The notes under the pieces: model-generated | The model's input: the letters and a program-made list of their open reading frames with translations, nothing else | What the model was told of the DNA's origin: nothing | The model's database searches: none | Program-made: the position numbers and the translations under genes | Part shown: in pieces, positions 1-64,000 of the stretch | Position numbering within the stretch: the stretch's first letter is position 1 | Layout: each line of letters starts with the position of its first letter | Assembly (NCBI RefSeq): GCF_000190435.1 | Contig: NC_015152.1 | Span: forward strand, 3,044,458 to 3,108,457 | DNA length: 64,000 nucleotides | DNA from: Sphaerochaeta globosa str. Buddy | GTDB taxonomy: Bacteria > Spirochaetota > Spirochaetia > Sphaerochaetales > Sphaerochaetaceae | Reading direction: 5' to 3'

Positions 1-390
1 AAGCCAGACGCTTTGATCCGCATCTGCATTGGCAACCAAGGCAGGAACAAGAACCATAACCATGTCCTGCATCAAGGGGACTGTAAACTTTCGGGTAATC
101 GTGTGCTCTTCCCAATTGGAGTCCGTATAGATTACGGTCACCTTATGGGTCTGGCCGGTTACCTCGAACTTGTCACGGTCGCGGGCGGCTAGTTCAAGTC
201 CATCAAGCTTGTTGAGCTGAACCTCCACCAACTGCAGAGCCTTGACCTCGGTTCCATTGACCGTAACAGTCTTGTTGTCGACGAGAACTGTATGCATTCT
301 TCCGATGAAGAAGAGGAAAACGGAGAATACAAGAATTAAAACAATACAGGCAAGACGAATCCATGTTTTTCGATTGAAGGTAATACTCAT
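1..390 (-). CDS. Small membrane-anchored protein of ABC importer operon (partial, 3' end missing)
   Basis: The first 130 codons read from an ATG at 390 to the window edge without a stop. After a short basic start (MSITFNRKTWIR), residues 13-32 form one hydrophobic segment, followed by a soluble-looking part that probably faces the periplasm. The start overlaps the stop of the upstream permease as ATGA, so it is translationally coupled and must be the fifth gene of the importer operon. I do not recognise a function. It may be one of the DUF families found beside such transporters in spirochaetes, but I cannot confirm that. The gene was absent from simple ORF calls because it is open at the edge. 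Confidence 0.7.
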   Translation of the reverse strand, partial: MSITFNRKTWIRLACIVLILVFSVFLFFIGRMHTVLVDNKTVTVNGTEVKALQLVEVQLNKLDGLELAARDRDKFEVTGQTHKVTVIYTDSNWEEHTITRKFTVPLMQDMVMVLVPALVANADADQSVWL

Positions 391-1502
391 GCTTTCACCT
401 CCTGCTCGGCTGCAAGCTCAAGACCTGCAATATTCTCGTCCCGCTTCTTTCTCACTTCATAAAGAACCAGTGAGATGGTGATGACGCCATAGGAGACAAA
501 GACCCGGAAATACTCGCCAAGCTGGGCTTGTCCGATGAGGTTCTTGCCTGCCATCGGAGAAACAATGAACATCAGGTGGAACAGAATGACACCAAGAAAT
601 ACGTTTCTGATATTTGCCTTTGCAACCGTTGCGCCACCTACAAGAAGGGCCGCCACACTGAACATACCAATCTGCATATGACTGTTGTAGGTGTTAAGCG
701 TTCCAATATTCTGCATGTACACAATCATGCCAAAGCCGGCAAATACGGTGGAAATGATAATCGAGATAATACGGGTATGCTCAACGCGTATTCCAGCTGC
801 CCGTGCAACCTCCATATCCTGGCCAACCGCCCGCATATCCTGTCCGAGCTTGGTTTTCTTGAACCAAAGCACAAATAGACAGAGAATCGCAATGAGAGCA
901 AAGGTGGCAAGAGGGATGGGAATATTGAAAAGCCTAACCGTCAACAGGTCATCCAAGCTCTTGCGGATACCAATCAAGTTGACGGTATTGCGAATACCAT
1001 ACCCACGGGGAAGCAACAAGGCGTTTGAACGGATTGGAATGATGGCTCCCATACCATAGAGAACGATCAGCTGATAAATACCGTTCATGAAAAAACCGAT
1101 GATATAGCTGGTAACCATCTCACGGCCTTTGGCCATGTTCAGGATTTTACCGCACCACCACCCCAGCACAATGGAGATGGGGGTGGAAATAATCATCGCC
1201 AGCAGCATACCCGGAATACCTACGATGCCCCAGTCGCTGATGAAGATCAAGCCGATTTGGCCTGCCATCGCGCCTAGAGTCATACCGAAGTTCAGCCCCA
1301 TGCCCGCCAAAATGGGAATCAGGAGGCTTACAATCAAAAAGGAGTTCCTGACAATACGGATAATAATTTCACTTAGCAAATAATTAGCAGAGTATCCACT
1401 GAGAGGAATACCAAATGCACAAATCACCAAGAATAGGATTGGCACGGTATTGTTTGCCATAAAACGAAGTACTTTTTGCATAGTAGTCATCTGGAGTTTC
1501 AT
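387..1502 (-). CDS. ABC transporter permease, sugar/nucleoside (RbsC/BMP-type) family
   Basis: This 371-residue, very hydrophobic protein has about nine membrane segments. It shows the mid-protein cytoplasmic stretch FKKTKLGQDMRAVGQDMEVARAAGI, which is split here as TKLGQDMRAVGQD and ARAAGI and is typical of the branched-chain/sugar permease fold that contacts the ATPase. It is the second of two unequal permeases, so the transport channel is probably a heterodimer. Its ATG overlaps the stop of the preceding permease by four bases, and its own stop overlaps the next small gene in the same way. The substrate cannot be read from sequence; nucleosides, sugars or related small molecules are possible. 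Confidence 0.85.
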   Translation of the reverse strand: MKLQMTTMQKVLRFMANNTVPILFLVICAFGIPLSGYSANYLLSEIIIRIVRNSFLIVSLLIPILAGMGLNFGMTLGAMAGQIGLIFISDWGIVGIPGMLLAMIISTPISIVLGWWCGKILNMAKGREMVTSYIIGFFMNGIYQLIVLYGMGAIIPIRSNALLLPRGYGIRNTVNLIGIRKSLDDLLTVRLFNIPIPLATFALIAILCLFVLWFKKTKLGQDMRAVGQDMEVARAAGIRVEHTRIISIIISTVFAGFGMIVYMQNIGTLNTYNSHMQIGMFSVAALLVGGATVAKANIRNVFLGVILFHLMFIVSPMAGKNLIGQAQLGEYFRVFVSYGVITISLVLYEVRKKRDENIAGLELAAEQEVKA

Positions 1503-2560
1503 CGTACTGCCTCCGTCTTTCTGGTCAGGGCGTAGAGGATCATACCGTTTGAAACCACAATTCTGATAACCTCGCTCATGTCAGTGTGAATCATCGAGTT
1601 CATGACTGACGGAGTCATGGTGACAATACCCTGGAACAAGAAGGTACCGATTACAACATTCAGGATCGAAGCCTTATTAACCGAAGCACCTCCGATAAGG
1701 ATTGCCGAAACTGCCGGCAAGGCCATGTAGAAGGGACCCATATAAAGCTGGATGAATCCGAAGCTTTGCTGATACACCAGAATGCCGATTGCCCCGAGCC
1801 AGGTTGACATGACCACACTCAAGGTCCTGATACGGTCGACGTTGATGCCGCTAGCTCGGGCAAACACCGGGTTCGACCCGACAGCGGTCATAGCGGTACC
1901 TGTTTTGGTATGCAGGAAGGCCCAAATGGCAAAGGCAAGAAGAGCAAAGAACAAAATCATACCGGTAGGAATGAGCAAATGGTCACTAACCCGAATCGAC
2001 AGTAAATCGTTGAGTACATGCAGGTAGTACCCTTCCACCGAAATGGTGGTACGAAGGCCGGACCCGCTGAACCCCCAGACCATGGTGGGATTGCTGAACG
2101 GCAGCAGAAGCCACATGATGCACATGAAAGCTACGCTGGAGAATCCAACATAGGTGGCGATCATCATCTCCCCACCTTTGACCCGGTTGAGCAACTGCCC
2201 GTACCCCCAGCCGAGAATGACGGCGAACGGAGTGGCAAGCAGGATTGCCAAAACAAATGAGAACGGCCCCGGAACATTGATTTGCAGGCTGATGGTTGCA
2301 CCAAGAAGGCCTGCAATAATGCCCAGGGGAAGACCGAAGTTCAGCCCGCAACCACTATGAATCATCGGTACCATGGCCAAAACCATGACTGCGTTCATGC
2401 CAAAGCGATTGAGCGTATCAGAGAGACTGGTTCCTACATTTACCCCCACAAACGGAGCAAGAATGAAGAGAACCAACAAGAACAAGGCGATGATTACACG
2501 GGGAAGCCCAAAGGAGTGCACCATGCCCTTGATCGAAGCTGTCAGCTTTTCGAAGTTCAT
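1499..2560 (-). CDS. ABC transporter permease, sugar/nucleoside (RbsC/BMP-type) family
   Basis: This 353-residue integral membrane protein has the same fold as its downstream neighbour but is clearly divergent from it. The coupling-helix region reads HTKTGTAMTAVGSNPVFARA at about residues 220-240, close to the consensus of this permease class. The start codon overlaps the ATPase stop by four bases (ATGA), so ATPase and both permeases are made in a coupled series. Two different permeases plus one double-domain ATPase is the arrangement of nucleoside/BMP-type importers rather than of RbsABC, which has a single permease. Confidence 0.85.
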   Translation of the reverse strand: MNFEKLTASIKGMVHSFGLPRVIIALFLLVLFILAPFVGVNVGTSLSDTLNRFGMNAVMVLAMVPMIHSGCGLNFGLPLGIIAGLLGATISLQINVPGPFSFVLAILLATPFAVILGWGYGQLLNRVKGGEMMIATYVGFSSVAFMCIMWLLLPFSNPTMVWGFSGSGLRTTISVEGYYLHVLNDLLSIRVSDHLLIPTGMILFFALLAFAIWAFLHTKTGTAMTAVGSNPVFARASGINVDRIRTLSVVMSTWLGAIGILVYQQSFGFIQLYMGPFYMALPAVSAILIGGASVNKASILNVVIGTFLFQGIVTMTPSVMNSMIHTDMSEVIRIVVSNGMILYALTRKTEAVR

Positions 2561-4191
2561 AGACTCCCTCCTTGTTGCGCTTGACTTGTCTGTCCAACCA
2601 TCAACAGTCCAAATTCCGCACTGTCGGTGGATGCCGGAAGAATGCCAAACACCTTACCGTCGCTGATAATTGCGATCCGGTCACAAATCGCTCGAAGTTC
2701 TTCAAGTTCACTGGATATCATGACTATGGTGGTCCCACTCTCCTCGTTGTATTTCCTCAGGGCTTTGAGCACGAGGCTCTTGGCCCCGATGTCGATGCCC
2801 CGCGTGGGCTCGGAGACAAATAAAAGTTTCGGAGCAACAGCAAATGCCTTTGCAAGGCAGATTTTCTGCTGATTGCCACCGCTCAGCTCCTTCGCTTTCT
2901 GCTTGGTGCTGGTGCAGCGTATTTCCAACTGCTTTACATAGCTGTTTGTTTCTTCTTCGATTGCATCCTGGTCACGCCATTTGATGGCCCCACCCAGGTA
3001 CTTCTTAAGATATTTCTCCTGAACCTGCATCGCTGTAAACGAGACGTTCCATTCCAGTGTCTCATCGAGCAACAGGCCAACACCACGACGATCCTCACTC
3101 ACGAAAGCCATACCGGCGTCCAGAAAATTACGGGGGTTGTTCAACTCAATCTGCTTCCCCTCAAAGGTAATCTTCCCACCGGCAGGGAACAGCCCCATCG
3201 CACCATTGGGGATGCCGAGCTTTCCTTGGCCAGCCATGCCGCCGATACCCAGAATCTCACCCTTATGGACCTCAAGATTCACATTCCGGACCGTTTCACC
3301 GGGCATGTTCACCCACAGGTTCTCCATTGAAAGAATTACCGGGGACTTCTCATAGTCGAAATTTCGAGCTTGCCGCTGAGCGGTATTTACATCACGACCG
3401 ACCATCCATCGTGCGATTTCCGTGATCACAACACCTTTGGCAGGAACGGTCTTGATAATCTTACCGTCACGCATGACCATGATGGTATCACAGACATCGA
3501 TAATTTCCTGTAAGCGGTGGGTAATGAAAATAATGGCTATCCCTGCGTCACTAAGCTTACGCATGGCAGCAAGCAGACTGTCGGCTTCCTGTTCAGAAAG
3601 TACCGCGGTCGGTTCATCGAGTACCAGGAGTTTTATTCCTTCTGTAGCCTCGGTAGCTTCCTTGCTCAGTTCTCGTGCGATTTCGGTGAACTGCTTATGT
3701 CCTACAGGCATCTGTGAAACTACCATGTCGGCGTCAAGGGGAACATTCAGACGCCCGATGGCACGCTTGGAGATCTCTTCCATCTCTACACGGTTGAGGA
3801 GATTCATCCGCTCTCCGAACACTTCGCTGAGCCAAGTGTATTTAAGCGGTTCACGATTCAGCAAAATATTTTCTGTGGCTGTAAAATCCGGCAACAGGGA
3901 AAATTCCTGGTGCACCATGCCAATTCCTTTCGCCAAGGCATCAATGGGGGAAGAAAATGCAACCTTCTGTCCATGCATCAAGACTTCCCCGCCGAATCCA
4001 CCGGTTTGATGGATCTCATCCATGCCAAAGAGAATTTTCATCAAGGTGGACTTTCCAGCACCATTCTCCCCGACGAGGCCCAAAATCTCCCCTTCTTTCA
4101 GGGAGAAATTGATATCGCTGAGTACTTGATTACCGAAAAAGTCCTTGCTGATGTGTCTCATCTCCAGCAAGGGAGCATCGTTCTCATTCAT
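2557..4191 (-). CDS. ABC transporter ATP-binding protein, double NBD, sugar-type
   Basis: The protein has 544 residues and two fused nucleotide-binding domains. Domain 1 has Walker A GENGAGKST and Walker B LLVLDEPTAVLS, with a degenerate signature (MPVGHKQFTEIAREL). Domain 2 has a degenerate Walker A (GMAGQGK) but an intact signature LSGGNQQK and Walker B region SEPTRGIDIGAK. This complementary degeneracy is normal for RbsA/MglA-type ATPases, which use one working composite site. The start at 4191 is chosen because GGAAGGA lies just upstream and the family begins there; a longer frame to 4254 has no homology-like content. The gene lies between the binding protein and the two permeases. Confidence 0.88.
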   Translation of the reverse strand: MNENDAPLLEMRHISKDFFGNQVLSDINFSLKEGEILGLVGENGAGKSTLMKILFGMDEIHQTGGFGGEVLMHGQKVAFSSPIDALAKGIGMVHQEFSLLPDFTATENILLNREPLKYTWLSEVFGERMNLLNRVEMEEISKRAIGRLNVPLDADMVVSQMPVGHKQFTEIARELSKEATEATEGIKLLVLDEPTAVLSEQEADSLLAAMRKLSDAGIAIIFITHRLQEIIDVCDTIMVMRDGKIIKTVPAKGVVITEIARWMVGRDVNTAQRQARNFDYEKSPVILSMENLWVNMPGETVRNVNLEVHKGEILGIGGMAGQGKLGIPNGAMGLFPAGGKITFEGKQIELNNPRNFLDAGMAFVSEDRRGVGLLLDETLEWNVSFTAMQVQEKYLKKYLGGAIKWRDQDAIEEETNSYVKQLEIRCTSTKQKAKELSGGNQQKICLAKAFAVAPKLLFVSEPTRGIDIGAKSLVLKALRKYNEESGTTIVMISSELEELRAICDRIAIISDGKVFGILPASTDSAEFGLLMVGQTSQAQQGGSL

Positions 4192-4287
4192 CTGTTCTAT
4201 CCTTCCAAACTTGGTTGTGGCTCTTGCCTGCAAGCAGACAACAGTCACGACCACGTTCCAACATTAACTTTCATGTAGCGGTACAAA

Positions 4288-4310
4288 GGGGGAGAGTATC
4301 ACTCTCCCCC
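4288..4310 (-). terminator. Intercistronic hairpin between binding protein and ATPase genes
   Basis: A 9-bp perfect stem GGGGGAGAG/CTCTCCCCC with a 5-base loop lies between the binding-protein stop (4333) and the ATPase start (4191). Only a short U tract (TTTG) follows, so it is probably a partial terminator or 3' stabiliser. Either role would give more binding protein than membrane components, as is common in importer operons. Confidence 0.6.
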
Positions 4311-4332
4311 TCAAAGTTTCAACTAGAATACC

Positions 4333-5550
4333 TTATTTGATGGAGAAATACTTCTCGGGAACAATGAGGTCAGCATTGCCCATGTAACCCTTACCCATCA
4401 TGTAAGTGTCCTGATAAATGAGGATGTGGTTGCGAGCACGAACACCAGTGTTGACATCGGTGTAGAATGCGCCATTCCACTTTGCGCCAGCGGTGTACTT
4501 ACCATATGCCTTCATGATGTCAGCAAGCTTGAGCAGTTCGCTCTCGCCCTTGAGTACGTTGATGGCATGCTGGCCGAGGCCGGCGGTGGTGGTGTAACCA
4601 TAGGAATAAGCCCAGGTACCAAAGCGGCCTGCGCCACCCTTGGCAACAACAGAAGCTTCAACCTTCTTGAGAATAGCGGCAAAGTCGCCAGCCTCAGCAG
4701 CAAGGTCGATGCCCAGAGCTCCAGGATAGCCCATCAACGGGCTGGGGAGGTCGGCTTCAATGAAGTAACCACCGTAAGCCAGAAGTTGCTTGAGCAGGGG
4801 CTCGGTGTGAGCATCGTTGGTGCAGAAGAAGGCTGCTTTCTTGCCATAGGTTTCAATCCACGCGGGAACCTTCTCGAGAATGTACTGCTGGGCACCGGCA
4901 ACACCGACGTCGGAGGTCGGATCGGGAGCGGTCTCAAGCACGAACTTCATACCAAGTTCTTCACAGGTTGCACGCATGATGGCAACGCGGCGGCTCATGG
5001 TCTCATAGCTGAGGTGTCTGGGGAAGGAGATGTGTACGAATGTGTCACATCCGAGCTCGTGAGCGGTGCGGATGATCAGATAGCCACGGGCCACGAAGTC
5101 GTTGTTGACAGCAAGGTCTGCAGAAGTCTGGATTACGCCCGGGTCCTCGTGAGCTTCACCAGCGATGGTGAAAATGTCGGGTCTTCTTTCCTTGACGCGG
5201 CGGAAAGCCTCAGTGGTTCCAGGAATTGCCTGGTTGACAATGATTGCCTTCATCTTCGGATCGTCGGCGAGGCCGCTGATTACGCTGATGGTTGTCTCGG
5301 CTTCATCCATGAAGTTATCAGGATAGGTGACGTGCTGGATGATGCCACCGGTGGAAACAGAACCGTACTCCTGAATCAGGCGTTCAGCACCACGCAGGTC
5401 ATCTTCAGACTGGGAAACTGTACCGGTGACAATACCAACATGGAAGTCACTGGCAGCAGGTTTTGCGGCAGCAGTCTCTTGTGCACCTTGTGCAAACAAG
5501 AAACCAGAGGCCAGCAGGATGCAAAGAACAAGAGCTAACGTCTTTTTCAT
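4333..5550 (-). CDS. Periplasmic substrate-binding protein, DUF3798-like
   Basis: This 405-residue secreted protein heads the importer operon. Residues 1-20 are a classical signal peptide with a cleavage motif LFA-QG. There is no lipobox cysteine at the cleavage site, so the protein should be soluble in the periplasm. The mature part has the alternating alpha/beta pattern of a periplasmic-binding-protein type 1 fold and resembles the DUF3798 family by features such as HVGIVTGTVSQSEDDLRGAE near the N terminus. That family name is from memory. The natural ligand is unknown. The Shine-Dalgarno is AAGGAGATAAG. Confidence 0.75.
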   Translation of the reverse strand: MKKTLALVLCILLASGFLFAQGAQETAAAKPAASDFHVGIVTGTVSQSEDDLRGAERLIQEYGSVSTGGIIQHVTYPDNFMDEAETTISVISGLADDPKMKAIIVNQAIPGTTEAFRRVKERRPDIFTIAGEAHEDPGVIQTSADLAVNNDFVARGYLIIRTAHELGCDTFVHISFPRHLSYETMSRRVAIMRATCEELGMKFVLETAPDPTSDVGVAGAQQYILEKVPAWIETYGKKAAFFCTNDAHTEPLLKQLLAYGGYFIEADLPSPLMGYPGALGIDLAAEAGDFAAILKKVEASVVAKGGAGRFGTWAYSYGYTTTAGLGQHAINVLKGESELLKLADIMKAYGKYTAGAKWNGAFYTDVNTGVRARNHILIYQDTYMMGKGYMGNADLIVPEKYFSIK

Positions 5551-5570
5551 TTCTACTTATCTCCTTGATT

Positions 5571-5582
5571 GGGATATATCCC
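5571..5582. promoter_or_regulatory. Perfect 12-bp palindrome, candidate operator
   Basis: GGGATATATCCC is a perfect palindrome at the predicted transcription start of the importer operon, between its -10 box and the Shine-Dalgarno. A repressor bound here would block initiation. No regulator gene lies next to it in this window. Confidence 0.35.
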
Positions 5583-5589
5583 ACAAACC

Positions 5590-5618
5590 ATGATACGAAA
5601 AAGATAGCCATAACACAA
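5590..5618 (-). promoter_or_regulatory. Sigma-70-type promoter of ABC importer operon
   Basis: Reading the minus strand, TTGTGT (5618-5613) is separated by 17 bp from TATCAT (5595-5590). The -10 matches five of six consensus bases. The -35 is weak, which fits a regulated promoter. The start would fall near 5583. Confidence 0.5.
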
Positions 5619-5671
5619 GAAAAGTTTGTTTTATTTATGCAACTCAATGCAAAATGTATGCATAGATATAG

Positions 5672-5699
5672 AAAAAGGGTACAGAAGAACCCTGTACCC
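5672..5699 (-). terminator. Rho-independent terminator after rlmB
   Basis: The stem GGGTACAG/CTGTACCC is followed on the minus strand by TTTTT, 24 bases past the rlmB stop codon. This ends the grpE-dnaK-dnaJ-rlmB transcript. Confidence 0.8.
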
Positions 5700-5722
5700 C
5701 TATACACACAACTTGATTTGTC

Positions 5723-6478
5723 TTACTTGGTAGCTTGCTGCCTTCTCACTTCATAGAGCAGAATCCCGGTCGCAACGGATACATTCAGAGAATCGATATG
5801 CCCGCTCATCGGAATCGTAACCATATGGTCACAGAGCTTCTGTGTTAGCTGCCCGATTCCCTTACCCTCATTGCCCATTACCAACACGGTTCTTTTGGGG
5901 AATACTGTCTTATACACAGCCTGCCCACTCATGGATGCACCGTAGACCCAGAAACCCTGGCTCTTGAGGTACTCAATTTCACGATTCATGTTGGTAACCG
6001 TAGCCAATGGCACGTACTGGGCAGCACCGGAGGAAACCTTCACTACGGTGGTATTGGCTTGGGCGCTGCGTCGTTCGGGAATGATTACCAACGAAACGGA
6101 GAATTGGTCTGCCGAACGAAGTATCGCACCAAGGTTCTGCGGATCGGTAATCTCATCCAGTACCAAAACCAAAGCCGAATCATCGTCCTTGAGGGTGGCG
6201 CAATATTCCTTCACCGACATGGCAGGAATCCGAGCCCCTGATCCCTTGCCGGGCACCATAAGGTCCAGTACCGCTCCCCGATGGTCGGCTTGGTCGACCA
6301 TGCGGTCCATCTCAACCTTTGCAATCTTCTTAACGAGTACCTTGCCGGTAAGCAGAGCTTGTCGCTCCAACGCCTGGGTATTGCTTCCCATGCCACGTAC
6401 AAGATAGAGAACAGACCCTGAGGCTGCTCCTTTTAGTCCTTCTTCAATGGCATGAAAGCCAATAATCTTCTCACCCAT
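5723..6478 (-). CDS. rlmB: 23S rRNA (guanosine-2'-O-)-methyltransferase, SpoU/TrmH family
   Basis: This 251-residue SpoU-class (SPOUT) methyltransferase probably makes Gm2251 in the 23S P-loop using S-adenosylmethionine. The N-terminal RNA substrate-binding domain covers about residues 1-80. The three SpoU motifs are present: DEITDPQNLGAILRSA, VLVMGNEGKGI and IPMSGHIDSLNVSVA. The trefoil knot is therefore complete. Length matches the family. It follows dnaJ by 57 bases and ends at a terminator, so it is the last gene of the chaperone operon. A related SpoU member acting on tRNA is the alternative, but the N-terminal domain favours RlmB. Confidence 0.85.
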   Translation of the reverse strand: MGEKIIGFHAIEEGLKGAASGSVLYLVRGMGSNTQALERQALLTGKVLVKKIAKVEMDRMVDQADHRGAVLDLMVPGKGSGARIPAMSVKEYCATLKDDDSALVLVLDEITDPQNLGAILRSADQFSVSLVIIPERRSAQANTTVVKVSSGAAQYVPLATVTNMNREIEYLKSQGFWVYGASMSGQAVYKTVFPKRTVLVMGNEGKGIGQLTQKLCDHMVTIPMSGHIDSLNVSVATGILLYEVRRQQATK

Positions 6479-6503
6479 ATGGTGCTCCTCGTAATGTGGG
6501 CAA

Positions 6504-6529
6504 CAGGGCTACCGAATTCGGTAGCCCTG
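6504..6529. repeat. 26-bp perfect palindrome between dnaJ and rlmB
   Basis: CAGGGCTACCGAA and its exact complement meet at a central GAATTC, giving a perfect 13-bp stem with no loop spacer. No U tract follows on either strand, so it is more likely an mRNA-processing or stability structure than a strong terminator. Confidence 0.6.
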
Positions 6530-6535
6530 GCCATG

Positions 6536-7675
6536 TTATTCTTCATCAAATGGAACCGGATTCGGGGATGTGTCTTCACCCATTGCATCCGAAAGTTCCT
6601 GCATCAGCTTCTTTGCCTTCATACCCAAACGTTTGGGGACTTGCACCATCAGCTTGATATACATATCGCCTCGATCGGTTGAGTTGAGCTTGGTAACTCC
6701 CCTCTCCCTCACCCGAAGCATTTTCCCGTGTTGGATACCCGAGGGAATAGTGACCTTGATCGATTGACCATCGATAGTGGGGACCTGCATCTCGGCTCCC
6801 AATGAAGCTTGGGTAATCGAAATTGGAATCTGGCAATATAAATCATAATCCTGCCTTACAAAATACTTGTGAGGCTTCACATTGATGTATACATACAAAT
6901 CACCAGAGGGACCGCCGTTAGGGCCAGTATCGCCCATGCCGCGCAGTACTACCCTGCTTCCCGTATCGACTCCTGCAGGAATGGTCACTTTGACCTTTTG
7001 CTGTTTCCGCTTCAAGCCCGTCCCATGACAGGAGGAACAGGGGTTCTCAATCACTTGGCCGCTTCCATTACAGGTGGGACAGGTGCTTGCGATGGCAAAG
7101 AAACCGCTGTTGCGTCTTACCTGACCGCTACCGTTGCAAGTGGGGCAAATCTTGGTTCCACTGCTCCCTTCGGAGCCAGAACCGTGACACTCCTCGCAGG
7201 CTACCTGATGGGAATAAGCAACCTCGATTTTCGTCCCAAATACAGCATCCTTGAAATCAATATCCACATCATAACGCAGGGAAGACCCGGCTTCCGGGCC
7301 ACGCTGGTTACTTCGGCCCTGTGTTCGAGAACCTCCTCCAAAGAAGGAGCTGAAAATGTCCTCGAAACCGCCGCCACCAAATCCACCACCGAAAATATCG
7401 CTGAAATCACGGTAGACATTGGAGTAGTCATGATTGCCACCATTGGCACCATCGACACCCGCAAAGCCGTACTGATCATACATTTTGCGCTTCTTATCAT
7501 CTCCAAGGACATCATAGGCTTCGGTAGCTTCCTTGAAGCGTTCCTCTGCTGCCTTATCCCCCGGATTCTTATCGGGATGGTTGGCAATCGCCAATTTGCG
7601 GTATGCCTTCTTAATCTCTTCAAGTGTTGCGGCCTTGGCGACCCCTAACACTTCATAATAATCACGTTTCGCCAC
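6536..7675 (-). CDS. dnaJ: Chaperone protein DnaJ (Hsp40)
   Basis: This is a full-length type I DnaJ of 379 residues. The J domain has HPD at residues 33-35, which triggers DnaK ATP hydrolysis. A Gly/Phe-rich linker lies at about 75-115. It is followed by four zinc-binding CxxCxGxG repeats ([16 protein letters not shown] twice, CSSCHGTG) and the C-terminal substrate-binding domains. It works in the cytosol with DnaK and GrpE to hold and refold unfolded proteins. It is the third gene in grpE-dnaK-dnaJ, separated from dnaK by a 12-bp-stem hairpin that may lower its expression relative to dnaK. Confidence 0.95.
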
Positions 7676-7710
7676 GATGCGACTTCCTTAGAACAGATTG
7701 GCCTTAGAAA

Positions 7711-7739
7711 CATCATGTCGGCCCGAAGCCGACATGATG
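7711..7739 (-). terminator. dnaK-dnaJ intercistronic hairpin
   Basis: The perfect 12-bp stem CATCATGTCGGC/GCCGACATGATG has a 5-base loop, with only TTTCT following on the minus strand. It is probably an attenuator that reduces read-through from dnaK to dnaJ, or a 3' end protecting dnaK mRNA. Confidence 0.6.
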
Positions 7740-7776
7740 GTAAGCCGTTGCGTTATAGTACCCTGTTACCGACTCC

Positions 7777-9708
7777 TTAGTCTACGACTTCGAAGTCTGC
7801 ATCCTCAACGCCGTCCTTCTTGTGCTTCGACTTCGGAGCTTCAGAAGGCTCTTCCTGCGCTTGGGAAGCATCGGCACCCTGGGCAGCACCCTGAGAAGCA
7901 CTCTGCTTGTACACTTCTTCGGCAAGCTTGTAGGCTGCCTGTTGCAGGGCTTCATTCTTTGCCTTGATTTCCTCAGCAGTTGCACCCTGGTTCTCCATCA
8001 CTCTCTTGAGGTCGGTGATGGCACTCTCAATCTTTGCCTTGTCTTCGCTAGTGATCTTGTCACCGTACTCTTTCAGGGACTTTTCGGTTGAGTAGATCAG
8101 GCTGTCAGCTTCGTTGCGGGCATCGATTCGGGCGCGTTCCTTCTTGTCTTCTTCAGCATGAGCAGCAGCTTCCTTGACCATCTTTTCGATATCAGCATCG
8201 CTGAGACCGCCAGAGGATTCAATGCGAATCTTTTGCTCCTTGCCGGTGCCCAGATCCTTTGCAGAAACGTGGACAATACCGTTTGCATCGATGTCGAAGG
8301 TGACCTCAATCTGGGGAACGCCGCGAGGAGCTGCAGGAATACCAATCAGGTCGAACTTGCCCAACGTTCTGTTCTGGGATGCCATCTCGCGTTCACCCTG
8401 CAGAACATGAATGCTCACAGCAGTCTGACCATCAGCTGCAGTGGAGAAAATCTGGCTCTTGCGGGTAGGGATGGTCGTATTGCGCTCGATCAAACGAGTG
8501 CAGACACCACCGAGGGTCTCAATACCCAAGGAGAGCGGAGTAACATCCAGAAGCAGTACGTCCTTGACGTTTCCACCAAGAATTCCACCCTGAATGGCAG
8601 CGCCCATGGCAACAACTTCATCGGGGTTTACACCCTTGTGGGGTTCCTTGCCGAATAGTTCACGGACTACAGCCTGGACAGCGGGGATTCTGGTTGATCC
8701 ACCAACGAGGATAACCTCATCGATATCAGCAGCAGTCAGACCGGCATCTCGGAGTGCATTCTTGACAGGGAGCTTGGAGCGCTCAATCAAGTCAGCAACA
8801 ATCTGCTCGAACTTTGCACGGGAAAGCGTCATCTGCAGGTGTTTCGGACCGGTACTGTCAGCGGTAATGAACGGCAGATTTATGTCAGTGCTGGTCGAGT
8901 TGGAGAGCTCGATCTTCGCCTTTTCTGCTGCCTCACGCAGTCTCTGCAATGCCATCTTATCACCGGCCAGATCAATGGCGTTGGTCTTCTTGAATTCGCT
9001 GACCATCCATTCGATGATTCTCTGGTCAAAGTCATCGCCACCGAGGTGGGTATCACCGTTGGTAGACTTTACTTCAAAAACGCCATCGCCCAATTCAAGA
9101 ATGGAAATATCGAACGTACCACCACCAAGGTCGTACACTGCAATCTTTTCTTCCTTGGATGCATCTTTTCCCAAACCATAGGCAAGGGCTGCAGCGGTAG
9201 GTTCGTTGACGATACGCTTTACATCAAGACCGGCAATCTTTCCGGCATCCTTGGTTGCCTGTCTCTGAGCATCGTTGAAGTAAGCAGGAACCGTGATGAC
9301 AGCTTCGGTAACACTTTCACCAAGGTAGTCCTCAGCGGTCTTCTTCATTTTCTGCAGGACTGCTGCAGAGATTTCCTGAGGAGAATAAGACTCACCACGG
9401 ATATCAATTTTTATCTCATCACCATTCTTGGTGGTTACTTTATAGGGTATTTTTCCAAGTTCAGAAGGAACTTCATGGTATTTGCGTCCCATAAAGCGCT
9501 TGATGGACCAAACAGTGTTCTCTGCATTCGTGACCATCTGGTTTTTTGCAGGCTGACCTACCAAGCGATCTCCCTTGGAGGTAAATGCAACAATACTGGG
9601 AGTTGTCCTCTGGCCTTCGCTGTTTGCGATGACCACTGGATCATTACCTTCCATAACTGCAACACAGCTATTGGTGGTACCCAAGTCAATTCCAATAATT
9701 CTTCCCAT
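7777..9708 (-). CDS. dnaK: Chaperone protein DnaK (Hsp70)
   Basis: The protein has 643 residues. The ATPase domain starts with [16 protein letters not shown] and contains [10 protein letters not shown]. The substrate-binding beta domain and helical lid follow, and the tail ends DADFEVVD, close to the EEVD-like end seen in bacterial DnaK. The start at 9708 is supported by GGAGAGGAG a short distance upstream; the frame extends to 9741 but the extra eleven residues are not DnaK-like. Its ATP cycle is driven by DnaJ and GrpE, whose genes flank it. Confidence 0.97.
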
Positions 9709-9798
9709 TTTTATATTTCTCCTCTCCAAATTAACTAACAATTTTCAGTTGAGGGATGTATTCCCTTGCACCTAAGGTACTCATACGGCAGTCAATCG

Positions 9799-10431
9799 TC
9801 AAACGTTTGGCTTACCGACTTTTACCTTTGCAGGCCTAATGACACGACCATGCAATTTGTACCCGCTGATGAACTCTTCCAAAACAGTTTCCGTTTCCAG
9901 TGAATCATCAACAACAACCATGTAGGATTCATGTTCTTCAGGATTGAACTCTTTTCCGACTGATTCAATTCTCTGAAGGCCCCAATTCTTCTCCAAGGTT
10001 GCATAGAGTTGAGCATTCACCATCAGTACGCCGTCATGCACTTTAGCATAATCTTTGGTAGACTCTGCAGCTTCCAAAGCACGTCCAAAATCATCAAGCG
10101 GCTGCAAAAGGTCCTTAATCAGACTCTCATTGGAAAACTTGATTGAATCATCCTTGTCACGGATGAGTCGCTTTCTATAATTCTCAAGGTCTGCACGGTC
10201 ACGAAGCATCTGTTCCTTCAGGGAAGCGAGATCACTCTGAGCCGTCGCAAGCTGTTCTTTCAATCGCACGATTTCCAACTCCTTCTGTTCAAGTTCAGAC
10301 GGGCTCTGAGCTTCCTGTCCTGCAGCTTCTGAGGAAGTCGGCACCTCTTGTTGATTTTCAACAGCCTGTTGGGTTGCGGTTTTCACTTCACTCTGATCAT
10401 CAGACTTGCTTTTCTTTTCTTTCTTATCCAT
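9799..10431 (-). CDS. grpE: Nucleotide exchange factor GrpE
   Basis: The protein has 210 residues when started at the MDKKEKK methionine (10431), which has GGGACGGA just upstream. A charged, Gln/Glu-rich disordered N terminus precedes the long dimerisation helix (about residues 55-110). The C-terminal beta domain, including VGKEFNPEEHE and GYKLHGRVIRPAKVKVGK, opens the DnaK nucleotide cleft. It is the first gene of the chaperone operon. No hrcA gene precedes it, unlike in many bacteria. Confidence 0.93.
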   Translation of the reverse strand: MDKKEKKSKSDDQSEVKTATQQAVENQQEVPTSSEAAGQEAQSPSELEQKELEIVRLKEQLATAQSDLASLKEQMLRDRADLENYRKRLIRDKDDSIKFSNESLIKDLLQPLDDFGRALEAAESTKDYAKVHDGVLMVNAQLYATLEKNWGLQRIESVGKEFNPEEHESYMVVVDDSLETETVLEEFISGYKLHGRVIRPAKVKVGKPNV

Positions 10432-10489
10432 TCCGTCCCTCGATTTCCCACACACCAAAATCAGAAATTGGCACATGTCTATTTGTAAG

Positions 10490-10522
10490 CCCGGCATACA
10501 GAAAGATCTTCATGCCAGGCTC
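10490..10522 (-). promoter_or_regulatory. Hairpin in grpE leader
   Basis: On the minus strand GCCTGGCAT pairs with ATGCCGGGC around a 14-base loop, upstream of the grpE ribosome site and downstream of the proposed promoter. With a second short palindrome (GCCCGAGATCGGGC near 10552-10565), it gives the chaperone mRNA a structured leader. No CIRCE element (TTAGCACTC-N9-GAGTGCTAA) is present. Confidence 0.4.
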
Positions 10523-10575
10523 TGAATCATAACCATTCATATCATAAAGAGTAGCCCGATCTCGGGCATGCAGAT

Positions 10576-10605
10576 AACATACTCACACTCAAGAGGAAGC
10601 GTCAA
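10576..10605 (-). promoter_or_regulatory. Candidate promoter of grpE-dnaK-dnaJ-rlmB
   Basis: TTGACG (10605-10600) is separated by 18 bp from TATGTT (10581-10576) on the minus strand. The -35 box overlaps the stop codon of the upstream coiled-coil gene. The -10 is a moderate match. Confidence 0.45.
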
Positions 10606-12497
10606 GTATTTTTATCCTCTTCCTCATCCAAAGTAATCTCTTCTTCTTCCCCTTCAGGAACGTACTCAACCCAGGCATTTTTATTCTTTAAAGCATCATC
10701 CAGCTCTTCTGCATCATCCAGCTCTTCTGCATCATCCAGCTCTTCTGTTTCAGGCAGCTCTTCTGTTTCAGGCAGCTCTTCTGTTTCAGGCAGCTCTTCT
10801 GTTTCAGGCAGCTCTTCTGTTTCAGGCAGCTCTTCTGTTTCAGGCAGCTCTTCTGTTTCGGGCAGTTCTTCTGTTTCGGGCAGTTCTTCTGTTTCGGGCA
10901 GTTCTTCTGTTTCAGACAGCTCTTCTGTTTCAGGCAGCTCTTCTGTTTCAGGCAGCTGTTCTGTTTCAGGCAGCTCTTCTGTTTCAGGCAGTTCTTCTGT
11001 TTCGGGCAGCTCTTCTGCTTCGGGCAGTTCTTCTGTTTCGGGCAGTTCTTCTGTTTCAGGCAGTTCTTCTGTTTCAGAACTAGCCTTCTCTTGAGCCTCA
11101 GCTTTCAATACATGAGCTTGTAACTGTTGCTGTTGCTCCTGGATGGTTTCGTTAATCGTATCCAACTCATCCTGCTTCTGATTCAATTGCAAAGCGAGGG
11201 CAGCCAATGAAGCGGCAAGAGCTGCAACATTGCTGCTCTGCTGAGTATTGGATGTGATAATACTTTCTTTCTCTTTATTCAGATGCTCCAGATTTTTATG
11301 CAACGATGTTGCTTCATCCTTAAGATATGCTATCACCTGGCCAAGTTCTTCCTGCTTGCGATTGCCTCTTCTAAGATTCTCCTGGACGTCATCGTAGCGC
11401 TTGACCAATTCCTGAATCTCGTTGGCATACGTTTCCAGATTCACGTGCTCCTGCGTCTTAAGCTGCTCGCTCATCTGCTGGGCCTGCACGACTCGTTCCT
11501 GCAACTCCTGGATGAAGCTGGTAATCGTGTGAATCATGGTTTGGAACGCCTGATCAGTCTTGGTGATGGTATGGGTAAACAGATTCTCCATCTCGGCATT
11601 GCATTCTTGGGAGAAAGCCTTCAAGGATTGCAGCGACTGCGTGTTGACTTCTTCTGCCAGCTGCTGCATGGTCTGTTTCTGCTGAACCAATGCTTTTTCG
11701 ACATCAGTCTTGACTGCTTCATAGTTTTTCTTTTGTTCGTTCAAATCCTGGAAAGCCTGCTCGCGCGAAAGTTGAAGAGCATGCTCGTTGGAAGCAATAA
11801 TCTGATCACTCTCATCGCCGAGCTGACGAATTTTGGCAAGCTGGCCGGAGAGCACTGCCAATGAAGCAGCTTCATGGCTCTTGAGCATCTCAGCATGAGA
11901 GGCGACTCGCGCTTGATTGGCCCTCTCAACCTCCTGGACCTCACTCTCATATTCCTGCAGTTTTGCATAGGAAGTATCCAACAGCTGCTTCACTTTCAGC
12001 TGTTGATTGGAGATTGCTTCACTTCCCTCTTCTATCATTGAAGCGAGTGAATTCCTGAAGGATTCAATTCTTGCATCAAATCCATCAATAATTGTCTGCA
12101 CCGCTTCAATGCGTTGCACCTCTTCCTTTACCTGCTCAATACGTGCCTCAACCTGTGCAGTGGTGGCACCCAATTTAGTTAAAGAGTCGCGATAGGTTGT
12201 AAGCACTCCTTGCAGCTTGGCAAGGTCATCACTGCGAACTTCGAGTTCTGTAAGTTGGCTGTCAAGACGCATGAGCATCTGGTTCGAAGCCTCAATCCTA
12301 TGATTGACACGCTCCTCGACCTGTTGGGCGGTATCCTTGAACTGGGATCGAGCCGATTCCACTTCTCGGGAAAAGAGACTGACCTTCTGCTTCATCAAAT
12401 CCAGACGGCGGTCTCGTTTATCCTCCACTCTCAACAAGTAGATAATGACCAACGTAATCAGAAAGAGAATCACAGGAAGCAATAGTTCAAGTCCCAT
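10602..12497 (-). CDS. Membrane-anchored coiled-coil protein with hexapeptide-repeat tail (SpiroCoCo-like)
   Basis: The protein has 631 residues starting at MGLELLLPV (12497). Residues 2-23 are one membrane segment. About residues 30-475 are almost continuous heptad-rich coiled coil full of Gln, Glu, Lys and Ala. The tail from about residue 480 contains 19 copies of ETEELP (variants EAEELP, ETEQLP, ETEELS) and then three EELDDA-like units. The last 30 residues are acidic and non-repetitive. It resembles the spirochaete SpiroCoCo coiled-coil family as I recall it; a cell-shape or cytoskeletal role is only inference. It lies 17 bases downstream of the HAD gene in the ptsI-der operon. Confidence 0.8.
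   Translation of the reverse strand: MGLELLLPVILFLITLVIIYLLRVEDKRDRRLDLMKQKVSLFSREVESARSQFKDTAQQVEERVNHRIEASNQMLMRLDSQLTELEVRSDDLAKLQGVLTTYRDSLTKLGATTAQVEARIEQVKEEVQRIEAVQTIIDGFDARIESFRNSLASMIEEGSEAISNQQLKVKQLLDTSYAKLQEYESEVQEVERANQARVASHAEMLKSHEAASLAVLSGQLAKIRQLGDESDQIIASNEHALQLSREQAFQDLNEQKKNYEAVKTDVEKALVQQKQTMQQLAEEVNTQSLQSLKAFSQECNAEMENLFTHTITKTDQAFQTMIHTITSFIQELQERVVQAQQMSEQLKTQEHVNLETYANEIQELVKRYDDVQENLRRGNRKQEELGQVIAYLKDEATSLHKNLEHLNKEKESIITSNTQQSSNVAALAASLAALALQLNQKQDELDTINETIQEQQQQLQAHVLKAEAQEKASSETEELPETEELPETEELPEAEELPETEELPETEELPETEQLPETEELPETEELSETEELPETEELPETEELPETEELPETEELPETEELPETEELPETEELPETEELPETEELDDAEELDDAEELDDALKNKNAWVEYVPEGEEEEITLDEEEDKNT
10741..11082 (-). repeat. 19 tandem 18-bp repeats coding for ETEELP
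   Basis: Nineteen units of 18 bases (plus-strand consensus TCTTCTGTTTCAGGCAGC) run without interruption. Differences are mostly synonymous (AGC/AGT, CAG/CGG), with four or five amino-acid changes, so the array has spread by recent duplication under coding constraint. Three shorter related units encoding AEELDD adjoin at 10689-10740. Such an array is expected to vary in copy number between strains. Confidence 0.95.
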
Positions 12498-12514
12498 ACC
12501 GCACCTCCATGTAG

Positions 12515-13222
12515 TCAGAGTACCAGAGAAGCAAACTCCTTCCAAGAGCCGATCACGAGATCAGCATCAGGGTAGACTTTCGTCCTTGCCGAGGTTATCA
12601 GGCAGGAGTACATACCAGCCCTCTTTGCACCCTGACAATCCTTGGAATAGCTGTCTCCCATAAAGAGGACTTGGTCCGGTTGGACAGCCAGACGCTCAAG
12701 CAAGAAAGAGAATGCATTGCCACTCGGTTTCAGATACCCACTCTCCTCCGAACTGTAGGCTATATCCACCAGGTCGACGATACCGAGTGTTTCAAGCTTT
12801 TTGGCAAGAGGAAAATCACTGAACACGGCTATGACAAGACCATGTTGCTTCGCCTGCACCAGAGCATCCCGCATTCCATCATATGCCTTGATCGAACGAA
12901 AAGATCGCTCCCAAGCCTGATAGAACTGCCTATCGATGGCACTACGAGTCTTTTGCAGACTCTGTTCAGACAATGGACGTCCCAGCCGACCACAGACCAA
13001 CCGAGTCTGGAGGTCGAGCAACCCTTCACGACTCGGTTTGAGTGTCGGCTCCTCATCCTGGATTCGACGATACTCGGCTCGCGCCCAATTGAAGGCCATA
13101 GCTAAGCGAAGCGAAGGGAATGAAGAGCGAAGCATCCTAGTATTGAGCATCCGCTTGGGATAGAGGGTTCCATCAATATCGAGGCATAGAACCCTGATGC
13201 CCTGTTCAATCAAGAACCCCAT
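12515..13222 (-). CDS. HAD-superfamily hydrolase
   Basis: This 235-residue cytosolic phosphatase-like protein has motif I LDIDGTLY with nucleophile Asp15 and general acid Asp17. Motif II is AVFSDFP, and the motif III/IV region contains LKPSGNAF and FMGDSYSKD. An alpha-helical cap is inserted after motif I. The substrate is unknown; phosphoglycolate- or nucleotide-type small phosphates are usual for this subgroup. The start follows the der stop by two bases, within GGTTAGGGATG, indicating translational coupling. Confidence 0.8.
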   Translation of the reverse strand: MGFLIEQGIRVLCLDIDGTLYPKRMLNTRMLRSSFPSLRLAMAFNWARAEYRRIQDEEPTLKPSREGLLDLQTRLVCGRLGRPLSEQSLQKTRSAIDRQFYQAWERSFRSIKAYDGMRDALVQAKQHGLVIAVFSDFPLAKKLETLGIVDLVDIAYSSEESGYLKPSGNAFSFLLERLAVQPDQVLFMGDSYSKDCQGAKRAGMYSCLITSARTKVYPDADLVIGSWKEFASLVL

Positions 13223-13224
13223 CC

Positions 13225-14769
13225 CTAACCCCGCCCCCGATTGCCCTGCTTCTCGTTTCGCTTGCGTGTCTTGTCGACAGAGGCCTTGTTTCCAGGCTTA
13301 TTAGCTTTCGGCTTGGCAAAAGCCTTGCCGCCGGTGTTGCGCTTGACCTCTTTTTGGGGCGTAGGATTGGCCTGCGGTTTCGGTCCGCGTTCATTCAGCG
13401 AGGGATTGCGTCTTCGCTCACGAAGATCAACCTCGATGGGAATGAGCGTAAAGCCCAAGTCCTTGCGGATGCAGTTCTTCAAATATTGGATGTAAATCTG
13501 CGGGAAGTCCTTAATCCTGTTTACAAAAAACAGGAACTTCACAGGGTTTGCGCTGATTTGCGTGCCATAGTACACCTTGTAGTGGCCTGTGCTGCCGCGC
13601 GGGGGCTGGTAGGCCTCGCCCCACTCCTTGATCGCCTCGTTAAGCCGTGCAGTCTCCACACGCTTGTTGAGCTGCTTCCAGACAGTCCAGACCATATCAA
13701 GCAACTTACCGATATCCTGACCCTTCAAGGCGCTGATGGAAGTCAGCGGTGCGAAGCTTAGAATGGGGAACAAGAACCTGATGCGGTCCTTGATTGCTTC
13801 CAACTCATTGCCGATTCCTGTGAGCAAGTCAATCTTGTTCAGTACCAGAATGATACCCTTGCCACGGCGCACGATGAGATTGGCAATCTTCTTGTCTTGG
13901 TCGGCAAGGCCTTCCACGCTATCGATCATCAGCAGCACTACGTCTGCTTCATCAATGGTCTTGATTGCACGGTTGACGGAGTAGTACTCAACATCCTCAT
14001 CGACCTTGCTCTTGCGCCTGATACCAGCAGTATCGAGCACCGTAAAGTCACTGCCCTTGTAGTTGAAGGAGCCCATGACTACATCACGGGTGGTTCCTGC
14101 AATATCGCTGACGATTGAGATGTCTTTTCCGACGAGCAGGTTGGTCAAGGTAGATTTGCCGGTATTGGGTTTGCCAAGGATGGCAATCTTTACCCGTTCT
14201 TCCTCTTCGGGAGCCTCTTCGAGACTTACAAGATTGAGCATGCCCAGAAGAGTGTCTTCCAACTCCTCGATACCCAGTCCATGTGCTGCTGAAATACCCA
14301 ATATCCGTTGATACCCGTACTCATAGTATTCCCAGAGCAGGTTTTCTCGCTTGGGGTCATCAACCTTGTTGACTACCAAGACAATCTTCTCAGTGAACGG
14401 GCGCAAGTATTCAAGCAACTCCCGGTCCTCGGCTGTTACTTCAGTGCAGTCCATCATGAAAACGATAGCATCGCTGAGCTCCAAGAGACTAAGGCTCTTC
14501 TGGGCGACCAGGTCATCCATGCTGTCACGATCTACTTTCACTCCGCCGGAGTCGATGAGGGTAACCGGATGGTTGCCCAACAGCCAGCGTTCGGGTATCA
14601 GATCACGAGTAACCCCGGGCGTGGGGTCGGTAATGGCTCGTCGTTTTCCAATAAGGCGATTGAAGAGGGTGGACTTGCCCACATTGGGCCGTCCTATGAT
14701 GGATACCACAGGAATCTTTACCTGGGTATCAACGTTCTCAGATGGTGGTGAAATGATCGAATCGGTCAT
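13225..14769 (-). CDS. der: Ribosome-assembly GTPase Der (EngA)
   Basis: The protein has 514 residues and two tandem GTPase domains. Domain 1 has GRPNVGKST at 26-34 with DSGG and NKVD; domain 2 has GKPNTGKST with DTAG and NKID. A KH-like C-terminal domain follows. The protein is longer than most Der proteins because of about 50 extra residues rich in Lys, Arg, Asn and Pro after VDLRERRRNPS, probably an rRNA-binding tail. Der is essential for 50S assembly. The reading frame overlaps the end of ptsI by 32 bases. Confidence 0.94.
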   Translation of the reverse strand: MTDSIISPPSENVDTQVKIPVVSIIGRPNVGKSTLFNRLIGKRRAITDPTPGVTRDLIPERWLLGNHPVTLIDSGGVKVDRDSMDDLVAQKSLSLLELSDAIVFMMDCTEVTAEDRELLEYLRPFTEKIVLVVNKVDDPKRENLLWEYYEYGYQRILGISAAHGLGIEELEDTLLGMLNLVSLEEAPEEEERVKIAILGKPNTGKSTLTNLLVGKDISIVSDIAGTTRDVVMGSFNYKGSDFTVLDTAGIRRKSKVDEDVEYYSVNRAIKTIDEADVVLLMIDSVEGLADQDKKIANLIVRRGKGIILVLNKIDLLTGIGNELEAIKDRIRFLFPILSFAPLTSISALKGQDIGKLLDMVWTVWKQLNKRVETARLNEAIKEWGEAYQPPRGSTGHYKVYYGTQISANPVKFLFFVNRIKDFPQIYIQYLKNCIRKDLGFTLIPIEVDLRERRRNPSLNERGPKPQANPTPQKEVKRNTGGKAFAKPKANKPGNKASVDKTRKRNEKQGNRGRG

Positions 14770-16471
14770 GCATCCACTCCCTTATATAGGTGGTAATCGT
14801 CAGATAGGAGTCCATTTCCAGCACGTGCTCGGCAAGCTCCTTCGCTTCCTGGTAGGAGACAGAGCGAAGAATTTTTCGAACCTGAAGCAGGCTTTGGGAT
14901 CCCATACTCAATTCATCCAGTCCCATTCCTGCCAACAGCACGGAACAGAACGGATCGGAAGCCATCTCCCCACAGAGGCTTACCGGTATATTGTTTTGGT
15001 GTGCCATTTGGACGATCATTCTGATCGATCGCAGCACACCGGGGTGAAATGGCTGATACAGGTAGGCAATCTTCTCATTTCCCCGATCAACGGCGATGGT
15101 ATATTGGATCAAGTCATTGGTTCCAATAGAAAAGAAGTCCACCTTCTTGGCCAGAATGTCTGCACACAAGGCTGCAGACGGTACCTCGATCATGGTCCCC
15201 ACTTTGATATAGGGGTCAAAGGGAATGCGTTCACTTCGACACTCTTCCTTGACATGCTCAAGGAGGTGCAAGACCGCATTCAACTCTTCCCCCCCGCTAA
15301 TCATGGGGAACATAATCTGCAATTTTCCGTAGACACTGGCGCGGAGCAACGCCCTTAGCTGTACGGTAAAGATATCCTTGCGAGAGAGACAGAACCTGAC
15401 CGCCCTCCATCCGAGGATCGGGTTCTTTTCATCGATACCCAAACCGCTGACCACCTTGTCCCCACCGATATCGATGGTTCGGATGGTTACCGGTTTGGGT
15501 GCCATAGCTTCAATGACCTGCTTGTAAGCCTCAAACTGCCGTTCTTCTGACGGATTTTCCAAAGACTCCATAAACAGGAACTCAGAACGGAACAGACCGA
15601 TACCGGAAGCACCGCAGGCCCGAGCCGCCTCCACCTCATTGGCTGTCTGGATATTGGTCTTCAGCAGCACCTCGTGGCCGTCGGTTGTGGTGCTCGACAG
15701 AGTAGCCATCTGATGCAGCTCCACCTCATGTTGCTGCCAACGCGCATACCGCTCATCGAGCATCTGCGAAACGGTATGGTCGGGTCTGATGAACGCCTCA
15801 CCATAGGTACCGTCAATGATCATCTCGTCGCCGTCGCTGACCGTTTTTGAGGCCCCGCCTGCAGCAAGTACCGTGGGAATATTGAAGGCACGTACCAGAA
15901 TCGCCACATGGCTGGCCCTTCCCCCGCCATCGAGACAAATACCCAAAATATGAGTCTTGTCCATGGCAAAGAGTTCACTGGGCATCAGGATATCGGCAAC
16001 AAGGATTACATCCTCATTCAGGTGCTCCATCCGTCGCTGACCTTTGCCTTTGATGGCATCAATCAAATACAGTGAGACATCCTTGAAATCCACGGCACGT
16101 TCCCGCAACAGCTCATCATCAGTTTGGTCGAGCAGACTTACCATGCTGGAGGTAACTGAATCGATAGCCCATTGGGCACAGACGAGGTTGGTGGTGATAT
16201 ACGCTTCAATCTGCTGGATATACTCAGGGTCTTCGAGCATGAGCAAGTGCGTCTCCAGAATATCTTTCGACTCCTTGGAGATATCACTTACATTGTGCTC
16301 TTGCAGGGTATGCTTTGCCGTCACTAGTGAACCCCGAAACTTTTCCAGCTCCCCGGGGACACCATCGGCCAGGATATGTTGCTTCTCTGCAGTCATCAAA
16401 GCGTGATGATGCACCAACGCCTTTCCCTTCGCCAACCCCTCGGAAGCTGCTATCCCCTTGAATATCCTCAT
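14738..16471 (-). CDS. ptsI: Phosphoenolpyruvate-protein phosphotransferase (Enzyme I)
   Basis: This 577-residue Enzyme I takes phosphate from phosphoenolpyruvate and passes it to HPr. The N-terminal HPr-binding helices cover about 1-140. The active histidine lies in GGGRASHVAIL, where E. coli has GGRTSHSAI-like sequence. The C-terminal PEP-binding barrel has FRSEFLFM, MIEVPSAAL, SIGTNDLIQY and LCGEMASDP with the conserved Cys. No ptsH or EII gene is in the window, so its target (sugar uptake or a regulatory PTS) cannot be told. The start codon has no Shine-Dalgarno and sits about 10 bases after a -10 box. Confidence 0.9.
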   Translation of the reverse strand: MRIFKGIAASEGLAKGKALVHHHALMTAEKQHILADGVPGELEKFRGSLVTAKHTLQEHNVSDISKESKDILETHLLMLEDPEYIQQIEAYITTNLVCAQWAIDSVTSSMVSLLDQTDDELLRERAVDFKDVSLYLIDAIKGKGQRRMEHLNEDVILVADILMPSELFAMDKTHILGICLDGGGRASHVAILVRAFNIPTVLAAGGASKTVSDGDEMIIDGTYGEAFIRPDHTVSQMLDERYARWQQHEVELHQMATLSSTTTDGHEVLLKTNIQTANEVEAARACGASGIGLFRSEFLFMESLENPSEERQFEAYKQVIEAMAPKPVTIRTIDIGGDKVVSGLGIDEKNPILGWRAVRFCLSRKDIFTVQLRALLRASVYGKLQIMFPMISGGEELNAVLHLLEHVKEECRSERIPFDPYIKVGTMIEVPSAALCADILAKKVDFFSIGTNDLIQYTIAVDRGNEKIAYLYQPFHPGVLRSIRMIVQMAHQNNIPVSLCGEMASDPFCSVLLAGMGLDELSMGSQSLLQVRKILRSVSYQEAKELAEHVLEMDSYLTITTYIREWMHDRFDHFTTI

Positions 16472-16480
16472 ATGTAATGT

Positions 16481-16509
16481 ACTATACGGACTTTATCTAC
16501 TGATGTAAA
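16481..16509 (-). promoter_or_regulatory. Promoter of ptsI-der operon, probably leaderless
   Basis: On the minus strand TTTACA (16509-16504) and TATAGT (16486-16481) are 17 bp apart, each five of six to consensus. The expected start near 16474 is only about three bases from the ptsI ATG at 16471, and no Shine-Dalgarno lies between. Confidence 0.7.
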
Positions 16510-16538
16510 GCTGGAAACACTACCTACGATTTGTTAGA

Positions 16539-17078
16539 ATGCATCCGATGGAAAATCCAATCGTCACAGAAAAACCGAGAAAACGCCACACCTTGGTGTT
16601 GTTTCTCATCTGGCTGCTTTTCACCCTCGCAGTGGTGGTGCTCAGCTATCCGCGAGTCAAGAAATCCATTGACGATAGTGGTGTGCTGGCGGTGCTGAAA
16701 GGCAGCATGACCGAACAATCCACCCAAACAAACAAACGCAATGTGGAAGTGGTGTTTGTACTGTTTCCAGAAACCTACCAGAAATATGCCGTTCGCCAGG
16801 AACGCTTGGGAGGAAGTGCATACCACGACACCTTTGAAGCACTGCTTGCCGGTCCTACATTGGAAATCCTAAAGTCTGGAGCAGTCAGCTACATACACCC
16901 CGATACTACACTCCGAGGAGTCACCCTTTCATCGAGAATCCTCTTCGTGGACTTCTCCAAGGAGTATTTGCTCTCCTCCGATCTCGAATCGGCCAGGCAC
17001 CAAATACGTCGGACTGCACTCAACTTCTCCCGGGTCAAAGATGTGGTGATTCTCGTCGAAGGGAAGCGGCTTACCTGA
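16539..17078 (+). CDS. GerMN-domain membrane-anchored protein
   Basis: This 179-residue protein has a basic N terminus (KPRKRH), one membrane helix at about residues 22-42 and a soluble domain outside the membrane. The domain resembles GerMN: residues after VEVVFVLFPE, then LLAGPT and VDFSKEYL, match the usual YF/LLxGP/VDFSxE pattern. GerMN domains occur in spore germination and cell-envelope proteins; the function here is unknown. Methionine 4 (16548) is an alternative start. Neither start has a Shine-Dalgarno. The 3' end overlaps the convergent tlyA by eight bases. Confidence 0.75.
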   Translation: MHPMENPIVTEKPRKRHTLVLFLIWLLFTLAVVVLSYPRVKKSIDDSGVLAVLKGSMTEQSTQTNKRNVEVVFVLFPETYQKYAVRQERLGGSAYHDTFEALLAGPTLEILKSGAVSYIHPDTTLRGVTLSSRILFVDFSKEYLLSSDLESARHQIRRTALNFSRVKDVVILVEGKRLT

Positions 17079-17847
17079 CCAAGATTTCCAAGTGTTCATC
17101 CAGCTCGCTCTTGCTCAAGCCAGGCTTCAGCTTCAACAATGCAAGAAACTCAATATTTCCCTTGTGTCCGGTTATCGGACTCTTAGCCAATTGATGTATC
17201 CCCACCTCGTCTTCTGCAAGCAAATCATACACCTTACGCATGACTTGCATGAGAATAGTGCAATCTTGAACCACTCCATTGAAATTTGCCAATCCCTTGG
17301 GAACCTCGAACTGCGGCTTGATCAATGAGACCAACCATCCATCCTTGCACAACGAGAGAATATGGCTTGCAGCCCCTGCAATCGAACGGAAGGAGAGGTC
17401 ACACACAGCGGCGTCACAAGCAGGATCGAGCGCTTCGAGGGTCATGATGTTCTGTTTCTCGTGCACCATGACTTGGCTGTTGGTTCTCAGCCGCCAATCG
17501 AGCTGGTTGTACCCAACGTCGACGCTGTGCACCAGCTTGGCACCCCGCTTGAGCAGGCAGTCGGTGAAACCTCCGGTGGAAGAACCGGCATCGAGCATAA
17601 TCAAATCCTGCACACCCAACCCAAATTGGTCGAGTGCATGTTCCAGTTTGTAGCCACCACGGGAAACATAGGTATCAAACGTAAAAGAGAACGATGCGTT
17701 GGGGTCAACCAAAAAGCGGGGATCGGTAGCGAGTACCCCGTCCACCAACACATTGCGGCATACAATGAAAGCAGTGAGCTGGTCTTTGGTGTACTCGTCA
17801 AACTGCCGGCTCAAGGCCTGAAGCAGTACAACCTTGCGAGCTTTCAT
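17071..17847 (-). CDS. tlyA: TlyA-family rRNA 2'-O-methyltransferase
   Basis: The protein has 258 residues. An N-terminal S4-type RNA-binding domain (about 1-58, with VLVDG) is joined to an FtsJ-like methyltransferase domain with the S-adenosylmethionine motif LDAGSSTGGFTDCLL at about 83-97. The catalytic-type region AVCDLSF and the substrate segment SLIKPQFEVPKG are also present. TlyA proteins methylate cytidines of 16S and/or 23S rRNA and can affect capreomycin sensitivity. The name haemolysin is historical. The start overlaps the ymdB stop by one base (TGATG). Confidence 0.9.
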   Translation of the reverse strand: MKARKVVLLQALSRQFDEYTKDQLTAFIVCRNVLVDGVLATDPRFLVDPNASFSFTFDTYVSRGGYKLEHALDQFGLGVQDLIMLDAGSSTGGFTDCLLKRGAKLVHSVDVGYNQLDWRLRTNSQVMVHEKQNIMTLEALDPACDAAVCDLSFRSIAGAASHILSLCKDGWLVSLIKPQFEVPKGLANFNGVVQDCTILMQVMRKVYDLLAEDEVGIHQLAKSPITGHKGNIEFLALLKLKPGLSKSELDEHLEILVR

Positions 17848-18653
17848 CAGATATCGTACAACCTTGAGAATCTCTCAATCGAAAGGGCCTGTCCGCTTGC
17901 GACATCCAAGCTGATACATACTCCTTGCAACAGGGGTGCTGTATTGGCAATCTCGGTACGCAGGGGCATCTGTGTCAGTTGTTTGGCAATCGAGACAGCG
18001 GGATCGGAACCGATGACGCTTGCCGATGGACCACAGAGACCCAAATCGGTGATATAGGCGGTTTTTCCGGGGAGTATTTTCTCATCAGCAGTCTGAACAT
18101 GGGTGTGTGTTCCCACCACAGCGGAGACCTTGCCATCCAAGTGAAAGGCAAGTGCTTCCTTTTCCTCGGAGTTTTCCGCATGAAAATCGACCAGAATCAA
18201 GGGTGTTTGCTTTCTTAAGCGCTGTACCTGATCCATGCCCACTCGGAACGGGCAGTCAATACTGCTCATCGATTGGCGACCTTGAAGATTCAGCACAGCA
18301 ACTTTATAGTTCTTGATGTCTACCACCACCGCCCCATGCCCGGGAGCCTGGGGTGGGTAGTTTGCAGGTCTGAGCAAGCGCTTTTCGCTATCGAGCAGAG
18401 GCCTGAGGTCATCCTGTTGCCAGATATGATTGCCACTGGTAATCACATTGACCCCGAGGGAGAAAAACTGGTCCATCAGAGCGGCTGAAAGACCGAAGCC
18501 ATTGGCTGCATTTTCGCCATTGACTACGATCACATCAGCACGATACTCCTTGACCAGAGTATGTAATCCAAGAAAAAGCGCCCTGCTTCCGGGCTGTCCA
18601 CAGACATCCCCAAGCAGCAGGGCAACACATGTTTTTGCATCAGCCACGAACAA
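17847..18653 (-). CDS. YmdB-family metallophosphoesterase (TIGR00282)
   Basis: This 268-residue calcineurin-like phosphoesterase has dimetal motifs GDVCGQPG at about 15-22, NGENAANGFG, SGNHIW, VDFHAENSEEKEA and GTHTHVQTAD. In Bacillus the related YmdB hydrolyses cyclic nucleotide monophosphates and associates with RNase Y. Here the gene lies one base after rny, so the same functional pair is kept together. Length is normal for the family. The start follows the rny stop directly, with coupling expected. Confidence 0.88.
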   Translation of the reverse strand: MFVADAKTCVALLLGDVCGQPGSRALFLGLHTLVKEYRADVIVVNGENAANGFGLSAALMDQFFSLGVNVITSGNHIWQQDDLRPLLDSEKRLLRPANYPPQAPGHGAVVVDIKNYKVAVLNLQGRQSMSSIDCPFRVGMDQVQRLRKQTPLILVDFHAENSEEKEALAFHLDGKVSAVVGTHTHVQTADEKILPGKTAYITDLGLCGPSASVIGSDPAVSIAKQLTQMPLRTEIANTAPLLQGVCISLDVASGQALSIERFSRLYDI

Positions 18654-18654
18654 C

Positions 18655-20187
18655 CTACCTAGCGTATTCGACGACCCTCATCTCACGGATGATGGTCACC
18701 TTGATTCGGCCCGGATATCTCAGTTCAGCTTCAATGCGGCCGGCGATGCCCTTGGCGATCTCCTTGGCTCCATCGTCGGTGACCTGGTCGTTGTTCACCA
18801 GAATCCTCAACTCACGACCTGCCTGGATGGCATAGGCCTTGTCAACACCGGAGAAGCTCTCAGCAATCTGCTCAAGAGATTCAAGGCGTTTGATGTAGTT
18901 GTCCAAAGTTTCACGACGGGCTCCAGGGCGTGCGGCACTGATTGCATCTGCAATCTGCACAATGACCGCCTCAATAGTCTGAGGATCGGTATCATTGTGG
19001 TGAGCCAGAATGGCATTAACCACCCTCGGGTCCTCACCAAGACGCTTGGCCATATCGGCGCCAAGTTCTGCGTGGTTCGCATCACTCTCAGTCTCAATAC
19101 CCTTGCCGATGTCGTGAAGCAACCCAGAGCGCATCGCAAGCTCGCTGTTTGCTCCGATCTCACTGGCGATCATACCGGAAAGTATAGCTACTTCCTTGGA
19201 ATGGCTAAGCACGTTCTGGCCATAACTGGTCCTGAAATGCAACCTTCCCAATGCACGAATGGTTTCCGGACCGACATTATGGATACCAAGATCGAAAATG
19301 ACCTTCTCCCCTTCGTCGGCGATAATTCTTCCAATTTCTTTGGTGACTTTGTTGACGACTTCTTCGATACGTGCAGGATGAATACGTCCATCCTGAACCA
19401 GACGCTCTAAAGCCACTCTGGCGATCTCCTTGCGGACCGGGTCAAAACACGAGATGACCACAGCTTCTGGAGTATCATCGATGATGACATCAACCCCGGT
19501 GAGGGTTTCAAGCGTACGGATGTTTCTTCCCTCACGACCAATAATCCTGCCCTTCATTTCATCACTGGGCAGACTTACCGAACTGATTGTCACATCACCG
19601 ACGACTTCCGTGGCAAGCCTCTGGATTGAGGTTACTACGATATCACGCGCTTTTTTGTCAGCGGAAAGTTGCGCTTCCTGCTCAATCTTATTGATCATGA
19701 GCTGCGCATCTCTCCTCGCATCGTTGTACATTGTCTCCATGATGATGTTCTTAGCCTCATCAGCGGACATACCAGCGATACGTTCAAGTTCTGTAATCAG
19801 GCTGCCTTCTTTCTCGGCAACCTCAAGTTCTTTCCGGGAAAGTCCTGCTTCCCGGTCTCCTAATTGCTTCCTGATAGCATCTAATTCAGTCTGCTTGTGC
19901 TCGAGATTCTCTTCCTTCTGAAGAAGTCTCCTCTCCAAGCGTTGCAGCTCACTTCGCCTTTCTCTAGCCTCTCGTTCCTGCTGTTGTTGTTCTTTCAACA
20001 ACTGATCCCGAGTCTCAAGCAAGAGCTCTTTGCTCTTTGCTTCCGCTTCCTTTATCGCTTCCTCGTTCAGCCTGATCGCTCTCTGTTCGACCGAGGTAAG
20101 CTTAAATTTCGCATACAGCCAACGGCTTAACCAACCTAAGATGATACCAATAAGACAACTAAGGAGGATGATAAGTATACGTTCCAT
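18655..20187 (-). CDS. rny: Ribonuclease Y
   Basis: The protein has 510 residues. Residues 3-25 form a membrane anchor, followed by a long charged coiled coil (about 35-200). A KH domain contains GRIIGREGRNIRTLE, and the HD hydrolase domain has HSKEVA and LLHDIGKG with the metal-binding HD pair. RNase Y is the membrane-bound endonuclease that starts decay of many mRNAs. It leads the rny-ymdB-tlyA operon under a strong promoter. The Shine-Dalgarno region upstream of the ATG contains AGGGGGTAG. Confidence 0.95.
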   Translation of the reverse strand: MERILIILLSCLIGIILGWLSRWLYAKFKLTSVEQRAIRLNEEAIKEAEAKSKELLLETRDQLLKEQQQQEREARERRSELQRLERRLLQKEENLEHKQTELDAIRKQLGDREAGLSRKELEVAEKEGSLITELERIAGMSADEAKNIIMETMYNDARRDAQLMINKIEQEAQLSADKKARDIVVTSIQRLATEVVGDVTISSVSLPSDEMKGRIIGREGRNIRTLETLTGVDVIIDDTPEAVVISCFDPVRKEIARVALERLVQDGRIHPARIEEVVNKVTKEIGRIIADEGEKVIFDLGIHNVGPETIRALGRLHFRTSYGQNVLSHSKEVAILSGMIASEIGANSELAMRSGLLHDIGKGIETESDANHAELGADMAKRLGEDPRVVNAILAHHNDTDPQTIEAVIVQIADAISAARPGARRETLDNYIKRLESLEQIAESFSGVDKAYAIQAGRELRILVNNDQVTDDGAKEIAKGIAGRIEAELRYPGRIKVTIIREMRVVEYAR

Positions 20188-20213
20188 ATACTACCCCCTA
20201 TTATAATGGTACA

Positions 20214-20242
20214 ATGATACGTACGCTTGTTGGAATTGTCAA
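20214..20242 (-). promoter_or_regulatory. Sigma-70 promoter of rny-ymdB-tlyA
   Basis: A perfect TTGACA (20242-20237) is 17 bp from TATCAT (20219-20214) on the minus strand, and the rny ATG is at 20187. A leader of about 20 bases carries the ribosome site. Confidence 0.8.
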
Positions 20243-20322
20243 GGCTTGAAAGTAACACTATCATGCCTATAAGTACAGATTGTTCAGATAATTAGGGATA
20301 ATCGTACCGGTATACATGCCAA

Positions 20323-20353
20323 TAAAAAAACCGCCGTCATTACAACAGCGGCT
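20323..20353 (-). terminator. Rho-independent terminator of ribosomal protein/alpha operon
   Basis: On the minus strand AAGCCGCTG pairs with CGGCGGTTT (with G-U pairs) and runs into seven T. It lies about 45 bases after the rplQ stop and ends the long tuf-to-rplQ transcription unit. Confidence 0.8.
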
Positions 20354-20398
20354 TCACCCATACGGGTTTTAGAGTCAGTGAAGAGGCCCATAAGAGGC

Positions 20399-20857
20399 TT
20401 ATTTTTCCTCTTTGTCACTCTTCTCAGCCTTCTTGGCTGGCTTTTCGGCTTTCTTCTCAGCCTTTTCAGACTTCTTTTCAGCCTTCTTCTCGGGCTTTGC
20501 GGTCTTCTCAACCAGCTCGAGGATTACCATCTCGGCAGCGTCGCCGAGTCGGTTGCCGGTCTTCAGGATGCGGGTATAACCGCCCTTCCGCTCGACAAAC
20601 AAAGGGGCGATCTCTGTGAAAAGCTTTGCAGAAATTGCTTCATCGGTGATGTCCCGGGCGATCTGACGGCGATTTGCAACGCTGTCAATCTTGGCACGGG
20701 TAATCATCTTCTCTGCCATTTTGCGAACTTCCAGAGCCTTTGCCTTGGTGGTCTCAATCCGTTCATATCTGAACAGGGAGGTCACCATGTTGCGCTTGAG
20801 GGCCTTGCGGTGAGCAGAGTTCCTACTAAGCGCATTGAATCCAATCCTATGCTTCAT
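20399..20857 (-). CDS. rplQ: 50S ribosomal protein L17
   Basis: The protein has 152 residues. The first 118 are a standard L17 core ([18 protein letters not shown] at the start), which sits near the tunnel exit side of the 50S subunit. From about residue 119 a low-complexity tail of Lys, Ala, Glu and Pro follows (repeated EKKAEK-type units), not found in the shortest L17 proteins. The start overlaps the end of rpoA by 11 bases, as expected for the last gene of the alpha operon. Confidence 0.95.
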
Positions 20858-21899
20858 TCTCTTCTTCCTTGTTCCCAGGTACTTTGATTGCTGTCTTCAG
20901 AACACTGTAGTCTGTCATCCCGAGACTGAGATTCCATTCTTTCAGCTTTTCCTTGATTTCCTGGAGGCTCTTCTTACCGAAGTTCCTCGTTTTTGCAATC
21001 TCTTCCTCAGTCTTCTTGGTGAGATCACCAATCGTACGGATATTGGCGTTCTTCAAGCAGTTGCTGGATCGAACAGTAAGTTCGAGCTCTTCAACCGAGG
21101 TATTGAGAATCTTGCGAACTCTCTCTTCCTCTTCGTCCACCTCATCGTTATTGCTGATCAGAGTCTCGTCGAAATTGATGAAGATCTGGAAGTATTCCTT
21201 CGCAATCTTTGCAGCTTCAGCAAGAGCATTCTGTGGTGCAATCGTACCATCAGTGTAGATTTCCAGTGTTAACTTGTCGTAATCGCTACGATAGCCGACA
21301 CGGGTGGGTTCAATTGAATACTTAACGCGGGTAACCGGTGAGAACGTGGCGTCGATGGGTATAGTCCCAATCTCTTCCACATACTTCTCGTTGATTTCAG
21401 ACGGGACATAGCCCCTGCCAAGGTCGATTTGGACTTCCATCTCGATGTTGGCATCATCCATCATCGTGAAGAGAACCAAATCCTTGTTGGTGATCTCAAC
21501 CTGGTCACGCTCGAAGTTTGCGCCGGTTACAATGCCGGGTCCCTTGCACTCGATAAGGAGGTTGGTTCCCTCCGAATCTTCGGGCATCCTAATCTGCAAC
21601 TTCTTCAGAGCAGCAATGATGTCAGCGATATCTTCGCGGACACCAGGAAGCTGTTCATACTCGCTGGAAATCAGGTGGGGAACACCATCCTCATTGAAGC
21701 TGGTGAACTTTACGGCAGTGACGGCATACCCCTGGATCGATGAGAGGAGCACCCTCCTAAGCGTGTTACCAATCGTGGTTCCAAAACCTCTCTCAAATGG
21801 ATAGGCGATGAATTTACCATAATTCGGCTCAACTGCGCTGTGTTCGAAGGTAATCCCCTTGGGCTTCTTGAAGCCCTTCAGAAGGTTTTTGCGTGCCAT
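20847..21899 (-). CDS. rpoA: DNA-directed RNA polymerase subunit alpha
   Basis: The protein has 350 residues. The N-terminal domain (about 1-240) dimerises and assembles beta and beta-prime, with [17 protein letters not shown] as the hallmark. An acidic linker ([10 protein letters not shown]) leads to the C-terminal domain, with [16 protein letters not shown] and [15 protein letters not shown] binding UP elements and activators. The extra acidic linker and the tail ending KEEENEA are mild departures from E. coli. It lies between rpsD and rplQ. Confidence 0.97.
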
Positions 21900-21908
21900 G
21901 GTTACTCC

Positions 21909-22550
21909 TTATCTGGAATACAACTCGACAACCAGCTGCTCGTTAATCTTCTCGAGCTCGGTGACTTCACTTCTTCTCGGAACTGCTACGAAGGTACCCT
22001 TCATTGCATCCACATCCAGACTCAGCCACTGGCAGACACCGGACTTGGTGTATTCCTTGAGGTTTTCTTTAATCATAAGCATCTTCTGACCCTTTACTCC
22101 AACGCTGACTACGTCACCGGGGCGAAGGCGATAGGAAGGAATGCTCACACGCTTTCCATTCACAAAAATGTGGCCGTGGTTGACAAACTGAGCTGCCTGG
22201 TTGCGGCTGGCTGCAAAGTGGAGACGGAACACCACGTTGTCGAGCCTCTGCTCCAAAAGCATGATCAAATTCTCACCAGTCTTACCGGGAATTCTTGCTG
22301 CTTCGTCGAAGGTCAGTTTGAACTGCTTCTCGAGCATGCAATAGGTTCTCTTCAGCTTCTGCTTCTCGCGCAGCTGCAAACCGTAGTCGGTCGGCTTCTT
22401 TGAACGGGCTCGGGGATCCTTGCCCGGAAGGCCGGTGGACTTGGTGTCGTTCATCGGGCACTTGCCGCTGTGGCAACGCTCTCCCTTGAGGAACAACTTG
22501 GTCCTCTCGGCTCTGCAATATCTGCACTTAGGTCCAGTATATCTTGCCAT
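21909..22550 (-). CDS. rpsD: 30S ribosomal protein S4 (zinc-binding form)
   Basis: This 213-residue primary 16S rRNA binder is needed early in 30S assembly and for decoding accuracy. The N terminus keeps a four-cysteine zinc site (CRYC near 9-12, then C and C in GERCHSGKC), which is lost in the zinc-independent S4 variants. The S4 RNA-binding domain (RLDNVVFRLHFAASRNQAAQ, then HIFVNGKRV) lies at about 100-165. A repressor role on its own operon is known in E. coli but not evident here. Confidence 0.96.
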   Translation of the reverse strand: MARYTGPKCRYCRAERTKLFLKGERCHSGKCPMNDTKSTGLPGKDPRARSKKPTDYGLQLREKQKLKRTYCMLEKQFKLTFDEAARIPGKTGENLIMLLEQRLDNVVFRLHFAASRNQAAQFVNHGHIFVNGKRVSIPSYRLRPGDVVSVGVKGQKMLMIKENLKEYTKSGVCQWLSLDVDAMKGTFVAVPRRSEVTELEKINEQLVVELYSR

Positions 22551-22568
22551 GTAACTGCTATCTCCTCA

Positions 22569-22946
22569 TCAGACTCTTCTACTCTTGCGAGGTCTGCATC
22601 CATTGTGGGGGATGGGGGTGACGTCACGAATGGAGCGAACCTTAAGTCCGAGCACACCCAACGTCCTGATGGCGCTTTCACGGCCAACACCAGGTCCCTT
22701 CACAAATACATTCACTTCCTGCAACCCACTATCCATAGCAGCCTTGGCTGCCTTCTCGGCAGTGGTCTGTGCTGCATAGGGAGTGGACTTCTTAGCACCG
22801 CGGAACCCAAGTCCGCCAGCACTTGCCCAAGATACCGCATTCCCGTTGAGGTCGGTTACGGTAACAATGGTATTGTTAAAGGTCGCCTGAATATAGACGT
22901 TTCCTTCGTATACCGTTTTTTTGACTTTACGTTTTGCTGTAGCCAT
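22569..22946 (-). CDS. rpsK: 30S ribosomal protein S11
   Basis: This 125-residue platform protein next to the mRNA exit has the usual [22 protein letters not shown] core and the C-terminal [18 protein letters not shown]. It lies 14 bases after rpsM and 18 bases before rpsD in the alpha operon, with no internal promoter that I can see. Confidence 0.97.
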
Positions 22947-22960
22947 ATGGTACCTGCTCC

Positions 22961-23326
22961 TTATTTCTTCTTAGCCGCAACGGTCTTCTTCTTACCCTTG
23001 CGAGTACGGGCATTGGTCTTCGTCCGCTGTCCGTGTACCGGAAGACCCTTACGATGACGAAGGCCACGATAGCAGCCGATGTCCATAAGGCGCTTAATAT
23101 TCAGAGCGACTTCTGTTCTCAGACGTCCCTCAACCTTGTACTCTTCCTCGATTACCTTACGAAGTACTGCAAGATCCTCACTGGAAAGGGTGTTGATGTT
23201 GGTATCGGGATTAATATTTGTTTTTTCACAAATCTCAACCGCCGAAAACCTACCGATCCCGTAGATATAGGTCAAGGCGATTTTCACTGCCTTGTTCGGC
23301 AAATCTACACCTGCAATTCTCGCCAT
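22961..23326 (-). CDS. rpsM: 30S ribosomal protein S13
   Basis: This 121-residue protein of the 30S head contacts the P-site tRNA and the 50S through bridge B1. It begins [11 protein letters not shown], and the motif [29 protein letters not shown] lies near the C terminus (shown as [12 protein letters not shown] and [10 protein letters not shown]). It follows rpmJ, as in most bacteria where the alpha operon adjoins L36. Confidence 0.97.
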
Positions 23327-23381
23327 TCATGGCCTCCTGAATTTCTCTTATAGAGTTGGAAGGCTTGCGCCGCGAACCCTG

Positions 23382-23495
23382 TTATCGTTGTCTCTGCTTG
23401 TGCTTGGGATTGTCACAAATAATGCGGACTACCCCATTCCGTCTGACTACTTTGCACTTGTCACAAATCGGTTTGACACTTGCTCTTACTTTCAT
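23382..23495 (-). CDS. rpmJ: 50S ribosomal protein L36
   Basis: This 37-residue protein translates as [17 protein letters not shown] followed by [20 protein letters not shown]. The CxxC...C...H zinc ribbon is intact, so it is the zinc-binding (C+) type of L36. It is preceded by GAGCTAGAACATG-like sequence and lies between secY and rpsM, its usual place. It is too short for a 60-residue ORF cut-off and would be missed by such a search. Confidence 0.97.
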
Positions 23496-23510
23496 GTTCT
23501 AGCTCCTAGC

Positions 23511-24827
23511 CTAAATATGTTTTGACTTCTTGCCACCCACATTGAACCCATCGTAGTGGTGCATTTTCATGATACCCTCAATCTGACGCATGGTATCCAA
23601 GTCAACGCCGACAAGAATCAGCAGTGACGTTCCACCAAAGAGCATGGCCACAGTCGAAGGGAAGTTAAAGAACTTCTGTACCAGCGTGGGAATCAAGGCG
23701 ATAAAAGCCAAGAAAAGGGAGCCGGGAAGAACGATGCGGTTGAGAACCCTGGTAAGGTACTCTTCCAATTTCTCGGTCCGGACACCGGGCACCGAGCCAC
23801 CATTCTCACGAATCTGCTTGGCCATCTCAACCGGGTTCATAGACACCTGCGTATAGAAGAAAGCAAACGCTATGATCAACAGGGCGTAGATAATCAGATA
23901 GGGGGCACCCTGCGGATTCAGCCAATTAGCAAAGGCGGCAAGCCACCTTACTTCTGGGCCCAAGGTAGTAGCGATCTGCAGCGGGAAGGAGAGCAATGCA
24001 CTTGCAAAAATTACCGGGATTACGCCCGAGGGGTTGACCTTGATAGGGATATATGTGCTCTGTGCACCATACATCTTCCGGCCTACCACACGCTTAGCGT
24101 AGTTCACGGGAATCTTGCGGACACCCTGCTCTTCATACACGACGAGAGCGACAACCACCAAGAACATCACAAACACCACCAAGACTACAATCGGATTCAG
24201 AACACCCGCGGAGATGCTTCTGAACAAGACCGACATGGCCTCGGGGAATCTTGCGACGATACCGGCGAAGATCAACAAGCTGATACCGTTTCCGATACCC
24301 CACTGGGTGATCTTATTACCGATCCAAATCAAGAGCATCGAACCGGTTGTCACAGTCAGCATTGCTACCAACGTGAAGGGAACGATACCCATAGTCATCA
24401 CGCCGGGAATGGAATTGGCGTAGATGGTTACTACATACGACTGAATCAGACAAACAACAATAGTACCATACCTGGTATACTGTTGAATCTTCTTATGGCC
24501 TGACGGGTCCTGAGCCAGCTTCTTCAACGAGGGAATGACCAACATCAACAGCTGCACAATAATCTGTGTGCTGATGTAAGGCATAACGCCAAGCATAAAG
24601 AGTGAGAAGTTGGAAAATGCTCCGCCAGAGAAAAAGTTCAGATACTCAGTCAAACCGATGTTAGAACTTGAACTCTGTGAAAGAAAAAACAGTTTCAGAA
24701 CTTCCGGATCAATCCCGGGAATAGGAATCACGGCCCCGACCCTGCTGACAATCAACAGGCCCAGGGTAATGAAAATCTTCTTCCGAAGATCCTTAATTCT
24801 ATACATCTCAACTAAGGAGTTTGCCAT
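23511..24827 (-). CDS. secY: Preprotein translocase subunit SecY
   Basis: This 438-residue channel protein has ten membrane segments. Family landmarks include IPIPGID near the N terminus, LGVMPYISTQIIVQL, the cytosolic loop YEEQGVRKIPVNYAKR and the C-terminal stretch RENGGSVPGVRTEKLEEYL. It forms the protein-conducting pore with SecE, which is encoded about 23 kb away in the same super-cluster. The adk, map and infA genes that often follow secY are missing; rpmJ follows directly. Confidence 0.97.
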   Translation of the reverse strand: MANSLVEMYRIKDLRKKIFITLGLLIVSRVGAVIPIPGIDPEVLKLFFLSQSSSSNIGLTEYLNFFSGGAFSNFSLFMLGVMPYISTQIIVQLLMLVIPSLKKLAQDPSGHKKIQQYTRYGTIVVCLIQSYVVTIYANSIPGVMTMGIVPFTLVAMLTVTTGSMLLIWIGNKITQWGIGNGISLLIFAGIVARFPEAMSVLFRSISAGVLNPIVVLVVFVMFLVVVALVVYEEQGVRKIPVNYAKRVVGRKMYGAQSTYIPIKVNPSGVIPVIFASALLSFPLQIATTLGPEVRWLAAFANWLNPQGAPYLIIYALLIIAFAFFYTQVSMNPVEMAKQIRENGGSVPGVRTEKLEEYLTRVLNRIVLPGSLFLAFIALIPTLVQKFFNFPSTVAMLFGGTSLLILVGVDLDTMRQIEGIMKMHHYDGFNVGGKKSKHI

Positions 24828-24841
24828 AAAGCCCTTCTTTG

Positions 24842-25273
24842 TTATCTGATTTCGCCGCCCGCAGCTTTAATCTTTTCGATTGCGCTTGCGGAAACCTTCA
24901 GTCCGTCAATGACTACCTTCTTGGTCAGTTCCCCATTGCTCAGGATTTTGGCCTGTGCATTGTAACCCTTAACCAACCCAGCGTCCTTAAGGGCGTCGAG
25001 GGTAACTACATCTCCATCCTCAAAGTTGGCGGAAATCACATCCAGGGACACGACTACGTACTCCTGACCGAAGACGCTGTTCGAGAAACCCCTACGAGCG
25101 ACACGGCGATACAGAGGATTCTGACCGCCCTCAAAGCCAAGACGGACGCCGCCGCCGGAGCGGGAGTTCTGTCCATCATGACCTCTACCGCAGGAGCGAC
25201 CCTTTGAGGAAGCGCCACGACCTACGATAGTCTTTTTCATATTTGCACCCTTCGGTGCATTAATCTGTCCCAT
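24842..25273 (-). CDS. rplO: 50S ribosomal protein L15
   Basis: This 143-residue late-assembly protein has a Gly/Arg-rich N-terminal extension (GRGASSKGRSCGRGHDGQNS) that threads into 23S rRNA, followed by a compact C-terminal domain. A start at the first methionine (MGQINAPKGANMKK) is plausible; the second methionine is possible. It stands between rpmD and secY as in the classic spc operon. Confidence 0.95.
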   Translation of the reverse strand: MGQINAPKGANMKKTIVGRGASSKGRSCGRGHDGQNSRSGGGVRLGFEGGQNPLYRRVARRGFSNSVFGQEYVVVSLDVISANFEDGDVVTLDALKDAGLVKGYNAQAKILSNGELTKKVVIDGLKVSASAIEKIKAAGGEIR

Positions 25274-25274
25274 C

Positions 25275-25463
25275 TTACATCTCCTCGACTTTCACAAGGT
25301 GAGCTACTACACGGACCATCCCAAGGTTTGCAGGGGTGGCATCATGTACAACCGAGCTGGAAATCTTGTTGAGCCCCAAAGCCTTGATAGTCCTGCGCTG
25401 ATTTGGCAGGCGACCTGATAGGCCTTTGATCAGGGTGACCTTGATCTTCTTAACTTCAGCCAT
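25275..25463 (-). CDS. rpmD: 50S ribosomal protein L30
   Basis: This 62-residue protein has the ferredoxin-like L30 fold (KIKVTLIKGLSGRLPNQR, then LGLNKISSSVV). The start at 25463 is preferred because GGGGG lies seven bases upstream. The preceding ATG at 25466 is too close to this ribosome site, which itself overlaps the end of rpsE. Confidence 0.93.
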   Translation of the reverse strand: MAEVKKIKVTLIKGLSGRLPNQRRTIKALGLNKISSSVVHDATPANLGMVRVVAHLVKVEEM

Positions 25464-25467
25464 CATA

Positions 25468-25980
25468 TTACCCCCACATCTCACTCAGGGACTTGCCCCG
25501 ATTCTTAGCAACAAGCTTCGCATCAAATAGGTGCTCAAGCGCATCAAATGTAGCCTTAACCGTATTGATGGAGTTCTTAGATCCAAGGCTCTTGCTCAGG
25601 ATATCATTAATGCCGCATGCATCGCAAATGGCACGCACTGCACCACCGGCAATAATACCGGTACCGGGCACTGCGGGCTTAAGCAATACGCTTGCACTCT
25701 TGTAATTGCCAATGATCTCGTGAGGAATGGAAGTCTTCTTCACAGCGACGACAATCATACTAGCCTTTGCACGATCGACGGCTTTGCGGATAGCTTCAGT
25801 TACGTCATTGGCTTTGCCAAATCCGTATCCAACCTTACCGTTCTGATCACCTACGACTACCAGAGCTGAGAAGGAGAACCTTCTACCACCCTTGACAACC
25901 TTGGCAACACGGTTAAGCTTGATCAGCTTTTCAACATACCCGTCGTTCTTATTGTTATCTCTTTCTCTCGATCTTTCCAC
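25468..25980 (-). CDS. rpsE: 30S ribosomal protein S5
   Basis: This 170-residue protein has the double-stranded-RNA-binding-like N domain ([20 protein letters not shown]) and the C domain with [19 protein letters not shown]. The loop VVKGGRR is the region where spectinomycin-resistance and ram mutations occur; it looks wild type. The first ten residues ([10 protein letters not shown]) are charged and variable. Confidence 0.96.
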
Positions 25981-25989
25981 AGTTTCCCC

Positions 25990-26349
25990 CTAGAACTTGA
26001 CGCCGGCTTTACGTGCGCCGTCAGCGATGCTCTTGACAATGCCGTGGAACAGATAGCCGTTACGGTCGAACACACAAGTATCGATGTTCTTCTCGAGCAT
26101 TTTCTTCCCAACAGCCTCACCAAGCTTAGCAGCATCTGCAATCGTGTTCTTCAAGCCCTTCAGTTCAGCTTCCATGGAGCTGGCAGACACAAGGGTGCTA
26201 CCTGCTACATCGTCGATAACCTGAACATACATGTGGGAGTTGCTGCGGAATACGCTCATCCTTGGCTTGCTGGCAGTACCGGAGATGTTCTTGCGAATAT
26301 GATGCTTGCGCCGAGCAAGCTTCTTTCTCTTGTCGATTACTCTATTCAT
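25990..26349 (-). CDS. rplR: 50S ribosomal protein L18
   Basis: This 119-residue protein binds 5S rRNA in the central protuberance together with L5. It has the basic start RKKLARRKHHIRKNISG and the motifs RPRMSVFRSN-like (KPRMSVFRSNSHMYVQVID) and FDRNGYLFHGIVKSIADGAR near the end. Position between rplF and rpsE is standard. Confidence 0.96.
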   Translation of the reverse strand: MNRVIDKRKKLARRKHHIRKNISGTASKPRMSVFRSNSHMYVQVIDDVAGSTLVSASSMEAELKGLKNTIADAAKLGEAVGKKMLEKNIDTCVFDRNGYLFHGIVKSIADGARKAGVKF

Positions 26350-26365
26350 CTTTCTTACCTACCCA

Positions 26366-26911
26366 CTATTTCTTTGCCGAAGCGGTCTTACCAGCCTTGC
26401 GACGGATGACCTCGTTATCATACCGAATACCCTTACCCTTATACGGCTCAGGTCCACGGAGGGAACGAATCTCGGCACAAGTCTGCCCGACAAGCTGCTT
26501 ATCAATTCCGCTGAAGGTAACCTTGTTGGGGTTCTCTACAACAGCAGTGATTCCTTGGGGAAGAACAACTTCAATCATTACGGAGTACCCGAGGTTCAAA
26601 GTCAGCAGATTTCCCTTCAGGTCGGCACGATAGCCAACACCGTTGATCAGAAGGGTGCGAGAGAAACCTTTGGAAACTCCCAAAACCATATTGTTGATCA
26701 ACTGGCGATAGAGACCCTGGAAAGCATTAGATTCCTTGGACTCATCCTTAGGAGCAACCTTAACGACAGAACCTTCAATGGTGAGTACCACTTCAGGACG
26801 GGTAGGGCAATTGAGCTTTCCCTTCGGACCTTCAACATGGATAACACCATCGGTGACGGCAATCTTGACCCCTTGAGGTACTGTGATTGGCAATTTTCCA
26901 ATTCTGGACAT
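26366..26911 (-). CDS. rplF: 50S ribosomal protein L6
   Basis: The protein has 181 residues starting at MSRIGKLPI (26911). An in-frame ATG at 26929 lies inside the rpsH overlap region and would add six non-family residues. Two duplicated L6 domains are visible; the C-terminal one carries GIDKQLVGQTCAEIRSLRGPEPYKGKG-type sequence (QLVGQTCAEIRSLR, PEPYKGKGIRY). L6 lies near the factor-binding centre. Confidence 0.95.
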   Translation of the reverse strand: MSRIGKLPITVPQGVKIAVTDGVIHVEGPKGKLNCPTRPEVVLTIEGSVVKVAPKDESKESNAFQGLYRQLINNMVLGVSKGFSRTLLINGVGYRADLKGNLLTLNLGYSVMIEVVLPQGITAVVENPNKVTFSGIDKQLVGQTCAEIRSLRGPEPYKGKGIRYDNEVIRRKAGKTASAKK

Positions 26912-26922
26912 TTTATACCACC

Positions 26923-27321
26923 TTACCAAATAGAGCAGATCAGCTCACCACCGACCTTGTTCTCAGTCGCCTTCTTACCGGTTATGATACCAGCAGAAGT
27001 GGATACTACAACAACACCATGTCCGTTGTACACACGGGGCATATCCCTGTAACCGGTATAAATCCGGCGGCCAGGGGTAGAAATGCGGTCAATCCCGTGC
27101 AATACAGGACCCTGCGTCTCATCATATTTCAAGAAAACGCGGATGTAGGAAATACCATCCTTCGTTACTTTCTTGAAGTTCTTGATAAATCCTTCATTCT
27201 TGAGAATCTTCACAATCTGAAGCTTCATCTTAGAAGTGGAAATATCTACTTTTTCATGCTTAGCCAAACTAGCATTTCTGATTTTGGTCAGCATATCAGC
27301 AACTGGATCACTTACAGCCAT
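26923..27321 (-). CDS. rpsH: 30S ribosomal protein S8
   Basis: This 132-residue central-domain assembly protein begins [17 protein letters not shown] and ends with [26 protein letters not shown] (read as [12 protein letters not shown] and GGELICSIW). In E. coli S8 represses the spc operon by binding its mRNA near rplE; no such structure is obvious here. Confidence 0.96.
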
Positions 27322-27330
27322 TTTTCTCTC

Positions 27331-27516
27331 CTACCAACTAGATTTGGTAACACCAGGAATCTGGCCTTCACTTGCCAATTTGCGGAAGCAGATTCTGCAC
27401 ATATCGAACTGGCGCATATAGCCACGGGGTCTGCCACAAACTCTGCAGCGATTAACGTGTCTGGAACTAAACTTGGGCTCCCTATTGGCCTTTACGATCA
27501 ATGATTTTTTTGCCAT
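27331..27516 (-). CDS. rpsN: 30S ribosomal protein S14 type Z
   Basis: This 61-residue short S14 has an intact zinc ribbon (CRVC and CRIC separated by twelve residues). This is the ancestral zinc-dependent form, unlike the 100-residue zinc-free form of enterobacteria. It lies ten bases from rpsH and twelve from rplE. Confidence 0.97.
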
Positions 27517-27528
27517 ATGTCTCCACCC

Positions 27529-28080
27529 TTATTTACTGAAGGGCATGCCGAGCTTTGCAAGCAGGGCGTAGCCTTCTTCATCGGTCTTCGCGGTCGTAAC
27601 AATGGCAATATTGAAGCCGCTGACACGCTCGATTTTGTCGAAGTCGATTTCCGGGAAAATAATCTGCTCAGTGATACCAAGCGAATAGTTTCCATGACCA
27701 TCAAAGGCATTGGGCTTTACACCCTTAAAGTCCTTGACGCGGGGAAGAGCAACACTAATCAACCGTTCCAGGAAGAACCACATGTTGTCACCGCGCAAGG
27801 TGACCATAGCGCCGATTTCCTGGCCCTCGCGGACCTTGAAGTTAGCAATGGACTTTCTGGCCTTAGTCTTCAAGACATGCTGACCGGTGATCTGCTCGAG
27901 CTCTTTAACAGCAGCATCGAGAAGCTTCTTATTGGTAATAGCTTCGCCGACACCAACACTGACAACAATCTTTTCCAGGGCAGGAATCTGCATCTTGGAG
28001 GTGTAGCCAAGTTCCTTGAACAGGGCAGGTGCCGCAGTTTCAAGGTATTTCGTTTTAAGGTTTGGTACGAACTTTTCCAT
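27529..28080 (-). CDS. rplE: 50S ribosomal protein L5
   Basis: This 183-residue protein binds 5S rRNA and contacts the P-site tRNA. Recognisable segments are [31 protein letters not shown]-like ([16 protein letters not shown]) and the C-terminal [20 protein letters not shown]. Its start overlaps the rplX stop by one base (TAATG). Confidence 0.96.
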
Positions 28081-28385
28081 TAGATTACTTCCCCGGTTTT
28101 CTTGGCGTAGCGGACTTTGTTTCCACTTTCATCAAACTTGTACCCGATCCTGGTAGGTTCACCTTTGCCGGTGACATACGCAACGTTGGAAACGTGGATC
28201 GGAGCCTCGATTTCCATGATGCCGCCCTTATCCTGCGGATTCTTCTTTTTCATGGTCTTCTTGACCATGTTGGCACCCTGGACGACGACCCTCTCATTCT
28301 CACGGTCTACCTTTACGATCTTGCCAGACTTACCTTTGTCCTTTCCAGCAATAATCAGTACGGTGTCGTTCTTCTTAAGCTTCAT
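28080..28385 (-). CDS. rplX: 50S ribosomal protein L24
   Basis: The protein has 101 residues when started at the ATG at 28385, which has TAGGAG seven bases upstream. The in-frame GTG two codons earlier touches that ribosome site and is unlikely. The KOW motif [17 protein letters not shown] lies at the N terminus. L24 is an assembly initiator of the 50S subunit. Confidence 0.95.
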
Positions 28386-28395
28386 GTGCACACTC

Positions 28396-28761
28396 CTACA
28401 ACACTTCCGGCGCGAGTGAAACGATCTTCATGTACTTGTCACGCAGCTCTCTAGCTACGGGCCCGAAGATACGCTTGCCGCGCGGGTTATTGTTGGCATC
28501 GATGATAACACAAGCGTTGTCATCGAACCTGATATAGGTACCGTCAGGTCGGCGGTATTCCTTCTTTGTTCGAACAATGACTGCCTTCATAACGTCACCT
28601 TTTTTGATGGCGCCGTGGGGCAAGGCATTTTTTACAGCAACTACAATAATATCGCCGACACCAGCAACATACCGGTGGCTACCGCCAAGCACCTTGATGC
28701 ACTGCACCTGCTTGGCACCACTGTTGTCCGCAACATTCAAATACGTCTGCATCTGTACCAT
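28396..28761 (-). CDS. rplN: 50S ribosomal protein L14
   Basis: This 121-residue protein starts [17 protein letters not shown], the usual L14 opening. It contains [25 protein letters not shown] (split as [15 protein letters not shown] and RRPDGTYI) and ends with [10 protein letters not shown]. It forms part of the intersubunit surface near the sarcin-ricin loop. Confidence 0.97.
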
Positions 28762-28776
28762 ATCGTCTCTCTCCTA

Positions 28777-29028
28777 TTACCGAGCGCGCTCGACGATCTG
28801 CACGAGACGCCAGCACTTATCTTTGCTGATGTGGCGGCTTTCAACAACACGTACTGTGTCGCCGATATTGGCCTCGTTCCTTTCATCATGTGCCTTCACT
28901 TTCTTAGTGGTGGTCACATACTTCTTATACAGGGGATGCAGTCTTCTGGAGGAGATAGCCACGACGATTGTCTTGTCCATCTTGTCACTGACCACCTGGC
29001 CGGTAAAACTTTTCTTGTTAGCTTCCAT
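28777..29028 (-). CDS. rpsQ: 30S ribosomal protein S17
   Basis: This 83-residue OB-fold primary binder of the 16S 5' domain has the family segments [27 protein letters not shown] and [20 protein letters not shown]. Spacing is 15 bases to each neighbour, consistent with one operon. Confidence 0.96.
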
Positions 29029-29043
29029 CTGAATCGCTCTCCC

Positions 29044-29250
29044 TTACTTTGCCGCTTTCCGGATTCCGAGCTCATATTCGCGAATGCGGGTATTCACACG
29101 AGCGATGTTCCGTCTAATGGTACGAACAGCAAGAGGATTTTCCACATGCCCGAGCACTCTTCCCATACGAAGGTCGAAATACTCTTTATGCAGGGTTTCC
29201 TTCTTGGCAGCCAGTTCGTCAAGGGTTAAATCATTGTATGAATTTTTCAT
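29044..29250 (-). CDS. rpmC: 50S ribosomal protein L29
   Basis: The protein has 68 residues starting MKNSYNDLTLDELAAKK at 29250, with GGAGTGA upstream inside the end of rplP. The long frame that extends to 29373 is antisense-like filler from rplP in another frame. L29 is a two-helix protein at the tunnel exit next to L23, where signal recognition particle and trigger factor dock. Confidence 0.93.
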   Translation of the reverse strand: MKNSYNDLTLDELAAKKETLHKEYFDLRMGRVLGHVENPLAVRTIRRNIARVNTRIREYELGIRKAAK

Positions 29251-29254
29251 AATC

Positions 29255-29671
29255 TCACTCCACTTCCCTTCTGGCGACAAACTTCGTCTTGATCGGAAGC
29301 TTGGACGCTGCAAGCGCCAGTGCTTCACGAGCCAACTCTTCGGTAACGCCACCCATTTCAAACATGACAGCACCGGTCTTTACTACAGCAACCCACCCTT
29401 CGGGGGCACCTTTACCGTTACCCTGTCTGGTTTCAGCGGGCTTCTTAGTGTAGGGCATGTCGGGGAAAATCCTGATCCATACCTTACCACCACGCTTAAT
29501 ATGACGGGTCATCGCAACACGTGCTGCCTCAATCTGGCGGTTTGTGATCCACTTCGGCTCGAGAGCCAACAGGGCATACTCACCAAAAGCAATCGTAATA
29601 CCGCGATGTGCAACACCATCGGTGGTGCCACGCTGCTTCTTTCTATATTTTACTCTCTTTGGACTAAGCAT
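29255..29671 (-). CDS. rplP: 50S ribosomal protein L16
   Basis: This 138-residue protein lies near the A site and is needed for peptidyl transfer. It begins [15 protein letters not shown] and contains [21 protein letters not shown] ([17 protein letters not shown]), the strongly conserved loop. The gene lies between rpsC and rpmC as in the S10 operon of most bacteria. Confidence 0.97.
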
Positions 29672-29677
29672 GGCCTA

Positions 29678-30385
29678 CTAACTCCTTGCCTCAAGGCTTT
29701 CGCTCTTGCCGGGTTTTCTTACCAACCCGCCGGCGTCGTCTTTGATTGCGCGATCGTAGATTTCACCATTGAATACCCAAACCTTGACACCAATGACACC
29801 AAAGGTAGTATTAGCAGTAGTAAAACCATAGTCGATGTCGCTGCGTAGCGTATGAAGAGGAACACGTCCTTCCTTCATCCACTCAGAGCGTGCAATTTCC
29901 GCACCACCGATACGACCGCTGAGCCTGATCTTTACACCCTGAGCACCACTCTGAATTGCCTTGGAAACAGCAGTCTTCATTGCTCTGCGGAAAGAACCGC
30001 GGGAAACAAGCTGCTTGGCAACGTTCATGGCGATCAACTGGGCATCTGCCTCGGGCTTTTTGATCTCCTTGATCTTAATCTGCACTTTCTTGTTGGAAAG
30101 CTTCTGCAGACGTGCACCAAGCTTCTCAACATTGGCGCCCTTGCTTCCGATAATGATGCCGGGGCGACTGGTGGTGATTACGATCGTTATGCGCTGAGGC
30201 TTGCGAATGATTTCCACATCCGAAATTTCAGCACCCTGAACTTCCGGGCATTCAATCAAAGCTTTTCTCAGCTTCAAATCTTCATGCAGAGTTTCTGCAT
30301 ACTCCCTGGGGTCCACATACCATTTGGACTTCCAGGTCTTGTTGACTCCAAGACGGAGTCCAATAGGATTAACTTTTTGGCCCAT
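29678..30385 (-). CDS. rpsC: 30S ribosomal protein S3
   Basis: This 235-residue protein at the mRNA entry channel has an N-terminal KH domain with SRPGIIIGSKGANVEKL (GxxG loop GSKG) and a C-terminal domain with SGRIGGAEIARSEW and RVPLHTLRSDIDYGF. The tail is short. Its ATG follows the rplV stop immediately. Confidence 0.97.
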   Translation of the reverse strand: MGQKVNPIGLRLGVNKTWKSKWYVDPREYAETLHEDLKLRKALIECPEVQGAEISDVEIIRKPQRITIVITTSRPGIIIGSKGANVEKLGARLQKLSNKKVQIKIKEIKKPEADAQLIAMNVAKQLVSRGSFRRAMKTAVSKAIQSGAQGVKIRLSGRIGGAEIARSEWMKEGRVPLHTLRSDIDYGFTTANTTFGVIGVKVWVFNGEIYDRAIKDDAGGLVRKPGKSESLEARS

Positions 30386-30760
30386 TTATTTCCTCACGCT
30401 TGCTTTTTCGTCAACGACGACGGTAATGTGTGACATCCTCTTAAGCAGAATATCCCGTCTTCCATGGGATCTCGGCCAGACTCTCTTGAGCCTCGGACCC
30501 TCGTTAACCTGCAACTCCATGATCACAAGATTCTCTTCATCGATCTTCTTGTTCTGATCAAGAGCATTTGCACAAGCGGATTGCAAAACCTTAAGGATCA
30601 AATTTGATCCCTTCTGGGGCATAGCCTCAAGTATTGCAACAGCCTCCACATAGGACTTATTCCTCACAAGATTGGCGACGGGGCGAACCTTGGAAGGAGA
30701 TACCATCAGATACTTTGCAGTTGCTGAGTAACCTTTCTTTTCTTCCATATTAGTACCCAT
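30386..30760 (-). CDS. rplV: 50S ribosomal protein L22
   Basis: The protein has 124 residues with the first start at 30760. The methionine at 30748 (MEEKKGYSATAKYL) is an equally good candidate because neither has a strong ribosome site. The beta-hairpin loop that lines the exit tunnel (EGPRLKRVWPRSHGRRDILLKR, here GPRLKRVWPRSHGRRD) is intact with no macrolide-resistance insertion visible. Confidence 0.94.
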   Translation of the reverse strand: MGTNMEEKKGYSATAKYLMVSPSKVRPVANLVRNKSYVEAVAILEAMPQKGSNLILKVLQSACANALDQNKKIDEENLVIMELQVNEGPRLKRVWPRSHGRRDILLKRMSHITVVVDEKASVRK

Positions 30761-30765
30761 TGCGC

Positions 30766-31038
30766 TTAACCAACCTTCTTGTCGGATGCGTGCCCGCGGA
30801 AGATTCTGGTAGGTGAAAACTCACCGAGCTTGTGTCCTACCAAGTTTTCCGTCACAAATACAGGAATCCAGGTTTTTCCGTTATAAACAGAAATCGTGAA
30901 TCCCACCATTTCAGGGATGATCGTTGAACAGCGGGAATAAGTCTTGATCATCTGCTTCTGATTAGTCTTGAGAGACTCCTGAATCCTCTTATACAATTTC
31001 TTCTCGATAAAAGGACCTTTTTTGATTGATCTAGCCAC
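30766..31038 (-). CDS. rpsS: 30S ribosomal protein S19
   Basis: This 90-residue head protein forms bridge B1a with L5 and S13. It has the usual [10 protein letters not shown] start, [20 protein letters not shown] and [15 protein letters not shown]. It follows rplB by nine bases. Confidence 0.97.
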
Positions 31039-31047
31039 TTTCTACTC

Positions 31048-31872
31048 CTACTTCCGCTTCTTCACAATAAAGGCACCGGAAGGCTTCTTCTTGGAACGAG
31101 TCTTTCCACCCTTGGTCGGCTTACCCCATGGGGTAACAGGGTTGCGTCCAGCTGCAGTCTTACCCTCACCACCACCATGTGGGTGATCGATCGGGTTCAT
31201 TGCAACACCGCGAACCTTTGGCCTTCTTCCCAGGTGGCGGCTTGCACCTGCCTTACCGAGGCTGACATTCATATGATCTTCATTGCCGAGCTGCCCGAGG
31301 GTAGCGTAGCATTCACCAAACACCATGCGCATTTCACCGGAGGGGAGGCGGAGGGTAACATAGTCACCTTCCTTAGCAACAACGGTTGCACCAAGACCAG
31401 CAGAGCGAACAAGCTGTCCACCGCGGCCAAGAGTGAGCTCAACGTTGTGAACCATCAATCCAAGGGGAACTTTCTTCAAGGGAAGAGCATTGCCACTCTG
31501 AATCGATACATCGGGTCCGGAAACCACAGTGGTTCCTACAGTCAGTCCCTTCGGAGCAATCATGTAGCGCTTCTCGCCGTCGGCATAGAATACCAAGGCA
31601 ATGTTAACGCTGCGGTTCGGATCGTATTCGATAGTTTTGACAGTTCCGGGAATCCCGTACTTGTCGCGCTTGAAGTCGATAATACGATATGCACGCTTAT
31701 GGCCACCGCCTCTACGGCGAACACTGATCCGCCCGAAAGTATCCCTACCTGCCTTCTTGGTGAGGCCGATGGTCAAGGACTTCTCAGGCTTGCTGACAGT
31801 CAGCTCGCTGAAGACCAAAGTGGTCTTCTGGCGAAGGCCGGGAGTATTGGGCTTGTAAGTTTTTAGAGCCAT
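31048..31872 (-). CDS. rplB: 50S ribosomal protein L2
   Basis: The protein has 274 residues starting [12 protein letters not shown] at 31872, with AGAAG-type ribosome sequence upstream. The frame continues to 31950 but that part is rplW sequence in another frame. The key loop [13 protein letters not shown] near residue 225 is complete, including the His that is important for peptidyl transfer. Confidence 0.96.
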
Positions 31873-31886
31873 TTTCCAACTTCTCC

Positions 31887-32189
31887 TTATACGCCTTCGA
31901 TGGCCTGGATGGATGCACCCTTGGCCAAGGTTACGACAGCCTTCTTCCAATCACCGGTGTTGCCAAGGATGCTACCACCCTTGCCGCGGGAATACTTCGG
32001 CTTGCCCTTTACGATCATCACATTGCAATCTGCAACCTCAACACCAAACAGCTCTTTTACAGCAGCCTTGATTTGGAATTTGTTGCTGTCCATCCGGACC
32101 TTGAACGTGTACTTTTTTGTCTCACCCTCACGAGCAATGTTTGTTTTTTCGCTCAGAACGGGCTCAATAATAATTTGGTCTGCTCTCAT
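31887..32189 (-). CDS. rplW: 50S ribosomal protein L23
   Basis: This 100-residue protein at the tunnel exit is the docking site for trigger factor and SRP. It has [12 protein letters not shown] at the start and [22 protein letters not shown] ([17 protein letters not shown]). The C-terminal part is slightly lengthened (EGV end). Position between L4 and L2 genes is standard. Confidence 0.95.
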
Positions 32190-32200
32190 TTCCGGTCCCC

Positions 32201-32830
32201 TTATTTGTCGCCGTAGAAATCGTTAAGATTTTTAGCGGCACCTTCCAGAACCAAGAGCTTTCTTCCATACAGCAGTTCCTTTGCAGAAAGTCTGTTGTAT
32301 GAGAGAACACGCAGGTACGGAATGTTCTTCGCAGCGCGGCGTACCATCACATCATCATCCTTCAGGATAAGAATAGTTCTCGTCTCATCCTTCACAAAAT
32401 TCTTGATGATCAGGTCCAAATCCTTGGTTTTGCCACTATCAATGGAGAAATCCTCAACTACTACGAGGCGCTCCTCCTTGACTCCCAAAGAAAGCAGGCT
32501 CTTCATAGCAAGCCTCTTCATCTTCTTGGGAAGGGTGTAGCTATAATCACGCGGTCTGGGTCCGAAAATCGTACCACCACCAACCCAGACGGGAGACTTC
32601 TTGTCACCGGCACGTGCGTTACCAGTTCCCTTCTGCTTGTATGGTTTTACGTTGCTGTAATGGACCTCAGCGCGGGTCTTCGTGCATGCAGTGCCGACAC
32701 GGCGGTTTGCAAGCTCGTTGTTTACGGCATAATAAATGGATCCGTCACTAACCTCTCTGTTGAACACTTGATCATTCAACTCAATGCTTCTGACTTCACT
32801 GCCGTCGATTGAAAAGACTTTCGTTTCCAT
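32201..32830 (-). CDS. rplD: 50S ribosomal protein L4
   Basis: This 209-residue protein has the long tunnel-lining loop around [21 protein letters not shown], written here as [14 protein letters not shown], with the erythromycin-contact region intact. In E. coli L4 represses the S10 operon by binding its leader. The tuf leader 2 kb upstream is a possible target here, but there is no direct evidence. Confidence 0.96.
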
Positions 32831-32841
32831 ATATCTCGCCC

Positions 32842-33462
32842 CTACTTCTTGATCGCTTTCTTGACGATGACGACACTCTGGGCGGGGCCAGGGATAGCAC
32901 CCTTAACCATAAGGACCTGCATCTCTTCATCGACACGGACGACTTTCAAGTTTTGAACTGTCATCCTCTCATTACCCATATGGCCAGCCATTCGGTGACC
33001 CTTGAACGTGCGAGCAGGGGTGGATGACATTGCGGTACCACCGATATCTCGGTGGAACTTGGAACCGTGGGTAGCGCGACCGCCAGAGAAGCCATGACGC
33101 TTGATACCGCCGGCATAACCCTTACCTTTCGTAGTCCCAGTGACATCCACAAAAGTGGCGTCCTTAAATATATCCACGCCCAATACCTCGCCAACAGTGA
33201 GTTCCTTATCAAAATCACGGAACTCAATGACATGCTTCTTCGGCTCACACACATCGGTGAACTGGCCAGCATATGGCTTGGTGATAGTGCTTTTTTTCTT
33301 GTCAACAGAACCCAAAACGGCAGCACTATATCCGTGCTTCTCGTCAGTGCGTTCCCCGACAACAACATTGCCCTCAATTTTTATTACAGTCACGGGTGTG
33401 AGCCTGCCTTGCGCATCAAACACCTGTGTCATTCCAACTTTTTTGCCGATAAGCCCTAACAT
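32842..33462 (-). CDS. rplC: 50S ribosomal protein L3
   Basis: This 206-residue protein initiates 50S assembly, and its internal loop reaches the peptidyl transferase centre. [15 protein letters not shown] opens the protein. The loop region [19 protein letters not shown] departs slightly from the common FHRxxGSxG pattern (GG in place of GS), then continues with [15 protein letters not shown]. Confidence 0.96.
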
Positions 33463-33479
33463 CTCTTACCTCAACTCTC

Positions 33480-33788
33480 TTACTGTTTAATCTCTACATC
33501 CACACCGGCAGGGAGCTCAAGCTTCATGAGGGCATCCATGACTTTTGATGTAGGATCCAAAATGTCAATCAACCTTTTGTGGGTTCTCATCTCGAACTGT
33601 TCACGAGACTTTTTATTGACAAAGGGCGATCTCAGGACAGTGTACTTGTTAATACGAGTCGGGAGAGGAACAGGTCCTGACACGGTAGCGCCAGCCCTGA
33701 CGACAGTTTCTACGATTGCTTTGGAGCTCTGTTCAACAAGCTCAATATCAAAGCCTCTCAACCTTACTCGAATTCTTTCTTTAGCCAT
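33480..33788 (-). CDS. rpsJ: 30S ribosomal protein S10 (NusE)
   Basis: This 102-residue protein acts both in the 30S head and, as NusE, in antitermination with NusB. It shows the segments [50 protein letters not shown] ([15 protein letters not shown]) and HKRLIDI. A hairpin lies between tuf and this gene. Confidence 0.97.
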
Positions 33789-33808
33789 TATTCCTCCAAA
33801 AAACGGGC

Positions 33809-33836
33809 CTTGCCACCATCAGCCGATGATGGCAAG
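33809..33836 (-). terminator. tuf-rpsJ intercistronic hairpin (partial terminator)
   Basis: The stem CTTGCCA/TGGCAAG continues as CATC/GATG after one C-A mismatch, with loop AGCC. On the minus strand it is followed by GGCCCG and TTTTTT. The U run starts six bases past the stem, so it should attenuate rather than stop transcription, allowing EF-Tu to be made in excess over S10. Confidence 0.6.
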
Positions 33837-33852
33837 ACAATCGTCAATACAC

Positions 33853-35043
33853 TCAGTCGGTAATCTCGGTAACCTGACCGGAAGCAACGGTTCTACCACC
33901 TTCGCGGATAGCGAAGCGGAGGCCCTTGTCCATGGCGATCGGGTGGATCAGCTCAACGATAATCTCAGTGTGGTCACCAGGCAGAACCATCTGCTTGCCT
34001 TCAGGCAGGTTTACCGTACCAGTGATGTCAGTGGTGCGGAAATAGAACTGCGGGCGGTATCCACCGAAGAACGGAGAGTGACGGCCGCCTTCATCCTTGC
34101 TCAGGACGTAGACAGTACCGAGGAACTTTGCATGGGGCATGATCGACTTGGGCTTTGCCAAGACCTGGCCGCGAACAACGTCCTTCTTGTCAACACCGCG
34201 CAGCAGTGCGCCGATGTTATCACCTGCCTGACCTTCATCAAGCAACTTGTTGAACATCTCAACGCCAGTTACGACGGTATCACGAGTATCCTTGATACCA
34301 ACGATGGAGGCGGGTTCGTTTACTCTGATGATACCGCGTTCAATACGACCGGTAACAACAGTACCACGACCAGAGATGGAGAAGATGTCTTCGATCGGCA
34401 TCAGGAAGGGCAGATCAACAGCACGTTCCGGAAGGGGAACATAGTTGTCCATTGCATCAAGCAGTTCGTCGAGGCACTTGGTGGCTTCGGGGTTGTCGGG
34501 CTGGGTCATTGCTTCGTAAGCGCTACCGCGGATTACAGGAGCATTGTCACCATCGAATCCCTGTGCACGAAGAAGGTCACGCATCTCTTCCTCAACGAGG
34601 TCGATCAATTCAGGATCGTCTACCTGGTCGCACTTGTTGATAAATACAACGAGGCAGGGTACACCAACCTGACGAGCGAGAAGGATGTGTTCCTTGGTCT
34701 GTGCCATTGCACCGTCAGTTGCTGCAACGACGATGATGGCGCCGTCCATCTGTGCAGCACCGGTGATCATGTTCTTGATGTAGTCAGCGTGTCCCGGGCA
34801 GTCAACGTGAGCATAGTGCCTATTGGTAGACTGGTACTCAACGTGTCTGGTGTTAATGGTAATACCACGCTCTTTTTCTTCAGGGGCGTTGTCAATCGCA
34901 TCGTAAGCAAGAGCCTTATCGCCAAACAGTTTAGCGCAGTGCATGGTGATTGCAGCAGTAAGGGTAGTCTTACCATGGTCAACGTGACCGATGGTTCCTA
35001 CGTTTACGTGTGGCTTGTTCCTCTGAAATTTCTCTTTTGCCAT
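33853..35043 (-). CDS. tuf: Translation elongation factor Tu
   Basis: The protein has 396 residues starting [14 protein letters not shown] at 35043, chosen over the ATG three bases earlier because AGGAGG lies five bases upstream. G motifs are GHVDHGKT (19-26), DCPGH and NKCD. The two beta-barrel domains follow. It delivers aminoacyl-tRNA to the ribosome. It heads the S10 transcription unit directly; fusA, which usually precedes tuf, is not here. Confidence 0.97.
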
Positions 35044-35327
35044 CATTTCCTCCTTGTGACGTTCCATTGACTGTCACAAAAAATAATTAATATGTGCTCA
35101 TAAAGGCCCAAAGCCTTTACCATTCCGGTTGAGACAAACTAATTACTTGGAAACAAAACATAAGAGGATTCCAGAGGTCCTCAGGCCTGGAGAATCCATC
35201 CTGACGACATAGTATAAGTTTTAAAAAAAACTTCGTACTGCCTGAAACCACCTTACTATTGCTTCTGCAATAATTGGTTTGGCTCTTCATAGCACCGCAT
35301 AGACATAGCTCTGCGGACACCTTATGC

Positions 35328-35356
35328 ACTATATGCGAAAGCAGTTTTTATGTCAA
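35328..35356 (-). promoter_or_regulatory. Strong sigma-70 promoter of tuf-S10-spc-alpha unit
   Basis: A perfect TTGACA (35356-35351) lies 17 bp from TATAGT (35333-35328), which is five of six to consensus. This is among the best promoters in the window and suits a highly expressed translation operon. Confidence 0.85.
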
Positions 35357-35385
35357 GCAATACTCTTTAATTATATAAAGATACG

Positions 35386-35419
35386 AAAAAACCGGCCTTT
35401 TTTTTGAAAAAAGCCGGTT
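35386..35419 (-). terminator. Rho-independent terminator after rpsG
   Basis: On the minus strand AACCGGC, then T6, C and A8, then GCCGGTT and TTTT. Both the GC core and the A/T arms can pair, giving a long stem with a U tract. It begins 19 bases past the rpsG stop. Confidence 0.9.
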
Positions 35420-35437
35420 CTTGTCGGGTTTGCAGGA

Positions 35438-35911
<474 letters not shown>

Positions 35912-35926
35912 CTATCTCCTCCCTTA

Positions 35927-36301
35927 TCAAGCCTTGGGTCTCTTCGCACCATATTTGGAACGACTTCTCTTCCGATCTGCAACACCGAGGGTATCCTTGG
36001 CACCACGAACAATGTGATAGCGAACACCGGGAAGGTCCTTGACCCTTCCACCACGCAGAAGAACAACAGAGTGCTCCTGCAGGTTATGTCCGATACCGGG
36101 GATGTACGCGGTTACTTCAATACCGTTTGAAAGGCGCACACGTGCAACCTTTCTCAGAGCAGAGTTCGGCTTCTTCGGGGTGACGGTCATGACCCTGGTG
36201 CAAACACCACGCTTCTGGGGACAACCTTCAAGGGCTGGGGACTTAGTCTTGTTGCGGACACTTGTCCTCCCCTTTCTGATCAGCTGATTAATAGTAGGCA
36301 T
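35927..36301 (-). CDS. rpsL: 30S ribosomal protein S12
   Basis: The protein has 124 residues starting [14 protein letters not shown] at 36301. The frame extends twelve codons upstream, but the family starts here and GGGAGTGTG lies before it. The decoding loops [11 protein letters not shown] and [13 protein letters not shown] have the lysines found in streptomycin-sensitive strains, and the Asp that is often methylthiolated. Confidence 0.97.
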
Positions 36302-36361
36302 CTTGTAGACACACTCCCTTTTCTTTCTTTGATCCACCGCCTCTCACAAAAGCAGGGATCT

Positions 36362-36383
36362 GTGCCGCCCCTACGGGCAGCAC
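36362..36383 (-). repeat. Hairpin between rpoC and rpsL
   Basis: GTGCTGCCC/GGGGCGGCAC forms a GC-rich stem around GTA on the minus strand, with no U tract. It is the only structure seen in the 175-base rpoC-rpsL gap and may be an RNA-processing site. Confidence 0.5.
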
Positions 36384-36476
36384 CTCGTATGTAAAATCCG
36401 TACCCAGCATGGACACAATAGTGTGGTTTTTACACGAATCTTCCCAGGCTTCAGAATACGCCGACAGGCGCATCCA

Positions 36477-40757
<4,281 letters not shown>

Positions 40758-40772
40758 CCGTACTTCTCCTGG

Positions 40773-44294
<3,522 letters not shown>

Positions 44295-44363
44295 GTACCC
44301 TCCAAAGTCAATTGAGAAACAGACAGCATCCCTCTATGGAGAGGGAAACGATAGACACAACAG

Positions 44364-44386
44364 GCCACCGGTGTCTATCCGGTGGC
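44364..44386 (-). promoter_or_regulatory. rplL-rpoB attenuator-like hairpin
   Basis: A perfect 8-bp stem GCCACCGG/CCGGTGGC with a 7-base loop lies in the 170-base gap between rplL and rpoB. There is no U tract. In E. coli the same interval holds an attenuator and an RNase III site that lower rpoBC expression relative to the ribosomal proteins; position suggests a like role. A smaller hairpin CCCTC/GAGGG lies near 44331-44345. Confidence 0.55.
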
Positions 44387-44464
44387 TCAATGAACCGGGC
44401 GTTGGCCCTTTTACAAAAATCAAGAACAGGGAACCAGATAGCAATCCGGTCCCCCATGCCAAGA

Positions 44465-44848
44465 TTAGTCAACGGGCTTAACTTCAACAGTACAACCAGC
44501 AGCTTCAAGTTTCTCCTTGAGAGCAGCTGCATCGGCCTTGCTGACGCTTTCCTTAACAACCTTGTCACCTGCTTCAACCAGGTCCTTTGCTTCCTTCAGG
44601 CCGAGGCCGGTGATAGCACGGACTTCCTTGATTGCTGCAATCTTCTTGGTCGGATCGCAAGCCTTGAGGATGACGTTGAATTCAGTGGGTTCTTCCACTG
44701 CAGCAGCAGCTTCAGCAACGGGGCCGGCAGCAACAGCGGCGGCAGCAGCCTTTACACCAAACTTGTCTTCCATCATCTTGATGAGGTCAGCGACTTCCAT
44801 TACGGACATTTTTGCGATCGATTCCAAAATCTCTTCTTTAGTAGCCAT
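44465..44848 (-). CDS. rplL: 50S ribosomal protein L7/L12
   Basis: This 127-residue stalk protein recruits GTPase factors. The N-terminal dimerisation helices (about 1-35) are followed by an Ala-rich hinge and the C-terminal domain with [24 protein letters not shown] ([16 protein letters not shown]), which binds EF-Tu and EF-G. It follows rplJ by 70 bases that contain a hairpin. Confidence 0.97.
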
Positions 44849-44878
44849 ATTATCTTCTCCTTATAGAAGTTTTGTCTG

Positions 44879-44917
44879 CACAGTCATAGCAGGTTACCTG
44901 TGAAGACTAAGACTGTG
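44879..44917 (-). promoter_or_regulatory. rplJ-rplL intergenic hairpin
   Basis: CACAGTC and GACTGTG pair, extended by TAG/CTA after an A-A mismatch, and the apical part CAGGT/ACCTG can also pair. It lies directly before the rplL ribosome site and may tune the four-to-one or higher L12:L10 ratio. Confidence 0.5.
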
Positions 44918-44918
44918 T

Positions 44919-45443
44919 TCAGTTCTCTTCGGTGGCGGAAACAGAACCGCCATTGTTCTCGACATAGGCAAGCAAAGTTGCTGCCAGCTTCTGCACCGGG
45001 GCCTTCATGGTGCCCATCAAGGAAGCAATCAATTCCAGCTTGGTCGGGAGCTTGCTGAAAGCCTCAACCTCTTCAGGAGTGAAAAACTTACCATCGAGCA
45101 TTGCACCCTTAACCTGGAGGGGGGAACCCTCCTTGCTAGAGGCAAACAGGTCCTTAGCTACAATATTCGCCTCATCACCACGGACAAGTGCAATGGCGGT
45201 CGGACCAACCAGCTGAGCATCAGCCTGGTTGTTCAGTTCGGTCAAAGCAATCTTTGCAAACCGGTTCTTTACAACACGGTAGGCAGCGTCCTTCTTCATG
45301 AGGGTTCTTCGCAGATTGGTAATCTGTTCAACAGTCATTCCACGGTAATCGGTGAAGATGTATCCGGTATACTGGCTGAACTCATCCTTCAATGCCTTTA
45401 CGGCCTCTTCCTTGGCGGGGGTAATACGAGTCTTGTAATCCAT
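44919..45443 (-). CDS. rplJ: 50S ribosomal protein L10
   Basis: The protein has 174 residues starting MDYKTRITPAKEEAV at 45443, with GAGGAG nine bases upstream. An ATG at 45452 lies within that ribosome site. The N-terminal rRNA-binding domain contains DYRGMTVEQITNLRRTL, and the long C-terminal helix that carries L12 dimers ends the protein. It follows rplA by 15 bases, so there is no room for a separate L10-binding leader. Confidence 0.95.
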   Translation of the reverse strand: MDYKTRITPAKEEAVKALKDEFSQYTGYIFTDYRGMTVEQITNLRRTLMKKDAAYRVVKNRFAKIALTELNNQADAQLVGPTAIALVRGDEANIVAKDLFASSKEGSPLQVKGAMLDGKFFTPEEVEAFSKLPTKLELIASLMGTMKAPVQKLAATLLAYVENNGGSVSATEEN

Positions 45444-45458
45444 TGTATGCATCTCCTC

Positions 45459-46148
45459 TTATACCGAAGCCATCAGGTCCTTCACGTTGACCCTGACACC
45501 AGGACCCATCGTGGAGGAAAGGGCGATGCTGACTACGAAGTCAGCCTTAGCATCGGAAGGCTTCTTGCGGATGATTTCCTTGACGACAACACGAGCGTTT
45601 TCGCTCACCTTGTCGGCATCCATGGAAATCTTTCCTACAGCGATGTGAATAACGTTGGTCTTGTCGGAGCGGAACTCTACACGGCCCTTGGTAAGCTCAG
45701 CGAGAGCAGCCTTCAGGTCAAAAGTTACCGTCTGTGTCTTGGGGTTCGGCATCAAGCCTCTGCGACCAAGGATAGGACCGAGACGACCGACGTCTTTCAT
45801 CATATCAGGGGTGGCTACAGCCACATCAAAATCCATCCAACCGCCACGGATCTTCTCGATCAGGTCGTCGTCACCGACAAATGCGGCACCGGCCTGGCGA
45901 GCTTCCTCTGCCTTCTCACCCTTTGCGAATACAAGTACACGCTTCTGGGCGGAAAACTGGTGGGGGAGTACTACCGTGTCACGAACACTCTGGCTCTTCT
46001 TGAGGGTAAGTTTGACAGAGATCTCAACGGTCTCATCAAACTTTGCAAATGCAACGTCCTTTACCAGGGCGGAAGCCTCTTCGAAGGTATAGAGCTTGGA
46101 ACGGTCAATTTTCTTGATGCTTTCGCGATAATTCTTTCCGTGTTTCAT
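45459..46148 (-). CDS. rplA: 50S ribosomal protein L1
   Basis: This 229-residue stalk protein moves deacylated tRNA out of the E site. It begins [20 protein letters not shown], and the second domain contains [21 protein letters not shown] (split here as [17 protein letters not shown]). L1 often represses its own rplKA message. One base separates it from rplK. Confidence 0.97.
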
Positions 46149-46149
46149 C

Positions 46150-46581
46150 TTACTGCTCCACCTCTACGCCCATACTGCGGGCAGTTCCTGCAATGATCTT
46201 CTTGGCGGCCTCAATGTCATTGGCGTTGAGGTCTTCAAGCTTGGTCTGTGCAATGTCGGTCAGCTGTGCCTGAGAAAGCTTGCCAACCTTCACCTTGTTG
46301 GGACTACCGCTTCCGCTGGCAATACCAAGAGCTTTCTTGATAAGGACGGCAGCAGGGGGAGTCTTCAGGATGAACGTGAAGCTCTTGTCGGCATACACAG
46401 TAATGATGACGGGAAGAATAAGTCCAGCTTCGTAGTTCTTCGTTTTTTCGTTGAACTCCTGGACAAACTTAGGGGCACTGACACCATGAGGTCCAAGCGC
46501 GGGCCCAATCGGGGGTGCCGGCGTAGCCTTCTGGGCAGGGCACTGCAATTTGATGACTGCAGTTACCTTTTTCTTTGCCAT
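46150..46581 (-). CDS. rplK: 50S ribosomal protein L11
   Basis: The protein has 143 residues starting [16 protein letters not shown] at 46581, with AAGGAGAG upstream; a longer frame to 46608 lacks family sequence. It contains [12 protein letters not shown] (thiostrepton-binding N domain) and the Lys-rich [19 protein letters not shown] loop. L11 covers the GTPase-associated centre. Confidence 0.96.
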
Positions 46582-46604
46582 GTTTCTCTCCTTACGCGAC
46601 AATC

Positions 46605-46619
46605 CCACCCATCGGGTGG
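46605..46619 (-). promoter_or_regulatory. Hairpin in rplK leader
   Basis: CCACCC/GGGTGG around a 3-base loop lies about 24 bases upstream of rplK within the 180-base nusG-rplK gap. L1 autoregulates rplKA through a leader structure in other bacteria; this is the nearest candidate. A longer-range pairing AAGGACT/AGTCCTT brackets 46698-46757. No clear promoter was seen here. Confidence 0.35.
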
Positions 46620-46761
46620 TTTTTCGATTTCGCGCTGGTCTTAACGCCTGTCATACGATCAGGCTCCCACCTCATACAAGATGAGGGAGTAATCACACAC
46701 AAAAGGACTCGGTTGTAAAAAATCAGAAAACTCTCTTGTAGGCATCCAGTCCTTAAGACGA

Positions 46762-47322
46762 CTACAGAATCTTTTCTACTTGCAGGAAATCCACCTCAAC
46801 CGGAGTGGAGCGTCCGAAAATTCCAACGCTGACCCGCATGCGGGCCTTTTCAAGATTGACTTCTTCAATGACTCCGGTAAAGGAGTCGAACGGACCCTCA
46901 ATGATACGAACCTGTTCCCCAATGGAGAACGACTGCTTAGGCTTGAATACCTTTTCAGCAGGTAGATCACCGGTCTTCTGGAAGAGGCTCTTCACCTCGG
47001 CGGCATTCAACGGCTGCGGTTTCACACTATCGTTGGGTGTAACAAAACCGGTTACCCCTTGAATGCGCTTAACCTGGGAACACCAGGTTTTCCAACTGTG
47101 ATCAGGCAAGTCGAGCTCAACGAGGATGTATCCAGGAAGAATTTTGCGCTTCACATCACGTCTCACCCCGTCTTTCACTTCAACGACGGTCTCAAAGGGG
47201 ACCTTCACATCAGTGCAAACGAGCGCGAAGTCCGTATCGGTCTCGCGCATCTTGTTGATGATTCGCTCAATCTTTTGTTCGTATCCCGAATAAGTATGTA
47301 CTACGTACCAGCCCTTTGCCAT
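46762..47322 (-). CDS. nusG: Transcription termination/antitermination protein NusG
   Basis: The protein has 186 residues. The NGN domain (about 1-115) has KGWYVVHTYSGYEQKIERII and the polymerase-contact segment LPGYILVEL. The KOW domain is GEQVRIIEGPFDSFTGVIEEV, near residues 132-152, and binds Rho or S10. It follows secE by nine bases, the near-universal arrangement. Confidence 0.96.
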   Translation of the reverse strand: MAKGWYVVHTYSGYEQKIERIINKMRETDTDFALVCTDVKVPFETVVEVKDGVRRDVKRKILPGYILVELDLPDHSWKTWCSQVKRIQGVTGFVTPNDSVKPQPLNAAEVKSLFQKTGDLPAEKVFKPKQSFSIGEQVRIIEGPFDSFTGVIEEVNLEKARMRVSVGIFGRSTPVEVDFLQVEKIL

Positions 47323-47331
47323 GTCGCCGCC

Positions 47332-47511
47332 TTACAGAACGAACAACACACCCTTGAGCAGGAGGAAATCCACCAACCCAAGGAATACTGCGACGATGAC
47401 TGTGGAAACAAGTACGACCTTAGTCGAAGAAATGACAGCTTCACGGGAGGGCCAGACAACCTTTTTTAGTTCCTGGTGGGACTCCTTGAAATACTTAAAA
47501 AACTTCTTCAT
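47332..47511 (-). CDS. secE: Preprotein translocase subunit SecE
   Basis: This 59-residue minimal SecE starts MKKFFKYFKESHQELKKVVWP at 47511; the longer frame reads into tRNA-Trp. The amphipathic helix with KKVVWPSR is followed by a single membrane segment (about 33-55). It clamps SecY. Its short form lacks the two extra helices of E. coli SecE. Confidence 0.93.
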   Translation of the reverse strand: MKKFFKYFKESHQELKKVVWPSREAVISSTKVVLVSTVIVAVFLGLVDFLLLKGVLFVL

Positions 47512-47545
47512 GAAAGGCTCCTTGTGGATAAGATCGAGAAGCCAA

Positions 47546-47619
47546 CAGGCCAAGAAGGACTCGAACCCTCAACATCCGGTTTTGGAGACCAGCGCTCTAC
47601 CAATTGGAGCTATTGGCCT
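47546..47619 (-). tRNA. tRNA-Trp (anticodon CCA)
   Basis: The minus strand reads AGGCCAA at the 5' end and TTGGCCT at the 3' end, with a CTGGT/ACCGG anticodon stem enclosing CT-CCA-AA and a GGTTCGAGTCC T loop. The discriminator is G, and the CCA end is not encoded. It lies between rpmG and secE in the operon. Confidence 0.95.
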
Positions 47620-47643
47620 ATTTGCTTCTCGATCGAAACTACC

Positions 47644-47823
47644 TTATTTAATCTTTGTCTCGCGGTGCAAGGTATGCTTGCGCTCAAACGGACAATACTT
47701 GCTCAACTCAAGCTTACCTTGAGTATTTCTCCGATTCTTCTCGGTGGTATAGTTCTTCTGCTTGCATTCGGTGCACTGGAGAGCAATTTTCTCCACGGGA
47801 CCTTTCTTCTTTGCTTCACCCAT
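47644..47823 (-). CDS. rpmG: 50S ribosomal protein L33
   Basis: This 59-residue protein begins [17 protein letters not shown] and ends [10 protein letters not shown]. The first zinc pair CTEC is present. The second pair is reduced to a single Cys (YCPFERKHT), so zinc binding is doubtful. It lies between tRNA-Thr and tRNA-Trp upstream of secE and would be missed by a 60-residue ORF cut-off. Confidence 0.95.
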
Positions 47824-47888
47824 TTCATGCTCCTCGGTGAGTTTTCACCTCATACCCATCCAACTAAACCGGAAGGGGATAAAAAAAG

Positions 47889-47961
47889 AGCCCTCGAACG
47901 GATTTGAACCGTTGACCCCCACCTTACCATGGTGGTGCTCTACCGACTGAGCTACAAGGGC
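47889..47961 (-). tRNA. tRNA-Thr (anticodon GGT)
   Basis: The minus strand begins GCCCTTG and closes with CGAGGGC. The anticodon arm is CCACC-AT-GGT-AA-GGTGG and the T arm contains GGTTCAAATCC. CCA is not encoded. It is the first element of the rpmG-secE-nusG-rpoBC operon. Confidence 0.95.
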
Positions 47962-48016
47962 GTCGGTCATATTACAGGGCATCCACGAGTAAACCAACCT
48001 GCAACATGCAGAAGCA

Positions 48017-48045
48017 AACTTACCAGAGTGCGTTCTTTTTGTCAA
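48017..48045 (-). promoter_or_regulatory. Promoter of tRNA-Thr/rpmG/secE-nusG-rpoBC operon
   Basis: A perfect TTGACA (48045-48040) is followed after 17 bp by TAAGTT (48022-48017) on the minus strand. The weak -10 with perfect -35 recalls stable-RNA promoters. It stands back to back with the glgP promoter. Confidence 0.65.
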
Positions 48046-48081
48046 TATACATCACCAATATTAGGGAAAAACTTGGACCTG

Positions 48082-48110
48082 TTGCCCATAACTCCTCTAT
48101 CATATATAGT
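48082..48110 (+). promoter_or_regulatory. Promoter of glgP
   Basis: TTGCCC (48082-48087), 17 bp, then TATAGT (48105-48110). The start would be near 48117, giving a leader of about 30 bases with AAGGAG before the ATG. Confidence 0.6.
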
Positions 48111-48147
48111 TTATAAGCGTTATTTGTACCAATTACAAGGAGTTCCT

Positions 48148-50661
48148 ATGAAGGATCAGATAAAAACACGTTACGGCCATACTGCGAAAGACATAGCTCA
48201 GGACTTCGCTGAGCACCTCAAGTACAGCCAAGACGCTGATATGTACCATACCACCCAAGAGGGCCGCTATACCGCCCTCGCCCTCACGGTCCGCGATAGA
48301 ATCATCCATCAATGGAACCTCAGCAGAAAGACACAGAGGCAGCAAAGCGCAAAGCGCGTCTATTACCTCTCCCTTGAATTCCTCATGGGACGGGCTATGA
48401 CCAATAATGTCATCAATCTCGGCTTGGAGGGACCTGTACGGGAAGCCCTCGCCTCTCTCGGCTACACCTATGAGGAACTCAGTGAAATGGAACCCGATGC
48501 AGGATTGGGGAACGGGGGACTCGGTCGACTGGCTGCCTGCTTTCTGGACTCCTTGGCAACACTTGAGATTCCTGCCTATGGATACGGCATCCGCTACAAC
48601 TACGGCATTTTCCGTCAGCAGATAAAGAACGGCTGGCAGGCAGAGCAACCGGACAACTGGTTGCGGGACGGAAATCCTTGGGAGGTCCTGCGACCGGATG
48701 TAGTCTACCCCGTACAGTTCGGTGGAGAGGTGCGGGTCATCCGTGAACGCGGCAAGGACCAATTCAAATGGATCGGCAGTGAAACCGTACACGGCATTGC
48801 ATACGACACCCCGATCATCGGCTATGGCTGCAAGACGGTAAATACCTTGCGGCTGTGGTCGGCCAAAAGCCCCGATGAGTTTGACTTTCATGAATTCAAC
48901 GATGGTGACTACACCGAAGCGGTGCGCTCCAAAATTTCCGCTGAGAACCTCAGCCAAGTCCTCTATCCCAACGATACGCAGTATATGGGCAAGGAATTGC
49001 GGCTGAAGCAGCAATATTTCTTTGTCGCCTGTTCACTGGCTGATATCATCAGACGCTTCAAACGCGAAAACAAAAGCTGGTCTCTCCTTCCCGACTTTGC
49101 AGCCATCCAGCTCAACGACACCCACCCTTCCCTCGCAGTACCTGAATTGATGCGTATCCTCTTGGATGAGGAGTTACTCGATTGGGACAGTGCATGGGAT
49201 ATCACAACCAGGACGCTGGCATACACCAACCATACGCTCATGCCTGAAGCCTTGGAGAAATGGTCTCTGCCGATGCTGGCGAAAATTCTTCCGCGTCATA
49301 TGCAAATCATGTATGAGATCAACCATCGATTCCTGCAACAGGCCGTCTCCTACTTCCCGCTGCAACCGCAAATGCTCGGAAAAATCAGTATTATCGAGGA
49401 GTCCAATCCGAAGCAGGTCAGAATGGCTAACTTGGCGATCATCGGCAGCCACAGCACCAACGGCGTTGCAGCCTTGCACTCCGAACTGCTTAAAAAGCAG
49501 ATGTTCCCCCAGTTCAACCTGATTTTCCCCGATCGATTCAACAACAAGACCAACGGCATCACCCAAAGGAGATGGCTGCTGGCCTCAAACCCCAAACTTG
49601 CCGACCTGATCAAGAGTGCCATCGGTGATGCATGGATTACCGATTTCAGCAAAATCTCCGATCTCAAGGCCTTTGCTGCAGACAAGAACTTCCTTTTGGA
49701 TTTCAAGGCAATCAAGGAGGAGAACAAGGTCCGTTGTGCTGCTTTCCTGAAAACGGAAAGTGGGATGATCATAAACCCTCACTCCTTCTTTGATGTGCAG
49801 GTCAAAAGAATACATGAGTACAAGAGGCAGCTGCTCAATGCGCTGAACATTCTGCTCATCTACAACGACCTGAAGAACGACGGTGAGGCTACCAAGAACA
49901 TGGAAAGCACCACATTCCTCTTCGGAGGTAAGGCGGCACCCGGGTATGTGAATGCAAAGTTGATCATCAAACTCATCAACAATATTGCCAAGGTGATCAA
50001 TGTAGATCCTGTCACCCGCGACCGCCTGGCTATTCACTTCATGCCCAACTACCGAGTCTCCATGGCTGAGATCGTCATCCCCGCCACGAACCTCTCCCAG
50101 CAAATCTCAACTGCAGGCACGGAAGCCTCAGGAACCGGAAACATGAAATTCATGTGCAACGGGGCTTTGACCATCGGTACGATGGATGGTGCAAACGTGG
50201 AAATTGCAGAGGAAGCAGGAAAGGAAAATATGTTCATCTTTGGACATACCGAAGAGCAAATTGCCAAACTCAGCCATACCTACGACCCCTTCTCTGTTGT
50301 CATGGCGGATGATGAAATCAAGAAGGCAATCGACTTGTTGTTCAGCGGCTACTTCAATGTGAATGAACCCAACATCTTTGAGCCTCTTCGCAGAAGCCTC
50401 TTTGAGGAAGGGGACCGATATTACCACTTTGCAGACCTACGGATGTACAGCGATGCCCACCGCAAAGCAAGGGAACTGTATGCCAAGGACAGTACGGAAT
50501 GGAATCATCGGGCCGTTCTCAATGTTGCCTCAAGCGGAAAATTCTCCAGTGACCGTACCATCGCTGAGTATGCCAAGGATATCTGGAATATTCAGGCATG
50601 TCCGGTTGCCAAGGATACAGATGAAGATACTGCTCTGCAGGACGCAAGAAAACGCAAGTAG
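48148..50661 (+). CDS. glgP: Glycogen/starch/alpha-glucan phosphorylase
   Basis: This 837-residue family GT35 enzyme releases glucose-1-phosphate from alpha-1,4-glucans. The start at 48148 has AAGGAG six bases upstream; the frame is open further left through tRNA-Thr but that is not coding. The pyridoxal-phosphate signature EASGTGNMKFMCNGALTIGT has Lys at about residue 667. The N-terminal part shows YYLSLEFLMGRAM and DAGLGNGGLGRLAACFLDSLA. A single-gene transcription unit with its own promoter and terminator suggests expression independent of other glycogen genes. Confidence 0.96.
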   Translation: MKDQIKTRYGHTAKDIAQDFAEHLKYSQDADMYHTTQEGRYTALALTVRDRIIHQWNLSRKTQRQQSAKRVYYLSLEFLMGRAMTNNVINLGLEGPVREALASLGYTYEELSEMEPDAGLGNGGLGRLAACFLDSLATLEIPAYGYGIRYNYGIFRQQIKNGWQAEQPDNWLRDGNPWEVLRPDVVYPVQFGGEVRVIRERGKDQFKWIGSETVHGIAYDTPIIGYGCKTVNTLRLWSAKSPDEFDFHEFNDGDYTEAVRSKISAENLSQVLYPNDTQYMGKELRLKQQYFFVACSLADIIRRFKRENKSWSLLPDFAAIQLNDTHPSLAVPELMRILLDEELLDWDSAWDITTRTLAYTNHTLMPEALEKWSLPMLAKILPRHMQIMYEINHRFLQQAVSYFPLQPQMLGKISIIEESNPKQVRMANLAIIGSHSTNGVAALHSELLKKQMFPQFNLIFPDRFNNKTNGITQRRWLLASNPKLADLIKSAIGDAWITDFSKISDLKAFAADKNFLLDFKAIKEENKVRCAAFLKTESGMIINPHSFFDVQVKRIHEYKRQLLNALNILLIYNDLKNDGEATKNMESTTFLFGGKAAPGYVNAKLIIKLINNIAKVINVDPVTRDRLAIHFMPNYRVSMAEIVIPATNLSQQISTAGTEASGTGNMKFMCNGALTIGTMDGANVEIAEEAGKENMFIFGHTEEQIAKLSHTYDPFSVVMADDEIKKAIDLLFSGYFNVNEPNIFEPLRRSLFEEGDRYYHFADLRMYSDAHRKARELYAKDSTEWNHRAVLNVASSGKFSSDRTIAEYAKDIWNIQACPVAKDTDEDTALQDARKRK

Positions 50662-50682
50662 ACAACACTATCGACGAAGGAT

Positions 50683-50713
50683 TATCACCTCGGCCAGCGA
50701 GGTGATATTTTTT
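50683..50713 (+). terminator. Rho-independent terminator after glgP
   Basis: A perfect 10-bp stem TATCACCTCG/CGAGGTGATA with loop GCCAG is followed by six T, 22 bases past the stop. Confidence 0.95.
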
Positions 50714-50784
50714 CGTCATACACTGATATTTTATTGTTTTCTATTTAAAAGACTTAGTTTAATGTTACTAAAATAGTATGTTTT

Positions 50785-50804
50785 AATGACACATTATCGT
50801 CATT
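50785..50804. promoter_or_regulatory. 20-bp dyad, candidate autoregulatory operator
   Basis: AATGAC-N8-GTCATT lies about 30 bases upstream of the helix-turn-helix gene start and overlaps where its -35 would be. Small XRE/CI-type regulators commonly bind such dyads in front of their own genes. Confidence 0.4.
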
Positions 50805-50820
50805 TCAGCCTCTCCACTGC

Positions 50821-50826
50821 TATATT
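50821..50826 (+). promoter_or_regulatory. -10 box of XRE gene, leaderless start
   Basis: TATATT is six bases before the ATG at 50833, with no Shine-Dalgarno between. If used, transcription would begin at or next to the start codon. No good -35 is visible at 16-18 bp. Confidence 0.35.
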
Positions 50827-50832
50827 CATAGC

Positions 50833-51183
50833 ATGCAAAAATTCTGGGAGAGAGTAAAACTGTTGCTGCGCGCTCCATCGGTGGTTGATTTAGCCAACCA
50901 ACTCGGCGTGAAGCGGAGTACACTCTCCAGCTGGGTACAGACAGACAGACGTCCTCCCATGAGTGTTCTACTCAAAATATCAGAGAAGTCCGGCGTTACC
51001 ATAGAGCAGCTTGAATACGGCCTTGATTACAAACTTCAAGACGAGGACGAAGCTGCCGAGGATATCCCGGAATGCAAGAAGGAGCTCAAGACCTGGATCG
51101 ACGATCTTGAACCGGAAGAAGTGTACTGTCTCAAACCATTGCTTGCCTATCTCAGAAACCAATCCCTTGCACGAAAGATTTGA
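50833..51183 (+). CDS. Helix-turn-helix transcriptional regulator (XRE/CI-repressor type)
   Basis: This 116-residue protein has an N-terminal helix-turn-helix (about 8-60): VVDLANQLGVKRSTLSSWVQ, followed by PPMSVLLKISEKSGVTIEQLEYG, which is typical of the CI-repressor N-terminal domain. The acidic C-terminal half (DEDEAAEDIPE, then LEPEEVYCLKPLLAYLR) may dimerise. No partner gene is adjacent on the same strand. The 3' end overlaps the convergent DUF554 gene by 32 bases. Its target is unknown; autoregulation is suggested by a dyad upstream. Confidence 0.75.
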   Translation: MQKFWERVKLLLRAPSVVDLANQLGVKRSTLSSWVQTDRRPPMSVLLKISEKSGVTIEQLEYGLDYKLQDEDEAAEDIPECKKELKTWIDDLEPEEVYCLKPLLAYLRNQSLARKI

Positions 51184-51880
51184 ACATCGGTGAGGCTAGA
51201 GCCAACAGCGGTGCAACAATCATTGCAGGGAGGAAATTACCTGTTTTACTCTTGCGGATGTCCAGCAAACCAAAACCGATCATCATCAACAACACGCCCC
51301 CTACTGCAGCGAGTTCGTTAATCCCTGCATCGCCGAGTACCGGGGCTATGGCTCCCCCTGCAAGCGTGAAGAACCCCTGATACAGCAACACAAACAACGC
51401 GCTTGCCAAAACCCCGGGCCCATACACTGCACTGAAAATAATCGCCATGCATCCATCCATGATTGATTTGACCAGAATAAGCTGATAATCCCCCACAGTC
51501 CCTGCTTGGATGGACCCTACAACCGTCATGGCACCACTACAGAACAAGAGGGATGCGTTGAGAAAGCCCAAGGCAAAATTGCGTCCACTCTCTGCATTGC
51601 CCCTACCCCTGGACAAACGTCTTTCCATCCACGTGCCGAGTGCGAGCACCCCGTCCTCGATTCGTAAGGCATACCCGATAAAACCGCCAAGGACCACAGA
51701 AAAGAGCAGGATCAGATACGAACCTGTCTGCATCGCCATGGAAATGCCGATAACCAAGGTAACAAGGCCTGACGAGGTGAAAACCACCTCCTGATACGAA
51801 GCCTTGAGCTTGTTCTTCAGTAATAATCCGAGCAAGGACCCGACAATAATCATGAGGGCATTGAAATAGGTAGCAATCAT
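51152..51880 (-). CDS. DUF554-family membrane protein (YqgA/YdfK-like)
   Basis: This 242-residue hydrophobic protein has about seven membrane segments. It starts MIATYFNALMIIVGSLLG at 51880 and has FCSGAMTVVGSIQAG, GDYQLILVKSIMDG and YGPGVLASA, the pattern of DUF554 as I recall it. Function is unknown; a transport role has been guessed for homologues. The start lacks a Shine-Dalgarno and lies four bases from the predicted transcription start. The frame to 51934 would run through the divergent promoter and is unlikely. Confidence 0.8.
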   Translation of the reverse strand: MIATYFNALMIIVGSLLGLLLKNKLKASYQEVVFTSSGLVTLVIGISMAMQTGSYLILLFSVVLGGFIGYALRIEDGVLALGTWMERRLSRGRGNAESGRNFALGFLNASLLFCSGAMTVVGSIQAGTVGDYQLILVKSIMDGCMAIIFSAVYGPGVLASALFVLLYQGFFTLAGGAIAPVLGDAGINELAAVGGVLLMMIGFGLLDIRKSKTGNFLPAMIVAPLLALASPMFKSFVQGIGF

Positions 51881-51890
51881 AATGGCATCG

Positions 51891-51919
51891 AGTATAATAG
51901 TTTTGCAATACTCACTCAA
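51891..51919. promoter_or_regulatory. Divergent promoter with shared -10
   Basis: On the minus strand TTGAGT (51919-51914), 17 bp, then TATACT (51896-51891) serves the DUF554 gene. On the plus strand TATAAT at 51893-51898 overlaps the same bases and could serve the nucleotidyltransferase gene at 51929. The two cannot be occupied together, so the genes would be reciprocally controlled. Confidence 0.5.
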
Positions 51920-51928
51920 GGAAGCAGC

Positions 51929-52522
51929 ATGCAAAATCTCTTGTTGGCCGCCGGTCTTGGTTCACGCAGCGAAGGAAAAAAATTGCTTTTCTCCTATCAA
52001 GGAGAGACGTTGGTCCATCGCTCGGTAAGGCAATCATTGCTCGCCGGCCTCTACACGGTAGTGGTGACCGGGTTTAAGGCCGATGCAGTACAAGAGGCAA
52101 TAAAGGACCTATTCTGTGACAACCTTTTGGTCGTACACAATCCTGAGTATGAGAGGGGTCAGGGAAGCTCCACCCGCTGCGGTGCCTGTCACCTCAGAGA
52201 GACGGAAAGCTTTTTCATCTCCCTTTCGGACATGCCCCTCATCGAGGAGAGGCACTATCGATTCCTCATGCAGCACTGCACAGCTCAGGCAGCCAGACCC
52301 AGCTACAAAGGCAGACTGGGCCATCCGGTCCTGCTTTCATCGACCTTCCTGGAGGTTATTAAAAGCCAGAATGACCCGTTCACCATGCGAACACTGCTTG
52401 CAGCGTATCCCGTTCAGGAAATAGAGGTAGACGATGAAGCCTACATCCTGGACATCGATACGCTGCAAGACTATCAGACACTGCTATCTAGAGAGCAACC
52501 ACCTCAGAGCCTTGCAAAGTAA
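51929..52522 (+). CDS. MobA/MocA-like nucleotidyltransferase (NTP_transf_3)
   Basis: This 197-residue protein has the N-terminal nucleotide-binding loop LLAAGLGSRSEGKKLL, residues 4-19, and the metal-binding SLSDMPLI near residue 91. It also has a Gly-containing segment YERGQGSSTRCGA and GRLGHPVLL. This is the MocA/CoxC-like pattern: transfer of CMP or GMP to molybdopterin, though sugar-phosphate nucleotidylation is possible. The start has AAGGAAG upstream. No molybdenum-enzyme gene is nearby, so the substrate stays open. Its end overlaps convergent clpB by 35 bases. Confidence 0.75.
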   Translation: MQNLLLAAGLGSRSEGKKLLFSYQGETLVHRSVRQSLLAGLYTVVVTGFKADAVQEAIKDLFCDNLLVVHNPEYERGQGSSTRCGACHLRETESFFISLSDMPLIEERHYRFLMQHCTAQAARPSYKGRLGHPVLLSSTFLEVIKSQNDPFTMRTLLAAYPVQEIEVDDEAYILDIDTLQDYQTLLSREQPPQSLAK

Positions 52523-55061
52523 GACGGATTGCAGAACCCGGGGCAAAACGGCCGCCAAGCAGCTGGATCGACAATGGATCCTCTACCAGCCTTTGGATGG
52601 CCCGCTTGATGGGTCTCGCCCCAAACGCAGGATTGTAACCTTCGCGATAGAGCAATTCCACCACTTCGGAATCCCAACTCAGTGAGAAACCGCGTTTTTC
52701 AAGCCGCAATTGGAGCTGTTTCAGCTGCAGGCTTACAATTTGGCGTATCTGGTCCTCTCCCAATCGTTCAAAAACGATGATCTCATCCAGACGGTTGATG
52801 AACTCCGGTTTGAAGGAGTTGTTAATGATCTGGGTCACCAACTTCACCCCCTCTGCATGGTCTTGGGAAGCAAGCAGCTGCTGGCTACCCAGGTTGCTGG
52901 TCATGATGATCACCGTATTGGTGAAGTCGACCACTCTGCCCTGCCCATCGGTCAGACGACCATCGTCAAGCAGTTGGAGCAGTACATTGAAGACATCCGG
53001 ATGAGCCTTCTCGATTTCATCGAAAAGAATGACCGAATAGGGCCTCCTTCTGACTACCTCGGTAAGTTGACCGCCTTGATCATATCCTACATATCCCGGA
53101 GGCGCACCAATGAGTCGGCTGACCGAGAATTTCTCCATATACTCACTCATATCGATACGGGTCAAGGACTTCTCATCGTCAAAAAGCAGCTGCGCAAGGA
53201 CTTTAGCGAGCAGAGTCTTTCCCACTCCCGTAGGTCCGGCAAACAAAAAGGTCCCCAAAGGCTTGTGCTCGTCGGCAATCCCGGCCTTATTACGTCGGAT
53301 GGCATTGCTTACCGCTTGTATCGCCTGTCTCTGACCGACCACCTGTTTGGCAAGCGTCTCTTCCAGATGCAGGAATTTTTCCATCTCACTGCCCTTCATT
53401 TTTGCAATCGGTACGCCCGTCCAATTGCTGACGATGCGGGCGATATCATCCTCGCTGACCTCTTCACGCAGCATCTGCTTGCCCTCTGTCTGCACGCCGG
53501 CCAACTGCTGGTTCATCGTTTCGATCTGATGCATCAACTCAGGAATCTGGCCGTGTTTGATCTGGGCAGCCTTTGCAAGGTCGCCTTCGCGCTCCGCTCG
53601 TTGCTCCTCGAGATTCAACTGTTCCAACCTGGCTTTATGCTCACGAAGCTTGGCAATGAACGATCGTTCGTTGACCCACTGCAGATGCATGGCATCACGC
53701 TTGTTCTTCAGCTCCCCAAGCTCCTTGTGCAATTTTTCACGCCGTTCGTTGCTTGCCTTGTCGGTCTCACGGCTCAGAGCTTGGTCCTCGATGTTCAACT
53801 GCAGTATCTTGCGCTCGGCCTGGTCCAACTCATCCGGTTGGCTCTCAATCTCCATTTTCAGCTGGCTTGCCGCCTCATCCACTAAGTCGATTGCCTTGTC
53901 CGGAAGGAAGCGGTTGGTGATATACCGGTTGCTCAATGTAGCCGCCGCCACCAACGCCTCATCCTTTATCCGCACCCCATGGTGCACTTCGTAACGGTCC
54001 TTAAGCCCGCGAAGGATGGCTATCGTCGACTCCACCGATGGTTCCTTGGTATAGACCGGCTGGAAGCGACGCTCCAAGGCTTTATCCGGTTCGATGTACT
54101 TGCGGTACTCATCCAAGGTTGTTGCCCCGATGGTATGAAGCTCGCCGCGGCTGAGAGCTGGCTTGATGAGGTTTGAAGCATCGGTTGAACCTTCACTGGC
54201 CCCCGCCCCAACGATGGTATGCAATTCATCGATGAACAGGATGATCGCCCCTTCACTGGAAGTGACTTCCTTGACTACAGCCTTCAGTCGCTCCTCAAAC
54301 TCTCCACGGTACTTGGCACCGGCCACCAATGAACCGACGTCCAGGCTGAGCAAACGTTTGCCCTTGAGCGACTCAGGTACGTCACCGGAGGCAATGCGCA
54401 GGGCGAGCCCTTCAACGATGGCGGTTTTTCCTACACCGGGTTCACCGATAAGAACTGGATTGTTCTTTGTCTTTCGGGAGAGGACCTGCATCAATCTGCG
54501 GATCTCCTCATCACGGCCGATAACAGGGTCCAACTTTCCTTGACGGGCAAGAGTCGTCATATCCCTGCAGTACTTCTCTAGGGCTTGGTAGCGGCTTTCA
54601 GGGTCCTCGCTTTGGATACTCTGGTTCCCCCGGATGCTTTGCAAAGCCTGCATTACCGCATCCTTGGTCAATCCCAAGGCTTTGAGCGTCTTGCTTGCCT
54701 GGCTGCCATCATCCAAAATCGCGAGCAAAACGTGCTCGGCACTCAGATACTGGTCCTTGAATTCAGCAGCCACCTTGTCCGCTGCATACAACTCGCTGCC
54801 CAGCTGGGCGGAAAGAGACCGCTGGACATTCGAGCCATAGGCTTTGGGAAGTCGGTTAACCAGGTCCTCGATCTTCTCTTTCACCTGCTTCAAAGGAACC
54901 CCCAACCGCTCCAGAAGCGGCGGCAGCAGCCCTTCTTTTTGGTCCAGCAGGGCCAAGATCAGGTGTTCGGTGGTAATCTCTGCATTACCGTGTTCATTCG
55001 CTAGTACATCTGCATCAGAGAGTGCCTGACGCAATTTGATGGTCATCGTATCAATATTCAT
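52488..55061 (-). CDS. clpB: Disaggregating chaperone ClpB (Hsp104/Hsp100)
   Basis: This 857-residue protein has the N-terminal Clp_N repeat (about 1-145) and AAA domain 1 with Walker A GEPGVGKT near 205 and Walker [15 protein letters not shown]. The long M-domain coiled coil is at about 405-525. AAA domain 2 has [15 protein letters not shown] and [20 protein letters not shown], followed by the C-terminal D2-small domain. It rescues aggregates with DnaK/DnaJ/GrpE. GAGGAG precedes the ATG at 55061. It lies downstream of the tetR gene by 84 bases, with no clear own promoter. Confidence 0.97.
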
Positions 55062-55145
55062 GGATGCTCCTCATCTTCAGGCATGAAGAAACCTGGCCCA
55101 TGTCGGGCCCTATCCTGTACACAGCAAATATACTGAGATTTTGCC

Positions 55146-55757
55146 TTACCGGCTAGGAACAGCCTTCGCACTATAGAAAGCCAGATAGGTGCTTACCAGA
55201 TGCTTGGAGTGCTGCATATCGAAGGTATCGAGGAACGCCACCTGGAAACAGGAGGACTCAAGCAGCAAAAGCAAATGATCCGCCACCCGGTTCACATCAC
55301 AACTAATGATGTCTCCCGCCTTGATTCCCATCCGAAGCAGTCGCTTGAAGAGAATGGTGAGTTTTGCGGTTCGGCGCAGGATTATCTCGTTGAAATCCCT
55401 GCCTTCCTTCTTCATTTGCAGCATGACATCGACCAAGCTGGTCAGCTCTCCGTCATGCTCACTGGCTGTCTGCATGATATCCAGGCAGATGTTGGTGATG
55501 CGCACGATATAGTTCTGATCGGTCGACCAGGCAAACGTGGCGTACTTATTGAACATCCGGCCGGTAACCAGTTTCACCGCATAGTAATAAATTTCTTCCT
55601 TGTCCTTGAAGTACTGATAGATGGTAGGCCGGGAAATGCCACATTCGGTGGCAATCAAGGAGAGATTGGAGTCACGATACCCTTCGCGCGCAAACACTTT
55701 CAGGGCTGTTTGCAGGATTTTCTCCTTCCTCTGCTCATGATCTATCTTCTTGGGCAT
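55146..55757 (-). CDS. TetR-family transcriptional regulator
   Basis: The protein has 203 residues. The N-terminal helix-turn-helix is LSLIATECGISRPTIYQYF, about 33-51, preceded by REKILQTALKVFAREGYRDS-type helix 1 (KILQTALKVFAREGYRD). The C-terminal ligand-binding helices are variable. It is divergent from an M20 peptidase gene with a 97-base shared promoter region containing an inverted repeat, so it probably controls that gene and itself. The Shine-Dalgarno GGGAG is rather far from the ATG. Confidence 0.88.
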   Translation of the reverse strand: MPKKIDHEQRKEKILQTALKVFAREGYRDSNLSLIATECGISRPTIYQYFKDKEEIYYYAVKLVTGRMFNKYATFAWSTDQNYIVRITNICLDIMQTASEHDGELTSLVDVMLQMKKEGRDFNEIILRRTAKLTILFKRLLRMGIKAGDIISCDVNRVADHLLLLLESSCFQVAFLDTFDMQHSKHLVSTYLAFYSAKAVPSR

Positions 55758-55792
55758 GCGTGTTATTACTCCCTGGTTCCGCTACAAAACTA

Positions 55793-55810
55793 TTGTTACT
55801 GTACAATATA
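55793..55810. promoter_or_regulatory. Candidate TetR operator
   Basis: TATTGT-N6-ACAATA forms an 18-bp inverted repeat that covers the -35 box of the M20 promoter, a usual place for a TetR-family repressor site. Confidence 0.45.
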
Positions 55811-55822
55811 TCATTATAATGT
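55795..55822 (+). promoter_or_regulatory. Promoter of M20 peptidase gene
   Basis: TTGTTA (55795-55800), 16 bp, perfect TATAAT (55817-55822). The leader of about 26 bases ends with GGAG before the ATG. Confidence 0.6.
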
Positions 55823-55854
55823 AAAAAACACTAGAATGGATTTGGAGAATCAGC

Positions 55855-57288
55855 ATGGTTTTATCTCTCCTTGCAGGTATATTTCTGCTCCTTGCGTCCA
55901 TCGTAATCATACGTACGATTGTTCTCCAACAACCAGAGGGAATGGCATCACAGCCTGGGAGGACCATCGATGGGGAAAAAGCCCTTGAGGTGCTGAGCAA
56001 GGCCGTACAGTGCAGAACCGTTTCCCACCAAGACACAAATCAAACCGATTGGAACGAATTCACCCGTCTTGCCGATTTGCTTGCCAAGGCTTATCCCCTC
56101 TGTGAAAAATGCCGCATCACAACGGATGTGGGTGCTTATAATCTTGTGTATCGTTTTGAAGGTGAGAACACGCAAGTCCTGCCGGTTCTCTTGACTGCAC
56201 ACCTCGATGTCGTAGGAGCGCAGGAAAAAGCATGGTCACATCCTCCGTTCAGCGGTGTCATCGAAGACGGATTTCTCTATGGAAGAGGCAGTTTCGACTG
56301 CAAGGTGCAGACAATCGCCATCCTCACCGCATTTGAGTCACTGCTCAAAGAGGGGAAACACCCAAAAACAACCTTCTTTGTCGCCTTCGGCTGCGATGAG
56401 GAATGCAACGGATCGAAAGAGGGAGCCCATACCATCGCTTCCTATTTTGAGAAACAAGGGCAGCAATTCGCGTACGTCCTCGATGAAGGAGGCGTGGTCA
56501 GCCAACGATACATCAAGGGTTTCAAACAGGATATTGCAGTAGTGGGTATAGCCGAGAAAGGCTACATGGATGTCGAGCTGTCTGCGTCCTGCAAAGCAGG
56601 CCATTCTTCCACCCCCTCCTTCCCCACCGCATTGGGATTGGTCAGCCGGGCCGCCTCCCGTTTGGAGAGGAAAGCCATGCCCCCCAGATGTACGTCCCCC
56701 GTCAAGGCGATGCTGGAATCACTCGGAAGGCGGGGGCCTTTTGCCTACCGGCTGCTCTTTTTGAATCGTTGGATCACCAAGCCTTTGCTGAAGCTCGTCT
56801 TCAGCAGGAATGCAACAATGAATGCCTTGATACGAACCACCATTGTACCGACGATGATTGCGGCAAGCGACAAGAGCAATGTCATTGCAGAGAAGGCAAC
56901 GGCAACCGTGAATATCCGACTGCTACCCACCCAAACACAGCAAGAAGTGCTTCAGTGGATAAAAAAGGTCATCGGCAATCCTGCGGTCAAACTCGAGGTA
57001 GTTCGCTTTACAGCCCCATCCGAGGTGAGCCCCGTCGAAGCAGAAGCGTTTACGGACATACGGAAAACCATCACTGCGTGTTTCGGCAATGTCTTGGTAA
57101 CCCCCTATCTGATGCTCGGAGCCACCGATGCCCGCAAGTACCAGAACTTGAGCCAGTGTATCTATCGCTTTACACCGGTACGTATGGATACAAGTGAAGT
57201 TGCCCGCATGCATGCCCCCGATGAGCGCATCAGTGTGGAAAATATCCAACATGCAGTTAATTTCTATGCAACGCTGATCGAAGCCTGA
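55855..57288 (+). CDS. M20-family metallopeptidase (carboxypeptidase-S-like)
   Basis: This 477-residue protein has a membrane anchor at residues 2-24 and the M20 dinuclear zinc fold. Ligand/catalytic motifs are TAHLDVVGA with His-x-Asp near 120, GRGSFDCKV, the Glu pair in GCDEECNGSKEG near 185, and a late His in ARMHAPDERI. The dimerisation insert is in the middle third. The length and motifs are closest to carboxypeptidase S/PM20D1-like enzymes, which cut or form N-acyl or dipeptide bonds. It is likely bound on the outer face of the inner membrane. Confidence 0.85.
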   Translation: MVLSLLAGIFLLLASIVIIRTIVLQQPEGMASQPGRTIDGEKALEVLSKAVQCRTVSHQDTNQTDWNEFTRLADLLAKAYPLCEKCRITTDVGAYNLVYRFEGENTQVLPVLLTAHLDVVGAQEKAWSHPPFSGVIEDGFLYGRGSFDCKVQTIAILTAFESLLKEGKHPKTTFFVAFGCDEECNGSKEGAHTIASYFEKQGQQFAYVLDEGGVVSQRYIKGFKQDIAVVGIAEKGYMDVELSASCKAGHSSTPSFPTALGLVSRAASRLERKAMPPRCTSPVKAMLESLGRRGPFAYRLLFLNRWITKPLLKLVFSRNATMNALIRTTIVPTMIAASDKSNVIAEKATATVNIRLLPTQTQQEVLQWIKKVIGNPAVKLEVVRFTAPSEVSPVEAEAFTDIRKTITACFGNVLVTPYLMLGATDARKYQNLSQCIYRFTPVRMDTSEVARMHAPDERISVENIQHAVNFYATLIEA

Positions 57289-57290
57289 AC

Positions 57291-57324
57291 ATGCGAAGAC
57301 CCCACTCAAAGCGGGGTCTTGCAT
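57291..57324. terminator. Hairpin between convergent M20 and hsp20 genes
   Basis: ATGC-AAGACCCC pairs with GGGGTCTT-GCAT (one unpaired G), just past the M20 stop and 26 bases from the hsp20 stop. U tracts are absent, so strength is uncertain, but position suggests a shared bidirectional terminator. Confidence 0.6.
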
Positions 57325-57349
57325 GTACAGGATAGGTTTCCTCAACCGT

Positions 57350-57775
57350 TTATTTAATCTTTACTTCAATTGCTTTCGGCTTGGCCACTTCCTTCTTTGG
57401 GAGGGTGAGCTTCAGAAGACCATCGGCAAATACTCCTTCAATCTTCTCCTCATCCACATCCTCAGGCAGGGTGAAGGAACGTTCAAAGCACTGGTAGCAG
57501 CGTTCGGTTACGAGCCTTCTCTTTTCCTTCTCTTCCTTCTTGCCCTGCTTGGTGGAACTTAACTTCAGTACGTGTTTCTCGACATGTACCTTCACTTCCT
57601 CCTGCTTGTAGCCTGGAAGCTCAGCTTCCAAGACATAGGCATCCTCATTCTCGATGATGTCTACAGCAGGAAACCTGGAAGGCGTCAGACCCCAGTCGCC
57701 AAGCATGTCATTGAACAACGAGTCAAAAGCTGACACCATCGGGGAATCGTAATCACGTTTTGCTAAGTATTTCAT
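57350..57775 (-). CDS. Small heat-shock protein Hsp20
   Basis: This 141-residue alpha-crystallin-domain chaperone starts MKYLAKRDYDSPMV at 57775, with GGAGGTG upstream. The domain spans about 40-130. It contains ELPGYKQEEVKVHVE, FERSFTLPEDVD, and DGLLKLTLPKKE (usual DGVLxxxxPK), and the C-terminal IxI motif is IEVKIK. It forms oligomers that hold unfolding proteins for DnaK and ClpB. A sigma-54-type promoter precedes it. Confidence 0.93.
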   Translation of the reverse strand: MKYLAKRDYDSPMVSAFDSLFNDMLGDWGLTPSRFPAVDIIENEDAYVLEAELPGYKQEEVKVHVEKHVLKLSSTKQGKKEEKEKRRLVTERCYQCFERSFTLPEDVDEEKIEGVFADGLLKLTLPKKEVAKPKAIEVKIK

Positions 57776-57836
57776 AGTACACCTCCGTGTTCTGTTGTAT
57801 TCTGTTTCTCTCCCTTTTCGGGTTCGATAACACAAT

Positions 57837-57852
57837 TGCAACAAGCGTGCCA
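57837..57852 (-). promoter_or_regulatory. Sigma-54 (-24/-12) promoter of hsp20
   Basis: The minus strand reads TGGCACG-CTTG-TTGCA, exactly the consensus TGGCACG-N4-TTGCW. The start would be near 57826, giving a 50-base leader. An AT-only tract of about 24 bases lies upstream at 57890-57913 and could be a bend site for an integration-host-factor-like protein. Confidence 0.75.
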
Positions 57853-57913
57853 AGTTCCGATAAACACGGTATAATTGCTTTTATCTACTTATATAATATT
57901 ATTTTATATTATT

Positions 57914-58038
57914 CTATCATACCCACATAACCTCATACATTCAGCACCCTGCGGAACCTACATGGGGCAATCCGATACCCCCATTGGAGGGAATACACTG
58001 TTATTGGGTCAATTTGATACGGTAGAGCCTTTCTGACT
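57914..58038. other. Intergenic region, no gene seen
   Basis: Between the AT-rich upstream part of the hsp20 promoter and the end of the pseudogene I see only one structure, a hairpin GGTAGAG/CTCTACC at 58021-58043 that overlaps the pseudogene stop. No open frame, tRNA or repeat is supported here. Confidence 0.5.
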
Positions 58039-58388
58039 CTACCAAAGCGGTCCATCAAGAGCCACCAAGCGGTGAATTCTCATACTATTTTTTTCTTTGC
58101 AACAAAATATCTTTCTCACCGGCTCTTGGTTCTCATACTCGTACAACGTAATCAAGGTAGGGTCAACCTTGAAGACAACTTCTGTGGCAATCCTTGAATA
58201 CAAGGCAAAAGAACCGGGATACTCGCCTTGGTACGCTTTGGCAAAGAACTCATTGCCACTTCTCAGGGGATGACACAGCTCATCATTCTTGCCGTAGTAC
58301 GGTCTTTGCGACTGGTTGCAAGAACCATTTGCTTAGACGATCCGAGTCGTTGGTACAGTTCCTCAAGAAGCGTGTGATAGACAGTCAT
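58039..58388 (-). pseudogene. Decayed pyridoxamine-5'-phosphate-oxidase-like gene
   Basis: From an ATG at 58388 the minus strand reads MTVYHTLLEELYQRLGSS, then MVLATSRKDRTTARMMSCVIP and a stop near 58266. The rest of the family pattern resumes in another frame as KNDELCHPLRSGNEFFAKAY, then GSFALYSRIATEVVFKVDPT and ITLYEYENQEPVRKIF, ending at 58039. The frame change falls at 58270-58290, and the middle FMN-binding part seems to be missing, so a deletion with frameshift is likely. The family assignment is from recalled sequence pattern and should be checked. Confidence 0.6.
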
Positions 58389-58443
58389 GTTTTTTGCCCC
58401 TCTTTGTGCTGTATCATCAAAGAGGAGCAAGGCAACAGAAAAA

Positions 58444-59445
58444 TCAGGTCAAATCCGTCAGGGTTGCAACCATTACGGCCTTGATTGTATGCATGCGGTT
58501 CTCTGCCTCATCGAAGACTACCGAGTGCTTGCTTCTAAAGACCTCATCGGTGACTTCTAGCTCGCGCAGACCGAACTGTGCATGAATCTGTTGTGCTACG
58601 GTGGTATTCAGGTCGTGGAAGGAAGGCAGGCAGTGCTCGAACAGTACATCAGCTTTGCCTGAAGCCTTTAAAAGGTCCATGGTTACCTGATAGTCCTTAA
58701 GCAGTGCAATCCTGTCCGCTGTCTGATCTTCTTCCCCCATGGAGACCCAAACATCGGTGTAGATGACATCCGCACCCTTCACTGCCTCGTACGGATCGGT
58801 GGTTACTGAAATCTTGGCTTGCGACTGAAGAGCCGCCGCTTTAAGTTCAGCAAGGAGAACCGGGGAGGGAAACAGCTTTTTGGGTGCTGCAATGCGATAA
58901 TCCATACCCAACTTGGCAGCGCCGATCATCAGGGCATTGCAGACATTGTTTCGGCCATCACCGATATAGGCAAACGTAATATCCTTAGGCTCTTTGCCGG
59001 TATGCTCCATAGCAGTCAGTACATCGGCCAACACCTGGGTGGGATGGTCGTCATCGGTAAGCCCGTTCCATACAGGGACGCCGCTGTGCTTTGCAAGATC
59101 GCGAATTACCTGCGGAGAAAAGCCGCGGTATTGGATACCATCGTACAATCTTCCCAGCACCTTGGCGGTATCCTCGATCGACTCCTTCTTGCCCATCTGG
59201 CTGTTGGTCAGAAAGGTGACTTGTGCCCCTTCATCGAATGCAGCCACCTCAAAAGAACAACGGGTGCGGGTGGAACTCTTGTCAAAGATAAGTACGATGT
59301 TTTTGTCTGCAAGCAACTTCCCTTCCAATTTGGAGGGGCAGCCTTGGCCTTTCTTTTTCGCTTTCAAATCAATCGACAATTGCAAAAGAGAGAGTATCTC
59401 TTCTGTCGTGAAGTCCTTGAGCGTGAGAAAACTGCGTCCTTTCAT
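58444..59445 (-). CDS. argF: Ornithine carbamoyltransferase
   Basis: The protein has 333 residues starting [12 protein letters not shown] at 59445, with GGAGGAACCC upstream. The carbamoyl-phosphate site is SSTRTR (57-62), with HPTQ further on and the ornithine-side HCLPSFHD. It joins carbamoyl phosphate and ornithine to citrulline, either for arginine synthesis or, in reverse, in the arginine deiminase pathway. No other arg or arc gene is adjacent, so direction is not clear. Putrescine carbamoyltransferase is less likely because HCLP is intact. Confidence 0.93.
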
Positions 59446-59471
59446 GGGTTCCTCCGGAGTAATGAATATCA

Positions 59472-59500
59472 ATTGTACATATTTATACAATATCTGTCAA
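59472..59500 (-). promoter_or_regulatory. Promoter and dyad operator of argF
   Basis: A perfect TTGACA (59500-59495), 17 bp, then TACAAT (59477-59472). A 20-bp dyad ATTGTA-N8-TACAAT at 59472-59491 covers the -10 and spacer, resembling the AT-rich sites of arginine repressors in form. The insertion sequence ends only 28 bases upstream of the -35. Confidence 0.7.
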
Positions 59501-59519
59501 TTTATATGCATATTTATCC

Positions 59520-59527
59520 TATTTTAT
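59520..59527. repeat. Left target-site duplication of IS
   Basis: TATTTTAT directly flanks the left inverted repeat and is repeated exactly at 60722-60729. Eight bases is the usual duplication length for IS1595-family elements. Confidence 0.9.
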
Positions 59528-60721
59528 AAACCCTCTTTTGCACAGTGTTGGTCGCCAACTGCAAATAGAGCGTTAGTTTGAGTATTTCTCTCTGTAACTG
59601 AGCGAAATAGGGTTTTCGAAAACCCTGTTGAGTAGAGTTTCAATCTTTTTGTACGGGTCGTTGGGAGGATTGACAATAAAAGCAAAGAGGTTCAAGTAAT
59701 CAGAGAGATTGGCTCTGTCAAAACCGGAATGCGAGTTCAGGAACTGCTTGAGCTGTCGACAGCGCTGGTTGATTTCGTTCATTGGATTTTCCTTGTCAGG
59801 CAAGCCTTTGAGCGACTTCGAGCTATGAGCTTCACTCACCAAGTGCAGGTCTTTCACCAGACTGTCATGGCTTTTCTCTCTATCATGGACAAGGGTTGTC
59901 CCTGGCTCGATATGATGAAGGAATGCCTCCAACGTTTTCTTGGAGGATGTCTTTCCGTTCCCCTCGATGGTACAGAAAACATGGCCGGAGAGATCGCATC
60001 CTATCCCCATGCAGATCTGGTTTCGTGATAGACCACGATACTGCAGCCCATCCTCCTTCATCTGGATATCTTCTTTCCTCAGCTTGTAGAAGGTCTCATC
60101 GATGTAAGCTTTTCCCCTGAGAACAATAGTATCTTGGTATCCCCTGAGTGTAAGGCAGAGTTTGGATGTCCAGTAATTCGTTGTTGTGTCGCTGTTTCTG
60201 TTTGATTTCGATACTGAGTTGAAGCTCTGCATCCTGAACAAGCCGAGCAGATAATCCACCCATTCGCTTATGGGTATCTTGTGGTTGTCGAATATGGTGC
60301 CCGTTGTGACCGTGAAAGTCCTTTCGCAATCCGAACACCGGTAACGTCTGACATGGTTGCTCGTGAATCCGTATTTCTGGATCTTGAGGCTCTGGCAATA
60401 CCGGCACTCCTGGGGTGCATAGGAGTTGAGAAGCTCACTTTCTTCGGTGTCCGAAATTGAGGGATGCTTCTTCTTGTAGTTGGACAGATTGATTGCATCA
60501 ATGAATGATTGCAACGGGGTCGCATCGTCCTTGCCGGTCCAGGGTGTCTCCTTCCTGGATGAAGTGATATGCTTGGGCATTGTGGTAGTCCTAAGCATTG
60601 GGAGAACAATGGGCAGGGACTACCACATCTTCTGCTCCATCGCCCTCTCAATGCCTTATTACCTTACCACTAATTTCAATATTTTGCTAACAGTTTACCA
60701 ACACTGTGCAAAAGAGGGTTT
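59528..60721 (-). mobile_element. Complete IS1595-type insertion sequence (1,194 bp)
   Basis: The element has 25-bp perfect terminal inverted repeats. The left begins AAACCCTCTTTTGCACAG at 59528-59552 and the right ends with its complement at 60697-60721. It has identical 8-bp flanking duplications and one full-length transposase gene. Perfect ends and intact coding indicate a recent insertion, in the argF-metQ intergenic region, downstream of the metQ terminator and outside the argF promoter. Confidence 0.93.
59573..60598 (-). CDS. IS1595-family transposase
   Basis: The protein has 341 residues from 60598; the methionine at 60580 with AGGACT upstream is an alternative start. The N-terminal zinc ribbon has CRYC and CSDC (about 76-110). 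The DDE-type integrase domain follows with GKAYIDETFYK and TTLVHDREKSHDSLV as the two Asp-bearing segments. It should catalyse excision and insertion of the surrounding 1.2-kb element. No frameshift or internal stop is present, so it may be active. Confidence 0.9.
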   Translation of the reverse strand: MLRTTTMPKHITSSRKETPWTGKDDATPLQSFIDAINLSNYKKKHPSISDTEESELLNSYAPQECRYCQSLKIQKYGFTSNHVRRYRCSDCERTFTVTTGTIFDNHKIPISEWVDYLLGLFRMQSFNSVSKSNRNSDTTTNYWTSKLCLTLRGYQDTIVLRGKAYIDETFYKLRKEDIQMKEDGLQYRGLSRNQICMGIGCDLSGHVFCTIEGNGKTSSKKTLEAFLHHIEPGTTLVHDREKSHDSLVKDLHLVSEAHSSKSLKGLPDKENPMNEINQRCRQLKQFLNSHSGFDRANLSDYLNLFAFIVNPPNDPYKKIETLLNRVFENPISLSYREKYSN

Positions 60722-60729
60722 TATTTTAT
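60722..60729. repeat. Right target-site duplication of IS
   Basis: TATTTTAT, identical to the copy at 59520-59527, directly follows the right inverted repeat. Confidence 0.9.
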
Positions 60730-60751
60730 TTTCCATACTTGCATATCTATA

Positions 60752-60784
60752 CAAAAAAGCCTCCCAGCGTATGCCAGGAGGCTG
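60752..60784 (-). terminator. Rho-independent terminator of metNIQ
   Basis: On the minus strand AGCCTCC and GGAGGCT pair around a loop near GCATACG, followed by TTTTTT. It lies 19 bases after the metQ stop. Confidence 0.9.
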
Positions 60785-60802
60785 ATTGAAAAACACAAGT
60801 GC

Positions 60803-61609
60803 TTATTTAGAAACCAGGACAACTTCACCGTTGGTATAATGCTCGGCTACGTATGCCTTAATCTTCGCACCACGCAGTGCCTTTACCAGTTCTACGATGG
60901 CAGCATCGTTCTCACGACCCTGCTTGACGGCCACAACGTTTACGTACGGACTGTCAGCACCTTCAACGAGCAAACCATCGCGGGTGGCGATGAGACCAGC
61001 GGGGATGGCGTAATTGCCGTTGATGATGGCTGCATCGACATCCTGCAATACACGAGGAAGACTTGCTGCCTCAATCTCACGGAACCTCAAGTTCTTGGGA
61101 TTGGACGCAACATCAAGAGGAGTGGCTTCAAGACCGGCATTGGCAGCAAGCTTGAGCAGGCCTGCACTCTCGAGCAAGAGCAGGGCACGACCTTCGTTGG
61201 TTGGATCGTTGGGGATGGCAATGGTAGCACCATTGGGGAGGTCTGCAAGGGTCTTATACTTTTTGGAGTACAGGGCAAACGGCTCTACGTGAATACCGCC
61301 TGCATTCGCCAGGTGATATCCTTTCTCCTTGTTGAAGGATTCCAGATAGGGGATGTGCTGGAAGAAGTTTGCATCCAACTCACCACTTTCGAGTGCTTCG
61401 TTCGGAGTCACATAGTCAGTGAACTCCTGCACCTTGAGTGTATATCCGGCCGCCTTAAGGTCCTCTACAACCAGATTCAGGAATGCAGCATGGGGTTCAG
61501 GGGTTGCTCCAACGACGATGGTCTTGGAGGTTGCTTGCTCTTTGGTACCTGCTGCAAACAATGAGAATGCAAGCAACAGTACAAGGGTGATGCTTAGAAA
61601 CTTTTTCAT
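60803..61609 (-). CDS. metQ: Methionine ABC transporter substrate-binding protein
   Basis: The protein has 268 residues starting MKKFLSITLVLL at 61609, with AAGGAG upstream. The signal peptide ends SLFAAG. The Cys normally seen at this place in MetQ lipoproteins is replaced, so the protein is probably a free periplasmic binder. The NlpA-family fold is marked by VGATPEPHAAFL, ANFFQHIPYLESFN and IAIPNDPTNEGRALLLLESAGL (ANDPTN-type). It likely binds methionine for MetNI, which precede it in the operon. Confidence 0.88.
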   Translation of the reverse strand: MKKFLSITLVLLLAFSLFAAGTKEQATSKTIVVGATPEPHAAFLNLVVEDLKAAGYTLKVQEFTDYVTPNEALESGELDANFFQHIPYLESFNKEKGYHLANAGGIHVEPFALYSKKYKTLADLPNGATIAIPNDPTNEGRALLLLESAGLLKLAANAGLEATPLDVASNPKNLRFREIEAASLPRVLQDVDAAIINGNYAIPAGLIATRDGLLVEGADSPYVNVVAVKQGRENDAAIVELVKALRGAKIKAYVAEHYTNGEVVLVSK

Positions 61610-61659
61610 ATTTTCTCCTTCTCTCCCCCACAAGGCGAGAGGTATGCGCACTCATTTCA

Positions 61660-62322
61660 TCAACGACGAGCGATGAGCTTGGCGCTGATTTTATTGCCTA
61701 TCACCTGAACGATCTCAACGAGAATCAGAATGATTACAACGGCAACGAACATAATATCGCCTCGGAAGCGCTGGTACCCATAGCGGATCGCCAGGTCTCC
61801 CAGGCCGCCTCCCCCGATGGCCCCGGCCATTGCCGAGTAGCCGATCAAGTTGATAATGGTGAGCGTTACACCGCTGACCAAGGAGGGCAGAGCCTCAGGA
61901 ATCAACACCTTCCGGACAATCTGAAAATTGGTGGAACCCATTGCACGGGCGGCCTGAACGACCCCCGGATCCACCTCCTTCAGTGCAGTCTCGATGACTC
62001 GAGCCACAAATGGTGCTGCCGCGATCGACAGCGGGACGATAGTAGCGGTGGTGCCGATACTTGTGCCTATCAGGATTCTTGAAAGAGGAAAGAGGAGAAT
62101 CATCAGGATGATGAACGGAAATGAACGCAGGACATTGACGATTCTACCCAGTATATTGTTCAGCATTGGATGGGGGATGATTCCTCCCTGTTCTTCGCTT
62201 GAGGTTGCCGAAAGAAGAATTCCCAGAGGAAGTCCCAAAAGCAGGGAAAACAAAGTGGAGAAGAAGACCATACTCAGGGTTTGCAGGGTGGCGTCGAAAA
62301 CCAACAGCCAAATTTTGCTCAT
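61660..62322 (-). CDS. metI: Methionine ABC transporter permease
   Basis: This 220-residue protein has five or six membrane segments. It shows RSFPFIILMILLFPLSRILIGTSIG (RSFPFIILM) and the ATPase-contact motif EALPSLVSGVTLTIINLIGYSAMAGAIGGGGLGDLA (EALPSLVSGVTLTIIN). Its ATG overlaps the metN stop by four bases, which indicates coupling. Length and motifs match MetI. Confidence 0.92.
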   Translation of the reverse strand: MSKIWLLVFDATLQTLSMVFFSTLFSLLLGLPLGILLSATSSEEQGGIIPHPMLNNILGRIVNVLRSFPFIILMILLFPLSRILIGTSIGTTATIVPLSIAAAPFVARVIETALKEVDPGVVQAARAMGSTNFQIVRKVLIPEALPSLVSGVTLTIINLIGYSAMAGAIGGGGLGDLAIRYGYQRFRGDIMFVAVVIILILVEIVQVIGNKISAKLIARR

Positions 62323-63335
62323 TCTGCAACCTCCTCTTCCACCACGACACCCATCTGCTTGAGAGCTTCGATGGCCCGTTTTTTCTCCTCATCACTGCCG
62401 CTGATATCCACCAGCATGGTGCCAATCTCAACATCACTGACTTTCTGCACTCCGCCGGCACGGATATTGAAATCAACGCCTATCTGTCGACTGATTTTGC
62501 TTAAAATCGGCTGGTCTGTTGTACCTCCGCGAAACCGCAAGGTATAGGCTCCTTTTTTCTTTGACCAATGGACCATGTGGTCGTCTGAGAGGGAAGACTC
62601 GTCAAGACCCACCAAATGAGTCAGAAATTCCTTGGTTACTTCACTACTTGGATTGGCAAAGATATCGGTAACCAGACCCTGTTCGACAACAACTCCGTCA
62701 TCAAGGACAGCAACCTGGTCGCATGCATCGCGTACGACTTCCATCTGATGGGTAATCATTACTACCGTCAAGGACATCTTTCGCTGTATTTCCTTGAGGA
62801 GTGCCAATATTGCATGGGTGGTCTGCGGATCGAGAGCACTGGTGGCTTCATCACAGAACAGGATATCCGGATCGGTGGCCAGGGCCCTCGCAATAGCGAC
62901 ACGCTGCTTTTGTCCCCCGCTCAGGGTACTGATCGGAGCTTTACCCCTTCCTTCAAGCCCTACGAGAGAGAGTAGTGTATCCACTCGCTCAGTGATCTGC
63001 TGCTTGGGTACACCGGTTATCTCCAAGGGATACGCAATGTTCTGTTCTGCATTTCTACTGGAAAACAAATTGAAGTTCTGGAAAATCATCCCGATACGGC
63101 GACGTCTTTGAATAAGGCTGTCCTTCTCAAGGTTGTCCACCCGTGTATCATCGAAATGCACTTCACCTTCATCAGGTCGTTCCAAAAGGCTGATCAGCCG
63201 AACCAGCGTGGATTTACCAGCACCGCTCTTGCCGATGATACCATAAATGGTGTTCGAGGGTATAAAGAGGCTAATGCCATTGACTGCATGCAATGTGCCA
63301 TAGGTTCTCTTTAAGTTGTTCAACATAATCTGCAT
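62319..63335 (-). CDS. metN: Methionine ABC transporter ATP-binding protein
   Basis: The protein has 338 residues with start at 63335 (GAGGG seven bases upstream; earlier ATG at 63356 and later at 63326 are less likely). Walker A is GKSGAGKST (35-43), signature LSGGQKQR, and Walker B ILFCDEATSALD. The C-terminal NIL/ACT-like domain (about 260-335) binds methionine and mediates trans-inhibition in E. coli MetN. It is the first gene of the operon under its own promoter. Confidence 0.93.
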   Translation of the reverse strand: MQIMLNNLKRTYGTLHAVNGISLFIPSNTIYGIIGKSGAGKSTLVRLISLLERPDEGEVHFDDTRVDNLEKDSLIQRRRRIGMIFQNFNLFSSRNAEQNIAYPLEITGVPKQQITERVDTLLSLVGLEGRGKAPISTLSGGQKQRVAIARALATDPDILFCDEATSALDPQTTHAILALLKEIQRKMSLTVVMITHQMEVVRDACDQVAVLDDGVVVEQGLVTDIFANPSSEVTKEFLTHLVGLDESSLSDDHMVHWSKKKGAYTLRFRGGTTDQPILSKISRQIGVDFNIRAGGVQKVSDVEIGTMLVDISGSDEEKKRAIEALKQMGVVVEEEVAE

Positions 63336-63376
63336 ACATATACCCTCTGTATTCACTTTTGAGTTGAATTGCTACC

Positions 63377-63405
63377 ATCATAGTGAAAAGGGTTGTATTG
63401 GACAA
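63377..63405 (-). promoter_or_regulatory. Promoter of metNIQ
   Basis: TTGTCC (63405-63400), 17 bp, TATGAT (63382-63377). The leader would be only about 35 bases, so there is no room for a SAM riboswitch. Confidence 0.6.
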
Positions 63406-63467
63406 GACGCAGATAGGATAAAACTCGATATCCTATTATACAAATAGCCATTATATGCCTAACGACG

Positions 63468-63495
63468 AAAAGAGGACGCTTTCACGTCCCCTTTT
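63468..63495 (-). terminator. Rho-independent terminator of rRNA operon
   Basis: AAAAG-GGGACG and CGTCC-CTTTT pair around a 6-base loop, with T-rich flank on the minus strand. It lies about 45 bases beyond the 5S 3' end. The stem reads in both directions, so it may also act on the plus strand. Confidence 0.75.
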
Positions 63496-63541
63496 CTATC
63501 TATGTATATACATCCGGTAAACCGGTGCAAGGCAAAAAAGA

Positions 63542-63657
<116 letters not shown>

Positions 63658-63728
63658 GGCCAACGCCTGGGAGCGCGAGATAACTCGCACGACCGGCCTT
63701 GGCAGCCCACGGGACTGGAATAATGATA

Positions 63729-64000
<272 letters not shown>

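Follow-up and report, generated by a model that had tools for sequence, protein, structure and literature searches.

The small heat-shock gene hsp20 of Sphaerochaeta globosa is very probably (we put this at about 0.93) transcribed under the control of sigma-54 (RpoN), judging from the promoter element that precedes it and from the fate of this element among related genomes. Small heat-shock genes are usually regarded as sigma-32, HrcA/CIRCE or RNA-thermometer genes. Three lines of sequence evidence point to sigma-54 instead: an element before hsp20 in nearly all families examined of the class Spirochaetia, the loss of this element alongside rpoN, and the presence in the genome of rpoN together with genes for enhancer-binding proteins (EBPs). 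The genome is a single contig of 3.32 Mb, and the window, which is the whole stretch of 64,000 nucleotides analysed, occupies positions 3044458-3108457; positions elsewhere on the contig carry the prefix C1.

The original prediction described a textbook sigma-54 element upstream of hsp20, and a perfect one is indeed found there. Read on the minus strand as GAAC-TTGGCACG-CTTG-TTGCA-ATTGTG, it agrees with the -24 GG/-12 GC consensus, in the TGGCACG-N4-TTGC(A/T) spacing, at every conserved position. The stretch TGGCACGCTTGTTGCA runs from 57852 to 57837 on the minus strand, with 61 bases between its last base and the A of the hsp20 ATG (57775). It is the sole perfect match to TGGCACGNNNNTTGCW in the window, where 12 other matches each carry two mismatches. 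Base composition predicts 0.015 perfect matches per window, and the chance of a perfect element in a given 150-base upstream stretch is about 2 in 100,000. When up to one mismatch was allowed, the true pattern gave 175 matches in the genome and the reversed-pattern control 66. The genome contains at least six perfect matches. Among those listed, two precede hsp20 genes and one precedes an RpoS-like sigma gene; the others listed include a small-RNA-like unit, a gene of unknown function, and a tripartite-transporter gene that adjoins its own EBP gene.

Features of the hsp20 promoter region and of the candidate activator locus
Feature	Position	Strand	Basis or description
hsp20, small heat-shock protein, 141 aa	57350-57775	-	ORF; Hsp20/alpha-crystallin family
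Ribosome-binding site GGAGGTG	57780-57786	-	sequence; GGAGGT kept in genus leaders
Small hairpin CCC-GAAAA-GGG at the 5' end of the predicted transcript	57812-57822	-	predicted fold
Predicted transcription start, ~12 bases after the -12 GC	57824-57828 (about 57826)	-	predicted from sigma-54 geometry
Sigma-54 promoter element TTGGCACG-N4-TTGCA (-24 GG, -12 GC)	57837-57853	-	perfect match
25-base A/T-only tract	57889-57913	-	sequence; candidate bending or activator-binding region
Histidine kinase gene (HisKA) just upstream of EBP1	C1:1387345-1388538		
EBP1	C1:1388528-1389889		receiver, AAA+ and HTH_8 domains

The ATG start of hsp20 is supported by the ribosome-binding site in front of it. The predicted transcription start directly precedes the CCC-GAAAA-GGG hairpin, and similar hairpins occupy the same starting place in most but not all hsp20 leaders of the genus. 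An RNA thermometer in the leader was considered and rejected, the whole fold being no more stable than shuffled sequences, and HrcA/CIRCE control was ruled out, since no CIRCE inverted repeat with three or fewer mismatches occurs in the window. Farther upstream, about 36 bases from the sigma-54 element, lies the A/T-only tract that had been noted in advance. An AT-rich stretch at a matching distance precedes both the hsp20 promoters and the RpoS-like promoters of the genus and is absent from two psp promoters. The signal shared by these upstream stretches is an ATATAA-type AT-rich excess, many of the compared sequences coming from close relatives; no defined upstream activator site was found in the hsp20 and RpoS-like promoter upstream stretches.

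The presence of rpoN and of EBPs had been set beforehand as a test of the sigma-54 reading. The genome encodes one RpoN (E 4e-49 with PF04552, and above the cut-off of TIGR02395, the rpoN equivalog model) and six clear EBPs with a Sigma54_activat domain; two weaker further matches are ClpB and another large protein. EBP1 and EBP2 are response regulators of receiver-AAA-HTH architecture, and two EBPs are PrpR_N-type regulators beside transporter-like genes. A PspF-like EBP is encoded between two pspA genes (C1:3178064-3180957), each of which has a sigma-54 element with one mismatch. EBP1, EBP2 and PspF were each found in all 10 genus relatives searched. Within the window, hsp20 has no EBP gene as a neighbour. 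EBP6 (C1:20856-22031, minus strand) is EBP-like, with GAFTDG replacing the GAFTGA loop and no HTH domain detected, and in the genus relative G003 the domain matching it is split over two frames; on these features, EBP6 is possibly no longer a sigma-54 activator.

Aligning the hsp20 upstream regions of relatives, as the original prediction had proposed, revealed that the element is kept in the genus and far beyond Sphaerochaeta. hsp20 occurs in every one of 26 genus genomes; the element of its best copy shows 0-2 mismatches and stands 41-66 bases ahead of the ATG. Across Spirochaetia, an element with at most two mismatches was present in 97 of 110 hsp20 upstream regions, a set that covers more than 30 families, takes the better-scoring hsp20 matches and not all copies, and includes several mutually close relatives. 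The controls gave 1/110 for the reversed pattern and 1/110 for the opposite strand. All 97 class elements share T-G-G, A and the G of TTGC without exception, which is partly built in because the sites were chosen by the pattern. In a mostly named genome set, which partly overlaps the 110 loci, the element was found at 35 of 40 spirochaete hsp20 loci versus 5 of 39 from other phyla. The sigma factor itself is nearly as widespread as could be: rpoN was found in 158/159 class genomes. Near-sigma-54 elements were also seen at hsp20 loci in Ignavibacteria, KSB1, Zixibacteria, Verrucomicrobia and Marinimicrobia, most of them with another base replacing the C of TTGC; small heat-shock genes outside the spirochaetes may therefore also be under sigma-54 control.

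A small-genome family, f17, which we infer to be the Borreliaceae (chromosome ~0.9 Mb, a single strong EBP), offered 15 genomes with hsp20 in which the state of rpoN could be set against the element. Ten of the 11 genomes with intact rpoN keep TTGGTA(T/C)-N5-TTGCA at the same place before hsp20; the eleventh, G153, has an intact rpoN yet a degraded element. None of the four genomes with a broken or missing rpoN has a correctly spaced element; Fisher's test gives p = 0.004, without correction for relatedness. Two of these, G042 and G182, have frame disruptions in rpoN; G076 has rpoN without an intact C-terminal part and an hsp20 element whose spacer is one base short; and in G147 no rpoN was found. 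Because G042 and G182 look like sisters, these are probably three independent cases of loss. Loss of the element alongside rpoN is what a working sigma-54 promoter predicts, and these genomes amount to a natural test of promoter function. They nevertheless retain hsp20, so another promoter must serve there. All four also retain an intact Rrp2-like EBP despite their broken or absent rpoN.

The view that the hsp20 element is a functionless chance match can draw weakly on the 0.77 perfect matches expected by chance in the genome, but it is scarcely credible: it is already refuted by an element that keeps its place across the class, by controls that almost never match, and by the disappearance of the element where rpoN is lost. 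Nor does a sigma-70 promoter fit the same site. With TTGGCA taken as a -35, there is no acceptable pair at that place, just as had been foreseen, and this reading was rejected. Two promoters might instead serve hsp20, one of sigma-70 type within the AT tract for basal transcription and the sigma-54 promoter for induction. The persistence of hsp20 in f17 genomes after rpoN loss indicates that other promoters can serve, and a weak sigma-70-like pair, a 9/12 match and the only such pair on the minus strand, does lie at 57920-57893 inside the tract. However, matches of this quality are equally frequent in shuffled sequences, and relatives share the sigma-54 element but not the individual bases of the hsp20 upstream sequence; we regard a second promoter as unlikely.

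A sigma-54 element also precedes the other hsp20 of the genome. The original prediction envisaged one small heat-shock gene on a separate switch, whereas both genome copies carry the element, and the rule holds class-wide: the second hsp20 (C1:2326367-2326789, minus strand) has its own perfect element, TTGGCACGTCTCTTGCA, about 53 bases before the ATG. The sequence is in keeping with the expectation that clpB and dnaK would differ from hsp20. The best match upstream of clpB, which lies in the window, has three mismatches, and the pattern search of the window gave no element with fewer than two mismatches near dnaK (about 9693, minus strand).

In the mechanism that we propose, RNA polymerase with sigma-54 would transcribe hsp20 from the element listed above, waiting at the promoter in a closed, silent complex until an AAA+ EBP used ATP to open it. 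The activator would be EBP1, a kinase-linked response regulator of the Rrp2 type, and a single phosphorelay would switch both hsp20 and the RpoS-like sigma gene, separately from the housekeeping chaperones. The RpoS-like gene (293 aa, C1:1393261-1394139) lies about 3.4 kb downstream of EBP1 and has a perfect sigma-54 element at C1:1393208-1393224, 36 bases upstream. Its best NCBIfam model is RpoS, the match being below the model cut-off. Of the 12 genus genomes with this gene, 11 have a perfect or 1-mismatch element 34-36 bases ahead of the ATG.

Given sigma-54 control, we lean towards EBP1 as the hsp20 activator. It is favoured because the single strong EBP of f17 is closest to EBP1, with which it groups in a tree and shares ~54% identity over its length, against 39% with EBP2; because EBP1 occurs in every genus relative searched and has the element-bearing RpoS-like gene nearby; and because hsp20 and RpoS-like promoters share the AT-rich stretch missing from the two psp promoters. 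The main competing explanation accepts sigma-54 control and assigns activation to PspF, with envelope stress as the signal, or to EBP2, or to several EBPs sharing the promoter. PspF and EBP2 are as constant as EBP1 among the genus relatives, and the PspF gene sits between two pspA genes with near-perfect elements of their own. Against this, f17 keeps the hsp20 element with an Rrp2-like protein as its sole strong EBP, and the psp promoters do not have the upstream stretch common to the other two. We consider activation by these other EBPs less probable, though still a sizeable minority chance. The hsp20 upstream sequence, AT-rich and diverging among relatives, fits the reported enhancer-independent action of Rrp2 in Borrelia; this singles out no activator.

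The arrangement around EBP1 resembles the Rrp2-RpoN-RpoS cascade of Borrelia burgdorferi, in which Rrp2 is the sole EBP (PMC2940757; PMC12655853). Both have RpoN and an NtrC-type response-regulator EBP of the EBP1 clade, and in both an RpoS-like gene is immediately preceded by a sigma-54 element (perfect in Sphaerochaeta globosa). EBP1, like an Rrp2-type EBP with its histidine kinase, directly follows a HisKA kinase gene. The two differ in that Sphaerochaeta hsp20 itself carries an element and in that Sphaerochaeta has six EBPs where Borrelia burgdorferi has one. The phage-shock system of PspF and pspA is alike in placing stress genes under sigma-54, and in Sphaerochaeta PspF is encoded beside the two pspA genes; its promoter surroundings differ from those of hsp20, which has no EBP gene next to it in the window.

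Sigma-54-like promoters have reportedly been proposed for hspA of Stigmatella. A sigma-54 promoter has also been claimed for the small heat-shock gene ibpB of E. coli, where the sigma-54 ChIP signal was background only and the authors suggested misannotation (PMC4591121); the Sphaerochaeta hsp20 element, in contrast, is perfect and conserved class-wide. Passages of a 2025 survey describe predicted sigma-54 elements before chaperone genes, COG0071 included, in Planctomycetota and Bacteroidota, name only COG0533 in the chaperone category for Spirochaetia, and list no small heat-shock genes under sigma-54 for this class (PMC12316311). Unlike that chaperone cluster, the spirochaete arrangement gives hsp20 an element and leaves clpB in the window without one. 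The portions consulted of a Leptospira sigma-factor review and of a Borrelia RpoN transcriptome paper likewise contain no mention of an hsp20-sigma-54 link. Sigma-54 promoters are thus of a known kind, and their class-wide link to hsp20 in Spirochaetia appears to be unreported in the part of the literature that was searched.

A near-universal element before hsp20 would mean that, across a bacterial class, a core chaperone depends on a specific signal and on an activator driven by ATP. This stress protein would be on a separate switch throughout the class, an arrangement kept in nearly all spirochaete families examined, and the much-studied spirochaete RpoN pathway would gain a conserved target outside host adaptation. 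More tentatively, and at somewhat less than even odds, we suggest that Spirochaetia have an ancient stress regulon dependent on sigma-54 and governed by a kinase and its regulator of the Rrp2 type. Its original core target would be hsp20, accompanied by an RpoS-like gene and, in Sphaerochaeta, by redundant small RNAs, and the Borrelia Rrp2-RpoN-RpoS cascade would have put this stress switch to use later.

Small-RNA-like units of this kind lie at C1:3208799-3209430, where three are arranged head to tail. Every unit has a sigma-54 element that departs from the full consensus by 0-2 mismatches. The order within a unit is the sigma-54 element, GAACAGAGCAAC, a T-run, a CTCCT/CCTCC stretch, and a hairpin of the GGTGCCA...TGGCACC type with a T-rich tail. 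An Rfam search of the units returned one sub-threshold, implausible match and no credible one. From their layout, they are probably redundant sigma-54-driven small RNAs, which we take to be comparable to the Qrr RNAs of Vibrio. Tandem units were present in all 13 genus genomes searched, with four copies in one.
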